Positions 1 to 64,000 of a DNA stretch of 64,000 nucleotides are shown piece after piece. A program made the position numbers and the translations under genes. Position 1 is the stretch's first letter; each line of letters starts with the position of its first letter. Source of the stretch: Microbacterium sp. oral taxon 186 str. F0373 (GTDB lineage Bacteria; Actinomycetota; Actinomycetes; Actinomycetales; Microbacteriaceae); assembly GCF_000411455.1 (NCBI RefSeq), contig NZ_KE150457.1, positions 1,824,023 to 1,888,022 of the forward strand, written 5' to 3'. The notes beneath the pieces are model-generated. The model worked only from the letters and a program-made list of their open reading frames with translations, was not told the origin of the DNA and made no database searches.

Positions 1-101
1 GTCCAGGCGCGCTCGGTGCCCGCCTGGCGGAGCACCGCGTACTGGTCGGCGGTGAGCTCCGAACGCCACTCGTCGTCGGTCTTGGTCACGCGGTAGGTCA
101 T
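1..101 (-). CDS. msrB: Peptide-methionine (R)-S-oxide reductase MsrB, N-terminal part only
   Basis: The first 33 codons of a leftward gene are visible; the rest lies outside the window. The protein begins MTYRVTKTDDEWRSEL and continues with TADQYAVLRQAGTERAW, which is the characteristic start of MsrB. The enzyme reduces methionine-R-sulfoxide in oxidised proteins in the cytoplasm with thioredoxin as donor. The catalytic cysteine and zinc-binding CXXC motifs would lie in the missing part, so activity cannot be judged. The ATG at 101-99 is the only sensible start. Identification rests on this N-terminal signature alone. Confidence 0.75.
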   Translation of the reverse strand, partial: MTYRVTKTDDEWRSELTADQYAVLRQAGTERAW

Positions 102-175
102 GTCTGGCTCCTTACTCCACCCACCATTCAACCCGACGCGGGCCGCGGTCGGCTCAGCCCGCGAGAATGTCACCC

Positions 176-1177
176 ATGAGTTCCCTCCCAGAATCGGTGT
201 CGGCGCGCTACGCCCGGTTCGCCCGCGACGAGACTCCCGGTCGTTCCGCGCTGTACGGCGAGTGGGCCGTCGGAGTCGCCGCGGATGCCGCGGTGCAGGA
301 GGTGCTGGAAAGGATCTCGCCTTCGCATCGTCAGCCGCCCCTCGTCTTCGCCGTCGCGCGGATGCTCGGATCCGGCGAGAGTGGGTACCCCCAGTGGCGG
401 GAGTGGGTGCTCGCCCACAGCGACAGACTGATCACGGAGTGCGCGGCGCGGTCTCTGCAGACGAACGAACCCCTGCGGTGCGCCGCTCTGCTGCCCGCGT
501 TGGCCGGCATCGACGGGCCGATCGCGCTGCTGGAGGTCGGCGCGAGTGCAGGACTGTGTCTCTACCCCGACCGATACTCCTACCGCTATCGCGGCGTCGC
601 CGGCGAGATCGTGCACGACCCCCGCGGCGGCGCATCGTCCGTCGTGCTCGAGAGCGAGCTTCGTGGTCCGCACGTGCCGCCGCTGCGGCATCCGGAGATC
701 GTCTGGCGGGCGGGCATCGATCTCGCACCGCTGGATCCAGCCGACCCGGCCACCGAATCATGGCTGACCGCTCTCGTCTGGCCCGGCGAGACCGGACGCG
801 CCGATCGGGTGCGTTCCGCCCTGCGCATCGCGGCAGCGGAGCCGCCCCTCATGTTCGCGGGCGACGGCGTCGACCAGCTCGCTCACGCCGTCGCGGCGGC
901 GCCGCCCGAGGCGACGCTGGTCGTTCAGACCCCCGGCGTGCTGGCGCACCTCGGCTGGCACGCGCGCCACGCGCTGATCGAGCAGGTATCCGCCGTGGGT
1001 CGGTGGATCACGCTCGACGCGCCCTCGCTGCACGAGGGATGGCGCGGCGGGCGGATCGCATCGAACGCTCCCGCTGAGGGCTTCGCACTCGCGCGCGACG
1101 GCGTCGTCCTCGCCCATGCCGACCCACTCGGGCGATGGCTGGAGTGGCGTCCCGGCGAGCGCGCTGCGCGGGGTTAG
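176..1177 (+). CDS. DUF2332 family protein
   Basis: A protein of about 333 residues that matches the DUF2332 family of actinobacteria. It opens with SVSARYARFARDE and has the family-typical segments QPPLVFAVARM near residue 56 and LLEVGASAGLCLYPDRYSYRY near residue 125. LLEVGASAG resembles a Rossmann-type methyltransferase motif I, so a nucleotide or SAM-binding fold is possible, but no function is established. The ATG at 176 is preferred over the in-frame ATG at 167 because GAGA at 163-166 sits at ribosome-binding distance. The gene diverges from msrB and is followed after 9 bp by the DUF3263 gene. Confidence 0.8.
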   Translation: MSSLPESVSARYARFARDETPGRSALYGEWAVGVAADAAVQEVLERISPSHRQPPLVFAVARMLGSGESGYPQWREWVLAHSDRLITECAARSLQTNEPLRCAALLPALAGIDGPIALLEVGASAGLCLYPDRYSYRYRGVAGEIVHDPRGGASSVVLESELRGPHVPPLRHPEIVWRAGIDLAPLDPADPATESWLTALVWPGETGRADRVRSALRIAAAEPPLMFAGDGVDQLAHAVAAAPPEATLVVQTPGVLAHLGWHARHALIEQVSAVGRWITLDAPSLHEGWRGGRIASNAPAEGFALARDGVVLAHADPLGRWLEWRPGERAARG

Positions 1178-1186
1178 CGTGAGCAG

Positions 1187-1456
1187 GTGCCCCTCTCCGA
1201 GCGTGATCGCCTCCTCCTCGACTTCGAGTCGCGGTGGACCGTACACGACGCCGTGAAGGAGGAGGCCATCCGCGCCGAGCTCGCCCTGGCGCCCGCCCGG
1301 TACTACCAGCTGCTGGCTCGCATCATCGATCAACCGGATGCCGCGGCGCACGACGCCATGCTGGTGCACCGCCTCCGTCGGCTCCGCGATGCCCGCGAGA
1401 GCGAGCGTGCGGGACGCGCGGCCGTTCCCGCCGTCCGCACGGGAACAGGCCGATAG
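1187..1456 (+). CDS. DUF3263 small DNA-binding-like protein
   Basis: An 89-residue protein with the DUF3263 signature: LDFESRW, then AIRAELALAPARYYQLL, then DAMLVHRLRRLR. The family is small, actinobacterial and basic at its C-terminus, and its middle looks like a helix-turn-helix, so DNA binding is plausible but unproven. It starts with GTG at 1187, 9 bp after the preceding stop codon. The LytR_C gene follows after 9 bp, a pairing frequent in actinobacterial genomes and suggestive of an operon. The last 20 residues are low complexity. Confidence 0.8.
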   Translation: MPLSERDRLLLDFESRWTVHDAVKEEAIRAELALAPARYYQLLARIIDQPDAAAHDAMLVHRLRRLRDARESERAGRAAVPAVRTGTGR

Positions 1457-1465
1457 CATTCTGGG

Positions 1466-2038
1466 GTGCCGAGTACGCCCCCTCAGAAAGACCGCTTCGA
1501 TGATCTCGCCCTCGAGGGGGGACGCATCGGTGCGCACCGCGCCGAGAATCCGCGCCTGCGGGGAGGAATCGTCGGGCTGTGGTCGGTCATCGCGATCGTC
1601 GTGCTGGTCGCGCTCGGTATCTTCGGCACGCTGATCGCCACCGGGCGCGTCACCCTCTTTCCCACACCGAGCGCCACGCCGAGGACCATCTCGACCGCCG
1701 AGCCGGTCGTCGACACGTCGTACTCGGTCACCGTTCTCAACGCGACGACACAGTCTGGTCTGGCCGGCTCCCTCGCGCAGACCATCGTCGGGGCCGGCTG
1801 GTCGCCCGACAGCGTCACGGCCGGCGACGCCAGTTCCAAGGACTTCCCGAACACGACGGTCTTCTACTCCGACCCCGCCGAAGAAGGTGCGGCGCGGGGG
1901 CTCGCACAGGTGATCGGCGGGGCGGCCGTGACACTCAGCGATGCGTACAAGGGCCTCGCGAGCGGCGACGGCGCCAAGCTCCTCGTGGTCGTGATCGGTG
2001 CCGATCGCACGGATGCCGGGGCCACTCCGTCCGGCTGA
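1466..2038 (+). CDS. Membrane-anchored LytR C-terminal domain protein
   Basis: A 190-residue protein with a cytoplasmic N-terminus of about 35 residues, one membrane segment near residues 36-58 (VIAIVVLVALGIFGTLIATG), a Pro/Thr-rich linker, and an extracytoplasmic LytR_C-type domain from about residue 84 (YSVTVLNATTQSGLAGSLAQ to LLVVVIGAD). This domain occurs at the C-terminus of LytR-CpsA-Psr cell-wall ligases and also alone behind a single helix, as here; the catalytic LCP domain is absent. It may act at the cell surface with envelope glycopolymers, which is inferred. The GTG at 1466 is the probable start. It probably shares a transcript with the DUF3263 gene. Confidence 0.75.
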   Translation: MPSTPPQKDRFDDLALEGGRIGAHRAENPRLRGGIVGLWSVIAIVVLVALGIFGTLIATGRVTLFPTPSATPRTISTAEPVVDTSYSVTVLNATTQSGLAGSLAQTIVGAGWSPDSVTAGDASSKDFPNTTVFYSDPAEEGAARGLAQVIGGAAVTLSDAYKGLASGDGAKLLVVVIGADRTDAGATPSG

Positions 2039-2187
2039 CCACACCGCCCCGCGGGTATCGGCGGGGAGCGTGTTTCGCGCGTGTGAACAGTTCGATGCGC
2101 CCGTGTCAACACTTGCCGGAACGGCGATTTCGCCGCTGTCACGCTGGTTAGCATTGCGACGTCCCACCGCAGCATCAGGAGATTCGC

Positions 2188-2391
2188 ATGGCCCAAGGCA
2201 CCGTCAAGTGGTTCAACGCCGAGAAGGGTTTCGGCTTCATCACCGTGACCGACGGCCAGGACGTATTCGTCCACTACTCCAACATCGACATGTCGGGATT
2301 CCGCGTCCTGGAGGAGGGGCAGACGGTCGAGTTCACCGTCGGCGCCGGTCAGAAGGGCCCGCAGGCCGAGTCGGTCCGCGTCGTCGCCTGA
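2188..2391 (+). CDS. cspA: CspA-type cold shock protein
   Basis: A 67-residue single cold-shock domain with RNP1 (KGFGFIT) and RNP2 (VFVHY). It begins [18 protein letters not shown] and has the family's normal length. Such proteins bind single-stranded RNA and DNA and act as RNA chaperones. AGGAGA at 2176-2181 is a good ribosome-binding site for the ATG at 2188. The long untranslated region before it (2039-2187) contains TAGCAT at 2149-2154, a possible -10 element, and the small inverted repeat CGGCGATTTCGCCG around 2122-2135. Both are weak signals. The gene appears monocistronic. Confidence 0.95.
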
Positions 2392-2461
2392 CGTCGTTCG
2401 ACCCTCCCGTCGCGCCCGCTCGGCGCGGCTTGCACTCGTCATGCCAGAGTGCCAGAATGAG

Positions 2462-2488
2462 TTAGCACTCAATCATCGCGAGTGCTAA
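2462..2488 (+). promoter_or_regulatory. CIRCE operator (HrcA-binding site)
   Basis: TTAGCACTC, nine bases, then GAGTGCTAA: a perfect match to the CIRCE heat-shock operator, located 37 bp before the groEL start codon. HrcA binds CIRCE and represses groE and related operons under non-stress conditions. No hrcA gene lies in this window. Confidence 0.97.
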
Positions 2489-4144
<1,656 letters not shown>

Positions 4145-4160
4145 GTCCGGATCTCAACGG

Positions 4161-4186
4161 AAAGGCCCCTCTTCGGAGGGGCCTTT
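4161..4186 (+). terminator. Rho-independent terminator of groEL
   Basis: An 11-bp perfect stem, AAAGGCCCCTC and GAGGGGCCTTT around a TTCG tetraloop, 17 bp after the groEL stop. The stem ends in TTT. The symmetry means it could also stop the leftward WXG100 transcript that converges on it. Confidence 0.92.
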
Positions 4187-4216
4187 CTGCGTGGAGCGGT
4201 GCGCAGTCGGGCGGCC

Positions 4217-4504
4217 TCAGCGGAACATGCTCGCGGCGGCGCTCTCGGTCTGCGCGTACTGTGCGCCGGCGTGACCCAGCGCGGTGCCGATGTCTCCGAG
4301 CGCGCTCTCCAGCTCCGTCTGTGCAGCCCGCCACCGATCGACCAACCCTTGGAAGGCAACGGCCGCGCTGCCCGTCCACGCACCCTGGAGCTGGGTGAGC
4401 TGGCCGAGCATCGCGGCGGTCTCTGACTGCAGGCGATCGGCGGTGGCGCGGATCGCGCCGGTTGCACTGAGTACGGCTTCCGAGTCCACACTGAACGCGG
4501 TCAT
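4217..4504 (-). CDS. WXG100 (ESAT-6-like) family protein, orphan
   Basis: A 95-residue helical protein with the central WTG motif (GAWTGSAAVAFQGL) that defines WXG100 proteins, flanked by two amphipathic helices. These proteins are usually secreted as dimers by the type VII (Esx) system. The ATG at 4504 is chosen because AAAGGA lies just upstream, and the product then has the family's usual length. No EccC ATPase, second Esx gene or LXG toxin is nearby, so its partner and role cannot be told from this window. It converges on groEL. Confidence 0.85.
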   Translation of the reverse strand: MTAFSVDSEAVLSATGAIRATADRLQSETAAMLGQLTQLQGAWTGSAAVAFQGLVDRWRAAQTELESALGDIGTALGHAGAQYAQTESAAASMFR

Positions 4505-4645
4505 GATGACGTCCTTTCGTCGGTGTGGGTTCACGCTAGCCAGCGGTGCGCTGGCCTGAGATGGCCCAGAGCACGGGTGTACGCAATGCGCTCACGGAGG
4601 GGCTCTGGGGAGGAAGCCTCGAGCGGAGCTCGCAGCCTCGGTGCC

Positions 4646-6373
4646 TCAGGAGTCGATGTGCAGCCGAGGCAGGGGCTGTGTCTCGATGAAGAGATGCTCC
4701 GCGGCGTCGCGGCGCTGCGCGAGCGGGAACGCCACACGGAAAGTGGCGCCGCCGCCGGGCGTCTCGCTGACCACGATCGATCCGTGCAGCGCGTCGACCA
4801 CCGACGCCACGATCGACAGACCCAGGCCGGAGCCGCCCGTCTCCCGCGTGCGCGAGGTGTCGGCACGCCAGAACCGCTGGAAGATCTTCTCCCGCAGCTG
4901 CGGAGCGATGCCTTCGCCGTGATCGATGACCGAGATCCATCCCATCCCACCGGATTCGTCGACGCCCACGGCGAGCTCGATGGGTGAGCCGTCCGGCGTG
5001 TACCGGCGCGCGTTGCCGAGCAGGTTCGCGACGACCTGACGGATGCGGTTCTCGTCGCCCAGGACCACCGGTTCGCGCTCCGCCAGCAGCGGTGCTTCCG
5101 CTGGCGTCGGCGGTGCGCTCACGAGAGCGTCCTCCGCGCGCGGACGACGCCGCAGCAACGCGCCGATCGTGGCCGTGGGCGGGCGCTTGCGGGTCGGGGT
5201 GCTGCTGGTCGGCGGCACGGATGCCGGGCGCAGCATCCGCGGGCGCGGCGCATCGTCGCGGAACGATACCGTCCGCTCGGGTGCGGTCGCCCGGGCGTCG
5301 AGCACCGCGTCGCGGGCGATGGGGCGCAGGTCGACGGGGGCCACGACGATGTCGCGACGTTCGTCGAGCCGGGCCAGGGCGAGGAGATCCTCCACGAGGC
5401 CGCCCATCCGGATCGCCTCCTTCTCGATGCGCTCCATCGACTGGGCCGTCTGCTCGTCGCCGGAGATGGCGCCCATCCGATACAGCTCTGCGTATCCGCG
5501 CACGGTGACCAGCGGGGTGCGCAGCTCGTGGCTCGCATCGCCGATGAAGCGTCTCATCTGCAGCACCGTGGCGTCACGCTGGCCGAGCGCCTGATCCACG
5601 CGATCGAGCATCGCATTGATCGCCGTCTTGAGCTTTCCGACTTCGGTGCCGGGGGCGATGTCGCCCATGCGCTGGCCGAAGTCGCCCCGCGCGATCGACA
5701 TCGCCGTCTGCTCCACCTGCCCGAGGCTGCGGAAGGCCAGGGTGACGAGCCAGCGCGTCAACAAGGCGCTGACGAGCACCGTCAGCACCGCGAGGATGCC
5801 GTAGATGCCGACGAAGCTCGCGACCGTCTGGTTGACCGGGGTGAGGGGGAGAGCCAGTAGCTGCACGTTGTTCTCGCGCGCCCCCGGGATCTGCAGGATG
5901 TCCACCGCCGCGTGGAAGGTCGTCTTCCCGTCGGCGGAAGTGAGATCGAAGGGGGCCGTGCCCTGCATGAGAGTGCGATCGAGTCCGAACGTCGCCGGGA
6001 AGACCGGGCCCCCGTCGGCGGTCGGTCCACCACGGGCCAGCAGCGTGCCGTCGGGTCCGTAGACCGCGATGTAGAAGGACGTGAGCGGTGGATACTCGGC
6101 GGGTTCGAACTGTGCCACGCCGTCGACGACCTGCACGCTCAGCAGGCTGCTGGCCTGGTCGAGCGTCACGGTCTGGCTGATCGACTGGTCGCGCTCGGCG
6201 ATCTGGGCGTTGCGGAGGAAAACCGCCGTCCCGAACCCGGCGACGAGCAGGCCGACGGTGAGCACGGCGACGGTGACGCCGGTGACCTTCGCGCGCAGAC
6301 TGAGGCCGCGCCACCACGAGGTGAGGCGGTCGTTCTTCTTCGCGTGGGCCGCGTACACGCCGTCCGCCGTCAT
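4646..6373 (-). CDS. Sensor histidine kinase with HAMP domain
   Basis: A 575-residue membrane kinase. Membrane segments lie near residues 30-52 and 185-208 and flank an extracytoplasmic sensor of about 130 residues. HAMP spans about 210-262 and the dimerisation domain about 272-340, with phospho-acceptor His282 in DASHELRTPL. The ATPase has the N box (NLLGNARRYTP), DHGEGI and GGSGLGLS. Unusually, about 60 residues of Pro/Thr/Arg-rich sequence (about 374-432) separate the dimerisation and ATPase domains. It should phosphorylate the response regulator encoded 10 bp upstream in the same leftward operon. The organisation resembles actinobacterial TrcS/TcrY-type kinases. The signal it senses is unknown. 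Confidence 0.9.
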   Translation of the reverse strand: MTADGVYAAHAKKNDRLTSWWRGLSLRAKVTGVTVAVLTVGLLVAGFGTAVFLRNAQIAERDQSISQTVTLDQASSLLSVQVVDGVAQFEPAEYPPLTSFYIAVYGPDGTLLARGGPTADGGPVFPATFGLDRTLMQGTAPFDLTSADGKTTFHAAVDILQIPGARENNVQLLALPLTPVNQTVASFVGIYGILAVLTVLVSALLTRWLVTLAFRSLGQVEQTAMSIARGDFGQRMGDIAPGTEVGKLKTAINAMLDRVDQALGQRDATVLQMRRFIGDASHELRTPLVTVRGYAELYRMGAISGDEQTAQSMERIEKEAIRMGGLVEDLLALARLDERRDIVVAPVDLRPIARDAVLDARATAPERTVSFRDDAPRPRMLRPASVPPTSSTPTRKRPPTATIGALLRRRPRAEDALVSAPPTPAEAPLLAEREPVVLGDENRIRQVVANLLGNARRYTPDGSPIELAVGVDESGGMGWISVIDHGEGIAPQLREKIFQRFWRADTSRTRETGGSGLGLSIVASVVDALHGSIVVSETPGGGATFRVAFPLAQRRDAAEHLFIETQPLPRLHIDS

Positions 6374-6383
6374 CGCGCGCGGA

Positions 6384-7076
6384 TCAGGTGGTCTTGCCGG
6401 CCTTCAGCATGTAGCCGAAGCCGCGCTTGGTCTGGATGAGCGGCTCCGACGAATACGGGTCGATCTTGCGGCGCAGGTAGGAGATGTAGCTCTCCACGAT
6501 GCCGGCGTCGCCGTTGAAGTCGTACTCCCAGACGTGGTCGAGGATCTGCGCCTTGCTGAGCACGCGGTTCGGGTTGAGCATGAGGTAGCGCAACAGCTTG
6601 AACTCGGTGGGCGACAGGTCGATCGACACATCGCCGACGGTCACGTCGTGCGTGTCCTGATCCATCGTCAGCTCACCCGCGCGGATGGTCGACTCCTCGT
6701 CGGCCTGCATGGTGCGACGCAGGATCGCCTGCAGGCGCGCGACGATCTCGTCGAGGGAGAAGGGCTTGGTGACGTAGTCGTCGCCGCCCGCGTTCAGGCC
6801 CTCGATCTTGTCCTCGGTCTCATCCTTCGCGGTGAGGAAGAGGATGGGGGCCGTGTAGCCCGCGCCGCGGAGGCGCTTCGTGACGCTGAACCCGTTCATG
6901 TCCGGGAGCATGACGTCGAGGATGATGAGGTCGGGTTCCTCCTCGAGCACGGCCGAGATGGTCTGCGCGCCGTTCGCGACGGCGCGCACCTGGTAGCCGG
7001 CGAACCTGAGGCTCGTGACCAGCAGGTCCCGGATGTTCGGTTCGTCGTCCACGACGAGGATGCGCGGTGCGGTCAT
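6384..7076 (-). CDS. OmpR-family response regulator
   Basis: A 230-residue response regulator. The receiver domain has the acidic pair DDE at 10-12, phospho-acceptor Asp54 in ILDVMLPDM, Thr82 and Lys104. The C-terminal winged helix (about 125-228) is of the OmpR/PhoB type (SPTEFKLLRYLMLNPNRVLS). The ATG at 7076 is preferred to the in-frame ATG 21 bp upstream because it places the receiver at its normal start. It is the first gene of the operon with the kinase 10 bp downstream and probably regulates its own expression. The family resembles TrcR/TcrX-type regulators; its target genes cannot be told from the sequence. Confidence 0.92.
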   Translation of the reverse strand: MTAPRILVVDDEPNIRDLLVTSLRFAGYQVRAVANGAQTISAVLEEEPDLIILDVMLPDMNGFSVTKRLRGAGYTAPILFLTAKDETEDKIEGLNAGGDDYVTKPFSLDEIVARLQAILRRTMQADEESTIRAGELTMDQDTHDVTVGDVSIDLSPTEFKLLRYLMLNPNRVLSKAQILDHVWEYDFNGDAGIVESYISYLRRKIDPYSSEPLIQTKRGFGYMLKAGKTT

Positions 7077-7133
7077 AGCCCCATCCTGGCATCGCAACCC
7101 TTCCCTTTGCTGGATATCGGAGAAGATGGATGG

Positions 7134-8162
7134 ATGACGACGCCCGCGCCGCAGGTCCCCGTCCCTCCGTCAACACCGCTGTTCGCGCCACCGATGTCAC
7201 CCATCGCGCCCGCGATCTCCCGCGCGGCCCGGGCTCTGCCCGCCGACGCCCTCGTGGGCGGTCTCGCCTTCCACCGCCTGATCTTCGCGCGCCGACGCTC
7301 GGGATGGTGGACGCCGCTGGTCACCGGCATCCTGGGACTCGCGATCTACCTCGGGTTCCTGGTCTTCGTCATGGTCGTCATCGGCATCGCGCTCTTGGGC
7401 GACCCGGCGCGCCTGGACGACCTGGGACGCCTCGGTCAGTCGGGCGGCGTCGACATGGGCGACCCGCTAATGGTCGCGATCCTGCTCGGCACGATCGCCC
7501 TCATGCTCCCGGCCTACATCCTCGCGTCACTGATCGTGAACGGACCGCGGGTCGGGCTCGTCTCCTCCGCCGCGGGGCGGCTGCGCTGGCGCTGGATGTT
7601 GCGCTGCGGCGCGCTCGCCGTCGGCGTGTCGGTCGTGCTGACCGCGGTGGGCTTCCTCCTTCCCGGCGCAATGGAGGAGCCCGGGACGCCCGTCCCGGCC
7701 GCGACCTGGCCGATCACGCTGGTGATCGTGCTGCTGCTCGTTCCGGTGCAGGCGGCGGCGGAGGAGTACATCTTCCGCGGGTACCTCATGCAGAGCATCG
7801 GGCGCTGGCTGCGGCATCCTGCCTTCGCGATCCTGCTGCCCGTGCCGTTGTTCGTCCTCGGTCACGGCTATGACCTGCTCGGTCAGATCGGTGTGGGGCT
7901 CTTCGCCGTCGCCGCCGGCTGGCTCACGTGGCGCACCGGCGGACTGGAAGCGGCGATCGCCCTCCACGTCGTGAACAACCTGTCGGCGTTCCTGCTCTCG
8001 CTCGCGTCGGGGTCCAGCCCCACCCAGAGCACGACGGGACTGGTCAGCTTCCTGTGGTCGTTCCTGCTGATCGCCGGGTACGTCGCGCTCGTCGAGTGGA
8101 TGCTGACGCGTCGCCCCCTGCCGCGCACGCTGGTCCTGCCGCCGCCTGCTCCCGTCTGGTGA
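7134..8162 (+). CDS. CPBP-family intramembrane metalloprotease
   Basis: A 342-residue membrane protein with about eight hydrophobic segments and the CPBP (Abi/Rce1-like) motifs: EEYIFRGYL at residues 210-218 (Glu210, Glu211, Arg215), His244 in LGHGYD, and His278 with the Asn pair in LHVVNN. Family members are membrane-embedded glutamate/metal-dependent proteases acting in signalling, bacteriocin self-immunity or prenyl-protein processing. The N-terminal 35 residues are Pro-rich and cytoplasmic. The ATG at 7134 begins 57 bp from the divergent response regulator gene. It converges with the helicase gene with one base between stop codons. The substrate is unknown. Confidence 0.88.
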   Translation: MTTPAPQVPVPPSTPLFAPPMSPIAPAISRAARALPADALVGGLAFHRLIFARRRSGWWTPLVTGILGLAIYLGFLVFVMVVIGIALLGDPARLDDLGRLGQSGGVDMGDPLMVAILLGTIALMLPAYILASLIVNGPRVGLVSSAAGRLRWRWMLRCGALAVGVSVVLTAVGFLLPGAMEEPGTPVPAATWPITLVIVLLLVPVQAAAEEYIFRGYLMQSIGRWLRHPAFAILLPVPLFVLGHGYDLLGQIGVGLFAVAAGWLTWRTGGLEAAIALHVVNNLSAFLLSLASGSSPTQSTTGLVSFLWSFLLIAGYVALVEWMLTRRPLPRTLVLPPPAPVW

Positions 8163-8163
8163 C

Positions 8164-9807
8164 CTACGCGGCGGCGATGCCCTCGGCATCCAGGATCGTG
8201 TAGCTGTAGCCCTGCTCGGCGAGGAAGCGCTGCCGGTTCTGGGCGAAGTCCTGGTCGACGGTGTCGCGTGCGATGAGCGTGTAGAAGCTCGCCGTGTGCC
8301 CGTTCGACTTGGGACGAAGCAGTCGGCCGAGCCGCTGGGCCTCCTCCTGTCGTGAGCCGAACGACCCCGACACCTGGATCGCGACCGACGCATCGGGCAG
8401 ATCGATCGAGAAGTTCGCGACCTTCGAGACCACGAGCACCGGCAGGCGCGCTTCACGGAACGCGGCGAACAGCTCCTCGCGCTCGTCGACGGGCGTCGCC
8501 CCCGTGATCTTCGGTGCGTCCAGCGCCTCGGACAGCACGTCGATCTGATCGAGGTACTGGCCGATGACGAGGATCTGCTCTCCCGCGTGACGGGCGACGA
8601 GATCCTTGACCACGCCGATCTTCGCGTGAGCCGTGGCGGCGAGACGGTAGCGCTCGTCGTCGGCGGATGCCGCGTACTCCATGCGGTCGGAGGGCGGGAG
8701 GTCGACGCGCACCTCGTAGCAGACGGCCGGAGAGATGAAGCCCTGGGCCTCGATCTCCTTCCACGGGGCGTCGAAGCGCTTGGGGCCGATGAGGCTGAAC
8801 ACGTCCCCTTCGCGGCCGTCCTCCCGGACGAGCGTCGCGGTCAGTCCGAGGCGGCGACGTGCCTGCAGATCGGCGGTGAGCTTGAAGACCGGAGCGGGGA
8901 GCAGATGCACCTCGTCGTAGACGATGAGGCCCCAATCCAGCGCGTCCAGCAACGCCAGGTGCGCGTACTGGCCTTTCCGCTTGGCCGTGAGGATCTGATA
9001 GGTCGCGATGGTGACCGGCTTGACCTCCTTGGTCTGACCGGAGTACTCGCCGATCTCCTCGGGGGTCAGCGTGGTGCGCTTGAGCAGCTCGTCGCGCCAC
9101 TGGCGCGCGCTGACGGTGTTGGTGACGAGGATGAGGGTCGTCGTCTTCGTCTCGGCCATCGCCGCGGCGCCCACGAGCGTCTTGCCGGCGCCGCAGGGGA
9201 GCACGACGACGCCAGAGCCGCCCTCGCTGAAGATGTCGACGGCGTGGCGCTGGTACGGACGCAGGGTCCACCCGTCCTCGTGCAGGTCGATCTCGTGCGG
9301 GGTTCCGGGGGTGTAGCCGGCGTGATCCTCCGCAGGCCAGCCGATCTTCAGCAGCTCCTGCTTGATGTGCCCGCGCGCCCAGGCGTCGATCACGTAGGTA
9401 TCGGGGGAGGGGTGGCCGATCAGCAGCGGCTGAATGCGCTTGTTCTTGGCCATCTCGGCGAGAACGGCGGGATCGGAGCCCCGCAGCACGAGCGCGCCCT
9501 CGGCATCCCGCTCGATGACCAGGCGCCCGTAGCGGTTGACGGTCTCGCGGATGTCGATCGACACCGAGGCGGGCACCGGGAAGCGGGACCAGCGGTCGAG
9601 CGTGGCGAGCATGTCGTCGGCGCTGTGGCCGGCGGCGCGTGCGTTCCAGAGCCCCAGCCGGGTGACCCGGTAGGTGTGGATGTGCTCGGGTGCGCGCTCG
9701 AGCTCGGCGAAGATCGCGAGCTCGTGCCGCGCTGTCTCCGCCTGGGGGTGAGCGACTTCGAGCAGCACGGTGCGGTCGCTTTGCACGATGAGGGGGCCGT
9801 CAGCCAT
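8164..9807 (-). CDS. XPB-type DNA repair helicase
   Basis: A 547-residue superfamily 2 helicase of the bacterial XPB/Ssl2 type. It has an N-terminal damage-recognition-like region, Walker A GAGKT at 206-210, the DEVH box at 298-301, ARRRLGLTATLVREDGREGD (motif III with the RED element of XPB) and a C-terminal helicase domain ending SGSFGSRQEEAQRLGRLLRP. Bacterial XPB unwinds DNA 3' to 5' and is common in actinobacteria. The ATG at 9807 follows MADGPLIVQSDRTVLLEV, as in the family. The gene follows the PF13625 gene 71 bp downstream, the usual actinobacterial pairing. Its role in excision repair is inferred from homology. Confidence 0.95.
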   Translation of the reverse strand: MADGPLIVQSDRTVLLEVAHPQAETARHELAIFAELERAPEHIHTYRVTRLGLWNARAAGHSADDMLATLDRWSRFPVPASVSIDIRETVNRYGRLVIERDAEGALVLRGSDPAVLAEMAKNKRIQPLLIGHPSPDTYVIDAWARGHIKQELLKIGWPAEDHAGYTPGTPHEIDLHEDGWTLRPYQRHAVDIFSEGGSGVVVLPCGAGKTLVGAAAMAETKTTTLILVTNTVSARQWRDELLKRTTLTPEEIGEYSGQTKEVKPVTIATYQILTAKRKGQYAHLALLDALDWGLIVYDEVHLLPAPVFKLTADLQARRRLGLTATLVREDGREGDVFSLIGPKRFDAPWKEIEAQGFISPAVCYEVRVDLPPSDRMEYAASADDERYRLAATAHAKIGVVKDLVARHAGEQILVIGQYLDQIDVLSEALDAPKITGATPVDEREELFAAFREARLPVLVVSKVANFSIDLPDASVAIQVSGSFGSRQEEAQRLGRLLRPKSNGHTASFYTLIARDTVDQDFAQNRQRFLAEQGYSYTILDAEGIAAA

Positions 9808-9878
9808 AGCGTCCCAGTCTACCGACCTCGCAGCGCCCGGGGCTTCGCGTCGCCGTTCCCGCGTGTGCCTGCAGGCGG

Positions 9879-11621
9879 TCAGAGAGGACGGATGCCGTTG
9901 ATGCTGGACACCGGCAGGGTGCGCTCCACATCGACGGTGCGATCGAGTCCCCGCAGGCGTCCGCCGCCGAGGCCGGTCGCCTCGATCGTGAACTCGCGCT
10001 CGGTGCCGTCGGGCATACGCACCGCGACGACGATGGTGGCGCGCGCCTTGACGGCGTGATCCAGTTCGCGGCCGAGCCACGCGGCGTCGGCATCGTCGGT
10101 AGGGGCGGCGCGCAGCCGCGCGAGGAGCGCGGCGTACGTGTCGCGATCGGGTGAGGGCTCGGTCGGTGTCGGCGCCAGGCGGTGGCGGTCGAGGCGTCGA
10201 CGTTGGCCGTCGGCATCCACCGCGACGACCGGATATCGGGCGTCGGCGATCATCCAGAATGCGGTGTCGGCCCCGCTGCGGGTCACGAGGCCGTCGGCGT
10301 CCTGCACGAGCCCGAGGGGACGTAGCGCCTGATCGACGGCGAGGGTGCGCAGCAGCGCCTCGTCGTCGCTCCAGACCCGGGTGCGGCCCTCGTCGTCGGG
10401 ACCGACGCGGACCATGCCGTGCGTGCGAGAGGTGCGTTCGATCTCGTACGCCAGCGGCTGGGGCAAGCCGGTGAGCGAGAGTTCGGTGAGGAAGGCGCGC
10501 AGCGACTCGGCGCTCTCACCCGCCGTGAGGGCGTCGGCGATGCTCTCGGTCGTGAAGCGGTAGCTCGACGCCTGCGCACGCGACTCCCGCCGCGCCATCG
10601 ACCTCAGCCGCATGTCGAGGTGCGGCGACAGCGGTCCGGGCGCGATGGCGGTCAGGTCGTTCTGCAGGTACACCCGATCGACCTCGCTCGGCAGCAGCCG
10701 GGAGAGTTCGTCGAGGGTCGCGGAGGAGAACGGCGCGCTCGCGCCGTCGACGAACGTGTCGCGCGCCCACGAGGCGGGGCGGTCCGCCTCGTCGAGGACG
10801 CCCCAACGTCGAAGGAGCGCACGGAGATTCGCCGCCCTCTCCGACCACAGCGCATCCAAGGGGTAAGCCCGCGCCCACGCCGCGGGCGGGAGCCAGCCGC
10901 CGGTCGGTCGCCGCAGTCCACGCGGCAATCCTTCGACAAGCGCTGCGGCCACCTCTGTCCACCGCGCGATCGTGTCGGTATGCAGCCACTGAGAACCCCG
11001 GGCCGTGACGAGCCAGGTCTTCTCCTGCCCCGACAGCAGACCGGTCCGTTCGGCGATCACGACCAGTTCATCGGCGGCGGCGGCATCGTCGACGATCCCG
11101 TCCTCGATGAGGCGGCGACGGTCGGCGGCGCCGAGCGTGCCGGAGCCGATGCGGCCGAACGGATGCGTCAGTGCGGCGTGCAGGATGTCGCCGAGCGAGC
11201 CCAGCGAGGAGAACGCCCGCTCCGCGGCGCCGGCGTCGTCGGGCAGGCCCTCGGCATCCGCGCCCTCCTGTTCGTCGAGCCCGACCGCGGGCATCGGCGC
11301 CGTGGTGAGGGCTGCCAATGCGGACGACACCGCGTCGTACACCACGCCCTCTTCGTCCACCAGCGCCAGCTCCTGCAGCCGGGAGCGGACGCCATCGTCT
11401 GCGGCCGGGGCGGCGTCAGTGAGGGCCGAGATCTCGCTCGAGGTGAGGCCCCGCAGCGTGCGCTCGATCGATGACGGGTCCAGAAGCGACTCAGCCGCGT
11501 CGAATGCGTCGTTCCAGCTCGCCGTGGGCGACACGTGGCGCGCCGCGAACAAAGCCGTCAGGGCGTCGTCGGTGCGCTGCACGAGGTGCTGTGCGAGAGC
11601 GCGCGCATCCGATCCGGTCAC
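9879..11621 (-). CDS. Helicase-associated PF13625-type protein paired with XPB
   Basis: A 580-residue protein beginning MTGSDARALAQHLVQRTDDAL. The segment VDRVYLQNDLTAIAPGPLSPHLDMRLRSMARRESRAQASSY lies in the middle (written here as adjoining family blocks: VYLQNDLTAIAPGPL and MARRESRAQASSYRFT). It belongs to the XPB/Ssl2-like 'helicase conserved C-terminal' family (PF13625) found next to XPB genes in actinobacteria. It has no Walker motifs of its own. It may be a partner of the neighbouring helicase. The start is a GTG at 11621. It directly follows the small membrane-protein gene with a 1-bp gap, so the three leftward genes may be one operon. Confidence 0.85.
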   Translation of the reverse strand: MTGSDARALAQHLVQRTDDALTALFAARHVSPTASWNDAFDAAESLLDPSSIERTLRGLTSSEISALTDAAPAADDGVRSRLQELALVDEEGVVYDAVSSALAALTTAPMPAVGLDEQEGADAEGLPDDAGAAERAFSSLGSLGDILHAALTHPFGRIGSGTLGAADRRRLIEDGIVDDAAAADELVVIAERTGLLSGQEKTWLVTARGSQWLHTDTIARWTEVAAALVEGLPRGLRRPTGGWLPPAAWARAYPLDALWSERAANLRALLRRWGVLDEADRPASWARDTFVDGASAPFSSATLDELSRLLPSEVDRVYLQNDLTAIAPGPLSPHLDMRLRSMARRESRAQASSYRFTTESIADALTAGESAESLRAFLTELSLTGLPQPLAYEIERTSRTHGMVRVGPDDEGRTRVWSDDEALLRTLAVDQALRPLGLVQDADGLVTRSGADTAFWMIADARYPVVAVDADGQRRRLDRHRLAPTPTEPSPDRDTYAALLARLRAAPTDDADAAWLGRELDHAVKARATIVVAVRMPDGTEREFTIEATGLGGGRLRGLDRTVDVERTLPVSSINGIRPL

Positions 11622-11622
11622 G

Positions 11623-11913
11623 TCAGCGGCCCTTGCCGACCCGGGCCTTCCGCACGAAGGTCATGATGAGCACTGCCATCAGCAGGATGAACGCGACGAT
11701 CGGCGCGATATAGACGAGCGTGCCGACCAACGGCCAGACGCCCTGCCCGAAGTCGTCGTGCTTCATGCCCCCAGCCGAGCCGATCATGATCGCGACGAAG
11801 CAGATCACGGACAGCAACAACAGACCCAGGGACATGAACGCGAGGACGCGGTCGATGCGGCGGACGGGAAGATCGTCGGCCGAGCCGGGGGTGCGAGAAG
11901 ACGAAGAGGGCAT
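11623..11913 (-). CDS. Small two-helix membrane protein
   Basis: A 96-residue protein with a polar Ser/Pro-rich N-terminus and two hydrophobic segments, near residues 24-46 (VLAFMSLGLLLLSVICFVAIMIG) and 60-85 (LVGTLVYIAPIVAFILLMAVLIM), ending in a basic tail. It resembles small actinobacterial multidrug ABC-permease-like or SdpI-like hypotheticals but matches no family that I can name. The ATG at 11913 is chosen because the upstream in-frame extension is low complexity and lacks a ribosome-binding site. It is the probable first gene of the leftward transcript containing the PF13625 and XPB genes. Confidence 0.7.
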   Translation of the reverse strand: MPSSSSRTPGSADDLPVRRIDRVLAFMSLGLLLLSVICFVAIMIGSAGGMKHDDFGQGVWPLVGTLVYIAPIVAFILLMAVLIMTFVRKARVGKGR

Positions 11914-12052
11914 CGGGATCACCCTACTGCGTCCCCGCGTCGGGCGTAGCGGTGTCGTAGGCTGGAGTGGGCAGGATGCCCACCCTCGTGCCCTCGCGGC
12001 ACGGGTCACGATGTCACCGCGCCTCAGGGCGCCGACGAGCGAGGTTTTTGCG

Positions 12053-12436
12053 ATGCCCACCGGCAAGGTCAGGTTCTACGACGACGAGAAGGGGTTCGGC
12101 TTCATCACCACCGATGACGGCCAGGACGTCTTCCTGCACGCCACGGCCCTCCCCGCGGGCACCGAGGGGCTGAAGGCCGGAACGCGCCTCGACTTCGGCG
12201 TCGCCGACGGCAAGCGCGGGCTGCAGGCGCTGGCGGTGCGGGTGCTCGACGCCCCCGTCAGCCTCGCCAAGCGCAACCGGATGAAGCCGGATGACATGGC
12301 GATCGTGGTCGAAGACCTCGTCAAGCTGCTCGACAAGGTCGGCGGCGACCTGCGTCACGGTCACTACCCGAACGCGGGACAGGGCAAGAAGGTCGCCGCG
12401 ATCCTGCGCAAGGTCGCCGATGAACTCGACGCCTGA
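12053..12436 (+). CDS. Cold-shock-domain protein with C-terminal extension
   Basis: A 127-residue protein: a cold-shock domain at residues 1-66 ([25 protein letters not shown]) followed by a helical extension of about 55 residues (RMKPDDMAIVVEDLVKLLDKV, KKVAAILRKVADELDA). This two-part organisation is a known actinobacterial CspA-like type. RNP1 is intact (KGFGFIT) and the RNP2-like segment is VFLHA. TAGGCT at 11958-11963 is a possible -10 element. The stop codon overlaps the DUF3027 start by 17 bp, so the two genes are translationally linked. It probably binds single-stranded nucleic acids; the role of the extension is unknown. Confidence 0.9.
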   Translation: MPTGKVRFYDDEKGFGFITTDDGQDVFLHATALPAGTEGLKAGTRLDFGVADGKRGLQALAVRVLDAPVSLAKRNRMKPDDMAIVVEDLVKLLDKVGGDLRHGHYPNAGQGKKVAAILRKVADELDA

Positions 12437-13016
12437 GTCCGTCGACTCCGGCGCGGATGCCGAGGGCGAAAAGCCGGTGCTCGTCGCCGACGACCGCCTG
12501 CTCGCGGCCCACGACCTGGCGCTGTCCGCGCTGCGCGAGATCACGCCGGCGGCGACGATCGGCGACCCCGCCGGATACACGCTCGAGGCGGACGGTGTCG
12601 TCTCCCTGCGTTTCGCCACGACGATGGAGGGCTATCCCGGCTGGTTCTGGACGGTGAGTCTCGCTGTCGTCGACGACGCCGAGCCGACCGTGCTCGAGGC
12701 CGAGCTCCTTCCGGGTGAGGGGGCCCTCCTGGCACCCGAGTGGGTGCCGTGGGCGGTGCGTCTGGCCGAGTACCAGGCCGCGCAGGCGGCGCTCGCCGCC
12801 GAGCGCGGCGTCGAGGCCGAGGATGCTGCCGACGCCGATGACGATTCGGACGATGATCTCGACGACGACGACCTCGACGACGTGGATGATCTGGATGCCG
12901 CCGACTTCGACGACGACGGCTCGCCGATTCTGCACGCCGGCGACGTCGACGGCGTCGACATCGACGTGCTGGACGACGACACCGACGACGAGGACGCCGA
13001 CGCCGACGAGGACTAG
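12420..13016 (+). CDS. DUF3027 family protein with acidic tail
   Basis: A 198-residue protein. The conserved part (about residues 25-115) contains AHDLALSALREITPAATIGDP, FATTMEGYPGWFWTVSLA and AELLPGEGALLAPEWVPWAVRLAEYQ, which are the DUF3027 signatures. The last 80 residues are extremely rich in Asp and Glu. The ATG at 12420 lies inside the cold-shock gene in another frame. The function is unknown; the fixed pairing with a cold-shock protein hints at a role in RNA or ribosome biology, but that is inference. DUF3027 proteins are often longer, so the C-terminal part may be reduced here. Confidence 0.82.
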   Translation: MNSTPESVDSGADAEGEKPVLVADDRLLAAHDLALSALREITPAATIGDPAGYTLEADGVVSLRFATTMEGYPGWFWTVSLAVVDDAEPTVLEAELLPGEGALLAPEWVPWAVRLAEYQAAQAALAAERGVEAEDAADADDDSDDDLDDDDLDDVDDLDAADFDDDGSPILHAGDVDGVDIDVLDDDTDDEDADADED

Positions 13017-13019
13017 CGG

Positions 13020-13058
13020 CGTTTCGACTCGCGCCGGCGTCGCGCGCTCAACGACCGG
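13020..13058 (-). repeat. REP-like palindromic repeat, copy 1
   Basis: CGTTTCGACTCG, a variable GC-rich centre, then CGCTCAACGACCGG. The ends are shared with four other copies in this window (35697, 40165, 40219, 40278). This copy lies 3 bp after the DUF3027 stop and is in the inverted orientation relative to the copy in dnaE2. Confidence 0.75.
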
Positions 13059-13104
13059 GTGTCAGAACGCGACGGTGAACGGCGCGGACTGCAAGACCTC
13101 CTCG

Positions 13105-13191
13105 CGCGACGCCGCGATCCTCGCCGTCATGGACGGCCTGCAGGTGCAGTGGCTGCTCGAGCCCGATGCGCTCGATCTCGGCGGCCTCTGA
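13105..13191 (+). pseudogene. Remnant of a TetR-family regulator C-terminus
   Basis: The 28 codons before the TGA at 13189-13191 read AILAVMDGLQVQWLLEPDAL in part. This is the typical last helix of TetR-family repressors (MDGLQ.QWLLDP). No start codon, DNA-binding domain or longer frame exists upstream, where the frame runs into the REP-like repeat and the DUF3027 gene. It is therefore a gene relic, possibly left by a deletion at the repeat. The remaining sequence up to serC (13192-13276) shows nothing I can assign. Confidence 0.5.
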
Positions 13192-13276
13192 GTTCGCGAT
13201 CGAGGCCATCGTCGCGGCCGTGCTGGATCCTCGGCCGTCACCGCTGGCGTGAATCCGCGGCGCGGGGCGATCGGCC

Positions 13277-14395
13277 TCAGCCGCGCATGTGCTCGATCGT
13301 GTAGTCGATCGCCTTGATGAGCTGGCGGACATCGTCGGGCTCGATCGAGACGAACGTGGCGATGCGCAGCTGGTTGCGTCCGAGCTTTCGGTACGGCTCG
13401 GTGTCGACGATCCCATTGGCGCGCAGGCTCGCGGCGACGGCCGCGGCATCCACGGACTCGTCGAAGTCGATGGTGACCACGACGGGGGAGCGGTCGGCCG
13501 GATCGGCGACGAACGGGGTCGCCGCCGCGGAGTCTTCGGCCCACTGATACAGGGCCTGCGACGACTCCGCCGTGCGGCCCGCCGCCCAGCCGAGGCCGCC
13601 GTTGCCGTTGATCCACTCGAGCTGCTTGTCGAGCAGCACGAGAGTGGCGACCGCGGGGGTGTTCAGCGTCTGGTTGAGTCGCGAGTTGTCGAGAGCGTTC
13701 TTCAGGCTCAGGAACTCGGGGATGTAGCGGCCGGATGCCGCGACGCGCTCGATGCGCTCGATGGCGGCAGGGGAGACCGCCGCGAACCACAGGCCGCCGT
13801 CGGAACCGAGGTTCTTCTGGGGCGCGAAGTAGTAGACGTCCGTCTGCGAGACGGCGAAGTTGATGCCACCGGCCGCGCTCGTCGCGTCGATGACGGTGAG
13901 CGCGCCCTCGTCACCGGCGACACGGGAGATGGGTGCCGCGACACCGGTGGAGGTCTCGTTGTGCGGCCAGGCGTACACGTCGACACCCTCGACCGCCTCG
14001 GCGACCGTGCGCGTTCCGGCATCCGCCTTGCGCACGTCCGGCGCTTCGAGCCACGGCGCGGCGGCCGCAGCGGCGAACTTGCCACCGAACTCGCCGAAGA
14101 CGAGGTTCTGCGCGCGGCGCTCGATGAGACCGAACGCGGCCGCGTCCCAGAACGCCGTCGAGCCGCCGTTGCCGAGGATGATCTCGTAGCCGTCGGGAAG
14201 ACGCAGCAGGTCGCTGAGGCCCATCCGCACCTGGCCCACCAGGTTCTTGATCGGGGCCTGTCGGTGCGAGGTTCCCATCAGCACCGCACCGGGGCCCGCC
14301 AGGGCAGCGAGCTGCTCCGGCCGGATCTTGGACGGGCCGCAACCGAAGCGACCGTCGGCGGGCAGGATCTCGCGGGGCAGCGTGACGTGGGCCAT
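13277..14395 (-). CDS. serC: Phosphoserine aminotransferase
   Basis: A 372-residue fold-type I PLP enzyme that converts 3-phosphohydroxypyruvate and glutamate to phosphoserine in serine biosynthesis; many family members also serve pyridoxine synthesis. It shows the actinobacterial SerC start RFGCGPSKIRP, the turn GNGGSTAFWDAA near residue 76, and the PLP-binding Lys194 in FAPQKNLGSDGG. The ATG at 14395 is preceded by the usual short leader and gives the normal length. It diverges from the dtxR homologue. No other serine pathway gene is adjacent. Confidence 0.95.
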   Translation of the reverse strand: MAHVTLPREILPADGRFGCGPSKIRPEQLAALAGPGAVLMGTSHRQAPIKNLVGQVRMGLSDLLRLPDGYEIILGNGGSTAFWDAAAFGLIERRAQNLVFGEFGGKFAAAAAAPWLEAPDVRKADAGTRTVAEAVEGVDVYAWPHNETSTGVAAPISRVAGDEGALTVIDATSAAGGINFAVSQTDVYYFAPQKNLGSDGGLWFAAVSPAAIERIERVAASGRYIPEFLSLKNALDNSRLNQTLNTPAVATLVLLDKQLEWINGNGGLGWAAGRTAESSQALYQWAEDSAAATPFVADPADRSPVVVTIDFDESVDAAAVAASLRANGIVDTEPYRKLGRNQLRIATFVSIEPDDVRQLIKAIDYTIEHMRG

Positions 14396-14494
14396 GCTCC
14401 CGATTCTAGGGTCAGCGCCGCCGGCGCCCCGCCGCGTCGCCGTGAGAAACGGATAGGCTGAGAACACACCCACGAACGTGCACGAGGCCTGCCC

Positions 14495-15202
14495 ATGACG
14501 GATCTGATCGACACCACCGAGATGTACCTGCGTACCATCCTCGAGCTCGAGGAGGAAGGCATCGTCCCCCTGCGTGCGCGCATCTCGGAGCGTCTCGGCC
14601 ACTCCGGTCCGACGGTGTCGCAGACGATCGGACGCATGGAGCGCGACGGTCTGGTCGTGGTCTCCGACGACCGCTCGCTGGAGCTCACGATCCCCGGGCG
14701 GCAGAAGGCCGGCGACGTCATGCGCAAGCACCGCCTGGCGGAGCGTCTGCTCAGTGACGTGATCGGTCTCGACTGGGCGTACGTGCACGAAGAGGCCTGC
14801 CGCTGGGAGCACGTGATGAGCGAGCTCGTCGAGCGCCGCCTCATCGAGCTGCTGGGCCATCCCACCGAGTCGCCGTACGGCAACCCGATCCCGGGCCTCG
14901 ACCAGCTGGGCGACGTGCCGGCCCGCACCTTCGATGACGGCGTGGTGGGTCTCGTACGCCTGCTGAATGAGACCGGCGGCCCGGTGCACGGCACCGTCCG
15001 GCGCCTCGCTGAGCCGGTGCAGGTCGACCCCGAACTCCTCGAGCAGCTGCGCGACGCCGGCGTCGTGCCGGGAGGCGTCGGCGACTTCCGGTTCAGTGAG
15101 GGCTACGTCCTCGTGCAGATGGCCGGCAAGGTCGATGGACTGGAGCTTCCGGTCGAGGTCGCCTCGCACATCTTCCTCGTCGACGCGGTCCCGCACGCCT
15201 GA
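14495..15202 (+). CDS. DtxR/IdeR-type metal-dependent transcriptional repressor
   Basis: A 235-residue regulator with an N-terminal winged helix (LRARISERLGHSGPTVSQTIGRMERDGLV), a metal-binding and dimerisation domain, and a C-terminal SH3-like domain. The metal ligands fall at exactly the classic DtxR positions: Met10, His79, Glu83, His98, Cys102, Glu105 and His106. This indicates an Fe2+-activated repressor of iron uptake genes rather than an MntR type, which lacks the cysteine. TAGGCT near 14454 may be the -10 element. No iron-uptake genes are adjacent, so its targets lie elsewhere. Confidence 0.93.
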   Translation: MTDLIDTTEMYLRTILELEEEGIVPLRARISERLGHSGPTVSQTIGRMERDGLVVVSDDRSLELTIPGRQKAGDVMRKHRLAERLLSDVIGLDWAYVHEEACRWEHVMSELVERRLIELLGHPTESPYGNPIPGLDQLGDVPARTFDDGVVGLVRLLNETGGPVHGTVRRLAEPVQVDPELLEQLRDAGVVPGGVGDFRFSEGYVLVQMAGKVDGLELPVEVASHIFLVDAVPHA

Positions 15203-15241
15203 GCGTCACCCGGGAAGCGCCTGGGCATGAACACCTGTGCG

Positions 15242-15269
15242 TGACTTATTCGTTACCTTCCGGTAGCCT
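15242..15269 (+). promoter_or_regulatory. Candidate promoter of the M23 peptidase gene
   Basis: TGACTT at 15242-15247 and TAGCCT at 15264-15269 with a 16-bp spacer resemble an actinobacterial SigA promoter (TTGAC-N17-TANNNT). Transcription from it would give a leader of roughly 150 nt. Confidence 0.4.
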
Positions 15270-15275
15270 CGAAAA

Positions 15276-15387
15276 GTCCACGTGGCGAGAAGCCCGCCAC
15301 GGACCTCCGCACGGATTGCCTCATCGGTTCGTCGTTCGCGCGGTGACACCCGTACATCTGTGCCCTGACACCGAGTGCCGACGAACC
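15276..15387 (+). ncRNA. Highly structured 5' leader of the M23 peptidase gene
   Basis: Two long helices can form in the untranslated leader. The first is a hairpin at 15276-15304 (GTCC-A-CGTGGCG paired with CGCCACG-GAC, 7-nt loop). The second is a closing stem GGTTCGTCG at 15326-15334 paired with CGACGAACC at 15379-15387, enclosing about 44 nt. The pairing is exact and far beyond what a plain leader needs. Actinobacterial M23 and Rpf genes are often under c-di-AMP (ydaO) riboswitches, but I do not see that consensus here, so the class is unassigned. Confidence 0.4.
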
Positions 15388-15430
15388 AGCGGACCGCCCC
15401 GAGCGGTATCGCAGAGGCGCCGGAGGACAA

Positions 15431-16333
15431 TTGGCTGAACAGTACGACCCGTCGCAGGAGATCCCCGAGTCCGAAGCGACGACACCGACACGGCGTAGCC
15501 GCGCACAGCGCGGCGCGTTGACCCGTTCCGCGGGCTCCGCCCCCGCTGTGCGAGCAATGGCTGTCACGCCGGCCCCCGCGCCGCGACGCTCGCGCCGCAG
15601 AGGCCATCCGGTCCGCAGCTTCATCACGGTCGCCGCCGTCGGCGGTCTGATCGCCACCGTCGCGATCGCGCCGGCCTTCGCCGCCTCGACGTCGAGCCCC
15701 GCCGAAGCGGTCACGCTCCAGCAGGTCGCCGCGGAGAACGCGCAGTCGCTCGTGATCGCGTCCGAAGCGACGCCGGCCGCCCTGGCCCGCGACAGCTATT
15801 CGGCGACGACGCCCGAAGAGATCCAGACCAAGAAGAACGAGGATGCCGCCAAAGCCGCGGCGGCTGCCCGCATCGCGGCGGCATCCACCGCATCCGCCGA
15901 TGCCTCGGTCTACTCCGGCTCGCTCGCCGAGACGATCGCTCCGGCGGGCTCCGTCGTGCGTCCCCTGCCGTTCTTCAACCACTTCGGTGAGCCGTACCCG
16001 GGCCACAAGGGCACCGACTACATGGTCGACCGCTACACCCCGATCTACGCGATCGCCGACGGCGTCGTGGTCGAGTCGAGCGAGGATGGTCCCGGATGGG
16101 GCGTCTACGTCAAGATCGCCCACAACATCGGCGGCAACACGGTGACCTCGCTGTACGCGCACATGTCGTACGGCACCCGTCGCGTGGTCGTCGGCGACAC
16201 CGTGCGTGCCGGACAGATCATCGGCCAGGTCGGTGACACGGGACGCGCGTTCGGCACCCACCTGCACCTCGAGATCTACGTCAACGGATCGTGGACCAAC
16301 GCCGAGGACTTCCTCGTCGCGAACGTCCGCTGA
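15431..16333 (+). CDS. M23-family peptidoglycan endopeptidase
   Basis: A 300-residue exported protein: a basic N-terminus, a signal or membrane segment near residues 62-85 (SFITVAAVGGLIATVAIAPAFA), an Ala-rich helical region, and a LytM/M23 peptidase domain from about 175. The zinc ligands are visible as His192-x3-Asp196 (GHKGTD) and His277/His279 (THLHLE). These enzymes cut peptide cross-bridges in peptidoglycan during growth and division. Translation begins at TTG 15431 with GGAGGAC just upstream, which outweighs any alternative start. The structured leader upstream suggests post-transcriptional control. Confidence 0.88.
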   Translation: MAEQYDPSQEIPESEATTPTRRSRAQRGALTRSAGSAPAVRAMAVTPAPAPRRSRRRGHPVRSFITVAAVGGLIATVAIAPAFAASTSSPAEAVTLQQVAAENAQSLVIASEATPAALARDSYSATTPEEIQTKKNEDAAKAAAAARIAAASTASADASVYSGSLAETIAPAGSVVRPLPFFNHFGEPYPGHKGTDYMVDRYTPIYAIADGVVVESSEDGPGWGVYVKIAHNIGGNTVTSLYAHMSYGTRRVVVGDTVRAGQIIGQVGDTGRAFGTHLHLEIYVNGSWTNAEDFLVANVR

Positions 16334-16438
16334 CGCTGTCTGCGTCGACACGCGGCATTCGTTCACCTCTGATTCGCCCCGGCGGGCTCTACGTGCATTA
16401 GCCTGATCCCGACGCTCGCACAGCCGAGGGGGAGCCGC

Positions 16439-16552
16439 ATGGACACAGGATCTCGCATTCGAACCGTGAATGCGGTGGGCCGCTATGTCCTTCGGCATCG
16501 TGTGCACGACTGCCGCGACATTCGTCGTGGGTTCAAGGCGCTGTCTTCATGA
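16439..16552 (+). CDS. Possible 37-residue small protein ending inside a terminator
   Basis: An ATG at 16439 is preceded by GAGGGGGAG (16427-16433 region), a strong ribosome-binding site, and opens a 37-codon frame (MDTGSRIRTVNAVGRYVLRH onward) that is basic and ends TGA at 16550-16552. The stop lies inside the hairpin of the terminator, so translation to the end would melt it. TAGCCT at 16399-16404 could be the -10 element. A leader peptide, a small mRNA or a chance frame within a small RNA are all possible. No homologous small protein is known to me. Confidence 0.35.
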   Translation: MDTGSRIRTVNAVGRYVLRHRVHDCRDIRRGFKALSS

Positions 16553-16565
16553 CAGCGCCTTTTTT
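16535..16565 (+). terminator. Strong Rho-independent terminator
   Basis: AAGGCGCTGTC and GACAGCGCCTT form an 11-bp perfect stem with loop TTCAT, followed by a run of T to 16565. It sits 200 bp after the M23 gene and 82 bp before the HNH gene, so it terminates either the M23 transcript or a separate short transcript that starts near 16410. Confidence 0.9.
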
Positions 16566-16646
16566 CGTGCCTGCGCCGCCGTGCCTGCGCCGCGTCGACA
16601 ACGGAGAGCCGTCGAAGCCATCGACGGCCGTTCGAGAGGAACGCGC

Positions 16647-17144
16647 ATGCGCACACTGGTGCTGAACGCCGGATACGAACCCCTGGCCGTCGTCTCGTTC
16701 AAGAGAGCCCTTGTGCTCGTCATGAACGAGAAGGCGACCGTCATCGAACGCATGGACGGCAACCCCGTCTGGGGGATCCGGGGATCCTGCGACCGTCCGG
16801 CCGTCATCGTCCTCACGCGCTACGTGCGCGTGCCGGGGGCTCGGCGGGTGCCGGTCACGCGTCGCGGCGTGCTTCGCCGTGACGCCCACCGGTGCGCCTA
16901 CTGCGGCAAGGGCGCCACCACGATCGACCACGTCCTGCCGCGTTCACGTGGCGGCGCCGACTCGTGGGAGAACCTGGTGGCCGCGTGTCTGCGCTGCAAC
17001 AACATGAAGGGCGATCGGACCCCGCAGGAGATGGGGTGGGAGCTGCGGTGGGCACCGCAGCCGCCGCGCGGACCGCAGTGGACGGTGCGCGGCACCGAAC
17101 GCTCTGAGCCGGCGTGGGAGCCGTACCTGTCGCTCGCCGCGTGA
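16647..17144 (+). CDS. HNH endonuclease
   Basis: A 165-residue HNH nuclease-like protein of the stand-alone actinobacterial type that begins MRTLVLNAGYEPLAVVSFKRA. The HNH core is complete: CAYCGK, TTIDHVLPRSRGG with the catalytic DH, the Asn in WENLVAAC, and CLRCN, which with CAYCGK makes a zinc-binding set of four cysteines. AGAGGA precedes the ATG at 16647. This chromosomal family is widespread and its biological role is not known; a housekeeping rather than a phage role is likely. It is isolated on its own transcript behind the terminator. Confidence 0.9.
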   Translation: MRTLVLNAGYEPLAVVSFKRALVLVMNEKATVIERMDGNPVWGIRGSCDRPAVIVLTRYVRVPGARRVPVTRRGVLRRDAHRCAYCGKGATTIDHVLPRSRGGADSWENLVAACLRCNNMKGDRTPQEMGWELRWAPQPPRGPQWTVRGTERSEPAWEPYLSLAA

Positions 17145-17174
17145 CAGGCGTGCCCGCCCGCCACGCGGCGGCGG

Positions 17175-17831
17175 TCAGCCGGGCAGCGTCGTGAGGGTCC
17201 AGCCTGCAGCCTCGCGCGTGTAGGCGATGCGGCGGCTCGCGGCGAGCGGGTTGGAGACCCAGAACACCAGGCGGTGCGGGGTGACCGCGAATCCGGCCCA
17301 CGCCTCGGGCGGCGTGAAGGAGGGGTCGTCGGGACCGCCGTGAGCCCGCAGGAACTCATCCCAGCGGGCGCGCCGTTCGGCCAGCGGCAGCTGCGCGAAC
17401 GCGTCGGTGTTCTGCCAGGCGAGCTGCTGGAGGTAGGCGGAGCGCCGGTGGTAGGCCTCGTCGGACTCGGCGCGCGACGAGCGCGCCGCCGTACCCTGCA
17501 CGACCAGCTGGCGGGTGAACCCGGGCCACAGGATCGTCAGCGCGACGCCGGGCTGGGCGGCGAGTTCGGCGGCCTTACGGCTGAGAGCGTCGGTGTGGAA
17601 GAAGAACCGTTCGCCGTCGAAGTCGCTCAGCATGGTCGTGCGGGCATCGGGCAGCCCGTCGAGGCCGATCGTCGACACGGTCATCAGCAGACGGTCCTCG
17701 CCGGGACCGGGAAGCCAGGCCCCGGCGAGGGCCAGGGGATCGGCGACGGGGGTGTCGGACTGCACCGGGTCGCTGTCGTGATCGATCACGACGGGCGCGG
17801 GCGGGATGCCGGGAGTGTATGACGCCGTCAC
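17175..17831 (-). CDS. Pyridoxamine 5'-phosphate oxidase-like FMN protein
   Basis: A 218-residue split-barrel FMN protein of PdxH type. It shows MTVSTIGLDGLPDARTTMLSDFD, FFFHTDALSRKAAELAAQP (an FMN-binding block) and RIAYTREAAGWTLTTLPG at the C-terminus. True PdxH ends in a conserved RLxP; here TLLPG-like residues TTLPG replace it, so a pathway other than B6 salvage is possible. The GTG at 17831 overlaps the creatininase stop as GTGA, so it is the last gene of a three-gene leftward operon with the hydrolase and the FAD oxidase. That context suggests it oxidises or protects a product of the operon. Confidence 0.72.
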   Translation of the reverse strand: MTASYTPGIPPAPVVIDHDSDPVQSDTPVADPLALAGAWLPGPGEDRLLMTVSTIGLDGLPDARTTMLSDFDGERFFFHTDALSRKAAELAAQPGVALTILWPGFTRQLVVQGTAARSSRAESDEAYHRRSAYLQQLAWQNTDAFAQLPLAERRARWDEFLRAHGGPDDPSFTPPEAWAGFAVTPHRLVFWVSNPLAASRRIAYTREAAGWTLTTLPG

Positions 17832-18637
17832 CCGAACACGAACCCGTCGATCTCGGCGAGCGCCTCGCACACGAAGTCGACGCCGCGCTCGTAGAGCTCC
17901 TTGCCGTGCGCGGCGTTCGCGCCGGTCGCGTCGCCGATAACGCCTTCCGGGCCGAAGTCGTCGCTCGTCCAGCCGAACATCACCGGCTTGCGGTTGAAGC
18001 CGATGTGGGTGAGGCCGGCGATGTGCTCAGGGATGTTGCGCGCCGGCATCTCGGGGGCCACGAGGTGCGGCGCCAGGTGCATGACCAGGGAGGTCTCCGA
18101 GAAGCCGCCGTGGATGCCCTGGCCCTTCTCGTCGGGGCGTCCGTCCAGGCCGTCGCCGGCCCCGGCGGCGGTCGCGGGCATCGAGAACGTGCGCAGGCCG
18201 AAGCGGCGGCGCAGCTCGCGGTTCGCCCATCCGAGCAGCATGACGTTGCCGCCGTGACCGTTGACGAACACGACGGTCTTGGCGGGGGTCATCGCGACGG
18301 ATCGACCGATGTCCACCAGCGTGTCCAGCACCGTGGTGCCCTCGAGCCAGACGGTCCCGGGCGCCCAGTGGTGCTCGTCGGACTTCGCGTAGCTGATCGT
18401 CGGCAGCACCCATGCGTCGATCCCGTCGGCGGCAACGCGTTCGACCGCCGCGGTGGCGATCGTCTCGGCGACCAGGGCGTCGGTGCGCAGCGGCAGATGG
18501 GGCCCGTGGTGCTCGATCGCACCGATGGGCACGACAGCGATCGAACGCTCCGTGAGTGCAGCCGTGAGCGCCGGACCGGACAGATCGGCCCAGTGGCGGG
18601 AGGTCGGGGTGAACGGGGGCGTGAACGCGGCGGTCAT
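17828..18637 (-). CDS. Creatininase-family amidohydrolase
   Basis: A 269-residue protein of the creatininase (creatinine amidohydrolase/MftE) family. Metal-binding motifs are present: PIGAIEHHGPHLPLRTDA near residue 37 with Glu and His ligands, and FVNGHGGN near residue 125. Family members open cyclic amides such as creatinine or trim peptides such as mycofactocin precursors. No mycofactocin genes are here, so the small-molecule role is likelier. It overlaps the FAD oxidase stop as ATGA and the PdxH-like start as GTGA, which shows a coupled operon. The substrate is not determined. Confidence 0.85.
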   Translation of the reverse strand: MTAAFTPPFTPTSRHWADLSGPALTAALTERSIAVVPIGAIEHHGPHLPLRTDALVAETIATAAVERVAADGIDAWVLPTISYAKSDEHHWAPGTVWLEGTTVLDTLVDIGRSVAMTPAKTVVFVNGHGGNVMLLGWANRELRRRFGLRTFSMPATAAGAGDGLDGRPDEKGQGIHGGFSETSLVMHLAPHLVAPEMPARNIPEHIAGLTHIGFNRKPVMFGWTSDDFGPEGVIGDATGANAAHGKELYERGVDFVCEALAEIDGFVFG

Positions 18638-20007
18638 CGGATCGATCCCTTCACCGGACCGGTGTAGTCCGGGTTGAGCTTGCCGGGGTTCAGCAGGCCC
18701 CGGGGGTCGGTGGTGCGGGCGAGGGCGACCGTCTCGGGCAGGCGGAAGTCCACGTTCCACTGGTGCGGGCTGTGCACGCCGACGCCGAGGTCGGTGAGCG
18801 CTGCGATGCCGTCGACGACCTGCTCCGGGCTCTCGTACACGCCGGCGAGCATGCCGATCGGACGCAGCGCGGTCGCTTCGATGTGCAGGTGCGCACCGGG
18901 ATAGACGGCCATGACCTCATCGTGGCGATCGATGAGCGCGTCGCCGCCCACCTCGACGTGGAAGTAGACGCCCGGTTCGGACTTCTGCAGCCACTCGATC
19001 GGATGGTTGTAGCTGAGCACCGAGATCGCGGCCGACACCTGGGGGCCCTCGCGCACGTCTTCGATGCGTCCGCCGGCGCCGGTGATGATCATCGACGCCT
19101 CTTCGACGAGGCTCGCATCGATGATCGTCCGCAGCGAGCTGCGGCCCTCGGGGAAGGCCGGGTCGGGCGGCAGCTGGGCGCTCACGTGCGGGTCATCGGC
19201 GGAGACGAGGCGCGGCGTCGGGGTGAGCGCCGCGAGGCGCTGCAGCACCGACATCGAGCCGGTGAAGTCGTCGAAGGACGCGTAGAGCCCGCGCCAGTCG
19301 TTCATCGGCTCCAGCCGCACCGTGGCGCGCGCGATGATGCCGGCCGTGCCGTAGTTGTGGACGTACCCGAGGGCCTCATCGCCCTCCACCCGGACGAGCT
19401 CGCCCTCGGATGCCGGGGTCACGACGTCCAGCGCGAGGACGAAACCCTCGTGGTTGGCGCCATGCGCGATCGAGCCGGTGCCGCCGGATCCGCCGGAGAG
19501 GAACCCGCCGAGGGTCGAATGGACGGTGGAGGGGTACATCCACAGCTGCTGGCCGTGCTGGCGAGCGGCGAGCTCGAGGGTCGCCATCGGTGCTCCCGCC
19601 TCCGCGGTGATCCAGCCGTCGCCCACCTCGACGACGGCCCGTGCGCGCGAGGTGTCCAGGACGAGTCCGCCCGGCATGGGGATCGCCTGACCGTAGTTGC
19701 CGGTGCCCTTGCCGCGCGGGGTCACCGGCGCGCCGTGGGCGACGGCGATGCGGACGGTCTCGGCGATCTGAGCGGCATCGGCGGGAAACGCGACCAGGTC
19801 GGCCACCCCGAGCGGCAGCTGCTCGGCGATGATCGGCGACATGCGCGCGCCGTCGACCGACGCCTTCTCGCGCTGACGCGGGTCGCTGGAGACGCCGCGG
19901 GGCCCGAGCGCGGTGGCCAGCTCCGCTTCGAGGGCGGCGTAGTCGGGGGCGGAAGCGGCGCCGGTCGCCGCGGGATCGAGGACGTCGGTAGGGGTCGCGC
20001 CGGTCAT
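18634..20007 (-). CDS. FAD-linked PCMH-type oxidase
   Basis: A 457-residue flavoprotein with an N-terminal PCMH FAD-binding domain (VTPRGKGTGNYGQAIP near 120, GGFLSGGSGGTGS near 190) and a C-terminal FAD-oxidase domain ending TTDPRGLLNPGKLNPDY, the typical GlcD/D-lactate dehydrogenase ending. Enzymes of this type oxidise 2-hydroxy acids and related compounds. The ATG at 20007 follows AAAGGA. It is the first gene of a leftward operon with the creatininase and PdxH-like genes and is separated by only 34 bp from the divergent XRE-cupin regulator, the likely controller of this operon. The substrate is unknown. Confidence 0.82.
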   Translation of the reverse strand: MTGATPTDVLDPAATGAASAPDYAALEAELATALGPRGVSSDPRQREKASVDGARMSPIIAEQLPLGVADLVAFPADAAQIAETVRIAVAHGAPVTPRGKGTGNYGQAIPMPGGLVLDTSRARAVVEVGDGWITAEAGAPMATLELAARQHGQQLWMYPSTVHSTLGGFLSGGSGGTGSIAHGANHEGFVLALDVVTPASEGELVRVEGDEALGYVHNYGTAGIIARATVRLEPMNDWRGLYASFDDFTGSMSVLQRLAALTPTPRLVSADDPHVSAQLPPDPAFPEGRSSLRTIIDASLVEEASMIITGAGGRIEDVREGPQVSAAISVLSYNHPIEWLQKSEPGVYFHVEVGGDALIDRHDEVMAVYPGAHLHIEATALRPIGMLAGVYESPEQVVDGIAALTDLGVGVHSPHQWNVDFRLPETVALARTTDPRGLLNPGKLNPDYTGPVKGSIR

Positions 20008-20041
20008 CTCGGTTTCCTTTCGTGTGTCATAGTCTTCAGTC

Positions 20042-20653
20042 ATGTCGGATGCCGTCTCCTCGCGCCGTGGCGCCAAGGGCGACGACGGGCCCGCGTCCGC
20101 GTCGCGTGCGCTGGGCGCTCGGATCCGGGCGCTGCGCCAGAGCCGCGGGATGACGCTCACCCAGGTCGCGGTGCAGGCGGAGCTGTCGCACTCGTTCCTG
20201 AGCCAGGTCGAGCGCGGGCTGGAACGGATGAGCATGACGTCGCTGTTCCGCGTCGCGCAGGCGCTGGGCACGACCCAGCAGGCGCTGCTTACCGATGACG
20301 CCGACGCGGCGCCGCGAGGGGCGGGCAGCTTCCACGTCTTCCGGGCGAGCGAAGCGACGCCGCTGGATGCCGGGGGCAGCCCGATGCGGGTCCTCGCCCG
20401 CGACCACCCGCGCTTCGTGCCGATGGTGATGTCGGGAACCTTCACCGAGGATCTGTGGTGGGTGCACGACGAGGAGGAGTTCGTCTACGTGCTCGAGGGT
20501 CGCCTCGTGGTGGTGTTGGACACCGACGAGTTCGCCCTCGAAGCCGGGGACGCGGTGTATTACCAGGGCGGCATACGTCACCGGTGGCGCACCGAACCGG
20601 GCGAGAGCGTGCAGGTCCTCACCGTGAAGGAAGGCAGCGCCGGCGCGCACTGA
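20042..20653 (+). CDS. XRE-family regulator with cupin sensor domain
   Basis: A 203-residue regulator: helix-turn-helix at about residues 24-80 (LGARIRALRQSRGMTLTQVA, SHSFLSQVERG) and a small-molecule-binding cupin at about 120-200 (EEFVYVLEGRLVVVLDTDEF, GDAVYYQGGIRHRW). Such regulators often control amino-acid, amine or nitrogen catabolic genes next to them. It is divergent from the FAD oxidase operon across 34 bp and converges on the MetV/MetF genes. Whether it or another regulator reads the TGTTGG-N5-CCAACA sites at 22941 and 28066 is open: its own promoter region lacks that palindrome. Confidence 0.88.
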   Translation: MSDAVSSRRGAKGDDGPASASRALGARIRALRQSRGMTLTQVAVQAELSHSFLSQVERGLERMSMTSLFRVAQALGTTQQALLTDDADAAPRGAGSFHVFRASEATPLDAGGSPMRVLARDHPRFVPMVMSGTFTEDLWWVHDEEEFVYVLEGRLVVVLDTDEFALEAGDAVYYQGGIRHRWRTEPGESVQVLTVKEGSAGAH

Positions 20654-20661
20654 GCGGTCGA

Positions 20662-21750
20662 TCACGATCCGCCTCCGAGTTCCCGTGCGACCGTGGCGAG
20701 GTCGGCGGCGTACGCGGCCTCGCCTCCGGAGCGGGCTCCGCCGGCGATGACCACGCCGCCAACGGCGCCCGTGGCGAGCAGCGCGCGCCCGTACGCGACA
20801 GCCAGACGAATGCCCTCCGCGCGCACGTCCCGCGCGGCGAAGAGGCGGTCGATGAAGCCGGAGGGCAGCTTCGCGGCGTGGAAGGACGCGAGCAGCTCTG
20901 CGCCCTCACGGTCGACGACGAGGGGCACGCCCGCGAGCACGGGCACGTCCGCGCCGGCCGCACGGCACAGCGCCACGAAGGCAGCGACCTCCTCGGCATC
21001 CCCGGCGTACTGCGTGAGACACATCCGTCCCCCGGCGCGCTGCTTCTCGGCGACGCGTGCGCCGCGTTCGGCGACGGGCGGGGCGGCGGGCGACTCGGCG
21101 AACGAGGTGAGAAGCCCGAGGGAGGCGGCCCGAGGCAGCGTCGTGGTGGATTCGAGGTCGAAGACGGGGCGGGCATCGGGCCGGTCGCCCGTCTGCGTGT
21201 GATCGCCCGTGACGCAGTGCACCCCGGCGACACCCAGCACGCGTAGCGACAGCAGTTCGCGCTCCAGGGCGGTGCGGTTGCGGTCGCGGGCGTTGAATCC
21301 CATCCACACCCGCAGCCCGGTCGCGCCGATCAGCGCCGCACGGTACGACGGGGGGAACTGCACGCGGGAGCGTCCGGCGTCGCCGGAGAGGACGGCGTCG
21401 ACGCTGCCGGCGAGCGCCTCGGCCGTCGGCCCCACGGCATCGGCACGCAGGGCGCGCACCGGAAAGCCGGTGAACACGAGCGGCCGGCGCACGGCGATCT
21501 CGACCAGCTCGCGCCCGGCGGTCGTCGCCGGCCTGGAGGGGTCTTCGGAGACGGCGTCCGGAGGTGTCTCACCTGTGGCCGGGCTCGTCCAGCGCACCGG
21601 GAGGTCGCGGGCGAGGAACACGCACGGGGTCGGGTGCACCTCGCACGTCCCGTCGGCGTTGACGCCGCCGCAGGGGCCGTAGGCCATCGACTTCGGGCAT
21701 CCGGCGATGCGGCTGGCCGCTGCCGCGGGGGTCGCCGTCGCGACGCTCAT
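20662..21750 (-). CDS. MetV-like/MetF-like fusion protein 1 (methylene-THF reductase family)
   Basis: A 362-residue protein. Residues 15-50 hold a four-cysteine motif (Cys18, Cys27, Cys36, Cys43; CPKSMAYGPCGG and TCEV) of the kind found in the MTHFR C-terminal/MetV domain. From about 90 to the end it resembles the methylene-tetrahydrofolate reductase barrel (GLRVWMGFNARDRNR, LRVLGVAGVHCVTGDH, CLTQYAGDAEEV). It should bind FAD and a folate C1 unit. The segment FTGFPVRAL aligns with the E-x-PP-R stretch of MetF, where Gly replaces the usual catalytic Glu, so its activity is uncertain. The gene overlaps the second copy as ATGA. Confidence 0.72.
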   Translation of the reverse strand: MSVATATPAAAASRIAGCPKSMAYGPCGGVNADGTCEVHPTPCVFLARDLPVRWTSPATGETPPDAVSEDPSRPATTAGRELVEIAVRRPLVFTGFPVRALRADAVGPTAEALAGSVDAVLSGDAGRSRVQFPPSYRAALIGATGLRVWMGFNARDRNRTALERELLSLRVLGVAGVHCVTGDHTQTGDRPDARPVFDLESTTTLPRAASLGLLTSFAESPAAPPVAERGARVAEKQRAGGRMCLTQYAGDAEEVAAFVALCRAAGADVPVLAGVPLVVDREGAELLASFHAAKLPSGFIDRLFAARDVRAEGIRLAVAYGRALLATGAVGGVVIAGGARSGGEAAYAADLATVARELGGGS

Positions 21751-22904
21751 GCGGTGCCCGCCGTCTCGGCGGCGATCGCGTCGGTGGCGATCGCGGTCCG
21801 CAGCCGCGCGGCCGCCGATGCCAACGCGTCGACCGCAGTGAGTTCTGCGGCATCCGCCGCCCCCGCGGTCGGAGCGGAGGCGGCAGCGGCGATCGCCGAC
21901 AGGTGGATGCCGACGACGCCGGGGATCGCGAGCGCGCGGCGCGCCCAGGCGACCGCCGCGGCGATACCGGCGTCCACCGGGTCGTCGGCGCCGGCCACCG
22001 CCGTGACGAGCTCGTCCGGCAGGCCGACCCCGGGAAGCGCGGCCAGTCGTCGGGCCGTAGCGACGGACGTGAGCACCGGCACCGACACGAGTACCGGCAC
22101 GGGGGCCGCCGTGGTCGCGAGGGCGGCGGTGAAGCGGCGGATCTCGGCGAGGTCGCCGCAGAGGTTCAGGATGCCGAGTTCCGCCCCGGCCTGCGCTTTG
22201 CGGGCGAGACGGACGGGCCGGTGGTCGACGGGCGGTGCGGAAGGCTGTTCGGCGACCGCGACGAAGAGCCCGGCCCGGCGGGCGAGAGCCGTCAGACGTG
22301 TCGCGTCGAGATCGAAGACCGGCTGCGCCTGCGGCAGGGCGGTGGAGGCCGGGTGGTCACCGGTCACGGCGAGCACGCCGGACACGCCCAGGTCGGCGAG
22401 GGCGGCGAGTTCTCCTTCGAGTGCGACCCGGTTGCGGTCGCGACAGGTGAGGCCGGCCACCACGCGCGATCCGGCGGCGGCGAGCAGGAGGGCCTTGTGG
22501 GTCAGGCTGAGCGCATCGCGCAGCCCGGGCGGCTCGCCGGCGATCACGGCGGTCAGCTCTCGCAGTCGCACGCCCGCCTCAGTGATGACGGCCGGGTCGG
22601 TGGAGCGTACCGGGAGGTCGGCCGTGATGACCGCATCGGCGTCGACGAGGGCCGCGAACGCCGTCGATGCTTCTCCCCGCGGGGAGACCGGCAGCGCGTC
22701 GCCGCTCGCGCGGGCCGCGTTCGGAGCGTCCACTTCGGCGGCGGAGAACTCCAGATCGTGCAGTACCGCGGGGTCGTCGACGAATGAGCATCGGATGCCG
22801 GGCACTTCGCAGCCGCCGTCGATCGCGACACCGCCGCAGGGCCCGTGGACCATGCGCTTCGGGCAGCGCCGTGTTGCTTCGCGCAGGCGCAGGGGAGCGG
22901 TCAC
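21747..22904 (-). CDS. MetV-like/MetF-like fusion protein 2 (methylene-THF reductase family)
   Basis: A 385-residue paralogue of the downstream gene with the same order: four-cysteine motif (Cys14, Cys23, Cys32, Cys39; CPKRMVHGPCGG, GCEV) followed by a MetF-like barrel (AGLTCRDRNRVALEGEL, GVSGVLAVTGDHPAS, ILNLCGDLAEI). At the MetF catalytic-Glu position it has Asp (TADLPVRS). The GTG at 22904 has AGAGGAG just upstream and is chosen over the longer frame. It is the first gene of a two-gene operon, with a palindromic operator 37 bp upstream. A role in oxidising methyl-THF or using methylene-THF, together with the divergent FchA-like enzyme, is inferred. Confidence 0.72.
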   Translation of the reverse strand: MTAPLRLREATRRCPKRMVHGPCGGVAIDGGCEVPGIRCSFVDDPAVLHDLEFSAAEVDAPNAARASGDALPVSPRGEASTAFAALVDADAVITADLPVRSTDPAVITEAGVRLRELTAVIAGEPPGLRDALSLTHKALLLAAAGSRVVAGLTCRDRNRVALEGELAALADLGVSGVLAVTGDHPASTALPQAQPVFDLDATRLTALARRAGLFVAVAEQPSAPPVDHRPVRLARKAQAGAELGILNLCGDLAEIRRFTAALATTAAPVPVLVSVPVLTSVATARRLAALPGVGLPDELVTAVAGADDPVDAGIAAAVAWARRALAIPGVVGIHLSAIAAAASAPTAGAADAAELTAVDALASAAARLRTAIATDAIAAETAGTA

Positions 22905-22940
22905 GGGTGCTCCTCTCGCGTTCGCGGATCGGTCCGGCGA

Positions 22941-22957
22941 TGTTGGTGTCGCCAACA
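22941..22957. promoter_or_regulatory. Palindromic operator O1, TGTTGG-N5-CCAACA
   Basis: A perfect 6-bp inverted repeat with 5-bp spacer lies between the divergent metV/F-like operon (start 37 bp away) and the FchA-like gene (start 101 bp away). The same palindrome occurs at 28066-28082 at a matching distance. The core TTGGT-N3-GCCAA resembles sites of FadR-type GntR regulators. Confidence 0.6.
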
Positions 22958-23057
22958 ATGCCACTGTAGGAGCGCGCCGTTTCGCCGGTGTTACGGTCAC
23001 GTGTGCGTCGATGTCGCCGCGGAATCACGCGGCGCGCGGGGCTCTAGAGTGAGGCCC

Positions 23058-23666
23058 ATGCCGACGTCCGCGCTCGCCGCCTCCCGCATCGACGACTGGC
23101 TGCAGCAGTTGTCTGCGCCCGTCCCCGATCCCGGCGGCGGTGCCGCCGCGGGGATCGTGATCGCCACCGGTGCCGCGCTCGTCGCGATGGCCGCCGGCTA
23201 CGCGCCGGCCGAGGCTGCGGCGGAGATCGCGGCCGCGGCGACCCGGGTGCGCGGCGATGCGCTCACCGCCGCGGAGCACGACGGGCGGATGTCGGGCCGG
23301 CTCGTCGCGGCCTTCCGACGCCCCATCGACGACCCCGAGCGCGGCGAGGCGCTGCGCACCGCCACCGTCGCCGCCGCGGACGCCGGCGCCGACCTGGTCG
23401 CACTCGCGGCATCCCTCGAGGGGCCCCTCCTCTGGCTGGAACGCTTCGGCGAGGATCGCCTGGCCCCCGATGTCGCCGTCGCCGCGCGGATGCTCGCCTG
23501 CGGCATCCGCTCGACTGCCGTGAACATCCGGGGAAACACGACCAGCGCCGCCGCCGCGGGAGTCGACGCCGTGACCCTCGAGCGCCTGCGTGATGCGTGG
23601 GATCAGGCGACGCACGCCGCCGGCGGCCTGGACGCGGTGGCAGAACGCGTGACCGCGGCGCTCTGA
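23058..23666 (+). CDS. Cyclodeaminase/methenyl-THF cyclohydrolase family protein (FchA-like)
   Basis: A 202-residue helical protein of the FTCD C-terminal domain family, with the family-typical start QLSAPVPDPGGGAAAG and the late motif AVNIRGNTTSA. Free-standing members include FchA, which hydrolyses 5,10-methenyl-THF to 10-formyl-THF, and formimino-THF cyclodeaminase. Its divergence from two MetF-like genes across a shared operator points to folate one-carbon metabolism and favours the FchA reading. TCTAGAGT at about 23044 could contain a -10 element close to the ATG at 23058, which implies a short leader. A true folD or fhs partner is not in the window. Confidence 0.78.
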   Translation: MPTSALAASRIDDWLQQLSAPVPDPGGGAAAGIVIATGAALVAMAAGYAPAEAAAEIAAAATRVRGDALTAAEHDGRMSGRLVAAFRRPIDDPERGEALRTATVAAADAGADLVALAASLEGPLLWLERFGEDRLAPDVAVAARMLACGIRSTAVNIRGNTTSAAAAGVDAVTLERLRDAWDQATHAAGGLDAVAERVTAAL

Positions 23667-23672
23667 GAACAC

Positions 23673-23712
23673 GGCGATGCCCTGACCCCCGCGGGGGAGT
23701 CAGGGCATCGCC
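23673..23712. terminator. Shared convergent terminator
   Basis: GGCGATGCCCTGAC and GTCAGGGCATCGCC form a perfect 14-bp stem, with a further GC-rich pairing in the loop. It lies in the 57 bp between the rightward FchA-like gene and the leftward substrate-binding protein gene and can serve both. There is no clear T run. Confidence 0.8.
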
Positions 23713-23723
23713 GGTGAGGACGG

Positions 23724-24929
23724 TCAGTTCATCTTGATCGACGTGTCGATGAACTGGTTCGTGTAGAGCGCGGACGGATCGATCGCCGACGCGGCGGCCT
23801 GCGAGATGCTGCCGGCCGTGACGAGGAAGGGCGTGAAGTCCTTCACGATCGACGCCATGCGGGCGGGGTCGAACTGCCCGAACACGCCCGATGCCTTGTC
23901 GTTGGCGACGAGGCCCAGCTTCTTCTGCTGCTCGACGGAGAACTGCGCGACGCCCTCGGAGTAGGTCCAACCCGTGTCGTACTTCTCGACGAGGTCCAGG
24001 ATCACGGCGTTGCCGTGCTCGGGGGAGTTGAGGAAGTCGATCTGCGACTGCTGCATGATCGGGACGAGCTTCTTCAGGCAGTCGGCCTTGTCGGTGACGT
24101 CGGCCTTTCGCACCGCGAGCGGCTCGGGGTAGATGTTGTAGCCCAGCTCGGACAGCAGCTGGTAGCCGACGTCCTTGCCCCACTGCGAGATCTCGTTCTT
24201 GTAGATGTAGGGCTCAGCGGTCGCGAAGCCCTGCTGCAGGATCTTCGGGTCGGAGACGAAGCGCTGCGGGGTGCCCTCGTAGCTCGTGTCGATCTGCGAC
24301 GTCGTGATGATGCCCTGCGAGAGCAGGAGGTTCGGGATCACGTCGCCGGAGGTGACGATCGGGTCGCCGGCCGAGGCGGCCTCCTTGATCGTCGTGGCGC
24401 CGTTGTGGCTGGCCGGGTCCCACATGAGGATCTGCGGGCTGAAGGTCAGCTGCGAGGTCACGGCCACGGTGGGCTGGTCGGCGTTCGCGACGATCGCCGC
24501 GTCGGTGTTGACGGCGCCGATGAGGATGTCGGTGTCGAGGTACATGAGCGCCGGGACGGGCTGGAAGTTGACCGCGGGGCCGCCGGAGCGCACCTCGATC
24601 TTGACGCCGGTGTCGGTGCCGTTGACGACGAGCGGGCCGGTGACCGTCTTCTTCTCGGTGTCGACGGTGTAGCCGTCGCCGACGAGGTTGTACATGGCGC
24701 CGTGCTCGGACTCGGGCTGCCAGTCCTGCTGCATGACGACGGTCGCCGGGCAGACGCTCGCGAGGTCGAGCGGGCCGCCCTTCTCGGCGACGTTCGCCGC
24801 CGAGGTGGTCGCCGGAGCCGCGGCGTCGGTGCTGGAACATCCCGCGACGGCGGCGACGGTGGCGGCGAGCGCTCCGATCGCGACGGTGCGTGCGATCACG
24901 CGGCGGGAGAGAAAGGCGGGCTGTGACAC
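23724..24929 (-). CDS. ABC transporter substrate-binding lipoprotein (NMT1/ThiY-like)
   Basis: A 401-residue lipoprotein: a twin-Arg-like basic start, a hydrophobic stretch and the lipobox VAGC, with Cys near residue 30. The mature part belongs to the NMT1/SsuA-like periplasmic-binding fold, which in this transporter class binds pyrimidine thiamine precursors, sulfonates, nitrate or other small nitrogen compounds. It is the last gene of the leftward operon CodA-like, ATPase, permease, binding protein, 84 bp after the permease. The ligand cannot be read from sequence; the linked deaminase suggests a heterocyclic amine or cyclic urea. Confidence 0.88.
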   Translation of the reverse strand: MSQPAFLSRRVIARTVAIGALAATVAAVAGCSSTDAAAPATTSAANVAEKGGPLDLASVCPATVVMQQDWQPESEHGAMYNLVGDGYTVDTEKKTVTGPLVVNGTDTGVKIEVRSGGPAVNFQPVPALMYLDTDILIGAVNTDAAIVANADQPTVAVTSQLTFSPQILMWDPASHNGATTIKEAASAGDPIVTSGDVIPNLLLSQGIITTSQIDTSYEGTPQRFVSDPKILQQGFATAEPYIYKNEISQWGKDVGYQLLSELGYNIYPEPLAVRKADVTDKADCLKKLVPIMQQSQIDFLNSPEHGNAVILDLVEKYDTGWTYSEGVAQFSVEQQKKLGLVANDKASGVFGQFDPARMASIVKDFTPFLVTAGSISQAAASAIDPSALYTNQFIDTSIKMN

Positions 24930-25013
24930 GGTGTCCTCCTGGAAGGCTTCGGGTGCGGTGTGGACAGACGGGTGGTGCGTGTTCGTGGTGCAGGGAGGGA
25001 AAGAAGAGGTGGT

Positions 25014-25946
25014 TCAGCGGGTGGCGACGCCGAACAGTCGACCGACGACGACGCGGTCCAGCGCGGCGAAGATCGAGAAGACGATCACGCCGAACAGTGC
25101 CGTGAAGATGATCGCGAGGAACAGCGGCTCCATGTTCAGACGCAGCGTGTAGGTGCGCAGCAGTCCGCCGATGCCCTGGCTGCCCTGCTGGAAGAAGAAG
25201 TCGCCGACGATCGCGCCGATGACGGCGAGGCCGGCCGACTGCCGCAGGCCCGTGAAGATCGACGGGATGGCGGCGGGCAGCATGAGCTTCGTCATCCGCT
25301 GCCACTTGGTGGCCTTCTGCAGCGTGAACAGGTCGTGGGCGGCGGGCGTGGCCGACTGCAGGCCGAACAGCGTGTTGGAGATCATCGGGAACACCGCGAT
25401 GATGACGCAGACCACGATGCGGGCGGGCAGTCCATAGCCCATCCAGATGCCGATCAGCGGGGTGAGGGCGAGGATCGGGATCGTCTGCAGGATGACGGCG
25501 TACGGGTAGAGGATCTTCTCGGCGAGGGTCCACTGCGACATGACGATCGCCCACCCCATGCCGATCGCGACGGCGATCGCGAGGCCGATGAGGGCGACGG
25601 TGATGGTCTGACCCAGTGCGGCGATCATCGGGCCGATCACCTTGTCGTTGCCGATCGTCTCGGCCAGCACCTGGTGGGGAGGCGGCAGCAGGAAGCGACG
25701 GCTCTCGCTGAGCAGCAGGTACGACACGGCGTACCAGATCGCGATGATGCCGATCAGCGCCGCGACGATCGGGAACGCGCGCGACCAGGTGCGGCGGGCG
25801 ACGCTCGCCGCACCGCTCGGGCGGGCCGGACGGGCGGCCATGGTCGCGGTCGCCGTCTCGGCGGATGCCGCGGCATCCCCGACGGACGCGGAGGATGCCG
25901 ACTCGGCGAGCGATGCCGGGGCCTTCAGGGCGAGGTTCTGGCTCAC
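25014..25946 (-). CDS. ABC transporter permease (NitT/TauT/SsuC type)
   Basis: A 310-residue permease with an Ala/Ser-rich N-terminal tail of about 55 residues and six to seven membrane segments. The conserved coupling loop is present (DLFTLQKATKWQRMTKLMLPAAIPSIFTGLR, quoted here as its ends ATKWQRMTKLMLPAAIPS and TGLRQSAGLAVIGAIVGDFF). It belongs to the BPD_transp_1 family of SsuC/TauC/ThiX importers. The GTG at 25946 overlaps the ATPase stop as GTGA, which shows translational coupling. Confidence 0.92.
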   Translation of the reverse strand: MSQNLALKAPASLAESASSASVGDAAASAETATATMAARPARPSGAASVARRTWSRAFPIVAALIGIIAIWYAVSYLLLSESRRFLLPPPHQVLAETIGNDKVIGPMIAALGQTITVALIGLAIAVAIGMGWAIVMSQWTLAEKILYPYAVILQTIPILALTPLIGIWMGYGLPARIVVCVIIAVFPMISNTLFGLQSATPAAHDLFTLQKATKWQRMTKLMLPAAIPSIFTGLRQSAGLAVIGAIVGDFFFQQGSQGIGGLLRTYTLRLNMEPLFLAIIFTALFGVIVFSIFAALDRVVVGRLFGVATR

Positions 25947-26737
25947 GAGTGCGCCTCCAAAGCGTGCGAGAGGTGTCCGACGATGCGCCCGAACTCGGGT
26001 TCGTAGCGCAGCTCGGGGGATCGGGGATAGGACCAGGGCAGCTCGATGTCGTCGACGATGCGGCCGGGCCGTCCGCTCATCACGAGCACGCGGCTCGACA
26101 GGTAGACGGCCTCGGAAATCGAGTGCGTGATGAACATCGCGGCGAAGCCCTTGAGCTGGAACAGGCGCTGCAGTTCGGTCTGCATCTTCAGGCGGGTGAT
26201 CTCGTCGAGGGCGCCGAACGGCTCGTCGAAGAGGGCCAGCTGCGGCTCGGCGACCAGCGCGCGGGCGATCGAGACGCGCATGCGCATGCCGCCGGACAGC
26301 GCACGCGGATGCTGGTTCTCGAAGCCCTTCAGGCCGACCAGTTCGAGGGCTTCGGCGGCGCGGCGGCGCCGCTCGGCTGCTCCCACGCCGGCGAGCTCGC
26401 CGACCAGCTCGACGTTGCGCTGGGCTGTGCGCCACTCGAGCAGCGTCGCCTCCTGGAAGACGAAGCTGGTCGTGTCGGCGCGGACGTCGACTGCTCCCTC
26501 GGTGGCGTCGTCGAGGCCGGCGGCCAGGCGCAGCAGGGTCGACTTTCCGCAGCCGGATGGGCCGACCACCGACACGAACTCGCCGGGACGGACGTCGATC
26601 GACACGCCCTCGAGGGCGCGGGTGCCGGTGGCGAACACCTTGGCGACGTCGGTGAAGGCGAGAGTCGGCGCGGTGGTGGTGTCCACCGCTGTCGCGGCGG
26701 TGGCAGGCGCGACGGTCGGATCGATGGTGGTGCTCAT
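25943..26737 (-). CDS. ABC transporter ATPase (SsuB/TauB type)
   Basis: A 264-residue ATPase with Walker A GPSGCGKST, Q-loop FVFQEATLL, signature LSGGMRMRVSIARAL, Walker B LALFDEPFGALDEI and the switch His in FITHSISEA. It powers the adjacent permease and binding protein for import. The N-terminal 25 residues are Thr/Ala-rich and nonconserved. The ATG at 26737 overlaps the deaminase stop as ATGA. Confidence 0.95.
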   Translation of the reverse strand: MSTTIDPTVAPATAATAVDTTTAPTLAFTDVAKVFATGTRALEGVSIDVRPGEFVSVVGPSGCGKSTLLRLAAGLDDATEGAVDVRADTTSFVFQEATLLEWRTAQRNVELVGELAGVGAAERRRRAAEALELVGLKGFENQHPRALSGGMRMRVSIARALVAEPQLALFDEPFGALDEITRLKMQTELQRLFQLKGFAAMFITHSISEAVYLSSRVLVMSGRPGRIVDDIELPWSYPRSPELRYEPEFGRIVGHLSHALEAHS

Positions 26738-28026
26738 AGCAGTGCTCCCTCGGAGGTCGGGGCGGAGGGCGGGGTCGGCAGGGCGCGCAGGTCGAGCACG
26801 CTGCTGACCACGCGGCGGCGGACGGCGATCACGCGCCCGTCGCGGATGACGATGCGGTCGGGCGCGCGCTCGGCGAGGGCCTCGGCGGTGTGTGCGGCGC
26901 GCACGAGCACGACGTCGGCGACGTCGCCGACGCGTCCTCGCGCCGGGGGCAGTCCGAATGCGGCGCGTCCGCCGTTCGAGCTGACGTGCCAGGCTTCGGC
27001 GGGCGTGAGGTGGCCCGCGACGACGAGCTCGGAGGCGACATCGACCATGTCGGCGTTGCCGAGCGGGTTGAACGGGTCCTGCACGTTGTCGCCGCCGGCG
27101 GCCAGCGTGACGCCGGCGGCGAGGATCTCGCGCAGCGGCGGGATGCCGCGGGGTGTGGCGATCGGATTCTGCCAGCCCTGCAGGTAGAGGTTGGTCAGCG
27201 GGTTGGTGATGATCGAGACGCCGGCCTCGGCGACGGCGGCGAGGGTGCGGGCGCGGGTCTCGGCATCCTGCATGGACAGGCTCACGCAGTGCCCCGCCGA
27301 GCGGATCACGCCGGCAGGCCAGTGCCGCGTGCGGGCGGCGAGCTCGGCGAGACCCGTGGATGCCGCGTCGAGCGTCTCGTCGGTGTGCAGGTCCATGCCG
27401 AGGCCGAACTCTTCGGCGAAGGCGGCGTTGCGCTCCAGATCGGCGCCGGGGTCCTCGGCGAGGTGGGGAAAACCACCGATGAGGTCGATGCCGAGGGCCA
27501 CCGCGGCGCGTCCGAGGTCGTCGGGGCCGTCGGACGCGCCGGGGCTGGCGACGATCTGCAGGTCGACGATGCCGGCGAATTCGTCGCGCAGCTCGATGAG
27601 GGCGCGCACTCCGCGGAGGGGGTCGTCGCCCAGGTGGTAGTTCGTGTGCGAGCGCACGGCCGTGACACCGGCGTGCAGCGCGGCCACCAGGTGCCGCCGC
27701 GCTGCGGCCTTGATGTCGTCGGAGGAGTGGTTCTCGCCGTGGTCGATCCAGCACGCGATCGCGTCGTCGAGCGATCCCTCGGGCTGGCCGAACGAGGTCC
27801 AGGTGTAGCCCTTGTCGAGGTGCGCGTGCAGATCCGCCAGGGGCGGCAGGGCGATCCAGCCCGTCGCATCGACCGTCTCGCCGCCGGCGCCGCCCGCGAG
27901 CTGGGACGCATCGGCGTCGACCACGACGCCGCCCGCGAAGGCCAGGCGGTCGCCGATCTCGCCGCAGGCGGTGAGGCCGGTCAGGGCCGCGATGCGCTGG
28001 CCCGGCTGCAGGAGTTCGGCGTCCAT
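26734..28026 (-). CDS. Cytosine-deaminase-like metal-dependent amidohydrolase
   Basis: A 430-residue amidohydrolase of the CodA type. The metal-binding set is complete: HAHLDKGY near residue 73, HTDET near 215, GHCVSLS near 247 and the Asp in GGDNVQDPFNPLG near 318. Enzymes with HxHLDK and this DNVQDPF motif deaminate cytosine, isocytosine, creatinine or related rings. It is the first gene of the importer operon, with an ATGA overlap to the ATPase, so it very likely acts on the imported compound. The ATG at 28026 lies 40 bp from palindromic operator O2. The true substrate is undetermined. Confidence 0.87.
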   Translation of the reverse strand: MDAELLQPGQRIAALTGLTACGEIGDRLAFAGGVVVDADASQLAGGAGGETVDATGWIALPPLADLHAHLDKGYTWTSFGQPEGSLDDAIACWIDHGENHSSDDIKAAARRHLVAALHAGVTAVRSHTNYHLGDDPLRGVRALIELRDEFAGIVDLQIVASPGASDGPDDLGRAAVALGIDLIGGFPHLAEDPGADLERNAAFAEEFGLGMDLHTDETLDAASTGLAELAARTRHWPAGVIRSAGHCVSLSMQDAETRARTLAAVAEAGVSIITNPLTNLYLQGWQNPIATPRGIPPLREILAAGVTLAAGGDNVQDPFNPLGNADMVDVASELVVAGHLTPAEAWHVSSNGGRAAFGLPPARGRVGDVADVVLVRAAHTAEALAERAPDRIVIRDGRVIAVRRRVVSSVLDLRALPTPPSAPTSEGALL

Positions 28027-28065
28027 CTGATCGTCCTCCTCGGGGTCTGCGGTGTCGTGCGGTGT

Positions 28066-28082
28066 TGTTGGTATGGCCAACA
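28066..28082. promoter_or_regulatory. Palindromic operator O2, TGTTGG-N5-CCAACA
   Basis: This site has the same 17-bp arrangement as O1 at 22941. It lies 40 bp from the deaminase start and 141 bp from the divergent reductase start. The repeated position relative to a leftward start codon (37 and 40 bp) supports a shared regulator. Confidence 0.6.
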
Positions 28083-28222
28083 TCGGGTGAGAATCAGTAA
28101 ACGCTCGACGTGTTTCCTGCCAGGCCTGTCGGGATTGCGGCCGTGTTAAATCCGCGCGAAGAGTGCGGCCGGTCGCCGCCCTCGCACGCGGGGGCGCTGC
28201 GCGAGCGGAGAGAGTGGGAGCC

Positions 28223-29224
28223 ATGAGCTACTTCAGTGACGTTGAACGCGATCTCGTGGTCGCCGCCCGCACCGTGCTGGCCGACGGGATCGTGGCGCTG
28301 GACCTCGTTGCGCACAATGGCCGCGATCTGCCGGTGTGGGAGCCCGGATCGCACGTCGATCTGATCTTCTCCGACGCGCGCGTGCCCGCGGCCGAGCGCG
28401 TCGAACGGCAGTACTCGCTGTGCGGCGACGCGGCCGACCGCTCCACCTGGCGGGTCGCGGTGCTGCGCGAAGACGAGGGACGGGGCGGATCGGTGCGGGT
28501 GCACGAGGAGGTGCAGGTGGGGCAGCGCCTGCGCGTGCGCGGACCGCGCAACCACTTCGCGTACGAGATCGTTCCCGCCGTCACCCACCGCTTCGTCGCC
28601 GGGGGCATCGGGATCACGCCCCTTCTCGGCATGGTGCGGGCGGCGGCGCGGGCCGGAGCGGAGTGGACCCTCGACTACGCCGGACGGTCGCTGTCGACGA
28701 TGGCATTCGTCGACGAGCTGCGCGCGCTCGACGGCGGTGCGGGGCGGGTGCGTCTGTACCCCGCCGACAGCGGGGCGCGTCTGGATGTGGCCGGGCTGGT
28801 GGATGCCGCGGGTGACGGCGGTCCGGTCTACGCGTGCGGACCCGCCCGGCTGATCGCCGCCCTCGAGGACGGTTTCGAAGCCGCCGGCCGCGCCGCAGCG
28901 CTGCACGTCGAGCGGTTCGAGGCGATCGAGTACGGCGAGCCCGTCTGGCCGGATCCGTTCGAGGTCGAGCTCGCCCTGTCGGGCGACATCGTGACCGTGC
29001 AGCCCGCGCAGTCGGTGCTGGAGGCGATCGAGGAGCAGAGCCCCACGACGATGGTGCTCTCCAGCTGCCGTCGGGGGACGTGCGGCACCTGCGAGGTGCC
29101 CGTCCTGGAGGGCGAGATCGAGCACCGCGACTCCGTGCTCACGCCGCTCGAGCGCGAGCAGAGCGCGGTCATGATGGTGTGCGTCTCGCGCGCAGCGTGC
29201 CCGCGGATCGTGCTCGACGCCTGA
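28223..29224 (+). CDS. Phthalate dioxygenase reductase/VanB-type [2Fe-2S] flavoprotein
   Basis: A 333-residue electron-transfer protein: FMN-binding barrel at about 1-100 (ERQYSLCGD), NAD-binding domain at about 105-225 (FVAGGIGITPLLGMVR, VYACGP) and a C-terminal plant-type [2Fe-2S] ferredoxin (SSCRRGTCGTCEV with a fourth Cys in MMVCVSRA). Such reductases pass electrons from NADH to a Rieske oxygenase that hydroxylates or demethylates its substrate. No Rieske oxygenase gene is in the window, so its partner must lie elsewhere. It is divergent from the importer operon across operator O2. Confidence 0.92.
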   Translation: MSYFSDVERDLVVAARTVLADGIVALDLVAHNGRDLPVWEPGSHVDLIFSDARVPAAERVERQYSLCGDAADRSTWRVAVLREDEGRGGSVRVHEEVQVGQRLRVRGPRNHFAYEIVPAVTHRFVAGGIGITPLLGMVRAAARAGAEWTLDYAGRSLSTMAFVDELRALDGGAGRVRLYPADSGARLDVAGLVDAAGDGGPVYACGPARLIAALEDGFEAAGRAAALHVERFEAIEYGEPVWPDPFEVELALSGDIVTVQPAQSVLEAIEEQSPTTMVLSSCRRGTCGTCEVPVLEGEIEHRDSVLTPLEREQSAVMMVCVSRAACPRIVLDA

Positions 29225-29251
29225 CGCGATGCCGGAACGGCGCCGCGACGC

Positions 29252-30607
29252 TCACCGGCCGACGCGCTCCCGGAGGGCCGCGGTGAGGGCGTCTTCGTCG
29301 GCGGTGACCAGCCGGTAGTCGCGGACGACGACGCGTCCCGCGACCACGACATGGCGAGGGCGGCGTCCCGGATGGGCCCAGAGCAGGCCCGCGACCGGGT
29401 CGGCCACTCCGGCGTCGGCGACCCCGGAGACATCCCAGACGCAGAGATCGCCCGCCGCGCCCGGGGTCAGGATGCCGAGGTCGGCGCGACCGAGGCCGCT
29501 CGCGCCACCGGAGGTGGCCATGGCGAGCACATCGCGGGCCGGCAGGGCGGTGCCGACCAGGCCCGACACCTGCATCGCCAGGCGCGCGTCGGCGAGCAGG
29601 TGCCCGGCGTCGTTGGAGCCGCCGCCGGAGGTGCCTAGTCCCACGGTGATGCCGGCCTCCTGCAGGCGGCGCACCGGCGCGATGCCCCAGCCCATCGGCA
29701 CGTCGCAGCCCGGGGCGTGGGTTGCGGTGATGCCGGCGGCGGCGAGCCGCGCGATCTCTTCGTCGGTGACGTCGCACAGGTGCGCGATCGTCACCCCGGA
29801 CTCGAGCCAGCCCCATTCCTCGAGGAGGTCCAGGGGGCGCCGCCCGTAGCGGGCCAGGGCGATCTCGGTGTCGACCTGCTCGTTCGCCTGCGTGCGCCGG
29901 CGCAGACCGTAGCGCCGGGCGACCTCGCCCAGCGCGCGGAAGGTCTCCTCGCTGTCGGAGTGCACGCCGGCGGGGCCGACGGCGAGCTGCAGCATGCCGT
30001 CGGCGCTCGTGCCGCCGGGAGAGGACGCCGCAGCCTCGGGGAGTAGGGCACGCACGATCGCGTCCGCGCTCGCTGCCGCGGCATCCGGTGCATCGCGCGC
30101 CGAGCCGCGCACGAACACGAGCCGGGCGCCGAGCGCCGCGGAGGCGGCGGCGATCGCGCGGGCGATGTCCACGGTGTCGCCGACCGGGTCGTCGCTTCTG
30201 GCCGGGTCGGGCCAGTTGAGCTGATGGTCGGCGACCGTCGTCACCCCGCTCAGCAGTGACTCGGCCACGCCGACGCCGGCGGTCGCGCCGACCAGGGATG
30301 CGTCGATATGGGCGTCCGTGTAGGCGGCGGCCATGGCCGGCAGCCACTCGCGCATCGGCACGCCGCGGGTGCCCGGGAGGGTGCGAAAGCCCGACTGCAG
30401 CAGGTGGTGGTGCGCGTTGACGAGGCCGGGGGTGACGATCCCGCCGTCTGCGTCGAGGGTGTCGATGCTCTCCTCCGGCGAGGGCGCGGATGCCGTGCTC
30501 GCGACCCGTCCGCGTCGGATCACGAGGTCGCCGCCGCGGTCGCGGGCGGGGTCGTCGAAGCGTTCCACGATGCGCGCGGCGCCGGTGAGGATGAGCGATC
30601 CGGTCAT
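29252..30607 (-). CDS. 8-oxoguanine-deaminase-like amidohydrolase with altered metal site
   Basis: A 451-residue member of the AtzA/TrzN/8-oxoguanine deaminase branch of amidohydrolases. The first metal motif is present (GLVNAHHHLLQ near residue 61), as are IAHLCD and THAPGCD. Two usual ligands look replaced: the THLAE motif reads TQANEQ, with Gln for His, and the GTDG motif reads GLGTSGGGSND, with Ser for Asp. It may be inactive, use a shifted Asp (SND), or have another role. The ATG at 30607 is chosen over an upstream in-frame start. It converges on the reductase gene and stands 124 bp from the divergent SOS operon. Confidence 0.75.
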   Translation of the reverse strand: MTGSLILTGAARIVERFDDPARDRGGDLVIRRGRVASTASAPSPEESIDTLDADGGIVTPGLVNAHHHLLQSGFRTLPGTRGVPMREWLPAMAAAYTDAHIDASLVGATAGVGVAESLLSGVTTVADHQLNWPDPARSDDPVGDTVDIARAIAAASAALGARLVFVRGSARDAPDAAAASADAIVRALLPEAAASSPGGTSADGMLQLAVGPAGVHSDSEETFRALGEVARRYGLRRRTQANEQVDTEIALARYGRRPLDLLEEWGWLESGVTIAHLCDVTDEEIARLAAAGITATHAPGCDVPMGWGIAPVRRLQEAGITVGLGTSGGGSNDAGHLLADARLAMQVSGLVGTALPARDVLAMATSGGASGLGRADLGILTPGAAGDLCVWDVSGVADAGVADPVAGLLWAHPGRRPRHVVVAGRVVVRDYRLVTADEDALTAALRERVGR

Positions 30608-30705
30608 GCCGTCCGTCCTATCAGCCGCATGTTTCGGGCAGATGTGCGGGCCGACGCGCAATGTCCGAACCCGTTCCTATCTTCGAGACAAGCACATTGA
30701 ACTAG

Positions 30706-30721
30706 TCGAATACATGTTCTA
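30706..30721 (+). promoter_or_regulatory. LexA (SOS) box of the mutasome operon
   Basis: TCGAATACATGTTCTA matches the actinobacterial SOS consensus TCGAAC-N4-GTTCGA at 10 of 12 positions. It lies 10 bp before the GTG start of the ImuA' gene, so LexA bound here would block transcription of the imuA'-imuB-dnaE2 operon until DNA damage. Confidence 0.75.
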
Positions 30722-30731
30722 ATCTGTCGAA

Positions 30732-31445
30732 GTGAGGCCGATCGTGGGGACCGTTGCTGCCGCGGATGTCGCGGGCACCGTGAGCACCCTGCGCGCTCAG
30801 ATGGAGCGTATGCAGGGGCGTCGCCTCGACACGCCCGTGCTCCCCGTCGCCCCGGCGCTGGCGGAGCTGCTGCCCGGCGGCGGACTGCGAACGGGGGGAG
30901 CCTACGCGCTCGGGCGGTCGATGGCGCTGCTGTTCGCCCTGCTCGCCGAGCCCTCGCAGGCCGGATCGTGGTGCGCCGTGGTCGGCATGCCGCACGTGGG
31001 CGTCGAAGCGGCTCGCGCCGCCGGGGTCGATCTGTCGCGGCTCGTGCTCGTGCCAGACCCGGGAGAGCGGTGGCTGGCCGTCACCTCGACCCTCGCCGAC
31101 GTGCTGTCGGTGGTCGCGGTGCGCCCGCCGTCGCGGGCGAAGGACAGCGAGGTGGCCCGGCTGGCCGCCCGCATGCGCGAGCGGGAGGCGGTGCTGCTCG
31201 TGCAGGGACCGTGGCCGCAGACCGAGGCGATGATCGATGTGTCCGATCCGTCGTGGTCGGGCCTCGGCGAGGGGCACGGCATCCTGTCGGGGCGCGAGCT
31301 GACGGTCACCGTGACCAGCCGCCGTGCGCCGGTTCCGCGCTCGCGGCGCCTGATGCTGCCCGACGATCGGGGGCGCCTGGGCGGCGGGTCTCAGCCCGCC
31401 CGCACGCGCCTTCCCGAACCCCTGCCGATGAGACGGGCGGTGTGA
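30732..31445 (+). CDS. imuA': ImuA'-type mutasome accessory protein
   Basis: A 237-residue RecA-fold-like protein of the mycobacterial ImuA' class. It begins after a GTG with MRPIVGTVAAADVAG and contains LPGGGLRTGGAYAL, which corresponds to a degenerate Walker A, and AVVGMPHVGVEAARAAGVDL. In the damage-induced mutasome, ImuA' and ImuB connect the DnaE2 polymerase to the sliding clamp. It is the first of three genes in one transcript; the stop is followed by the imuB ATG after 1 bp. An SOS box overlaps the promoter. Identification rests on the context and these motifs. Confidence 0.85.
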   Translation: MRPIVGTVAAADVAGTVSTLRAQMERMQGRRLDTPVLPVAPALAELLPGGGLRTGGAYALGRSMALLFALLAEPSQAGSWCAVVGMPHVGVEAARAAGVDLSRLVLVPDPGERWLAVTSTLADVLSVVAVRPPSRAKDSEVARLAARMREREAVLLVQGPWPQTEAMIDVSDPSWSGLGEGHGILSGRELTVTVTSRRAPVPRSRRLMLPDDRGRLGGGSQPARTRLPEPLPMRRAV

Positions 31446-31446
31446 G

Positions 31447-33045
31447 ATGGGCGTCGTCCCTGCGGGCACCCCGCCGCGGAGCCTCGTCGTCTGGGTGCCC
31501 GACTGGCCGATCGTCGCGACCACCCGCGACGGCGATGAGCCCCTCGACGCCGCGGAGCCGATCGCCGTGTTCGAGAAGGGCGCGGTCGTCGCCTGCTCGG
31601 CCGCGGCGCGCGCCGCGGGTGTGCGCCGCCGCATGCGCCGCCGCGATGCCCAGGCGCGCTGCCCGCAGCTGACGGTGGTGGATGCCGACGCCGTGCGCGA
31701 TCACCGCGCGTTCGCCCCCCTGATCGCGGCGATCGAGGAGGTCGCGCCGAACGTGCAGGTGATGCAGCCCGGGCTGTGCGCGCTGCGCGCCCGGGGTCCG
31801 GCGCGCTACTTCGGCGGCGAGGCGGCCGCCGCCACCGTGCTGGCCGGGGCGATCGCCGCGCTGGGCATCGACGACGTGCGCGTGGGCATCGCCGACGGCA
31901 CCTTCACGGCCGAACAGGCGGCACGCTCCGGCACCCGGCGCGAGGATCCGGTGCGGATCGTGCCCGCAGGCACCGCGGCGGACTTCCTCGCACCGCTGCC
32001 GGTCGTCGTGCTCGATGAGGAGCTGGCCTCGCTGTTCGGCCGGCTCGGTGTGCAGACGGTCGGCGAGGTCGCCGCGCTCGGCGCCGACCGCCTGGTCGAG
32101 CGCTTCGGCACCCGTGGCCACTGGCTGTACGCCCTGTCATCCGGCCGCGATCCCCGGCCGGTCACCGCCCGCACGCCCCCGCCCGAGCTGCACCGCGAGG
32201 TGGCGTTCGAGCCGCCGGTGGAGACCGCCGATCAGATCGCTTTCGCCCTGCGGGTTCCCGCCGCGGAGTTCGTCTCCCGTCTGGGTGCGCAGGGGCTGGT
32301 CTGCACCGAACTGCGCGTCGTGCTGACCGGCGATCGCGGCGAGCGCAGCGAACGGGTCTGGCTGCACCCGGGGGCGTTCGATGCGGCCGCCGTCGTCGAC
32401 CGGGTGCGGTGGCAGCTCGCCGAGCAGGGGCCCGGCGCAGCGAAGAGCGTGGCGCCGTCGAGTCGCCTGGCCGGGCAGCTGCGCAGCGCCGTGGCGCGGG
32501 TGCGGATCGAACCCGAGGCGGTGGATGCCGCCGCGCACCACACCGCACGTCTGTTCGGATCGGGGCCCGAGGAGCGCGTGCACCGCGCGCTCTCGCGCGT
32601 GCAGGCGATGCTCGGCCATCAGGGCGTGCTGACGCCGGCCGTCGGCGGAGGGCGCTGGCTGGGCGAGCGGCAGCGCCTCGTGCCGTGGGGCGATGTCGCG
32701 GGCGACCTGCAGGCAGGAGAGCGGCCCTGGCCGGGGAGCCTTCCCGATCCGCTGCCCTCGGCGGTGTTCGCCGAGCCGGTTCCGGTGGCGGTGCTCGACG
32801 ACGACGGCGACATGATCGCGGTCGATGCGCGTGGCGAGCCTACGGCGGCGCCGACCGTGATCGAGCTCGGAGGCAGACGCCGCGGCATCCGCACCTGGGC
32901 CGGGCCGTGGCCGGTCATCGAACGTGAGTGGGATCCGGCGCGGGCGCGGCGGGCGCATCGCTTCCAGATGGTCGACGATGCCCAGGGGGCGTGGCTGCTG
33001 GTGTGCGAGGAAGGGGTCTGGCAGATCGAGGGGAGGTACGACTGA
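31447..33045 (+). CDS. imuB: ImuB, inactive Y-family polymerase-like protein
   Basis: A 532-residue protein of the Y-family polymerase fold. It begins LVVWVPDWPIVA and continues with fingers and palm-like segments (VACSAAARAAGVRRRMRRRDA). The acidic residues used for catalysis in DinB are not conserved here (the DVD and SVDE blocks read VPDWP and QPGLCAL), as expected for ImuB, which is a structural subunit that links DnaE2, ImuA' and the beta clamp. The stop codon overlaps the dnaE2 start as TGATG. It is expressed with its neighbours on DNA damage. Confidence 0.9.
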   Translation: MGVVPAGTPPRSLVVWVPDWPIVATTRDGDEPLDAAEPIAVFEKGAVVACSAAARAAGVRRRMRRRDAQARCPQLTVVDADAVRDHRAFAPLIAAIEEVAPNVQVMQPGLCALRARGPARYFGGEAAAATVLAGAIAALGIDDVRVGIADGTFTAEQAARSGTRREDPVRIVPAGTAADFLAPLPVVVLDEELASLFGRLGVQTVGEVAALGADRLVERFGTRGHWLYALSSGRDPRPVTARTPPPELHREVAFEPPVETADQIAFALRVPAAEFVSRLGAQGLVCTELRVVLTGDRGERSERVWLHPGAFDAAAVVDRVRWQLAEQGPGAAKSVAPSSRLAGQLRSAVARVRIEPEAVDAAAHHTARLFGSGPEERVHRALSRVQAMLGHQGVLTPAVGGGRWLGERQRLVPWGDVAGDLQAGERPWPGSLPDPLPSAVFAEPVPVAVLDDDGDMIAVDARGEPTAAPTVIELGGRRRGIRTWAGPWPVIEREWDPARARRAHRFQMVDDAQGAWLLVCEEGVWQIEGRYD

Positions 33046-36000
33046 TGGGGTTCAACAATCCGTCGGTGCGCTGGTCCGAGATGGCGCGGCTGCTGGGGTC
33101 TCCCGATATCGGCGGCGACTCGCAACCCGATGGCGGCGACGGCCCGGCCTTCTCGCGCAAGCGGGGAAAGTACGAGCCGCCCCCGATCGAACGGCCCGCG
33201 GATGCCGTGCCCTACGCCGAACTGCACGCGCACTCGTCGTTCTCCTTCCTCGACGGCGCCTCCTCACCGGCGGAACTGGCGGAAGAGGCCGAACGGCTGG
33301 GGTTGCACGCGCTCGCGATCACCGACCACGACGGGTTCTACGGCATCGCCCGCTTCGCCGAGGCGGCGGAGCACCTGCAGCTGAAGACCGTCTTCGGGGC
33401 GGAGCTGACGCTCGCCGCCGGAGGCGACGGGGACGTGAGCGCGCCGCCGGCCGGACTGCTGAGCGGGCCGAGTCCGGCCCGGTCGGGGGCGGCCGATCCG
33501 CAGGGATCGCACCTGCTCGTGCTGGCCCGCGGTGAGGAGGGCTATCACCGTCTCGCCGCGGCGATCACGCATGCTCAGCTCGCCGGCGGCGAGAAGGGGC
33601 GTCCCTGGTACGACCTCGACGACCTCGCCGATCGCAGCGGCGGCCACTGGGCGGTGCTCACCGGATGCCGCAAGGGCGCCGTGCGGCAGGCGCTCGCCGC
33701 CGGGGGCGCGGAGGCGGCCGCCTCGGCGCTCGACCGGCTCGTCGCCCTGTTCGGCCCTGAGGCGGTCTTCGTCGAGCTGATCGACCACGGGGCGCCGACC
33801 GATACGCGGGACAACGACGTGCTGGCCGCACTCGCCGCCGCGCGGGGTCTGCCCGTGCTGGCCAGCAACAACGTGCACTATGCGGTTCCCGAACGTGTGC
33901 ACCTGGCGGCGGCGGTCGCGGCGGTGCGGGCGAATCGGGGACTGGACGAGCTCGACGGGTGGCTGCCGTCGCATGCGAGCGCCCACCTGCGCTCGGGCGC
34001 CGAGATGACACGGCGGTTCCGGCGCTATCCCGGCGCGGTCGCCCGCACGGTCACCCTCGCCGACGAGCTCGCCTTCCCGCTGCGCCGCGCCAAGCCCGCG
34101 CTGCCGAAGCTCCCCGTCCCCGAAGGGCACACGCCGATGTCGTGGCTGCGCCAGCTCGTTTGGGATGCGGTGCCGCACATGTATCCCGACCTCGACGGCG
34201 ATGGGCGGGCGCGCATCGAGAAGGAGCTCGGCGTCATCGAGCAGAAGGACTTCCCCGGCTACTTCCTGATCGTGCACGGCATCGTGGCCGAGGCGCGTCG
34301 GCGCGGCATCCTCTGTCAGGGGCGGGGGTCGGCCGCCAACAGTGCGGTGTGCTATCTGCTGGGCATCACGGCGATCGACTCGATCTTCTACAACCTGCCC
34401 TTCGAGCGCTTCCTGTCGGCGATGCGCGAGGAGGAGCCCGACATCGACGTCGACTTCGACTCGGATCGGCGCGAAGAGATCATCCAGTGGGTCTTCGACA
34501 CCTACGGACGCGAGCGCGCGGCGCAGGTCGCGAACGTCATCCAGTACCGGCCGAAGAACGCGGTGCGCGACATGGCCAAGGCGCTCGGGCATTCGCCCGG
34601 ACAACAGGACGCCTGGTCGAAGCAGGTGGAGAGATGGGACGGCGCCGTCGCCGGCGCGCACGACATCCCCGACCGGGTGCTCGCCTACGCCGGCGAGCTG
34701 CTGAAGGCGCCTCGCCATCTCGGCATCCACTCCGGGGGCATGGTGCTCACCGAGCGGCCGGTGGGGGAGGTGGTGCCCATCGAGCATGCGCGGATGGAGA
34801 ACCGCACCGTCATCCAGTGGGACAAGGACGACGCCGCCTGGATGGGGCTCGTGAAGTTCGACCTGCTGGGACTCGGCATGCTCGCCGCCCTGCAGTACTG
34901 CTTCGACCTCATCGCGGAGGCGACGGGCGAGACCTGGACGCTGCAGAGCATCCCGAAGGAGGAGGCGGCCGTCTACGACATGCTGTGCCGTGCGGACTCG
35001 ATCGGAGTGTTCCAGGTCGAATCGCGCGCGCAGATGGGCCTGCTGCCCCGGCTGCAGCCGCGACGGTTCTACGACCTGGTGATCGAGATCGCGCTGATCC
35101 GGCCCGGGCCCATCCAGGGCGGCGCGGTGCACCCGTACGTGCGGCGCAAACTCGGGCTGGAAGAGCCGACGTACGCGCACGAGAAGCTGATCCCGGTGCT
35201 GGAGCGCACTCTCGGGGTGCCGGTGTTCCAGGAGCAGCTGATGCAGATGGGCATGGCCGTCGGCGACCTCACCGGTGAGGATGCCGATGTGCTGCGCCGG
35301 GCGATGGGCTCCAAGCGCGGCATCGAGCGCATCGAGTCGGTGCGTCAGAAGCTCTACGACGGCATGGCACGCAACGGTCTGGTGGGAGCCGTCGCCGACG
35401 ACATCTACGCGAAGATCCAGGCGTTCGCGAACTTCGGCTTCGCCGAGAGTCACTCCCTGTCGTTCGCGCTGCTCGTCTACGCGTCGTCATGGCTCAAGCT
35501 GCACTATCCCGGGGCGTTCCTGGCGGCCCTGCTGCGGGCGCAGCCGATGGGGTTCTACTCGCCGGCGACCCTCACCGCCGACGCCCGCCGCCACGGCGTC
35601 GTCGTGCGTCGTCCCGACCTGCACGCCTCCGGGGTGGATGCCGGGCTCGAGCCCCTCGATGCCGACAGCAGCGGCCCCTCGCCGGCTGCAGGGGCTCCGG
35701 TCGTTGAGCGAGCGAGCGCAGCGAGCGAGTCGAAACGCGTCCCCACCGGCATCCCCTCCTGCACCGACCGCCGCCAGCCCCCGGTGCCCCCGTTCGACAT
35801 CGCCGCTCCCGATGCGTCGGCCGCCCACCGCCGCGACGCCGGTCACGCCGTGCGGCTGGGACTTGCGGCGGTCACCGGGGTGGGAAAGCGGCTCGCGGAG
35901 CGCATCGTCGCCACCCGCGACGCCGAGGGTCCGTTTCGCGACCTGCGCGATCTCGTGCGGCGCACGGGCGCCACCGCCGCACAGGTGGAGGCGTTGGCGA

Positions 36001-36548
36001 CGGCGGGCGCCTTCGAGAGCATGGGCATCAGCCGCCGCGAGGGCATCTGGTTGGCCGGCGACGCGGCACAGGATCTGCCCGAGTTCCTGCCCGACTCCCT
36101 CGTCGCCGTGCAGCCGCCGCTGTTCGGCGACCCCTCGACCTACGACGTGCTGGCCGCCGATCTGTGGGCCACGGGCATCTCGACCGACGATCACCCTCTC
36201 ACGCACTACCGCGCCCCGCTGGATGCCCGCGGCGTGCTCACCTCGCGAGAGCTCCGCACGCACGAGGTCGGCCGTCGGGTCGAGGTCGCGGGTCTGGTGA
36301 CCCATCGGCAGCGGCCGGCGACGGCATCCGGCATCACCTTCATCAACCTCGAAGACGAGCACGGTCTCGTCAACGTCATCTGCTCGAAAGGCGTCTGGGA
36401 TCGTTATCGTCGCGTGCTGCGCGACGCGCCCGCCCTCATCGCCCGCGGCATGCTGGAGCGCTCACCCGAGGGCGTCACCAACCTCGTCGCCGACGCCTTC
36501 GAAGACCTGCGCGTCGGCGTGCGCCACCGCTCCCGCGACTTCCGCTGA
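33045..36548 (+). CDS. dnaE2: Error-prone DNA polymerase DnaE2
   Basis: A 1167-residue C-family polymerase. The PHP domain starts AELHAHSSFSFLDGASSPAE near residue 55. The polymerase core includes the catalytic acidic block EEEPDIDVDFDSDRRE near residue 465 and LGIHSGGMVLTERPVGEV. The C-terminus has a helix-hairpin-helix and an OB fold (VEVAGLVTHRQRPATASG). DnaE2 replicates past lesions with low fidelity in the SOS response. GGGGAGG precedes the ATG at 33045. A REP-like repeat is embedded in frame at codons 885-898 (VVERASAASESKR), which makes the protein longer than most DnaE2 and may be neutral. Confidence 0.95.
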   Translation: MGFNNPSVRWSEMARLLGSPDIGGDSQPDGGDGPAFSRKRGKYEPPPIERPADAVPYAELHAHSSFSFLDGASSPAELAEEAERLGLHALAITDHDGFYGIARFAEAAEHLQLKTVFGAELTLAAGGDGDVSAPPAGLLSGPSPARSGAADPQGSHLLVLARGEEGYHRLAAAITHAQLAGGEKGRPWYDLDDLADRSGGHWAVLTGCRKGAVRQALAAGGAEAAASALDRLVALFGPEAVFVELIDHGAPTDTRDNDVLAALAAARGLPVLASNNVHYAVPERVHLAAAVAAVRANRGLDELDGWLPSHASAHLRSGAEMTRRFRRYPGAVARTVTLADELAFPLRRAKPALPKLPVPEGHTPMSWLRQLVWDAVPHMYPDLDGDGRARIEKELGVIEQKDFPGYFLIVHGIVAEARRRGILCQGRGSAANSAVCYLLGITAIDSIFYNLPFERFLSAMREEEPDIDVDFDSDRREEIIQWVFDTYGRERAAQVANVIQYRPKNAVRDMAKALGHSPGQQDAWSKQVERWDGAVAGAHDIPDRVLAYAGELLKAPRHLGIHSGGMVLTERPVGEVVPIEHARMENRTVIQWDKDDAAWMGLVKFDLLGLGMLAALQYCFDLIAEATGETWTLQSIPKEEAAVYDMLCRADSIGVFQVESRAQMGLLPRLQPRRFYDLVIEIALIRPGPIQGGAVHPYVRRKLGLEEPTYAHEKLIPVLERTLGVPVFQEQLMQMGMAVGDLTGEDADVLRRAMGSKRGIERIESVRQKLYDGMARNGLVGAVADDIYAKIQAFANFGFAESHSLSFALLVYASSWLKLHYPGAFLAALLRAQPMGFYSPATLTADARRHGVVVRRPDLHASGVDAGLEPLDADSSGPSPAAGAPVVERASAASESKRVPTGIPSCTDRRQPPVPPFDIAAPDASAAHRRDAGHAVRLGLAAVTGVGKRLAERIVATRDAEGPFRDLRDLVRRTGATAAQVEALATAGAFESMGISRREGIWLAGDAAQDLPEFLPDSLVAVQPPLFGDPSTYDVLAADLWATGISTDDHPLTHYRAPLDARGVLTSRELRTHEVGRRVEVAGLVTHRQRPATASGITFINLEDEHGLVNVICSKGVWDRYRRVLRDAPALIARGMLERSPEGVTNLVADAFEDLRVGVRHRSRDFR
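35697..35737 (+). repeat. REP-like repeat inside dnaE2, copy 2
   Basis: CCGGTCGTTGAGCGAGCGAG, then CGCAGCGAGCGAGTCGAAACG: the same element as at 13020 and 40165-40316, here within a coding sequence. It is read in frame without a stop and lies in a poorly conserved Ser/Pro-rich stretch of DnaE2. Confidence 0.85.
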
Positions 36549-36569
36549 TGTCACCGCCGCGCCGAGGCG

Positions 36570-37301
36570 TCAGGGGCGGCCGGCGTGCTGCTCGGTCTTG
36601 GCGAGCTGGTCGGCCAGGTCGTCGGGCGACAGGGCCGCCTCGCGGAACTCTGTGGTCAGCGGCAGACGCAGGTGCAGGTCGGTGCACAGGCACAGCTCGA
36701 CCGTGCCGTGGTCCAGGACGAAGTCGAGCACGTGGCCGCCGCGGGTGCGTCCGTCGTCGATGAAGTGCGCGTGGCATCCCGGAACGCCGATGCCCTGCTC
36801 GTACAGCGGGGTGCGGAAGGCGACGATCGTGCCGTCGACCTCGTCGAACTGCAGCACCGCATCGTCGTCGGTGGCCTCGGTCATCGGGCGGTACGGCTTC
36901 TGCTGGCGGGTGACCGTGCGTGCGGTCACCCGGCGGAAGCGCCCCGTGATCCGCAGGGCGTACATGTAGTTGGCCGACGCGGTGATCGCGTCGATCGCGG
37001 CCGACGCCTCCGCGCGCGTGACGCCGTCGGGGAGCGTCCGCGTGATCGTGGGCACGAAGTCGGTCACCACCGCGTACGGCGTGGCCGAGTCGGCGGATGC
37101 CGCGGCGGCGGTGCCATCGCCGCGCAGGCGGTAGGCGACGCCGTCGACGACGACCATCTCGCCGTCGAGGGCGTTGAACGTGCCGATGCCGAAATCGCCG
37201 TGGCCCAGCAGCTCGCCGACGGTCATGTCGTCTTCGTAGATGCCGTCCAGGAGCGCGGCCATGAGGCTCGTCTGGAACAGGGTGTGACGTTCGGCGCTCA
37301 C
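36570..37301 (-). CDS. alsD: Alpha-acetolactate decarboxylase
   Basis: A 243-residue enzyme that decarboxylates acetolactate to acetoin. It begins after GTG with HTLFQTSLMAALLDGIYEDD and GELLGHGDFGIGTFNALDGE. The zinc ligands are visible in GCHAHFIDDGRTRGGHVLDF. It lies downstream of alsS with 52 bp between, on the same leftward strand, so the two form the catabolic acetoin operon. It converges on dnaE2 with about 20 bp between stops. A role in neutral overflow metabolism is the standard inference. Confidence 0.95.
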   Translation of the reverse strand: MSAERHTLFQTSLMAALLDGIYEDDMTVGELLGHGDFGIGTFNALDGEMVVVDGVAYRLRGDGTAAAASADSATPYAVVTDFVPTITRTLPDGVTRAEASAAIDAITASANYMYALRITGRFRRVTARTVTRQQKPYRPMTEATDDDAVLQFDEVDGTIVAFRTPLYEQGIGVPGCHAHFIDDGRTRGGHVLDFVLDHGTVELCLCTDLHLRLPLTTEFREAALSPDDLADQLAKTEQHAGRP

Positions 37302-37353
37302 GCGCGGTCCTTTCGGGAGGAGGGAAGGAGGATGCCGAGAGGGGCGAGTCCGC

Positions 37354-39114
37354 TCACAGCAGCACGTCGGCGAGCAGGTCGCCGCCCAGGCGATGCAGAT
37401 TGTCGCGGTAGTCGACGGGGACGTCGATCACCGAGGGGCCGGGTTCGGCGATGGCGGCGAGGATCGTCGGAACGAGGTCGTCGATGGATGTGACGCGGTG
37501 GCCGTGGGCGCCGAACGACTCCGCGAACGCGACCACGTCGTAGGCGCCGAGCTCGACCGCGGCGGTGCGCCCGTATTTCTCGACCTGCTGGAAGGCCACC
37601 ATGTCGTAGGCCGAGTCGTTGAACACGATGTGCGTGAAGCTCGCGCCGACCCGCACGGCGGTCTCCAGTTCGACGGCGGAGTAGAGGAACCCGCCGTCGC
37701 CCGACACCGACACGACCGGTGCGCCCGCGTCGGCGAGGCTGGCCGCGATCGCCCACGGCAGGGCGACGCCGAGCGTCTGCTGCCCGTTGGAGAACATCAG
37801 CGAGCGGGGACGGTAGGTGCGGAAGTGGCGCGCCATGTAGAGGTAGTTCGAGCCGACGTCGCAGAGCACGGTGGCGGCATCGGGGAGGGCGGCGCGGATG
37901 CCGGCGACGACGGCGACGGGGTCGAGGCCGAAGGCGTCGTCGTGGTCGGGGTCGCCGAGGTCGGTGTTCTCGGCGAGGCGGGTGCGCTCGCGGTCGATGA
38001 TGCGGGCGGTCTCGGCATCGCGCTCGAGGGGAAGGCCCGCGGCATCCACGGCCAGGAGCAGGTCGACGAGGGTGGTCGCGAGGTCGCCGACGAGTTCCAC
38101 CGTGGGCCGGTAATCGTTGTCGATGTCGGCCGGCACGGTGTCGATGTGGACGATGCGGCGGTCCTTGCCGGCGTTCCATTCCGCGGGCACGAACTCGACG
38201 GGGTCGTAGCCCAGCGTCAGCACGAGGTCGGCGCGGTGCAGCAGCACATCGCCCGGCTGGTTGCGGGCGAAGCCCACGCGTCCGAGGTAGTGGTGTTCGA
38301 GCTCGCGCGAGATGATGCCGGCGGCTTGGAAGGTCTCGACCACCGGCAGTCCGGTCGCGCGCAGCAGCGCGTGCAGGGCATCGACCGTGCGGGGATCGCC
38401 GCTGCGGGCACCGGCGAGGATCACGGGAAAGCGCGCCTCACGCAGCAGTGCGGCGGCGCGATCGACGGATGCCGAGGCCGCCCCGCCGGTGACGGCGGGC
38501 ACGATCGCATCGCGGAAGCCGATCGCGATCGTCGCGGTCGACACGTCGTAGGGGAGCACCACGGCGGCCGCGCCGCGGGGTTCGCGGGTCGCGGCGCGGA
38601 ACGCGTTCACGATCGCCTCCGCGACGTTGTCGGCGGCGGTGACCTCGGCTGCCGAGACCGTCACGGTCTGCAGCATGCCGACGGCATCCATCGCCTGGTG
38701 CGCGCGCTTGAGGTGCTGCGTGCGCGACACGGCGCCGCAGATCGCGACGACCGGGTCGCCCTCGGTCGTCGCGGTGAGCAGCCCCGTCGCGAGGTTGGCG
38801 GTGCCGGGGCCGCTGGTGACCAGCACGACACCCGGGATGCCGGTGAGCCGGCCGACCGCGGCGGCCATGAAGACCGCGTTCTGCTCGGTGCGGCACGTGA
38901 TCAGCTGCGGCGCCCCGGCGACGCCCTGCACCGCCGCGAGCGCGTCGAAGACGGGATCGATCTTGGCGCCGGGCACGCCGAACACCCACCGCACGCCGTG
39001 GGCCGTGAGCACGTCCACGACGCGATCGGCCGCGCGCAGGCCCCTGGGCGCAGTCGAGGCGACGGGCGCGCCGGAGGACGACGTGGGGGACGTGGCGACC
39101 GTGGCGATACTCAT
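37354..39114 (-). CDS. alsS: Catabolic acetolactate synthase
   Basis: A 586-residue thiamine-diphosphate enzyme that condenses two pyruvates to acetolactate. It has the N-terminal catalytic Glu block CRTEQNAVFMAAAVGR, the middle domain, and the TPP motif GDGGFLYSAVELETAVRVG. The linkage to alsD and the divergent LysR gene favours the catabolic AlsS over the biosynthetic IlvB. The ATG at 39114 follows GGAG. The first 27 residues are a nonconserved Thr/Ser/Ala tail. Expression is probably controlled by the divergent LysR regulator through the palindrome at 39170. Confidence 0.93.
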   Translation of the reverse strand: MSIATVATSPTSSSGAPVASTAPRGLRAADRVVDVLTAHGVRWVFGVPGAKIDPVFDALAAVQGVAGAPQLITCRTEQNAVFMAAAVGRLTGIPGVVLVTSGPGTANLATGLLTATTEGDPVVAICGAVSRTQHLKRAHQAMDAVGMLQTVTVSAAEVTAADNVAEAIVNAFRAATREPRGAAAVVLPYDVSTATIAIGFRDAIVPAVTGGAASASVDRAAALLREARFPVILAGARSGDPRTVDALHALLRATGLPVVETFQAAGIISRELEHHYLGRVGFARNQPGDVLLHRADLVLTLGYDPVEFVPAEWNAGKDRRIVHIDTVPADIDNDYRPTVELVGDLATTLVDLLLAVDAAGLPLERDAETARIIDRERTRLAENTDLGDPDHDDAFGLDPVAVVAGIRAALPDAATVLCDVGSNYLYMARHFRTYRPRSLMFSNGQQTLGVALPWAIAASLADAGAPVVSVSGDGGFLYSAVELETAVRVGASFTHIVFNDSAYDMVAFQQVEKYGRTAAVELGAYDVVAFAESFGAHGHRVTSIDDLVPTILAAIAEPGPSVIDVPVDYRDNLHRLGGDLLADVLL

Positions 39115-39169
39115 GACTCCATGCTCCGTCGCCGGCGTCGGGCGAGGAAGACGGCATCGATGATGCGAG

Positions 39170-39188
39170 TCATCTGATTCGCAGATGA
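39170..39188. promoter_or_regulatory. Palindromic operator between alsS and the LysR regulator
   Basis: TCATCTG-ATTCG-CAGATGA, a perfect 7-bp inverted repeat with 5-bp spacer, lies between the two divergent start codons (56 bp from alsS and 37 bp from the regulator). It fits the dyad recognised by LysR-type regulators. Confidence 0.65.
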
Positions 39189-39224
39189 TTTCCATCGCGT
39201 CGACGAGCGCGGCATGATCGAGGC

Positions 39225-40154
39225 ATGGATGTGCGCCACCTCTCCGTCTTCGTCGCCGTCGCGCGGGAGATGAGCTTCACGCGGGCGGCTGACAGCCTGC
39301 TGCTCGCGCAGTCGGCGGTGTCGACCACGGTGCGCGAGCTGGAGCGCGAGCTGGGCGTCGAGCTGTTCGACCGTTCTCATCGGCAGATCAGACTGACCGG
39401 CGCGGGGGAGGAGCTGCTCACGCGTGCCCAGGCGGTGCTGGAGCAGATGCGCGAGATCGGCGAGGCGGTCTCGTCGGCGGCGACCGAGCTGCGGGGGGCC
39501 GTGACGATGGGGCTCATGACCGGCGTCGACCTCGTCGATGTGCCGGGGCTTCTCGGCCGTTATCACGAGCGGCATCCGGCCGTCTCGGTGCAGCTGCGGG
39601 CGACGGGGTTGGGCTCGTCGGGTCTGGTCGCCCAGCTCGAGCGCGGCGAGATCGACCTGGCTCTGCTCGCGGTCGTCGATGCGCTTCCGGCGAGCCTGCG
39701 GGGTGAGATCGTCGCCGCATCGCCGTACGTGTTGGTCGTGCCGGGGACGCACCGCCTCGCGGATGCCGAGGCGGTCACGCTCGCGATGCTCGAAGGGGAG
39801 AGCTTCGTGGACCTCCCGCCGGGGTACGGGTCGCGGCGCATCGTCGACGACGCCTTCGCCCATGCCGGGGTGTCGCGCCGCGTGCTCATCGAGGTCGCCG
39901 ACCTCTCCACCGCTGCTGCCTACGTCCCGCAGGGACTTGGTTTGGCGATCGTGCCGAGGTTTGCGGCGCTCGCGGCATCCGCGGGTTCGGGACGTCCGTT
40001 CGCCGATCCCGCCCCGCGGATGCCGGTGCGCATCGTGCCGCTCGAGGATGCCGTGCCCGCGTTCGAGGTGTCGCTCGCATGGTCACGGCGGCGCCCTCTG
40101 ACCGCCGCCGCGCAGGGCCTCGTCGACCTGCTGCGCACCGAACTGCTGCCGTAG
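39225..40154 (+). CDS. alsR: LysR-family regulator of the acetoin operon (AlsR-like)
   Basis: A 309-residue LysR-type protein with the N-terminal winged helix (MDVRHLSVFVAVAREMSFTR, SAVSTTVRELERELGVELFD) and a C-terminal effector-binding domain (LRGAVTMGLMTGVDLVDVPG). Its position opposite alsS-alsD, with a dyad operator between, matches the AlsR arrangement of Bacillus, where the regulator activates alsSD in response to acetate and pH. The sensing ligand here is inferred only from synteny. The gene runs into a cluster of three REP-like repeats. Confidence 0.82.
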   Translation: MDVRHLSVFVAVAREMSFTRAADSLLLAQSAVSTTVRELERELGVELFDRSHRQIRLTGAGEELLTRAQAVLEQMREIGEAVSSAATELRGAVTMGLMTGVDLVDVPGLLGRYHERHPAVSVQLRATGLGSSGLVAQLERGEIDLALLAVVDALPASLRGEIVAASPYVLVVPGTHRLADAEAVTLAMLEGESFVDLPPGYGSRRIVDDAFAHAGVSRRVLIEVADLSTAAAYVPQGLGLAIVPRFAALAASAGSGRPFADPAPRMPVRIVPLEDAVPAFEVSLAWSRRRPLTAAAQGLVDLLRTELLP

Positions 40155-40164
40155 CATTCCCTCC

Positions 40165-40205
40165 CCGGCCGTTGAGCGAGTGAGCGGAGCGAGCGAGTCG
40201 AAACG
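40165..40205 (+). repeat. REP-like repeat, copy 3
   Basis: CCGGCCGTTGAGCGAGTGAG, then CGGAGCGAGCGAGTCGAAACG, in the 226-bp gap between alsR and poxB, 11 bp after the alsR stop. It has the same orientation as copy 4. Confidence 0.85.
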
Positions 40206-40218
40206 TGGCTTCTCCCCT

Positions 40219-40259
40219 CCGGTCGTTGAGCGAGTGAGCGGAGCGAGCGAGTCGAAACG
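40219..40259 (+). repeat. REP-like repeat, copy 4
   Basis: CCGGTCGTTGAGCGAGTGAG, then CGGAGCGAGCGAGTCGAAACG. It differs by one base from copy 3 and is spaced 13 bp after it. With copy 5 it forms a large inverted repeat. Confidence 0.85.
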
Positions 40260-40277
40260 GGGCTCCTGCGGCGTCTG

Positions 40278-40316
40278 CGTTTCGACTCGGGCCGTCGGCC
40301 CTCGCTCAACGACCGG
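40278..40316 (-). repeat. REP-like repeat, copy 5 (inverted)
   Basis: CGTTTCGACTCG, centre GGCCGTCGGCC, then CTCGCTCAACGACCGG. The inverted arrangement of copies 4 and 5 resembles BIME-type mosaic elements and could form a long hairpin in the transcript between alsR and poxB. Confidence 0.8.
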
Positions 40317-40380
40317 AGTGGAGCGGCTTGCGACGTTTGTCCAACCCCGTGGCGCGGGCAAGCGGCGTAGCGTCGGGGGT

Positions 40381-42120
40381 ATGGCGAACGTTGCAGATTT
40401 CTTCATCGACACCCTCAAGCGCGCCGGCATCACCCGCATCTGGGGTCTTCCCGGCGACTCGCTCAATGCCTTCACCGATGCGCTGCGGCGTGACAGCGGC
40501 GACGACGCGATCCGCTGGATGCACATGCGGCACGAGGAGGCCGCCGCCTTCGCCGCGGGTGCCGAGGCGGAGCTGACGGGCGAGCTCGCCGTCGTCGCGG
40601 GCTCGTGCGGCCCCGGAAATCTGCACTTCATCAACGGTCTGTTCGACGCCAACCGCAACCGCGTGCCGCTGTTGGCGATCGCCTCGCACATCCCGTCGGC
40701 CGAGATCGGCAGCACCTACTTCCAGGAGACCCACCCGCAGGAGCTCTTCCGCGAGTGCAGCGTCTACACCGAGCTGGTGAGCGATCCGGCGCAGATGCCG
40801 TGGGTGCTGGAGATCGCCATGCGCGCCGCGGTCGAAAAGCGCGGGGTTGCGGTCGTCGTCGTGCCCGGTGACGTGTTCTTCGCCGACGCTCCCGATCGGC
40901 GGCCGACGGCTCCGATCCGGGCCGCTGGCTCGACGGTGCTGCCCTCGGCATCCGCTCTGGCCGCCGCCGCGACCGCACTCAACGACGCCAAGAAGGTGAC
41001 GATCCTCGCCGGCTCGGGCGTCGCGGGCGCGCATGACGAGGTGCTCGCCCTCGCCGAGACGCTGCAGGCGCCGATCGTGCACGCCCTGCGCGGCAAGGAG
41101 CACATCGAGTGGGACAACCCCTACGACGTGGGGATGACGGGGCTGCTGGGCTTCTCGTCGGGGTACAAGGCGATGGAGTCGTGCGACACCCTGCTGATGC
41201 TCGGCACCGACTTTCCGTACCGGCAGTTCTTCCCGTCGAAGGCGACCGTGATCCAGGTCGACATCCGCGGCGAGCAGCTGGGGCGGCGCACGCCCATCGA
41301 CGTGGGATTGGTCGGCGGTGTGAAGGAGACGGCGAACGCGCTGCTGCCGCTGCTGCAGGGTGACCGGTCGTCGAAGCACCTGGACGAGAGTGTCGCCCAC
41401 TACCGCAAGACGCGCGAGCGGCTCGATGACCTGGCCGTCGACGACGGCAAGGCTCCGGTACGGCCGGAGTACGTCGCGCGGGTGCTGGACGAGCTCGCCG
41501 ACGAGGATGCCGTGTTCACCGCCGACGTCGGAAGCCCCGTGATCTGGGCCGCCCGCTATCTGCACATGAACGGCAAGCGGAGGCTGATCGGCTCGTTCGC
41601 ACACGGGTCGATGGCCAACGCGATGCCGCAGGCGCTCGGGGTGCAGGGCGTCGACCGCTCGCGCCAGGTGATCGCGCTCGCCGGCGACGGCGGGCTGGCG
41701 ATGCTCCTCGGCGACCTGCTGTCGATCCGCCAGAACGATCTGCCGGTGAAGATCGTCGTGTTCAACAACTCGTCGCTCAACTTCGTCGAGCTCGAGATGA
41801 AGGCGGCGGGCATCGTCAACTTCGGCACGGGGCTCGACAATCCGAGCTTCGCCGCGATCGCCGAGGCGATGGGCATCACCGGCATCCGCGTGGAGAAGGG
41901 CAGCGAGCTGCGCGGAGCGATCGCGCAGGCGCTCGCGACCGACGGGCCGGTGCTGGTCGACGTGGTCACGGCGCGTCAGGAGCTGGCGATGCCGCCGTCG
42001 ATCACGCTCGCCCAGGCGAAGGGGTTCTCACTCTGGGCGCTGCGCACCGTGCTGTCGGGGCGCGGTGACGAGCTCATCGACCTCGCCGACACGAACGTCT
42101 GGCGGCGCCTGTTCCACTGA
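40381..42120 (+). CDS. poxB: Pyruvate dehydrogenase (quinone)/pyruvate oxidase
   Basis: A 579-residue TPP-dependent flavoprotein beginning MANVADFFIDTLKRAGITRI. It has the catalytic Glu in MRHEEAAAFAAGAEAEL, the FAD domain in the middle and the TPP motif AGDGGLAMLLGDLLSIRQND near residue 435. PoxB decarboxylates pyruvate to acetate and CO2 and passes electrons to membrane quinone. It lies next to the acetoin genes, which makes a local overflow-pyruvate block. The ATG at 40381 is preferred because upstream in-frame sequence is REP-like repeat. Its 3' end overlaps the convergent exporter gene by 93 bp. Confidence 0.92.
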   Translation: MANVADFFIDTLKRAGITRIWGLPGDSLNAFTDALRRDSGDDAIRWMHMRHEEAAAFAAGAEAELTGELAVVAGSCGPGNLHFINGLFDANRNRVPLLAIASHIPSAEIGSTYFQETHPQELFRECSVYTELVSDPAQMPWVLEIAMRAAVEKRGVAVVVVPGDVFFADAPDRRPTAPIRAAGSTVLPSASALAAAATALNDAKKVTILAGSGVAGAHDEVLALAETLQAPIVHALRGKEHIEWDNPYDVGMTGLLGFSSGYKAMESCDTLLMLGTDFPYRQFFPSKATVIQVDIRGEQLGRRTPIDVGLVGGVKETANALLPLLQGDRSSKHLDESVAHYRKTRERLDDLAVDDGKAPVRPEYVARVLDELADEDAVFTADVGSPVIWAARYLHMNGKRRLIGSFAHGSMANAMPQALGVQGVDRSRQVIALAGDGGLAMLLGDLLSIRQNDLPVKIVVFNNSSLNFVELEMKAAGIVNFGTGLDNPSFAAIAEAMGITGIRVEKGSELRGAIAQALATDGPVLVDVVTARQELAMPPSITLAQAKGFSLWALRTVLSGRGDELIDLADTNVWRRLFH

Positions 42121-43029
42121 CGCGGCCTGCTCCGTCGCAGGTCGGGCCAGGCGGTGGCGGCGCTCGATCGCCTGCCCGGCGTAGCTCGCGCCGACGATGA
42201 GTGCCGCTCCCGCGACGCCGACAGGCCCGATCGCCTCGCCGCCGATGGCCACGCCGACCACGAGTGCCCAGACCGGTTCGGTGCCCATGAGGATGCTCGC
42301 GCGTGCGGCCGACGTGCGCCGCACCGCCCAGAGCTGCACCGCGAAGGCGAACACCGAGCACAGCAGCCCGAGAAACAGCACGTCGGCGAGGGCCGCGGCA
42401 TCCAGTCGGGAGACCGCGACCGGCAGGGCGGGCCCCGCGATCGCCGAGAACACGACGCTGCCGACCACCAGCTGCACGACGACCACGCCGAGCGAGCTGT
42501 CGCGGCGCCCGCGGGTGAGGTGGCCGCTGGCGGTCACGTGTACGGCACGCACCACCGCCGCGGCGATGACGAGCGCATCGCCGGCGGTCGGCGAGTGGAT
42601 GCCGTCGCCGGAGACGAGCAGTGCGACGCCGACGACGGCGGCCACCGCGGCGACGAAGTACGAGCGCGGCAGCCATACGCGTGACGCGATGCCCTCCAGT
42701 GCTGGCGTCATGACGAGGGCGAGGCTGATGAGCAGGCCCGCGTTGGTGGCGGAGGTGAGGCTCACGCCCCAGGTCTCCAGCCCGATGACGGCGGCCTGCG
42801 TGCCCCCGAGCGCCACCGCGATCACGAGCCCGCGTCCGCGGGGGAGGCGCTGTCGGGTGAGGGCGCAGAGGATGCCGGCGCCGGCGGCGGCGACGAGGAA
42901 CCGCAGCGCATTGGCGGAAGCGACCCCGGTGAGGCTGATGAGGTCTTTGGCGACGAGGAAGCTGGCACCCCAGACGGCGGCGACCGCGAGGAGGGCGAGG
43001 TCGACGAGCAGGTCGGAGCGGCGGGTCAT
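42028..43029 (-). CDS. EamA/DMT-family transporter
   Basis: A 333-residue membrane protein with ten predicted helices in two EamA repeats (LLAVAAVWGASFLVAKDL; SILMGTEPVWALVVGVAIGG). These carriers export amino acids or other metabolites. The ATG at 43029 begins a normal-length protein. The C-terminal 30 residues are encoded antisense to the last 93 bp of poxB and are hydrophilic, so they look like a read-through tail. The gene diverges from a LysR regulator across 71 bp, which suggests an inducible exporter and its regulator. The substrate is unknown. Confidence 0.88.
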   Translation of the reverse strand: MTRRSDLLVDLALLAVAAVWGASFLVAKDLISLTGVASANALRFLVAAAGAGILCALTRQRLPRGRGLVIAVALGGTQAAVIGLETWGVSLTSATNAGLLISLALVMTPALEGIASRVWLPRSYFVAAVAAVVGVALLVSGDGIHSPTAGDALVIAAAVVRAVHVTASGHLTRGRRDSSLGVVVVQLVVGSVVFSAIAGPALPVAVSRLDAAALADVLFLGLLCSVFAFAVQLWAVRRTSAARASILMGTEPVWALVVGVAIGGEAIGPVGVAGAALIVGASYAGQAIERRHRLARPATEQAASVEQAPPDVRVGEVDELVTAPRQHGAQRPE

Positions 43030-43100
43030 GCGCCCAGCGTGACAGGCGTCGTCGTGAAGAGCATCGGGCAATGTCTTCATCGATGTGTTAGAGATTGCTT

Positions 43101-43997
43101 ATGGATCCGATGCGCCTGCGGCTGCTGCGCGAGCTGGACGATCGCGGCAGCGTGTCGGCGGTCGCGGCGGCGCTGCACGTCAGCGCGTCGGCGGTGTCAC
43201 AGCAGCTGGCGATCCTGCAGGCGGACGTGCCCGTGCCGCTGACGGTGAAGCAGGGGCGTCGGCTGGTGCTGACGGATGCCGGGCGCGCGCTCGCGGCGGC
43301 CGGGGCCCGGGTCGACGAGGCGCTCGTGCTCGCGCGGGAGAGCGTCGGAGCGTTCCTCGCCCACGATGCCGCGCCGGTGCGCGTGTCGGCGTTTCACAGT
43401 GCGGGCGTCGCGCTGTTCGGACCGCTGCTGGCGGCGCTCGACGGCGCCCCGGTCGCGCTCGCCGACGAGGACGTCGCGCGCGAGGAGTTTCCCGGACTCG
43501 TGGCCGCGCACGACCTCGTCATCGCGCACCGGCTCGCGCACGACCCGGACTGGCCGCGGGAGCGGATGGTGGTCACGCCGCTGTTCGTCGAACCGCTGGA
43601 CGTCGCGCTGCCGCAGGCGCACCCCCTGGCATCCGCCGACCGAATCGATCCTGTGGCCCTCCGCGGACAGACGTGGATCTCGACGCACGAGGGCTTTCCG
43701 CTCACCGGCGTGCTGCAGGCGATCGCCGCCCTCAGCGGCGAGCACCCGATCATCGGCCACCGGGTGAACGAGTTCTTCGTCGCCGCACAGATCGTCCGCG
43801 CCGGGGCGGCGATCGCCGTCATGCCGCGGTTCACGGCGCGCGCCTTGGCGACCGACGGCATGGTGCTGCGTCCGCTCGCTGGGGTCACCATCAGCCGTCA
43901 CGTGGACGTGCTCGCCCGCCCCGACGCGTTGGCGCGCGCGGCCGTGCGCCGCGTGCGGGCCGCGCTCGTGGATGTCGCCGCCGACCTCGCGCGGTGA
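43101..43997 (+). CDS. LysR-family transcriptional regulator
   Basis: A 298-residue LysR-type regulator with a helix-turn-helix at the N-terminus (MDPMRLRLLRELDDRGSVSA, HVSASAVSQQLAILQ) and a LysR substrate-binding domain. The ATG at 43101 is preferred to a TTG at 43095. It is divergent from the EamA exporter across 71 bp and probably controls it in response to the exported compound. The ligand-binding domain shows nothing that identifies the ligand. Confidence 0.88.
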   Translation: MDPMRLRLLRELDDRGSVSAVAAALHVSASAVSQQLAILQADVPVPLTVKQGRRLVLTDAGRALAAAGARVDEALVLARESVGAFLAHDAAPVRVSAFHSAGVALFGPLLAALDGAPVALADEDVAREEFPGLVAAHDLVIAHRLAHDPDWPRERMVVTPLFVEPLDVALPQAHPLASADRIDPVALRGQTWISTHEGFPLTGVLQAIAALSGEHPIIGHRVNEFFVAAQIVRAGAAIAVMPRFTARALATDGMVLRPLAGVTISRHVDVLARPDALARAAVRRVRAALVDVAADLAR

Positions 43998-44031
43998 CCC
44001 CCCAGGCATCGCCCTCGCCCTGCTGCCCCGT

Positions 44032-44096
44032 CCGGTTCGGGGTCACCTCTGGTCGCTCAGCGTGGGCGAGAACGACCACATGCGACCCCGAACCGG
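44032..44096. repeat. Long imperfect palindrome (65 bp)
   Basis: CCGGTTCGGGGTC at 44032-44044 pairs perfectly with GACCCCGAACCGG at 44084-44096. After a 5-bp internal loop, TGGTCG at 44050-44055 pairs with CGACCA at 44073-44078. It lies between the LysR gene and the small membrane protein gene and lacks a T run, so it resembles a mobile palindromic element more than a terminator. Confidence 0.7.
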
Positions 44097-44156
44097 CGGG
44101 AGGGGGCGGTGTCAGCCTCCCTGGCGGCGGGCATCGGAGCGGGGCATGCTGGAGGC

Positions 44157-44375
44157 ATGTCCTTCACCATCTGGAACGTGCTCGTCCTGGTCGCGGTGCT
44201 GGCCGGGCTCGCGCTGTTCGTCGCGGCGGTCGTCAGCATCGCGTCGTCGGCGGCGACGAGCCTGGAAAAGACGCTCTGGATTCTCGTGACGCTGATGTTC
44301 CCCCTCATGGGGCCGATCGTCTGGCTCGCGGTCGGGCGGCGCTCGATCGTCGCGAATCCGGCCGATCGCCGGTGA
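44157..44375 (+). CDS. Small PLDc_N-type membrane protein
   Basis: A 72-residue protein with two membrane segments (VLVLVAVLAGLALFVAAVVSIA and TLWILVTLMFPLMGPIVWLAVG) that match the PLDc N-terminal (cardiolipin synthase N-terminal) domain standing alone. The motif KTLWILVTLMFPLMGPIVW is typical of this small family. GGAGG at 44150-44154 precedes the ATG at 44157. No phospholipase or cardiolipin synthase catalytic domain follows. The function is unknown. Confidence 0.75.
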   Translation: MSFTIWNVLVLVAVLAGLALFVAAVVSIASSAATSLEKTLWILVTLMFPLMGPIVWLAVGRRSIVANPADRR

Positions 44376-44387
44376 GGCGCGCGGCTG

Positions 44388-44480
44388 TCAGCCGGCGAGC
44401 GCGAGACCGCAGGCCTCGATCGTCCACCCGATGAACGCCTCGTCGTTCGGGTCGCTGCCGACCGACACCTCCCGGGTGAT
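44388..44480 (-). pseudogene. C-terminal remnant of an unidentified gene
   Basis: A 30-codon leftward frame (ITREVSVGSDPNDEAFIGWT, then IEACGLALAG, stop at 44388) has G or C at almost every third position, as in real genes here, yet no start codon. A stop appears a few codons upstream, before the acyltransferase gene. It is probably the tail of a gene lost by deletion. I do not recognise the family. Confidence 0.35.
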
Positions 44481-44550
44481 CCCGCGGTGAGAGCGCTCCC
44501 GTAGGCTGGAGTCGACCTCCTTCTCCCCTTTTCAGAACGACTGCGTTCCC

Positions 44551-46977
44551 GTGCCACTTCGTCGCGACATCCAGGGTCTGCGCGCGCTCGCCGTGCTGGC
44601 CGTCATCGGCGCGCACGCCGCCGGCTGGCCGCAGGGCGGCGTCGCCGGGGTCGACGTCTTCTTCGTGATCTCGGGCTTCGTGATCACCGGGATGCTGCTG
44701 CGTGAGCAGCGGAAGGACGGTCGCATCCGCCTGGCGCGGTTCTACGGCAGACGTGCTCGCCGCCTCGTGCCGGCCGCGCTCGTCACGGTCGGCGCCGTCG
44801 TCGGCACCGCCTATGCCCTGTTCGGACGGGCACGCGCGGAGCAGATTCTGTGGGACGGCGTCTCGGCGCTGCTGCTGGTGTCGAACTGGCGGTTCACGCA
44901 GCAGGGCACCGACTACTTCGATGCGGGTGATGCCGTCTCGCCGTTGCAGAACTTCTGGTCGCTGTCGGTGGAGGAGCAGTTCTACCTCGTCTGGCCGGGG
45001 TTGTTGATCGTGTCGCTGCTGTTCGTGCCCGCCGTGGCGCGCCGCGGTCGGGCGTCTGCCGCGGTCGCCGCCGGATGGGCGGTCGTCGTGATCGCGGCAT
45101 CCTTCGGGTGGGCACTGCTGCAGAGCGCGTCGGCGCCGACGGCGGCGTACTTCTCGACCGCGACGCGCGCGTGGGAGTTCGCACTCGGCGCTCTGGTCGC
45201 GGCGGCCGTGCCGCTGCTGCGATCGCTTCCCGCAGCCCTCGGGGCGCTGCTCGCGTGGATCGGTGTCGCGGGCGTGGTGGCGTCGCTGGTGCTCATCGAC
45301 CCGGCTGCCGTGGGTTTTCCGGGGCCGTGGGCTGCCGCGCCGACCGACGCGACCGCGCTGGCGCTGGCCGGCGGGGTTGCCGCGCCGCCGCTGGCGCTGT
45401 TCCCGTGGTCGAACCCGATCGCGGTCACGATCGGCAACGCGTCGTACTCGCTGTATCTGTGGCACTTCCCGGTGGTCGTGTTCGCCGCCGCGCTGCTGCC
45501 CGCGTCGCCGTGGTCGCTGCCGCTGACCCTGGCGATCATCGCCGTCGTCGGGTTCGCGTCGTACGCGATCATCGAGCAGCCACTGCGCTACGCACCGTTC
45601 CTGGGTGGGCGGGTGCCCGCGACGGTAGCGGCCGAATCCCCGGAGCCGGCCGTAGACGTATCGGATGCCGCCGCGCCCGTCGAGCCTGCCGAGGCTCCCG
45701 CTGTGGCGCCGCCGGTGCGCACCCCCGAGATCGCGACGCGGCGGCCGGCGGGGTGGCAGCCGGGCACGCGCTACTTCCCGGGCAGTCCCCGGGTGGCGGC
45801 CCAGAGCGCGGGTGTCGAGCCGGTCGAGGTGGCGGCGGCATCCGTTCCGGAGGTCGTGCCCGTCGAGCAGCCCGTGAGCGCTCCACCGGCGGTCGAGGTT
45901 CCGGAGGTGCCGGCGCTCGCGATGAGCGACAGTGTCGCGGCGGAGAGCGTCACGCCGATGGTCGCCTGGCGGGAGCGTTTCCGCACTCAGGTCTCTCTGG
46001 CCGCCGCCGGTCTCGTCGCCGCCGCGCTGCTGGTCGTGCTCGTCGTACAGGTGCAGCAGCCGCACCCCTTGCCGCCGACGGCCGGGGGCACCGATCAGGC
46101 GGCGCCCGCGATCGAAGATCCGACGGCGGCGCTGCAAGCCGATCTCGCAGCGGCGGTGTCGGCGACGACCTGGCCCGATCTGCACCCGTCGCTCGATGAG
46201 GTGATGGCGCAGTCGTCGGGAGCGAACCCCGCGCACGACTGCTTCGCGCCGACGCCGCTGCCGGATGCCGCGGCGTGCGCATGGGGGAGCGGCGACGCTC
46301 CGCGGCACCTGTACCTCGTGGGCGACTCGACCGCGATGGCGTATGCGCCGGCGCTGAAGGCGCTCGCCGAGCAGAGCGGGGGAGCGATCCGCGTCACGAC
46401 GGTCGGGCTCTACGGATGCCGCTTCACGGACGTACTCGTGCAGAACGACGATCCCGCGGTGATGCAGGCGTGCACCCAGCGCAAGAACGACGTGGCCGCA
46501 ATGATCGCCGCCGATCACCCCGAGCAGGTGCTGGTCTCGAACGCGTACACGCTGGGGCGTACGGCGGACGGGCGCGACCTGAGCGCGGCAGATCTGATCG
46601 CGGCCGAGGCTGCAGAGATGGCGCGGTACGGGATGCCGGGCCGCATCGTCTACCTCGAGGCGCCGCCGGAAGGCGCGCCCCTCGGCAACTGTTACACGCG
46701 GGTCGGGTCGCCGTACGCGTGCGCGACGAGCATCACGCCGGTGTGGCGCGACATGCAGGCGGCGACGGCGGCCGCCGCAGCGGCGACTGGCGATCGCCTG
46801 GTGGATGCGCTGGCGTTCACCTGCTGGCAGGACGTCTGCCCGGCGTTCGCGGGGACGCTGCCGATTCGCTACGACCAGACACACCTCACGGTCGCCTACT
46901 CCGCGCACCTCGCGCCGTATCTGCGGTGGGCGCTGGATGGTGCTGACGCGGCCGGTGCGCCGGCGCCGCCCGGTTAG
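44551..46977 (+). CDS. Acyltransferase-3/SGNH fusion, OafA-like O-acetyltransferase
   Basis: An 808-residue membrane enzyme. The N-terminal half is an acyltransferase-3 domain with about ten helices (RRDIQGLRALAVLAVIGAHA; FFVISGFVITGMLL; SVEEQFYLVWPG). A Pro/Val-rich spacer and another helix near 485-505 lead to a periplasmic SGNH hydrolase-like domain with GDST near residue 591 and the catalytic Asp-x-x-His in YDQTHLT. Such fusions transfer acetyl groups from the cytoplasm to cell-surface polysaccharide or peptidoglycan. The GTG start at 44551 gives the exact family start. TAGGCT at about 44504 may be its -10 element. Confidence 0.92.
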   Translation: MPLRRDIQGLRALAVLAVIGAHAAGWPQGGVAGVDVFFVISGFVITGMLLREQRKDGRIRLARFYGRRARRLVPAALVTVGAVVGTAYALFGRARAEQILWDGVSALLLVSNWRFTQQGTDYFDAGDAVSPLQNFWSLSVEEQFYLVWPGLLIVSLLFVPAVARRGRASAAVAAGWAVVVIAASFGWALLQSASAPTAAYFSTATRAWEFALGALVAAAVPLLRSLPAALGALLAWIGVAGVVASLVLIDPAAVGFPGPWAAAPTDATALALAGGVAAPPLALFPWSNPIAVTIGNASYSLYLWHFPVVVFAAALLPASPWSLPLTLAIIAVVGFASYAIIEQPLRYAPFLGGRVPATVAAESPEPAVDVSDAAAPVEPAEAPAVAPPVRTPEIATRRPAGWQPGTRYFPGSPRVAAQSAGVEPVEVAAASVPEVVPVEQPVSAPPAVEVPEVPALAMSDSVAAESVTPMVAWRERFRTQVSLAAAGLVAAALLVVLVVQVQQPHPLPPTAGGTDQAAPAIEDPTAALQADLAAAVSATTWPDLHPSLDEVMAQSSGANPAHDCFAPTPLPDAAACAWGSGDAPRHLYLVGDSTAMAYAPALKALAEQSGGAIRVTTVGLYGCRFTDVLVQNDDPAVMQACTQRKNDVAAMIAADHPEQVLVSNAYTLGRTADGRDLSAADLIAAEAAEMARYGMPGRIVYLEAPPEGAPLGNCYTRVGSPYACATSITPVWRDMQAATAAAAAATGDRLVDALAFTCWQDVCPAFAGTLPIRYDQTHLTVAYSAHLAPYLRWALDGADAAGAPAPPG

Positions 46978-46990
46978 AATCGATGCGCCA

Positions 46991-47062
46991 GCCTCTGTAG
47001 CTCAGTGGAAGAGCCACTCCGTCCTAAGGAGCGGGTCGGGGGTTCGAATCCCTCCAGGGGCA
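46991..47062 (+). tRNA. tRNA-Arg (anticodon CCT)
   Basis: A full cloverleaf folds: acceptor GCCTCTG with CAGGGGC, D arm with AGCTCAGTGG, anticodon stem CTCC/GGAG with loop GTCCTAA (anticodon CCT), and T arm with GGTTCGAATCC. The 3' CCA is not encoded. It lies 13 bp after the acyltransferase stop. A leftward integrase 200 bp away suggests its 3' end is the attachment site of the island that follows. No second copy of the tRNA end appears before 64000, so the far end of the island lies beyond the window. Confidence 0.93.
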
Positions 47063-47262
47063 CCGCTTGTTTTTGCTCCTGACCAGGTATTTCTTCCGTG
47101 GTCAGACCTCGCAGAATCGCGTTTTGCCCGCTTTTTGCCCGCATTTGTAGGCGCTGTGAATGGAAACAGGGCCCGGCAGAGCGCTCCATCCGGCGTCCCC
47201 GAACGATAAACTGGCGCGTTTCGTGCGGCGTAGAGTTCGATGAGAATTGAGCAATCTGCTCT

Positions 47263-48351
47263 CTACAGTCGGGTCGGCAACACGTATCGCGTTTGCGGAC
47301 CTGCTGGCAGCGCCACGAGCGGCATCTGGGCGTTGAGGCGTGCCGCGACGGCATCCAGATCGTCGTCGAAGAGGTCGGCGTAGGTGTCGAGCGTCATCGC
47401 CGCCGAGGCATGCCCGAGCATCCGCTGCACGGCCTTCAAGTTGGCGCCCGAGCTGATCGCGAGTGACGCGGCCGTGTGGCGGAGATCGTGCGGTGTCAGC
47501 CGCGGGATCGACGGGTCGACTGTCTGTGCGCGCTGCACCGCGTTCGCGAACCAGTCCTGACTGCCGGACCTGCGCATGTGGTGGATGTCGGCGCCGAAGT
47601 ACAGCCGTTCTGCGCCCTTGCCGGCCCACGCCTGCTCCATCATCGGGGCAAGACGCTCCGGGTAGGGGCCGAGCGCTTCTTGTGCGTCGTTGGTGTACCG
47701 ACGTGGATCTCGTAGCCGACTAAGACCGCGTTCCTCTTCGATGACCGAGAGTCGACGCAGTCGGTTCACACTGCGCACGCGTAGCGCGGTCGCCTCGCCC
47801 CCGCGCAGGCCGGTGTAGCCGAGCGTCAGCACCATGGTCGGATGCCCCGAGCATGCCGCCAGCGTCGCGACCCGGCCGTGCGAGAGGTAGACGCGTCGCT
47901 TGCCCGGCCCTTTCCGAAGCAGGGTGCGGATGTTGCGGGCCGGATTGCGGGCGAGGCGACGGTCGTCGATGGCGACATCGAGGATGCCGGCGAGAACGCC
48001 GAGGGCACGGATGACGACGGTGCTCGACTTGCGCGTCGCGAAGTCGGACACCCAGTCCTGAACCTCGGAGCGCCGGATCGAGTGGATCTCCCGATCTCCC
48101 CAGACGGGGGCGACGTGGTTCTTCCACGCCCGCTCGAGCGTCATGTAGTACGAGGGCTTCGACATCGGCGGCTGCTTGGAGCGCAGCCAGCTGTCGGCGA
48201 ACATCCGGACCGGTACTCGGGACGACGTGGGGGCGATGTACTCGCCCTTCGACTTCGACACCGTGACCATCGAGAGGTAGAGCTGCGCCTCGCGGATCGT
48301 CGTGAAGCACCGCTTCTCCGCCTCGGTGTGGTCAGGCTTGCGATAACGCAC
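47263..48351 (-). CDS. int: Tyrosine recombinase (integrase), N-terminally interrupted by a stop codon
   Basis: An integrase frame with the SAM-like N-terminal domain and a catalytic domain: Arg in TLGYTGLRGGEATALR, His-x-x-Arg in LTPHDLRHTAASL, His in RMLGHASAAMTL and the nucleophile in DTYADLF. The original start is almost certainly ATG 48399 (MGSITP). Codon 7 is TAG at 48379-48381, where relatives have Tyr (MGSITPYESAKG). The frame then continues ESAKGRRYRVRYRKPDH. Translation could restart at GTG 48351, which gives 362 residues with all catalytic residues. The integrase thus may be crippled or expressed at a low level. It lies 200 bp from the tRNA. Confidence 0.85.
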   Translation of the reverse strand: MRYRKPDHTEAEKRCFTTIREAQLYLSMVTVSKSKGEYIAPTSSRVPVRMFADSWLRSKQPPMSKPSYYMTLERAWKNHVAPVWGDREIHSIRRSEVQDWVSDFATRKSSTVVIRALGVLAGILDVAIDDRRLARNPARNIRTLLRKGPGKRRVYLSHGRVATLAACSGHPTMVLTLGYTGLRGGEATALRVRSVNRLRRLSVIEEERGLSRLRDPRRYTNDAQEALGPYPERLAPMMEQAWAGKGAERLYFGADIHHMRRSGSQDWFANAVQRAQTVDPSIPRLTPHDLRHTAASLAISSGANLKAVQRMLGHASAAMTLDTYADLFDDDLDAVAARLNAQMPLVALPAGPQTRYVLPTRL

Positions 48352-49027
48352 GCGGTAGCGGCGGCCTTTCGCCGACTCCTATGGGGTGATGCTGCCCATC
48401 TCGACCTCCGATCTTGGCGCGTGATGATCAGTATCGGGACAGTTTTGGACATAGCTTCGGTGCCGTCAACCGACAGCGAACGATGTGCGTCGTGATGCAG
48501 CCGAATGATGGCAAACGTCCCGCGCTACCCACAACGCGCTACGCGGCGGGCGGCGTACATCGATACGCTCAGCTCATGGAGCCCACGACGCCGGCAACGC
48601 TGGCCTTGGATTACGGGGTTCCCCAGAAGCGCATTCGGGACATTCTTCGCTCGCTCTATGGCACTCTGCCTGACGATCGCACACGATGGGTACTTGATGA
48701 CCTTCAGACGGAGGAAGTGCGGTCGCGGCTAAGCGCCGGCGAAGGTCCGCGTGAGTGGGCGCTCGAGATCGGTGACAAGGTCCTCAGGCGCGCCATTCAT
48801 CGTCAGTATGGCGGGGGGCAGCAGGGCGGCATCTCGACGTCGAGCAAGACCAACGACATCTTCATCTTCACGAACCCGGCTCGCGGCTCACGGTACGGAT
48901 ACGACCTCCACGAAGGCCTACAGGCCGACGGCAGCTTTGCCTATACAGGGGAGGGGCAGTCGGGGGATCAAGAGTTCACACGTGGCAATAAGGCGCTCCT
49001 CAACGCTGCCGACGAGGGTCGCGTGAT

Positions 49028-50451
49028 AGTAGTGCCCCTTAAGGTGGTGTAGCCCACGGTGGCCGGCTCGTCGTTCACGACGTAGGCGCGGTCACCGTGT
49101 GATCCTTCGAGGAAACTCTCACATCCCACTCGAAAGGCATCATCACGATGACCGCACTTCATATTGTCGACCCTGCGAGCGTGCTCGCTGAAGCCTTGAC
49201 CGACGCGTCGCCGGATCTGATGCGCAGCCTGCTGCAGACCACGATCAACGCGCTCCTCTCCGCTGACGCGGATGCCGTCGTGGGCGCGGAATGGGGAAAG
49301 CCCAGTCCCGACCGGACCGCGCAACGCAACGGTTACCGGCACCGCGACCTCGACACCCGTGTCGGGACGATCGACGTAGCGATCCCGAAGCTCCGCCAGG
49401 GCACGTACTTCCCGGAATGGCTGCTTGAGCGCCGCAAGCGGGCCGAGACCGCGCTGATCACCGTCGTCGCGGATTGCTATCTCGCCGGCGTCTCGACCCG
49501 CCGGATGGACAAGCTCGTGAAGACCCTCGGGATCCATAGCTTGTCGAAGTCTCAGGTCTCACGGATGGCCGCAGACCTCGACGAGCACGTCGACCAGTTC
49601 CGGCACCGCCCCCTGGGTGACGCGGGGCCGTTCACGTTCGTCGCCGCCGACGCCCTCACGATGAAGGTCCGTGAGGGCGGGCGGGTGATCAACGCGGTCG
49701 TGCTCGTCGCGACCGGCGTCAACGGCGACGGGCACCGGGAAGTCCTCGGCCTCCGGGTCGCGACCAGCGAGACGGGGGCCGCCTGGAACTCGTTCTTCGC
49801 TGACCTGGTCGCCCGCGGTCTCGGCGGGGTCCGCCTCGTCACCAGCGACGCCCATGCCGGGCTCGTGGACGCGATCGCGGCGAACCTGCCCGGCGCGGTC
49901 TGGCAACGCTGCAGAACCCACTACGCAGCGAACCTGATGAGTGTCTGCCCGAAGAGCATGTGGCCGGCCGTTAAGGCGATGCTGCACTCCGTCTACGACC
50001 AACCCGACGCCGACGCCGTCAACGCGCAGTTCGACAGGCTCCTGGACTACGTCGAGGAGAAGCTCCCCGACGCGTTCGAGCACCTCGACAACGCCCGCGC
50101 GGACATCCTCGCGTTCACGGGGTTCCCCGACGGGCTCTGGCAGCAGATCTGGTCCAATAACCCCAACGAGCGGTTGAACAGGGAGATCCGCCGCCGCACC
50201 GACTCCGTGGGCATCTTCCCCAACCGCGACGCGATCATCCGCCTCGTCGGCGCCGTCCTCGCCGAGCAAACCGACGAATGGGTCGAAGGCCGCCGCTACC
50301 TTGGCCTCGAGATCCTCACCAAGAGCCGCCTCGCCCTCGTCCCCGACACCGGAAGCGAGGTGAACACCGACACCGTCCTCGAACTCAGCGCCTAACCGAA
50401 AACAACAGCAGAAGGATCACCGACCGCTACACCACGTACTGGGGCTTGACC
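49028..50451 (+). mobile_element. IS256-family insertion sequence, copy 1 (1424 bp)
   Basis: The element starts AGTAGTGCCCCTTAAGGTGG and ends CACGTACTGGGGCTTGACC. Its ends form imperfect inverted repeats (17 of 25 positions match). It is flanked by perfect 8-bp direct repeats CGCGTGAT at 49020-49027 and 50452-50459, as is typical for IS256. An identical-length copy in the opposite orientation is at 61757-63180. Confidence 0.93.
49148..50395 (+). CDS. IS256-family (mutator type) transposase
   Basis: A 415-residue DDE transposase: the first Asp in [11 protein letters not shown], the second in [10 protein letters not shown] and the Glu in [16 protein letters not shown], with the HTH region near the N-terminus ([18 protein letters not shown]). 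It moves the IS by a copy-paste mechanism with a circular intermediate in this family. The protein is the same, residue for residue as far as I can compare, as that at 61813-63060, so both copies are recent. The frame is intact and the element is probably active. Confidence 0.95.
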
Positions 50452-51092
50452 CGCGTGATCCGGGTCTTCAACGCGAAACCCCCTTACGCTACCTACGTCG
50501 GAGCGTTCACCACAGGGGAGCCCGTATGCACCTTCCAGGAGATTCCGGGTCAGGACGGACTGCTGCGACGCGCCATCGTCTTCAATCTGGTCCCGCTCGA
50601 TGCGAGCACGTCTCTCCTGTCTCCGCATCCTGGGCGACTTCGCATGCTCAAGCCCCAGATTGTGCGATGGGACCCGCCCGATGCTTCGGACATCAGCGTG
50701 GTAGTGGATGCCACCGAGCTACCACCCGGCGATCGGGTGGTCTCACGCGTCGAGTTCCAACTCCAGGCAGACTTCGGTCACTGGTTGGAGGAGCGTGGAA
50801 CGCCGCCGAGCCGTCTCCGTCTGCCAGTAGCCGGCACGATCATCGAGCCCGACATGTATGTAGAGTCCGAGGGTTGGCTTGTGGAGGCCAAGAAGTCGAC
50901 GGGGCGTGAGTATGTCCGGATGGCCATCGGGCAGGTGCTCGACTATGTCCACAACGCGCGCACGCTCGACACCGTGACGACTCCGATGATCCTGCTGCCT
51001 GGGCGCGCGGAGGTCGATCTCATGGAGCTGTCGGCCGATCTCGGCATCACGCTCGCCACACGCGATGGTGACTCGTTCGAGCTGCTGCGGCC

Positions 51093-51491
51093 TTAGCCTG
51101 CAGAGACGATCGCGCGAACCGCAGGGATGTCTGCGGGCGCCCATTCGATGGTGTCCAGCTCTGTAGGTTTTAGCCACCGGACCTCGGAGTGTTCGGTAAC
51201 GCGAGGGGCGCCGGACCGAAGCACACACCAGAAGGTTGTGAGTGTGACGTCCCCGAAGTCGTAGGCGTGGGTGGTGGTGGTGAGCTCGTCACCGACTTCA
51301 ACCTCGCAGTCGAGCTCTTCACGAATCTCACGTTCGACTGCTTGGCGTGCTGATTCGCCGGGCTCGATCTTGCCACCGGGGAACTCCCAGAGGCCGGGTA
51401 GGAGCGATTGAAGCCCGCGCTGCGCGCAAAGCACTAATCCGTCGCGGACGATGACGGCGCCGACAACCTTGACGTTTCTCCGAACGGGCAC
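51093..51491 (-). CDS. NUDIX hydrolase, MutT-like (deoxy)nucleoside triphosphate pyrophosphohydrolase
   Basis: A 132-residue NUDIX protein with the complete box G-x5-E-x7-REUxEE (GKIEPGESARQAVEREIREEL) preceded by GAVIVRDGLVLCAQR and GLWEFPGG, as in MutT-type (d)NTP pyrophosphohydrolases. It would hydrolyse oxidised nucleotides or other nucleoside triphosphates. The GTG at 51491 is chosen; an upstream extension is nonconserved. The stop overlaps the end of the split nuclease gene by 4 bp. It lies 157 bp downstream of the UvrD-like gene on the same strand. NUDIX proteins do occur in defence islands, but participation here is only inferred from position. Confidence 0.85.
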   Translation of the reverse strand: MPVRRNVKVVGAVIVRDGLVLCAQRGLQSLLPGLWEFPGGKIEPGESARQAVEREIREELDCEVEVGDELTTTTHAYDFGDVTLTTFWCVLRSGAPRVTEHSEVRWLKPTELDTIEWAPADIPAVRAIVSAG

Positions 51492-51648
51492 CCGTTCATC
51501 ATGCCTGCTGGGGCAACAGTGATGACGACATCGGGCTGATGTCGATGGATCGCATCTGAAGGCAGTATTCACCGACGCGACCTAACTCTCGCTGGCGCTC
51601 CCGCTGGTCGCAGCCGTGTTGTTCGGCCGGAATGACCGCAACTGCTGG

Positions 51649-54474
51649 CTACTCCGCGGGAGCTCCGGTTGTCAGCCACGCCAGGTCGTTGTACGCCGTG
51701 TCATTCGAGTGATCATGCCCGCACTCGAACTGGTCTGCGCGGATGTTAGCGGCGACCGTCTCGATCTTCGCGCGGATCGCAACAAGGAGCTCAGCGTCGA
51801 CGGCCTCATTCAGGTGGTCACCCTTCTCGTCGAGGTTGAGCACCTGGATCCGATCCGCTGACTCTCCCGTCAACTCGTGGTATCCGAGCGCGTAGACACT
51901 GAGCTGATCACGGGTCGTCGCGATCTTCTGCGCGTCTTCCGTGGATTTGAAGTCGACGATCGACACTTCGTCCGTCTCGAGCCTCTTAATGAGGTCCACC
52001 CGGCCGTCAACGGTGACGCCCGGAGCGACCACCACCTCGATCTGCTTCTCTGAGTGCACGGTGCGGGTGAGATCCTCCCCATGGTCATCGAAGTAGTTGT
52101 TCAACGCCTTCACGGCCGCCCGACGCAACTGGTCGCGCAGCGCCGGGTATGCGTACGGCGTGTGGAGGTGGCGGTCGACGAGATCCGCGGCTTCCGCCTT
52201 GATGGGCACGTCTCCGGCAAGTGCACGCTTGTGCATCTCGGCGAGCGCGTCGTGCAGACCCTTGCCGTAGCCGAGCGCCTCATGGATGGGCGGGTTGAAC
52301 CCGTACATGAACCGCAACTTGAACTGGTACGGGCATTCCAACAGGTACTTCAGCTCGGAGAACGAGATGGCAATCGCCGGAGTCTCCGTCTTCGGCACCG
52401 GCGTGAGACGTTCCACCGTCGGCAGACCTGGGTCGGCCGTCAATACCCAGTCGGAGCCGGACGCATCTCGGAAGAAGTCAGACTGGCGTCGTGCTTGCTG
52501 GTTGGACGCGATGGGTGCCCAGGACATGTAGAGGTACTTCTGCGCGCGAGTGACGGCGACGTAGAACAGCCGGGTCTCCTCCGACAACCCGCCTCGATAT
52601 CGAGGACCGTTTGGGACTGCCTCGATCGGCACGACGTGGAAAACGTTCAGGCCACCGCTCGCGCGAATGGGGAAGCGGTTCTTTCGCAGGCAGGGCACGA
52701 ACACGACGGGCCACTGCATGCCTTTCGCCCGATGGACAGTCGTGATCGTGACCGCGTCAGGGGTCGCGAATCCAGCGTCCTCGTCCGCCTCCTCGTAGTA
52801 CGCCGGTGCCTGTCGATCATCTGTGATGAACCGGACGAATCCCTCGTACTTGCGCTGCGGGTCGGACGCGAAGTTGATCGCTTCGAAGTCCGAGATCACC
52901 TGTGAGAACTTCCCGAGCTGGTACATCACCAACTCCGCTCGCGCAGGCGTGCCGGGGATCGTCGCTTCGCGGACATCCATCGCTTCGAGCACGTCCAGGT
53001 AGAGACGCTGCACGTTGTATGTGCCCCACCGGTCGCCACGACTGAAGTCAGAGCCTTCCTCGAGAATCCGGACGCCGCGTGCCAACAGTTCGGGTGAAGC
53101 AAGAATATCGGCCTGGTCGAACAGGCTCCTCAGCGCGGCTTCATCGATTTCACCGACCATGAACTGGAACATTCCAACGAGCGCCTCGATCTCCGGCGCA
53201 TCGAACAGCCGCGCGAGCCCCTTGATGATGTACGGGACGCCGCGGCGCCGGAACTCGTCAACCAGAGGTTCGGCATCTTTGACGGTGCGGTAAAGCACCG
53301 CGCAGTCCGACCACGACAGTCCCCTCGGCGCCGCATCAGGTACATCGGTGAAAGGCATCCCCCGCAGCGCTTCGACGCGATCCACGATCCATACGGCTTC
53401 TTCATGGGGATCCGCGAACTCGAGTGCGAGCATGTCGCCGCGCTCCCAGACCTGGTGCGAGGCGTACTCCATCGCCTTCGGGAGTCGCTCGTCCGGTGGG
53501 AGCCATTCGGCGATGGTCCGGCCGAGACGGACGACGCCCTTCGACGAACGGAAGTTGTCGGCGAGCTCAATCGTGCGGACGTCGTCGTGCCGGTTGGCGA
53601 ACGTGAGGATGTTGGAGACTTCGGAGCCGCGCCACTGGTAGATCGTCTGATCATCGTCACCGACGACACAGAGGTTGGCGCCCCACCGAATGAGGCCGGC
53701 GATCAGCTTCTCTTGCAGCGGGTTCACGTCCTGGTACTCGTCCACGACGACGTACTTGATGTCCTCGCGAATGTGCCGGAGCAGCTCCAGCTCTGGTGTG
53801 GTGAGGTCGGGATCATCCGGATCTGACTCGAGGAAGGCGACCGCGGTGGCAATCATCGCCGTGTAGTCGAAGTACTTCCGACGCGACAGAAGGTCGGCAT
53901 ACGAATGCAGGCTGTTGGCGACCCCGTCAGGCACGAGATCGAAGTCGACCTCGTCCTCCTGGAGGATTGAAAGCACCTGCATGTACAGCTTCGAGTCGGC
54001 GTACCGCCAGAGCGTCGGTCGGCTGGGGGCGGTCGTGGGACATGTCGTGAGCCCCGACTTCGTCGATTCGCGGTCAATCAGCAGACGCTGCGTGATGTCC
54101 GTGAGAACTCCATACTTGAACGCTTCGGGCACGTAGGTCTGCAGCAGGTTCAGAGCGAACCCGTGCATCGTGCCGACGTACATCTCTGCTAGCCCTGTCA
54201 GCTCGCCGTGTTCGTCGTGAACGATGCGGTGGATACGCTCCTTCAGCTCAGCAGCGGCCTTCTCAGTGAAGGTGAATGCGATCACGTTTCCAGGACGCGC
54301 ACCCGGAAGCCCGAGGATCCGCGAAATTCGCTGCGAGATCACCTGTGTCTTCCCTGAGCCCGCGCACGCGATGAGCTGGAGCGGCGCGGTGAGCTCATCG
54401 ATGGCGGCTTGCTGCGCCGGTGTGTAGGTAGTCATCATCGGGAGGCTACCGTCGACCAGCGACATGCTCGCCAT
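51649..54474 (-). CDS. UvrD-like helicase with C-terminal PD-(D/E)XK nuclease
   Basis: A 941-residue superfamily 1 helicase: Walker A GSGKT at 39-43, DEYQD at 245-249, GDDDQTIYQWRGS near 268, TVHRAKGMQWPVVF near 565 and VAVTRAQKYLYMSW near 640. The last 200 residues contain a RecB/Cas4-like nuclease core (DGRVDLI with Asp827, then Asp841-Phe-Lys843 in IVDFKST). This is the AddA/RecB-style helicase-nuclease plan. It lies 15 bp after mod and so is the third gene of the res-mod-uvrD operon. The start may be ATG 54474 or, less likely, 54438/54435. It may degrade DNA that the Res/Mod pair cuts or marks. Confidence 0.9.
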   Translation of the reverse strand: MASMSLVDGSLPMMTTYTPAQQAAIDELTAPLQLIACAGSGKTQVISQRISRILGLPGARPGNVIAFTFTEKAAAELKERIHRIVHDEHGELTGLAEMYVGTMHGFALNLLQTYVPEAFKYGVLTDITQRLLIDRESTKSGLTTCPTTAPSRPTLWRYADSKLYMQVLSILQEDEVDFDLVPDGVANSLHSYADLLSRRKYFDYTAMIATAVAFLESDPDDPDLTTPELELLRHIREDIKYVVVDEYQDVNPLQEKLIAGLIRWGANLCVVGDDDQTIYQWRGSEVSNILTFANRHDDVRTIELADNFRSSKGVVRLGRTIAEWLPPDERLPKAMEYASHQVWERGDMLALEFADPHEEAVWIVDRVEALRGMPFTDVPDAAPRGLSWSDCAVLYRTVKDAEPLVDEFRRRGVPYIIKGLARLFDAPEIEALVGMFQFMVGEIDEAALRSLFDQADILASPELLARGVRILEEGSDFSRGDRWGTYNVQRLYLDVLEAMDVREATIPGTPARAELVMYQLGKFSQVISDFEAINFASDPQRKYEGFVRFITDDRQAPAYYEEADEDAGFATPDAVTITTVHRAKGMQWPVVFVPCLRKNRFPIRASGGLNVFHVVPIEAVPNGPRYRGGLSEETRLFYVAVTRAQKYLYMSWAPIASNQQARRQSDFFRDASGSDWVLTADPGLPTVERLTPVPKTETPAIAISFSELKYLLECPYQFKLRFMYGFNPPIHEALGYGKGLHDALAEMHKRALAGDVPIKAEAADLVDRHLHTPYAYPALRDQLRRAAVKALNNYFDDHGEDLTRTVHSEKQIEVVVAPGVTVDGRVDLIKRLETDEVSIVDFKSTEDAQKIATTRDQLSVYALGYHELTGESADRIQVLNLDEKGDHLNEAVDAELLVAIRAKIETVAANIRADQFECGHDHSNDTAYNDLAWLTTGAPAE

Positions 54475-54489
54475 CTACCACGGTCAAGG

Positions 54490-57069
54490 TCACGCCACCT
54501 CGATGATCTTCATGACTTCGTCGCCGTAGTCGTTGATCACCTTTACAGCGATCTTGCCTGTGGAGGGTGTGTCGAACGGCACCGAGACCGGGCGGTTTAG
54601 TGTCGCCCATGCGTCCGGATCGATATCGGCCTTGAGCGCAGTCTTGAGCGCCTTGTAGGGGTCGTTCTCGCCGAGGAAATATGCGTGGCGCACGAAGAAG
54701 CTCTCCCCGTCGTAGTTGGTGTCGATCATCCACAGCGCGATCTCCTTGATGGAGTTGGAACGCACTTCGCCGGACGTCGGGTCGTAGACATCGATCCCGC
54801 GCACTTCGATCTCCCACTGCGCCCCTGCCTCGCGCAAGTCGAGGTCAGGTTCGCCGAAGACAGTGAACAGGTTTCCCTTGCCCGTCTTCTTGAGTTCATT
54901 GCCCATGAGCAGGTCAACATTCATTCGAACCACCAGCACCTTGACACGCCCCAGGTCTCGGACGCCAGCGACAACTGCGAAACCCTGTTCATCGGTCTCA
55001 ACACCAAGTTGCGGATCGAAGGCGAATCCAAGCACAGCGACAAGCGGTGCGCCGGCTTCAACTGCTTCTCGCGCCGCACTCTTGATGAACGACGCTGAGA
55101 CTGTTCCGTACTGTGGCCCTAGCGCGATGGCTAGCTGATCGCCTGACTCTTTCTGGGTGCCGATTGCCTGCACATAGGCGCCAGGGTGTGCATCGATCGA
55201 CGCAAACACGAGGCGCTCAGCGCGGCGGCCGTTCTGTATGCCCGCGACACGGAGATCCGCGAGTATTGATTGCTCGAAGGAGGGAGTTTCTGCCTCCACT
55301 GCTCCAGGGCGCAGATCATCCGCTTCATCTAGCGCGATGTTTCGATGCGGCGCGAGAGACTCAACTGTGAATGGTCCTGCGACACGCACGCGGCCAGGAT
55401 CAATTTGGGGGGAATCGAACAGCGTCACCGATTCTGCGGCGGAGCTGATAGCAGCATCAGCCTCTTTGAGCGTCATCCCCTCGACGATCGACTCATTGTT
55501 CGCGATCGATCCCAACGTGATCCGAGGGAAACTCTCATATATGAATCCGCCCGCCGGGCTTGTAACTCCGGCTTCCAGCTTGTAGTAGCTAAAACGCGCT
55601 CCCATCAACCGTTGTCGGGCAAGCGCAATTGCCACTCTGGACGTGTCAATCGTGATCCATCGTCTGCCCCACTGCTCAGCGACAGCGGCCGTCGTGCCTG
55701 AACCACACGTCGGGTCCAGTACCAGATCGCCAGGATCGGTACACATGAGCATGCACCGACCGACTACCTTCGTCGTGGTCTGAACGACGTAGATCTTCTC
55801 GTCGGTGAAGCCCCCGATTACCGTGTCGCTCCACACGTTGTTGTAGGTCTGCCAGCCAGAGTCAGTCGGGTACCGCACGTACTCGAGCGACGAACCTGCG
55901 TTGTGAATGCGGTGCGCCCAGGCGAGGCGCTGCATCCCGACTGGATTGCTGGCCTTCCAATGAAGGCTGGCGCCGGGGAGGTAACTCTTTCCGCCATAGG
56001 AGAACTGTTGATCCTGCTTCGACGCGCCCTGCGATCGCAAGTTGTCATTGCGATAGATGCGCGCACCCTCGGGCAACACGCTGGGGTCCAGCTTTTCAGC
56101 CTTGGTTGCCGGGCGCCTTGTGCCGTCACCCAGCATCACCCAGTTGTAGCCGCTTTGGCTGGCACCCTTCGACCAAAGGGTTCGTACCTTTAGTTTCGTA
56201 ACGTCGCGTCCGTACCACAGGATCATGTCGCCCGCGCGACTGAGACCTGTCGTAGCGACAAATCCACTTGTCGTGGCAAAGAAGATCTGGCTAACGAAGT
56301 TTTCCGCACCGAAGACCTCGTCCAGAAGGCTACGTACAAGATGCACGTTCTCGTCACCGATCTGGACGAACACACTGCCACTCGCAGTGAGCAGATCCCG
56401 CGCGGCCACGAGACGATCGCGCAGATAGGCCAGGTATGAGTGGATGCCCAACTCCCATGTATCGCGGAACGCCTTGATCTGCTCTGCCTCGCGCGCCGCG
56501 TCGTCGATCTTGCCGTCCTTGACGTCCCGCTTTGATGCTCGCGTCTGCCAGTTCGAACCGAACTTGATTCCGTAGGGCGGGTCGATGTAGATCATCTGCA
56601 CCTTTCCGCGGAGAGCCTCGCGCTCGGCGAGCGAACCCATGACCTGGAGGCTGTCACCAATGATCATCCGGTTCTTCCACGACTCCTCGTGCTGATAGAA
56701 CTCAACCGCGCTGAGCTCATCCAGCTCATCGAAGTCGTCGAAGTCGAACAGGCTTGGGATCTGGTTGAACTCGTTCGACTTCGACTGCTTCTTTAGGTTC
56801 TCAATGAGGGCCTGCGGGGCGATTTTCTCCTGGATGTAGATGGGCGGAGCATCGACGACGAGGTCTCCGTCGTTCTGAGCATCCTTTCCTCTCCAGACGA
56901 GTTGTGGGTCGAGGTCGACGTTCCGCGGGTACCGTAGTGGCGGCAGCGCTTCTTTAGATTCGTCGTAGAAGGTTGCCGCGGCATCCGCTGTCGGGATATT
57001 CGACCTCTTATCGTCGTGGTCATACGCGGTGACCTGGGTCGGGCCTTTGGGCTGGCGGGGGCGGGCCAT
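54490..57069 (-). CDS. Type III-like DNA adenine methyltransferase Mod, extended
   Basis: An 859-residue methyltransferase. The N-terminus has MIIGDSLQVM then motif IV DPPYGIKFG at 163-171, and motif I DPTCGSGTTAAVAEQW at 452-467. Motif IV precedes motif I, so it is a beta-class enzyme like type III Mod, which methylates adenine-N6 and reads the target sequence. The region between the two motifs is the recognition domain. The C-terminal 370 residues are additional; ordinary type III Mod proteins are around 600-700 residues. The ATG at 57069 shares its A with the res stop (TGATG). It probably protects the host and may guide the Res protein. Confidence 0.88.
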   Translation of the reverse strand: MARPRQPKGPTQVTAYDHDDKRSNIPTADAAATFYDESKEALPPLRYPRNVDLDPQLVWRGKDAQNDGDLVVDAPPIYIQEKIAPQALIENLKKQSKSNEFNQIPSLFDFDDFDELDELSAVEFYQHEESWKNRMIIGDSLQVMGSLAEREALRGKVQMIYIDPPYGIKFGSNWQTRASKRDVKDGKIDDAAREAEQIKAFRDTWELGIHSYLAYLRDRLVAARDLLTASGSVFVQIGDENVHLVRSLLDEVFGAENFVSQIFFATTSGFVATTGLSRAGDMILWYGRDVTKLKVRTLWSKGASQSGYNWVMLGDGTRRPATKAEKLDPSVLPEGARIYRNDNLRSQGASKQDQQFSYGGKSYLPGASLHWKASNPVGMQRLAWAHRIHNAGSSLEYVRYPTDSGWQTYNNVWSDTVIGGFTDEKIYVVQTTTKVVGRCMLMCTDPGDLVLDPTCGSGTTAAVAEQWGRRWITIDTSRVAIALARQRLMGARFSYYKLEAGVTSPAGGFIYESFPRITLGSIANNESIVEGMTLKEADAAISSAAESVTLFDSPQIDPGRVRVAGPFTVESLAPHRNIALDEADDLRPGAVEAETPSFEQSILADLRVAGIQNGRRAERLVFASIDAHPGAYVQAIGTQKESGDQLAIALGPQYGTVSASFIKSAAREAVEAGAPLVAVLGFAFDPQLGVETDEQGFAVVAGVRDLGRVKVLVVRMNVDLLMGNELKKTGKGNLFTVFGEPDLDLREAGAQWEIEVRGIDVYDPTSGEVRSNSIKEIALWMIDTNYDGESFFVRHAYFLGENDPYKALKTALKADIDPDAWATLNRPVSVPFDTPSTGKIAVKVINDYGDEVMKIIEVA

Positions 57070-60000
57070 CAGACTCCCTCGAAAATGAAGCGGGACAAGA
57101 GGTCGGGGTCACCGACGATTGGGCGATCGGCGATGTGGTCGGCAATCGCCTGGCGGAGCACGTGCTCCGCATCGTCGACGCCGGCCTTGCCGAGTTCTAG
57201 GTAGCCCCAGCGCCCGAATGCGCCGTGGTTGTTGACCGCGGTGCACCACAGATTGCGCGCAGTGTCAGCTTTCGCCTTGGTCGAGCCGGGGCTCTTCTGG
57301 CTGCCGGAGACCTCGACGATGAGCGTGCGGGTGAAATCCTCTCCGTCCACGGGTGCGAGTCGGAGCAGAAAGTCGGGCAGATAGCGGTGACTGCGGCCCT
57401 GGTGGACGTAGGGGACTTCGAAGCCGAGGTGGTCGTTCTTCACGTAGCTCGTCAGCATCCCGTCGCGGGCTAGCGTCTCGCAGACCTGCGCGACGCGCTT
57501 CTCCCACGTGTTACCGTCCTTGCCATCGAGGGTGACGTGCGAGACATGCGAGAGCGTGGTCTCGAAGGTCATCTTGCGGGTGTCGAACCAGACTGCGGCA
57601 GTGCTGTGGGTGTGCTCGCCGAATGCGAGGATCGGCCTCATCAGTGGTCGACGCTGAGTGTCGTCCAGGCGCGCGATCGCATGCCCGATGGCCTGCGCCG
57701 CGAGCTCTTGCGGCTCGGCGAGAGTCAGGAATCCGATCGTGTAGCCAGACTCGACGTGCACCTTGTGTCGCAGCCAATCGCGGGCGAACTCGACAAGTTG
57801 CGGGAACAGCCACGGCCGATGATCATCTGCGTCAGGGAACAGCCAACGAAGCGTGCGCTTCGCAATACCGAAGGCGACCTCCTGCTCGCGCGCTTCCTTG
57901 ATCCCATCAATGCGCTCGATCTGTCCGACGATGCCGGCCGCCTCTACCCAACTGGGGACGGTGTTCCCGTTGATCACCACGCCATCAGCCGCATCGAGGT
58001 CAAAGATCAGGGGAGCATCCGGCAGCTCGACCCGGTACCCGGAGAGCACCGGGAAGTCGATCTGTAGGTGGGCTCGGTCTTCCATCGCCTGCACGCGGAT
58101 GCTCGGCTCAGGAGGCTTCGGCGGGTCGACCGGCTTGTCACTCGGGATGAACGAGAACGGGATGCCATACACGTTGGCGTACTCCGGCGGGAACAGCCCA
58201 GTATCCGGGTCGGCCGCATAGGACCGGCGACGCAGTCCGCGGCCGACGACCTGCTCGCACAGCAGTTGCGAGCCGAACGCGCGGACGCCCAGGATATGGG
58301 TGACGGTGTTGGCATCCCAGCCCTCGGTGAGCATCGCCACGGAGACGACGCACCGGACCTGCTCGCCGAGCTTTCCCTTTTTTCCGACGGTGTTCATCAC
58401 CTCGCGAAGCAGGTCGGAATCATCTAGCTTGTCGACATCCGCCCCGGGGTTCGACTTGCGATATGCCTGCTTGAACGCGTCAATCTCCTCAGCTGCGGCT
58501 TTCTTGAAGTCATCCTTCATTGCCTCACCAGATTCGAGCTGCTTCGAATCGATGACGATCGTGCGCGGGATGGCGACGGGCTGGTCGTTCTCGACGTTTG
58601 TGAACAGTGGGAGATTGCCCTTGACGTGCCGGGTGTGCTCGCCGTCCGCTACTTCGTAGCCGGCGATCCAGTCGTAGACGAGCTTCGAGACGAGCGTGTT
58701 CGGTGTAACGACGATCATCACCGGGGGCGGCTCCTCCAGCGGCTTGAGCCGTTCTTCCCAGTCCTCATATGCGGCTTCGTAGGACTTGTAGAGAGATCGG
58801 ATGCCGCCCTCCAGCACGGCTGGCATGTTCCAGGTGCCGGGGGCGGGCATTGCGGACAGCGCGACTCGCTTCGGCCAGGACGGATCATCCTTCACCTGGT
58901 CGTAGAGGTGAAGGTAGGTGACGAGGTCAGCCTGCGCACTGTCGTCGACGGGCAGCCGAGGCACCTTCACAATGCCGGACTCGATTGCATCCATCAGGCC
59001 GAAGTCGCTGACAACCCACGGGAAGATCGAGCCTTCGCCGTAGCCGCTGCCCTTCAGATAGAAGGGTGTTGCGGACAGGTCGTAGATCGTCTTGATCCCT
59101 TCCTTGCCCTTGTTGCCGTAGCGGCGGATGTCGACGAGGCCCTTGAACCAGACGCGAGCGTCATCGTTCGCTTCCTTCGTGTCGGCGTCGAGCTTCTCGT
59201 CGAGGTCCTTCGGCTGGTAGCAGTGGTGTGCCTCGTCGTTGAATACGACGATCTCGCCCTTATCGCGGCCGAGCTTATCGAGCACGCGTGTGACCACCAT
59301 CTGCGGCGTCTCGGTAAACGCGCCTTGGTCTGGCTTGCCTGCCAGCAGCAGCTTGCGCGTGTTGGCGCTGATGCCCTTCCCGGCGCTTGTGGTCCGAGCC
59401 ATGAACTGGTGGTAGTTGATGATGTGGACGTCTGCCTGATTGAGCTGGGCGCGTAGATCTTGGGGCACGACTCCCCGCAGATCGAAGTAGTTCACGTCGC
59501 GCGGCTCAGTAGGTTGAAGTACCCGCAGGCGATCCTTGATCGTGATGCCGGGGGCGACGATCAGGAACCGCTTCACGAACCGCGAGTCCTGCGGCGAGTT
59601 CACCTTGTTCAGCGTGTGCCAGGCGATGAGCATCGCCATCACGATCGTCTTTCCGGCACCGGTCGCCATCTTGAGTGCGACGCGTGGGAGGTTGGCGTTG
59701 TGCTCGGAGTTGGCGTCCGCAAGAGTGTTCCGCCAGTCGATGCCGGCCAGGTTCGAACGGTCGTACTTGTCGCGTCCCACGACCTCAGCGAGGTAGATCG
59801 CGGTCTCGGCCGCTTCACGCTGAGCGAAGAGGATCGGGTCTTCGCGGCTGGGGTCTGACCAGTGCATCAGCAGCTTGCGGCTGACGGCAGTCGCGCCCGG
59901 GTAGTTCTGGCGCCGCCAGTCACGGAGTGCGTCACGGAGTTGGTCAATCTTGTGGTTGCGCTCGACTCGCTCGTCCGTGAGGTTCGAGAAGTCCAGGGTG

Positions 60001-60191
60001 GGCTGCGGTGCAGTCTTCGCCCTTCCTGCGCCGCGCTTCGGCTTCGGGATGGGGATGAAGAACTCGCTAAGGCGCCGCTTCTCGATGACGTTGCCCGTAG
60101 GGCCACTCGGGCCCATCTCGAAGTGCCGCCCGGGTTCTTCGTACGCAGAGTTGAGCACGGGATTGGACAGCGCATCGCTGACGTCGGACAC
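57069..60191 (-). CDS. Type III-like restriction subunit Res (DEAH helicase with nuclease)
   Basis: A 1040-residue superfamily 2 protein: Walker A ATGAGKT at about 176-182, DEAH at 319-322 (FNDEAHHCYQ), IYDLSATPFYLKGSG, and the helicase C motif VVGRGLRRRSY. The C-terminus carries a PD-(D/E)XK-like fold (Asp940 in LPDFLLRL, Glu960 in LIVEVSGSQK), where Ser replaces the usual Lys two residues after Glu. Res subunits need Mod for recognition and translocate or slide on DNA to cut. The GTG at 60191 has GGGGAGGG just upstream and is preferred over longer starts at 60218 and 60239. It is the first gene of the operon. Confidence 0.88.
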   Translation of the reverse strand: MSDVSDALSNPVLNSAYEEPGRHFEMGPSGPTGNVIEKRRLSEFFIPIPKPKRGAGRAKTAPQPTLDFSNLTDERVERNHKIDQLRDALRDWRRQNYPGATAVSRKLLMHWSDPSREDPILFAQREAAETAIYLAEVVGRDKYDRSNLAGIDWRNTLADANSEHNANLPRVALKMATGAGKTIVMAMLIAWHTLNKVNSPQDSRFVKRFLIVAPGITIKDRLRVLQPTEPRDVNYFDLRGVVPQDLRAQLNQADVHIINYHQFMARTTSAGKGISANTRKLLLAGKPDQGAFTETPQMVVTRVLDKLGRDKGEIVVFNDEAHHCYQPKDLDEKLDADTKEANDDARVWFKGLVDIRRYGNKGKEGIKTIYDLSATPFYLKGSGYGEGSIFPWVVSDFGLMDAIESGIVKVPRLPVDDSAQADLVTYLHLYDQVKDDPSWPKRVALSAMPAPGTWNMPAVLEGGIRSLYKSYEAAYEDWEERLKPLEEPPPVMIVVTPNTLVSKLVYDWIAGYEVADGEHTRHVKGNLPLFTNVENDQPVAIPRTIVIDSKQLESGEAMKDDFKKAAAEEIDAFKQAYRKSNPGADVDKLDDSDLLREVMNTVGKKGKLGEQVRCVVSVAMLTEGWDANTVTHILGVRAFGSQLLCEQVVGRGLRRRSYAADPDTGLFPPEYANVYGIPFSFIPSDKPVDPPKPPEPSIRVQAMEDRAHLQIDFPVLSGYRVELPDAPLIFDLDAADGVVINGNTVPSWVEAAGIVGQIERIDGIKEAREQEVAFGIAKRTLRWLFPDADDHRPWLFPQLVEFARDWLRHKVHVESGYTIGFLTLAEPQELAAQAIGHAIARLDDTQRRPLMRPILAFGEHTHSTAAVWFDTRKMTFETTLSHVSHVTLDGKDGNTWEKRVAQVCETLARDGMLTSYVKNDHLGFEVPYVHQGRSHRYLPDFLLRLAPVDGEDFTRTLIVEVSGSQKSPGSTKAKADTARNLWCTAVNNHGAFGRWGYLELGKAGVDDAEHVLRQAIADHIADRPIVGDPDLLSRFIFEGV

Positions 60192-60499
60192 TGAACCCTC
60201 CCCAGGTACCGGCGTCATGGAGCAACGCCGCGATTCCATATTGTCAGAGCTCCTTGGTCCGCGAGGTGCAACCCGCCTCTCGTGAACGCCAAGCAAGCCA
60301 CCAAGGGACCCGAGTACGACATACCAGGACCTCAACTCGGGAGAACCATGTTGAGAAGAAGCCAGGAGAACACAACGAGGAGAACGATGCACGCAGGCAT
60401 CAATGATGGCCGGCTACCTCTTTCGTCAATCCGCCACAGTTGCCTGCATCCGAGAAAAATACCTGGATAGACGGTAAATCACGATTCTATCCTGGCGGC
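60192..60499. other. Gene-free region upstream of the res-mod-uvrD operon
   Basis: No convincing gene is seen in these 308 bp. Short frames (for example a 62-codon one at 60282-60470) lack ribosome-binding sites and family features. The stretch must hold the promoter of the leftward operon. Candidate elements near 60245-60270 (TTGCAC and GACAAT read leftward) are weak. The base composition is less GC-rich than the flanks, as expected for an acquired region. Confidence 0.4.
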
Positions 60500-61012
60500 A
60501 TGCGCGGGGGGCTGGAGTGGTGCAAGCGGGGCGTCGACTCGCGCGGCGTGCGCCAGGCCATCGCCTACACGCTCGAGGGGACGTGCGACGCACACCGTCC
60601 GTATTCGATCGGCGTCGACGCGCTCGAGGTGCAGGCTGGGGCATCCGAGGCCACCGTCACCCGCTTCCGCCACCGTCACCCGCTTCATCGTCGCGAGTGG
60701 CCGCATTGGAACCGATCAGCTCATCGCCGGCGCCCTGCGCGTCCGGATCACCGGGCATTACCCGATCACCGGGGAGGAGCGTGGACGCGCCCGGCTGAGT
60801 CCCGACGTCGATCTCTTCCTCGGCTGCGACCTGGCGATCTCGAGCGCGGCATCGACGCCGTCTACGCCGGCCCGACTCGGTACCCGCTGAGCCCGCGTGA
60901 CCGGATCGTCGTGGACGAAGCCGGCATGGTCGACCTGCAGACCGCGAGCGTCCTCACCGAGCTCGCGCTCGAACAGCGCGTCGGACTGGCATTCGTGTCT
61001 AGGAATCCTGAA
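60500..61012 (+). pseudogene. Decayed helicase/relaxase (MobF TraI-like) remnant
   Basis: The frame at about 60895-60995 reads RDRIVVDEAGMVDLQTASVL then TELALEQRVGLAFVS. This resembles the Walker B region of RecD-like helicase domains in MobF relaxases (VVDEAGM). The upstream frame (MRGGLEWCKRGVDSRGVRQA from 60500) has an apparent ribosome-distance start but switches to unrelated low-complexity sequence after residue 55, which suggests frameshift or deletion. A separate frame near 60700-60820 (DQLIAGALRVRITGHYPITG) also looks coding. The parts imply a decayed conjugation gene. The identification is tentative. Confidence 0.4.
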
Positions 61013-61756
61013 CGCGAACCTCGTGGTTTTCTCGACTTCTTCGGCCCGGACTTGGTAGTCCGGAGAGCTGTATTGAAGTTGCTAATGACTCTGAACGACG
61101 AGGTTGTGCTGCCCAGGGAGGTTGGTCAATCTGCTGATGGGTGGGTGGCCGCCGATCGCGGTGTGGGGCCTGTGGTGATTGTAGGAGTGCAGCCAGGTCG
61201 GGAGCGCGTTGCGGCGGGCTGATTCAGAGTTGTAGTGCCGGGCGTAGGCCCAGCCGTCGGCGAGCGTTCGGTGGAAGCGTTCGATCTTTCCGTTCGTTTG
61301 CGGCCGGTAGGGGCGAGTCCGTTTCGGTTGGATGTTCATTTCCGTGCAGGCGTGACGCCAGGCGAAGGACCGGTAGGCGGAGCCGTTGTCGGAGAGCACG
61401 CGTTCGACGATGACACCACGCGCGGCGAACCAGCCGACCGCGCGACGCAGAACGGCGACGGCGGTGGCGGCGGTCTCGTCGTCGTGGATCTCGTGCGTCT
61501 CGCGGTGATCGCGCGGTTACGGTCGCCTTGGAACCGGCCGACGTAGCGCCAGCCGCCGCCGTCGGGGATGTTGCCGAGTTTCTTCACGTCGACGTGGATC
61601 ATCGAGCCGGGATACTCGTGCTCGTAGCGTCGAGCGGGTTCCCCGGTGCGAACATCGATATGGCTGAGACGGTTGATCCGGCACCGGGTGAGGACCGCGT
61701 GAACGGTCGAGGCGGGCATCCCCAGCTGAGCGCCGATCCCGACCGGCCCCAGCCGC

Positions 61757-63180
61757 GGTCAAGCCCCAGTACGTGGTGTAGCGGTCGGTGATCCTTCTGC
61801 TGTTGTTTTCGGTTAGGCGCTGAGTTCGAGGACGGTGTCGGTGTTCACCTCGCTTCCGGTGTCGGGGACGAGGGCGAGGCGGCTCTTGGTGAGGATCTCG
61901 AGGCCAAGGTAGCGGCGGCCTTCGACCCATTCGTCGGTTTGCTCGGCGAGGACGGCGCCGACGAGGCGGATGATCGCGTCGCGGTTGGGGAAGATGCCCA
62001 CGGAGTCGGTGCGGCGGCGGATCTCCCTGTTCAACCGCTCGTTGGGGTTATTGGACCAGATCTGCTGCCAGAGCCCGTCGGGGAACCCCGTGAACGCGAG
62101 GATGTCCGCGCGGGCGTTGTCGAGGTGCTCGAACGCGTCGGGGAGCTTCTCCTCGACGTAGTCCAGGAGCCTGTCGAACTGCGCGTTGACGGCGTCGGCG
62201 TCGGGTTGGTCGTAGACGGAGTGCAGCATCGCCTTAACGGCCGGCCACATGCTCTTCGGGCAGACACTCATCAGGTTCGCTGCGTAGTGGGTTCTGCAGC
62301 GTTGCCAGACCGCGCCGGGCAGGTTCGCCGCGATCGCGTCCACGAGCCCGGCATGGGCGTCGCTGGTGACGAGGCGGACCCCGCCGAGACCGCGGGCGAC
62401 CAGGTCAGCGAAGAACGAGTTCCAGGCGGCCCCCGTCTCGCTGGTCGCGACCCGGAGGCCGAGGACTTCCCGGTGCCCGTCGCCGTTGACGCCGGTCGCG
62501 ACGAGCACGACCGCGTTGATCACCCGCCCGCCCTCACGGACCTTCATCGTGAGGGCGTCGGCGGCGACGAACGTGAACGGCCCCGCGTCACCCAGGGGGC
62601 GGTGCCGGAACTGGTCGACGTGCTCGTCGAGGTCTGCGGCCATCCGTGAGACCTGAGACTTCGACAAGCTATGGATCCCGAGGGTCTTCACGAGCTTGTC
62701 CATCCGGCGGGTCGAGACGCCGGCGAGATAGCAATCCGCGACGACGGTGATCAGCGCGGTCTCGGCCCGCTTGCGGCGCTCAAGCAGCCATTCCGGGAAG
62801 TACGTGCCCTGGCGGAGCTTCGGGATCGCTACGTCGATCGTCCCGACACGGGTGTCGAGGTCGCGGTGCCGGTAACCGTTGCGTTGCGCGGTCCGGTCGG
62901 GACTGGGCTTTCCCCATTCCGCGCCCACGACGGCATCCGCGTCAGCGGAGAGGAGCGCGTTGATCGTGGTCTGCAGCAGGCTGCGCATCAGATCCGGCGA
63001 CGCGTCGGTCAAGGCTTCAGCGAGCACGCTCGCAGGGTCGACAATATGAAGTGCGGTCATCGTGATGATGCCTTTCGAGTGGGATGTGAGAGTTTCCTCG
63101 AAGGATCACACGGTGACCGCGCCTACGTCGTGAACGACGAGCCGGCCACCGTGGGCTACACCACCTTAAGGGGCACTACT
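61757..63180 (-). mobile_element. IS256-family insertion sequence, copy 2 (1424 bp)
   Basis: This is the same element as 49028-50451 with the same ends and length, in the opposite orientation. It is flanked by perfect 8-bp repeats CCAGCCGC at 61749-61756 and 63181-63188. Removing the element and one repeat restores the IS481 reading frame (AAG CGG CTG GGG). Confidence 0.93.
61813..63060 (-). CDS. IS256-family transposase, copy 2
   Basis: A 415-residue transposase with the same DDE residues as the copy at 49148-50395 ([34 protein letters not shown]); the two protein sequences appear identical. The upstream 120 bp to the element end is also identical. It is intact and probably active. Confidence 0.95.
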
Positions 63181-63555
63181 CCAGCCGCTTCTTCCACCGC
63201 AGATGCACGACCCTGCGCACCAGCATCCGCGGTGTCTTGTTCGGGCTCGAGTGCGGACGAGATGAACGATCCAGCATGCCCACCTCGCCCATCTCGACAT
63301 AGCGGCGCGCCCACCGTTGCGCAGTGCGCCACGACACCCGGAAGTAGCTGGCGGCCGCAGCGACGGACCAGCCGTCATCGACGACCTGTCGGGCGAGCCG
63401 AAGCCGTTGGCGAGGAGTCAGAGCAGCGTTAGCGTGGGACACGAGGACCTCCTAGGTCATCGAGTGCGGGAACTAGACAGCTCCACTCTCGACCGGGAGG
63501 TCCTCACCCGTCTATCGCGTCACACCTCAACTAACCTCCCTGGGCAGTACAGCTA

Positions 63556-63734
63556 GATGAGGGCGCATCGCCGGCCCCCGAGGGCGAATGGGAGCTGTTG
63601 CGGGTGTACGGGCTGATGGCGGAGCGGCGGGGAGAAGGGTACAAGCACCCATCCTTACTGACCCCCGAGAGATCCGGTCGATGCTGCGCGCCCGTATGCG
63701 GATGGGGCTCGTGCGTCGCGATCGGTTGGCGTAG
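63556..63734 (+). pseudogene. Frameshifted 3' fragment of an unidentified gene
   Basis: The frame DEGASPAPEGEWELLRVYGL runs on with MAERRGEGYKHPSLLTP from the edge of the IS481 element. Adding one C in the run at about 63660 (ACCCCCGAG) restores REIRSMLRARMRMGLVRRDR and a stop at 63734. So a 5'-truncated gene with a one-base frameshift is present. It may be the tail of the helicase/relaxase remnant on the other side of the IS481 element, since both run rightward, but I see no decisive motif. Confidence 0.4.
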
Positions 63735-63810
63735 CGTCGCGATCTGTCGGCCTCAGTGCACGAAGACGCTCCTTCAACGGTCGGCGCCCGTATGTGGATC
63801 GCTTCGTGCT

Positions 63811-64000
63811 TTAGGCGCCGAGACTCGCGTCTGTCTTCTCTTCGGTCCGATCGCCAAATGAGACGCCGTGAATATCGACGTTTGCCGTGCCATAACGCAG
63901 CTGGACCTTTGCCGCGTCTTTCAACGTCCCCTTGCTCAGGTTTCGAACCCACGCGCGTCCGTTGCCGTCGACAAATGTCAGGAGGACATCGTTCATGTGG
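63811..64000 (-). CDS. Hypothetical protein, possibly truncated by the window edge
   Basis: At least 61 residues: MNDVLLTFVDGNGRAWVRNL, then SKGTLKDAAKVQLRYGTANV, ending at 63811. An ATG at 63996 is available, but no stop intervenes before the window edge, so the gene may begin upstream. The protein is hydrophilic, with no membrane or signal features, and I recognise no family. It lies after the IS481 element and belongs to the same island. Confidence 0.5.
   Translation of the reverse strand, partial: HMNDVLLTFVDGNGRAWVRNLSKGTLKDAAKVQLRYGTANVDIHGVSFGDRTEEKTDASLGA

What the first reader, a model, noticed from the sequence alone, without database searches (positions are those of the whole stretch)
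51649..60191. Three-gene operon res-mod-uvrD/PD-(D/E)XK: candidate extended type III restriction or new defence system
Res, an unusually long Mod (859 residues, about 370 beyond motif I) and an AddA/RecB-like UvrD helicase-nuclease form one leftward operon (TGATG overlap, then a 15-bp gap). Canonical type III systems contain only mod and res. The third gene adds a second motor with its own nuclease core (Asp827, Asp841-x-Lys843). Res itself has Ser in place of the usual Lys in its nuclease motif (EVSGSQK), so the UvrD protein might supply cutting or degradation. It sits in an island with another restriction gene and a NUDIX gene.
Basis: partly seen in the sequence, partly recalled or inferred. 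Interest (0 to 1): 0.75.

Follow-up and report, generated by a model that had tools for sequence, protein, structure and literature searches.

The report
Three-gene type III restriction operon
This bacterium carries three tightly packed genes: the two genes of a predicted type III restriction system, which would cut unmarked foreign DNA, followed by a gene for a UvrD-family helicase fused to a nuclease domain that likely helps destroy such DNA; related gene pairs elsewhere are followed by the same kind of helicase gene, by a different kind, or by none.

Summary
The operon is real: res (60191-57069), mod (57069-54490), uvrD-PD-(D/E)XK (54474-51649), with the stated TGATG overlap and 15-bp gap. 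It is a type III-like pair of the NCBIfam BPTD_3080 class plus a UvrD/Cas4-like (PF12705) helicase-nuclease. The link is genuine: in 249 family genomes Res (over cut-off) occurs in 5, the UvrD in 4, both in one cluster in 3; the same UvrD also follows an unrelated type III pair. The association is not new: a 2017 Cas4 survey (PMC5704561) reports that UvrD-Cas4 fusions most often neighbour type III Mod and Res. The long Mod is normal for its class. Ser in the Res nuclease motif belongs to half of the Res tree, and 17 of 27 loci there show no UvrD-family gene, so UvrD is probably not a stand-in for a dead Res. Added here: proteobacterial relatives of the same mod-res carry a different third gene, a UvrD helicase with a weakly RelE-like N-terminus (ArmD-like), which suggests repeated recruitment of helicases; and the window's UvrD clade has C-x-HDH in place of the C-terminal cysteine cluster. 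Best reading, untested: a motor-nuclease that processes DNA after Mod-Res recognition or cutting.

The parts
57069..60191 (-). Res: SF2 helicase with C-terminal PD-(D/E)XK-like region (PDFLL ... EVSGSQK), BPTD_3080 family, 1040 aa from GTG
54490..57069 (-). Mod: beta-class adenine-type DNA methyltransferase (DPPY then DPTCGSGTT) with a long conserved C-terminal part, 859 aa
51649..54474 (-). UvrD-family helicase with C-terminal PD-(D/E)XK (PF12705, RecB/Cas4-like) nuclease domain, 941 aa; third gene
51093..51572 (-). NUDIX hydrolase gene, same strand, 76 bp after uvrD; PADLOC candidate PDC-S07; one weak match in the other loci examined, so probably cargo
48414..49052 (+). first ORF piece of an IS256-interrupted restriction-like gene; weak PADLOC type IV match (15.8 bits); an intact relative lies convergent to uvrD in L098
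50278..51096 (+). second ORF piece of that gene (the ORF start overlaps the IS end); similar to the later part of the L098 gene
49028..50451 (+). IS256-family copy 1 (transposase 49148-50395)
61757..63180 (-). IS256-family copy 2, inverted, 100% over 1424 bases (transposase 61813-63060)

Best explanation
The three closely spaced genes form a predicted type III-like restriction-modification operon in which Mod is predicted to methylate host sites, Mod and Res together are predicted to recognise and cut unmethylated DNA, and the UvrD helicase-nuclease would likely load on the products and unwind and degrade them. Shown: three open genes, their motifs, their order, their linkage in other genomes. 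Inferred from families: adenine methylation, ATP-driven site search, cutting by Res. Inferred and untested: that UvrD acts after Res, in the same pathway, by degrading DNA. The third slot looks like a plug-in for SF1 helicases: UvrD-nuclease in actinobacteria, an ArmD-like UvrD helicase (weakly RelE-like N-terminus) mainly in proteobacteria, neither in the other lineages sampled.
For: Gene junctions. Linkage: Res over cut-off in 5 of 249 family genomes, UvrD (E <= 1e-100) in 4 of 249, both in 3: directly after mod in the window and G068, 2 kb after mod in G127; hypergeometric P 1.6e-5 with and 5.8e-4 without the window's genome (kinship not corrected). Same order res-mod-uvrD in Nocardiopsis, Actinomadura and Frankia loci (L003, L008, L010). 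The 5 genomes with UvrD matches above 700 bits all have them in a type III mod-res cluster (G000, G068, G127, G879 of this class; G235 of another, Mod PADLOC PDLC03645 833 bits). Of 50 assessable loci among the best 80 found with Res, 29 have a UvrD-family gene within 6.5 kb after mod: 3 tandem and 3 convergent UvrD-nuclease type, 23 RelE-like-UvrD type. D827, D841, K843, Q857, Y861 are invariant in 15 rows.
Against: The gene is dispensable: 21 of 50 assessable loci have none; G053, G079 and G870 have open res and mod without it, and so has G660 with a shorter mod ORF; in G879 uvrD is broken while res and mod are open. Of 12 distinct genomes with a UvrD match, 5 are not, or cannot be shown to be, beside mod-res (G278, G360, G498, G626, G934). 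The 2017 authors favoured an ancillary, partly repair-like role. GajB, a UvrD-like defence protein, showed no unwinding in vitro (PMC10681800, abstract). Res resembles characterised type III Res only weakly (EcoP15I E 0.018; PADLOC REase_III at most 22.8 bits). Structure models were poor (pLDDT 61 and 48).
Confidence: 0.55

Rival explanations
1. The Res nuclease is inactive because its ExK lysine is Ser, and the UvrD nuclease domain makes the cut; Mod-Res only recognises and signals.
For: In the 54-row set, all 10 loci with the UvrD-nuclease type have ExS in Res, and all 21 loci with the RelE-like-UvrD type have canonical ExK. PF12705 was checked by Pfam in the window, L010 and L039, and its absence in L068 and L075.
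Against: The two motif classes are two halves of one tree, so this may be a single change. 17 of 27 ExS/ExT loci show no UvrD-family gene. The PD and Glu residues stay conserved, which a dead domain would not need. PD-(D/E)XK enzymes with a substituted lysine are known to be active (recalled).
Confidence: 0.15
2. UvrD-nuclease is a repair or recombination helper that limits accidental self-damage rather than attacking phage DNA.
For: Homology to PcrA/UvrD, AddA and RecB; the 2017 survey suggests a RecB/AddB-like role partly redundant with repair; frequent absence.
Against: 7 of 12 distinct genomes with a match have it by mod or mod-res, one with an unrelated type III pair; a 33% relative lies beside Dcm, MspI and Vsr genes on a Priestia plasmid.
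Confidence: 0.15
3. The uvrD gene is only a passenger of a mobile defence island.
For: The genes lie between two identical inverted IS256 copies and have lower GC, 61.6% against 71.1%; other neighbours vary between loci.
Against: Same order and tight junctions in distant actinobacteria and linkage beyond chance.
Confidence: 0.1

Closest known systems
UvrD-Cas4 fusions beside type III Mod/Res (PMC5704561, section 8 read)
   Same: UvrD helicase fused to a PF12705 nuclease, beside mod and res
   Different: A genomic prediction in the section read, without a functional test; here the Res class is named (BPTD_3080), and the window clade has C-x-HDH instead of the C-terminal cysteine cluster
EcoP15I-type III restriction-modification
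   Same: EcoP15I Mod is the best Foldseek match of a poor Mod model and the second-best profile match; mod-res pair
   Different: Mod 215 residues longer than the 644-aa EcoP15I chain; Res related only weakly; third gene
ARMADA type II ArmD (PMC12458937, passages read)
   Same: UvrD-family helicase as accessory; proteobacterial relatives of this mod-res carry a helicase of that architecture
   Different: The window's UvrD has no RelE-like N-terminus and has a nuclease domain; no YprA, BrxHII or PglX match among the eight neighbouring proteins annotated
Bad, DNA2-like helicase-nuclease beside a type III-like Mod (PMC7430649, passages read)
   Same: helicase-nuclease beside a type III-like Mod; its authors suggest a novel restriction enzyme
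   Different: DNA2-like layout (nuclease first, SF1B helicase last); here the nuclease is C-terminal on a UvrD helicase
Gabija GajB
   Same: UvrD family (PADLOC 178.7 bits)
   Different: no OLD nuclease gene beside it; has its own nuclease domain

Membership tests
Type III restriction-modification | Mod: beta-class methyltransferase (DPPY before the SAM motif), homologous to type III Mods | tested here: met
Type III restriction-modification | Res: SF2 helicase core encoded beside mod | tested here: met
Type III restriction-modification | Res: catalytic PD-(D/E)XK site | tested here: inconclusive
   PD and E present, Lys replaced by Ser or Thr in the whole clade
Type III restriction-modification | Res clearly homologous to characterised type III Res | tested here: inconclusive
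   EcoP15I Res E 0.018 with a profile; PADLOC REase_III at most 22.8 bits
Type III restriction-modification | ATP-dependent cutting after two-site communication; hemimethylation | not testable with these tools
   needs biochemistry
BPTD_3080 family restriction endonuclease (NF046055) | score above the curated cut-off | tested here: met
   1049.6 against 800 bits
UvrD-Cas4-like fusion of PMC5704561 | UvrD helicase fused to PF12705 nuclease, beside type III mod-res | tested here: met
UvrD-Cas4-like fusion of PMC5704561 | one clade with the published fusions | not tested
   their sequences were not fetched
Iron-staple (Cas4/AddB/DNA2) nuclease | four conserved cysteines, with a cluster near the C-terminus | tested here: not met
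   the 15 aligned rows (window and 14 relatives) end in C-x-HDH; L003, L008, L010, L004, L006, L039, L100 and L101 keep a cysteine cluster there
Gabija | GajA-like OLD nuclease gene beside the UvrD gene | tested here: not met
   neighbours are mod and a NUDIX gene
ARMADA type II | ArmD: RelE-like N-terminus on UvrD | tested here: not met
   the UvrD domain begins at residue 18 of the window protein; the 23 such genes lie in other loci

The most novel reading that the evidence does not exclude
BPTD_3080-class mod-res pairs are the core of a ternary restriction machine whose third slot has been filled independently by different SF1 helicases (UvrD-nuclease in actinobacteria, ArmD-like RelE-UvrD in proteobacteria and at least one cyanobacterium), so that type III recognition is coupled to processive unwinding and destruction of the invader; in the Ser/Thr clade the nuclease-bearing partner has taken over part of the cutting.
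Probability: 0.3. Interest if true: 0.72.

Novelty: new variant of a known kind. Interest (0 to 1): 0.5.

Why it matters
Conventional type III enzymes are described as ATP-dependent DNA sliders without motor activity (passage in PMC7430649). A conserved, repeatedly recruited helicase partner would mean that an uncharacterised class of type III systems couples recognition to processive DNA destruction, linking restriction to Gabija- and ARMADA-like helicase defences. It also tells annotators that a complete system may have three genes and that this Res is barely seen by the PADLOC restriction models.

Tried and rejected
Structure: AlphaFold models of Res (17-row alignment, pLDDT 61) and Mod (13 rows, pLDDT 48) were poor; Foldseek gave no match under E 0.01 for Res (best 0.016) and for Mod only EcoP15I Mod at 3.3e-4. 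The Mod C-terminus (490-859) stays unassigned. A generic UvrD in L005 (128 bits) was not counted. The 'missing lysine means UvrD cuts' idea was tested by tabulating motif against partner and kept only as a rival. Contig-length matching between homologue lists (24 of 41 UvrD hits on contigs of at least 8.5 kb share a contig length with a Mod or Res hit) is only supportive: it used the first 60 of 120 UvrD rows, all 120 Mod rows and the first 67 of 120 Res rows, and equal length is not proof of one contig. Of those 80, 14 had no Mod on the contig, 15 had under 3 kb after mod and no hit, and L023 was lost by ORF selection; positives with under 3 kb were kept (L053, L062, L073), which slightly favours the link. 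Two of the 23 RelE-UvrD genes are short pieces (L065, L071). L074 and L079 (Res in two ORFs) are in the 50 but not in the tree. The RelE-UvrD profile was built from 17 of the genes that it then found. In the genome searches only the best 2-3 first-look candidates per genome were scored. Paper searches listed nothing on this gene order beyond what is cited; only listings were seen there.
Full report
What is there. The three genes are as described: res ends in a TGATG overlap with mod, and uvrD follows mod after 15 bp. Res is best read from the GTG at 60191 (1040 aa). Pfam, NCBIfam and PADLOC give Res (NF046055 restr_BPTD_3080, 1049.6 bits, cut-off 800), Mod (N6_N4_Mtase; PADLOC type III Mod PDLC03632, 814 bits) and UvrD plus PDDEXK_1. 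The helicase, methyltransferase and UvrD-nuclease motifs looked for are in place. Bases 51001-60400 have 61.6% GC against 71.1% in bases 1-47000, and the genes lie between two identical, inverted IS256 copies.

Mod and Res are ordinary for their class. The 120 Mod homologues listed have 799-987 aa, and 13 aligned rows match to the end. In Res, EVSG is invariant in 17 aligned rows. Over 54 loci, the tree splits into 27 with ExK and 27 with ExS or ExT. So Ser is a lineage trait.

Is the third gene linked? In 249 genomes of the family, Res is over cut-off in 5 and UvrD (E <= 1e-100) is found in 4; 3 genomes have both. In the window and G068 uvrD follows mod directly, in G127 after 2 kb. P is 1.6e-5, or 5.8e-4 without the window's genome; kinship is not corrected. 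In 347 genomes of the order: Res 8, UvrD 3, both 2, P 0.0014, or 0.04 without the window's genome. In 396 of the phylum: Res 19, UvrD 7, both 2. The 5 genomes with UvrD matches above 700 bits all have them in a type III mod-res cluster; one of these (G235, L095) is of another class, with its own Mod (PADLOC PDLC03645, 833 bits) and a ResIII protein that no PADLOC model matched at 1e-10. Weaker UvrD matches are mixed: G369 convergent beside mod-res; G468 near a Mod fragment and a sacsin/NOV protein; G626 and G360 on contigs under 5 kb; G278 and G498 without mod-res in the stretch fetched; G934 without this Res. In all, 7 of 12 distinct genomes with a UvrD match have it by mod or mod-res.

Other lineages. 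Of the best 80 genome loci found by Res, 50 could be judged within 6.5 kb after mod: 3 have tandem UvrD-nuclease, 3 convergent UvrD-nuclease, 23 a tandem UvrD helicase of mostly about 690-700 aa with a different N-terminus, and 21 none. That N-terminus matches the RelE-like HigB family weakly in 13 of 14 members (E up to 0.1, best 3.9e-5; the one shown scores 19.9 bits against a gathering score of 27; best PDB match RelE3, E 0.33). This is the architecture described for ArmD of ARMADA II (PMC12458937, passages). Among plasmids, 11 records have a close relative of this gene (45% identity or more) and 10 of them also hold the Res (three are Pseudomonas amygdali plasmids of nearly the same length). 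None of the 12 non-actinobacterial loci in the Ser/Thr clade of the tree shows a UvrD-family gene. In actinobacteria, tree rows plus G870, G879 and G660 give 18 loci: 7 tandem (one broken), 4 convergent, 7 none. The tree needs 12 changes of partner type, against 24.6 on average in shuffles; such counts cannot tell gain from loss.

What is already known. The Cas4 survey of 2017 (PMC5704561, section 8 read) states that UvrD-Cas4 fusions most commonly neighbour type III Mod and Res, and also Dcm and Vsr; the Priestia plasmid relative found here is in the second context. Bad, a DNA2-like helicase-nuclease, lies beside a type III-like Mod (PMC7430649, passages). A search for this Res name found no paper, and searches on UvrD with type III found only the 2017 paper. 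The pairing of RelE-UvrD with mod-res was not seen in the listings and passages looked at, which is no proof that it is unpublished.

What differs here. The window's UvrD clade ends in C-x-HDH instead of the cysteine cluster kept in eight other UvrD-nuclease genes compared, so the iron-sulphur type of nuclease domain is probably altered.

Mechanism. Best reading: Mod marks self, Mod-Res finds and likely cuts unmethylated DNA, and UvrD likely loads on the products and degrades them. The order of action, the interaction and the degradation are inferred. That many loci lack UvrD suggests that it enhances rather than enables restriction.

Verdict. A real, conserved three-gene variant of type III restriction whose core association was already predicted; the interest lies in what looks like repeated recruitment of different helicases to one mod-res class.

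Noticed in passing
48414-49052 and 50278-51096: A restriction-like gene is split by an IS256 copy; an intact 333-aa relative lies convergent beside uvrD in L098 (5423-6421), 38% and 27% identity to the two pieces.
   Followed up: partly
49028-50451 and 61757-63180: Two identical inverted IS256 copies bracket the operon, 11.3 kb apart, as in a composite transposon; target duplications were not established.
   Followed up: partly
51093-51572: NUDIX gene 76 bp after uvrD matches PADLOC candidate PDC-S07 (170 bits); one weak match in the other loci examined.
   Followed up: partly
46991-48351: tRNA-Arg followed by a tyrosine recombinase gene at 47263-48351: possibly the integration site of an island.
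   Followed up: no
L095:3867-11460: The window-type UvrD follows an unrelated type III mod-res pair in G235.
   Followed up: yes
L101:4342-12764: Mod fragment, a 1695-aa sacsin/NO VEIN protein and a UvrD-nuclease in a row: possibly a further system.
   Followed up: no
L016, L017, L032, L050; L058, L063, L065; L012, L032, L051: Recurrent extra genes near res-mod: a Gp37/Gp68-like gene with a second small gene; an ATPase-like with a protease-like gene; an OLD-like ATPase (names recalled, not searched).
   Followed up: no
L107 and L108: Relatives of the RelE-UvrD gene on Thermus and Qipengyuania plasmids sit beside BrxL/RecQ and DUF4011 genes, so this helicase occurs in several defence-like contexts.
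   Followed up: partly
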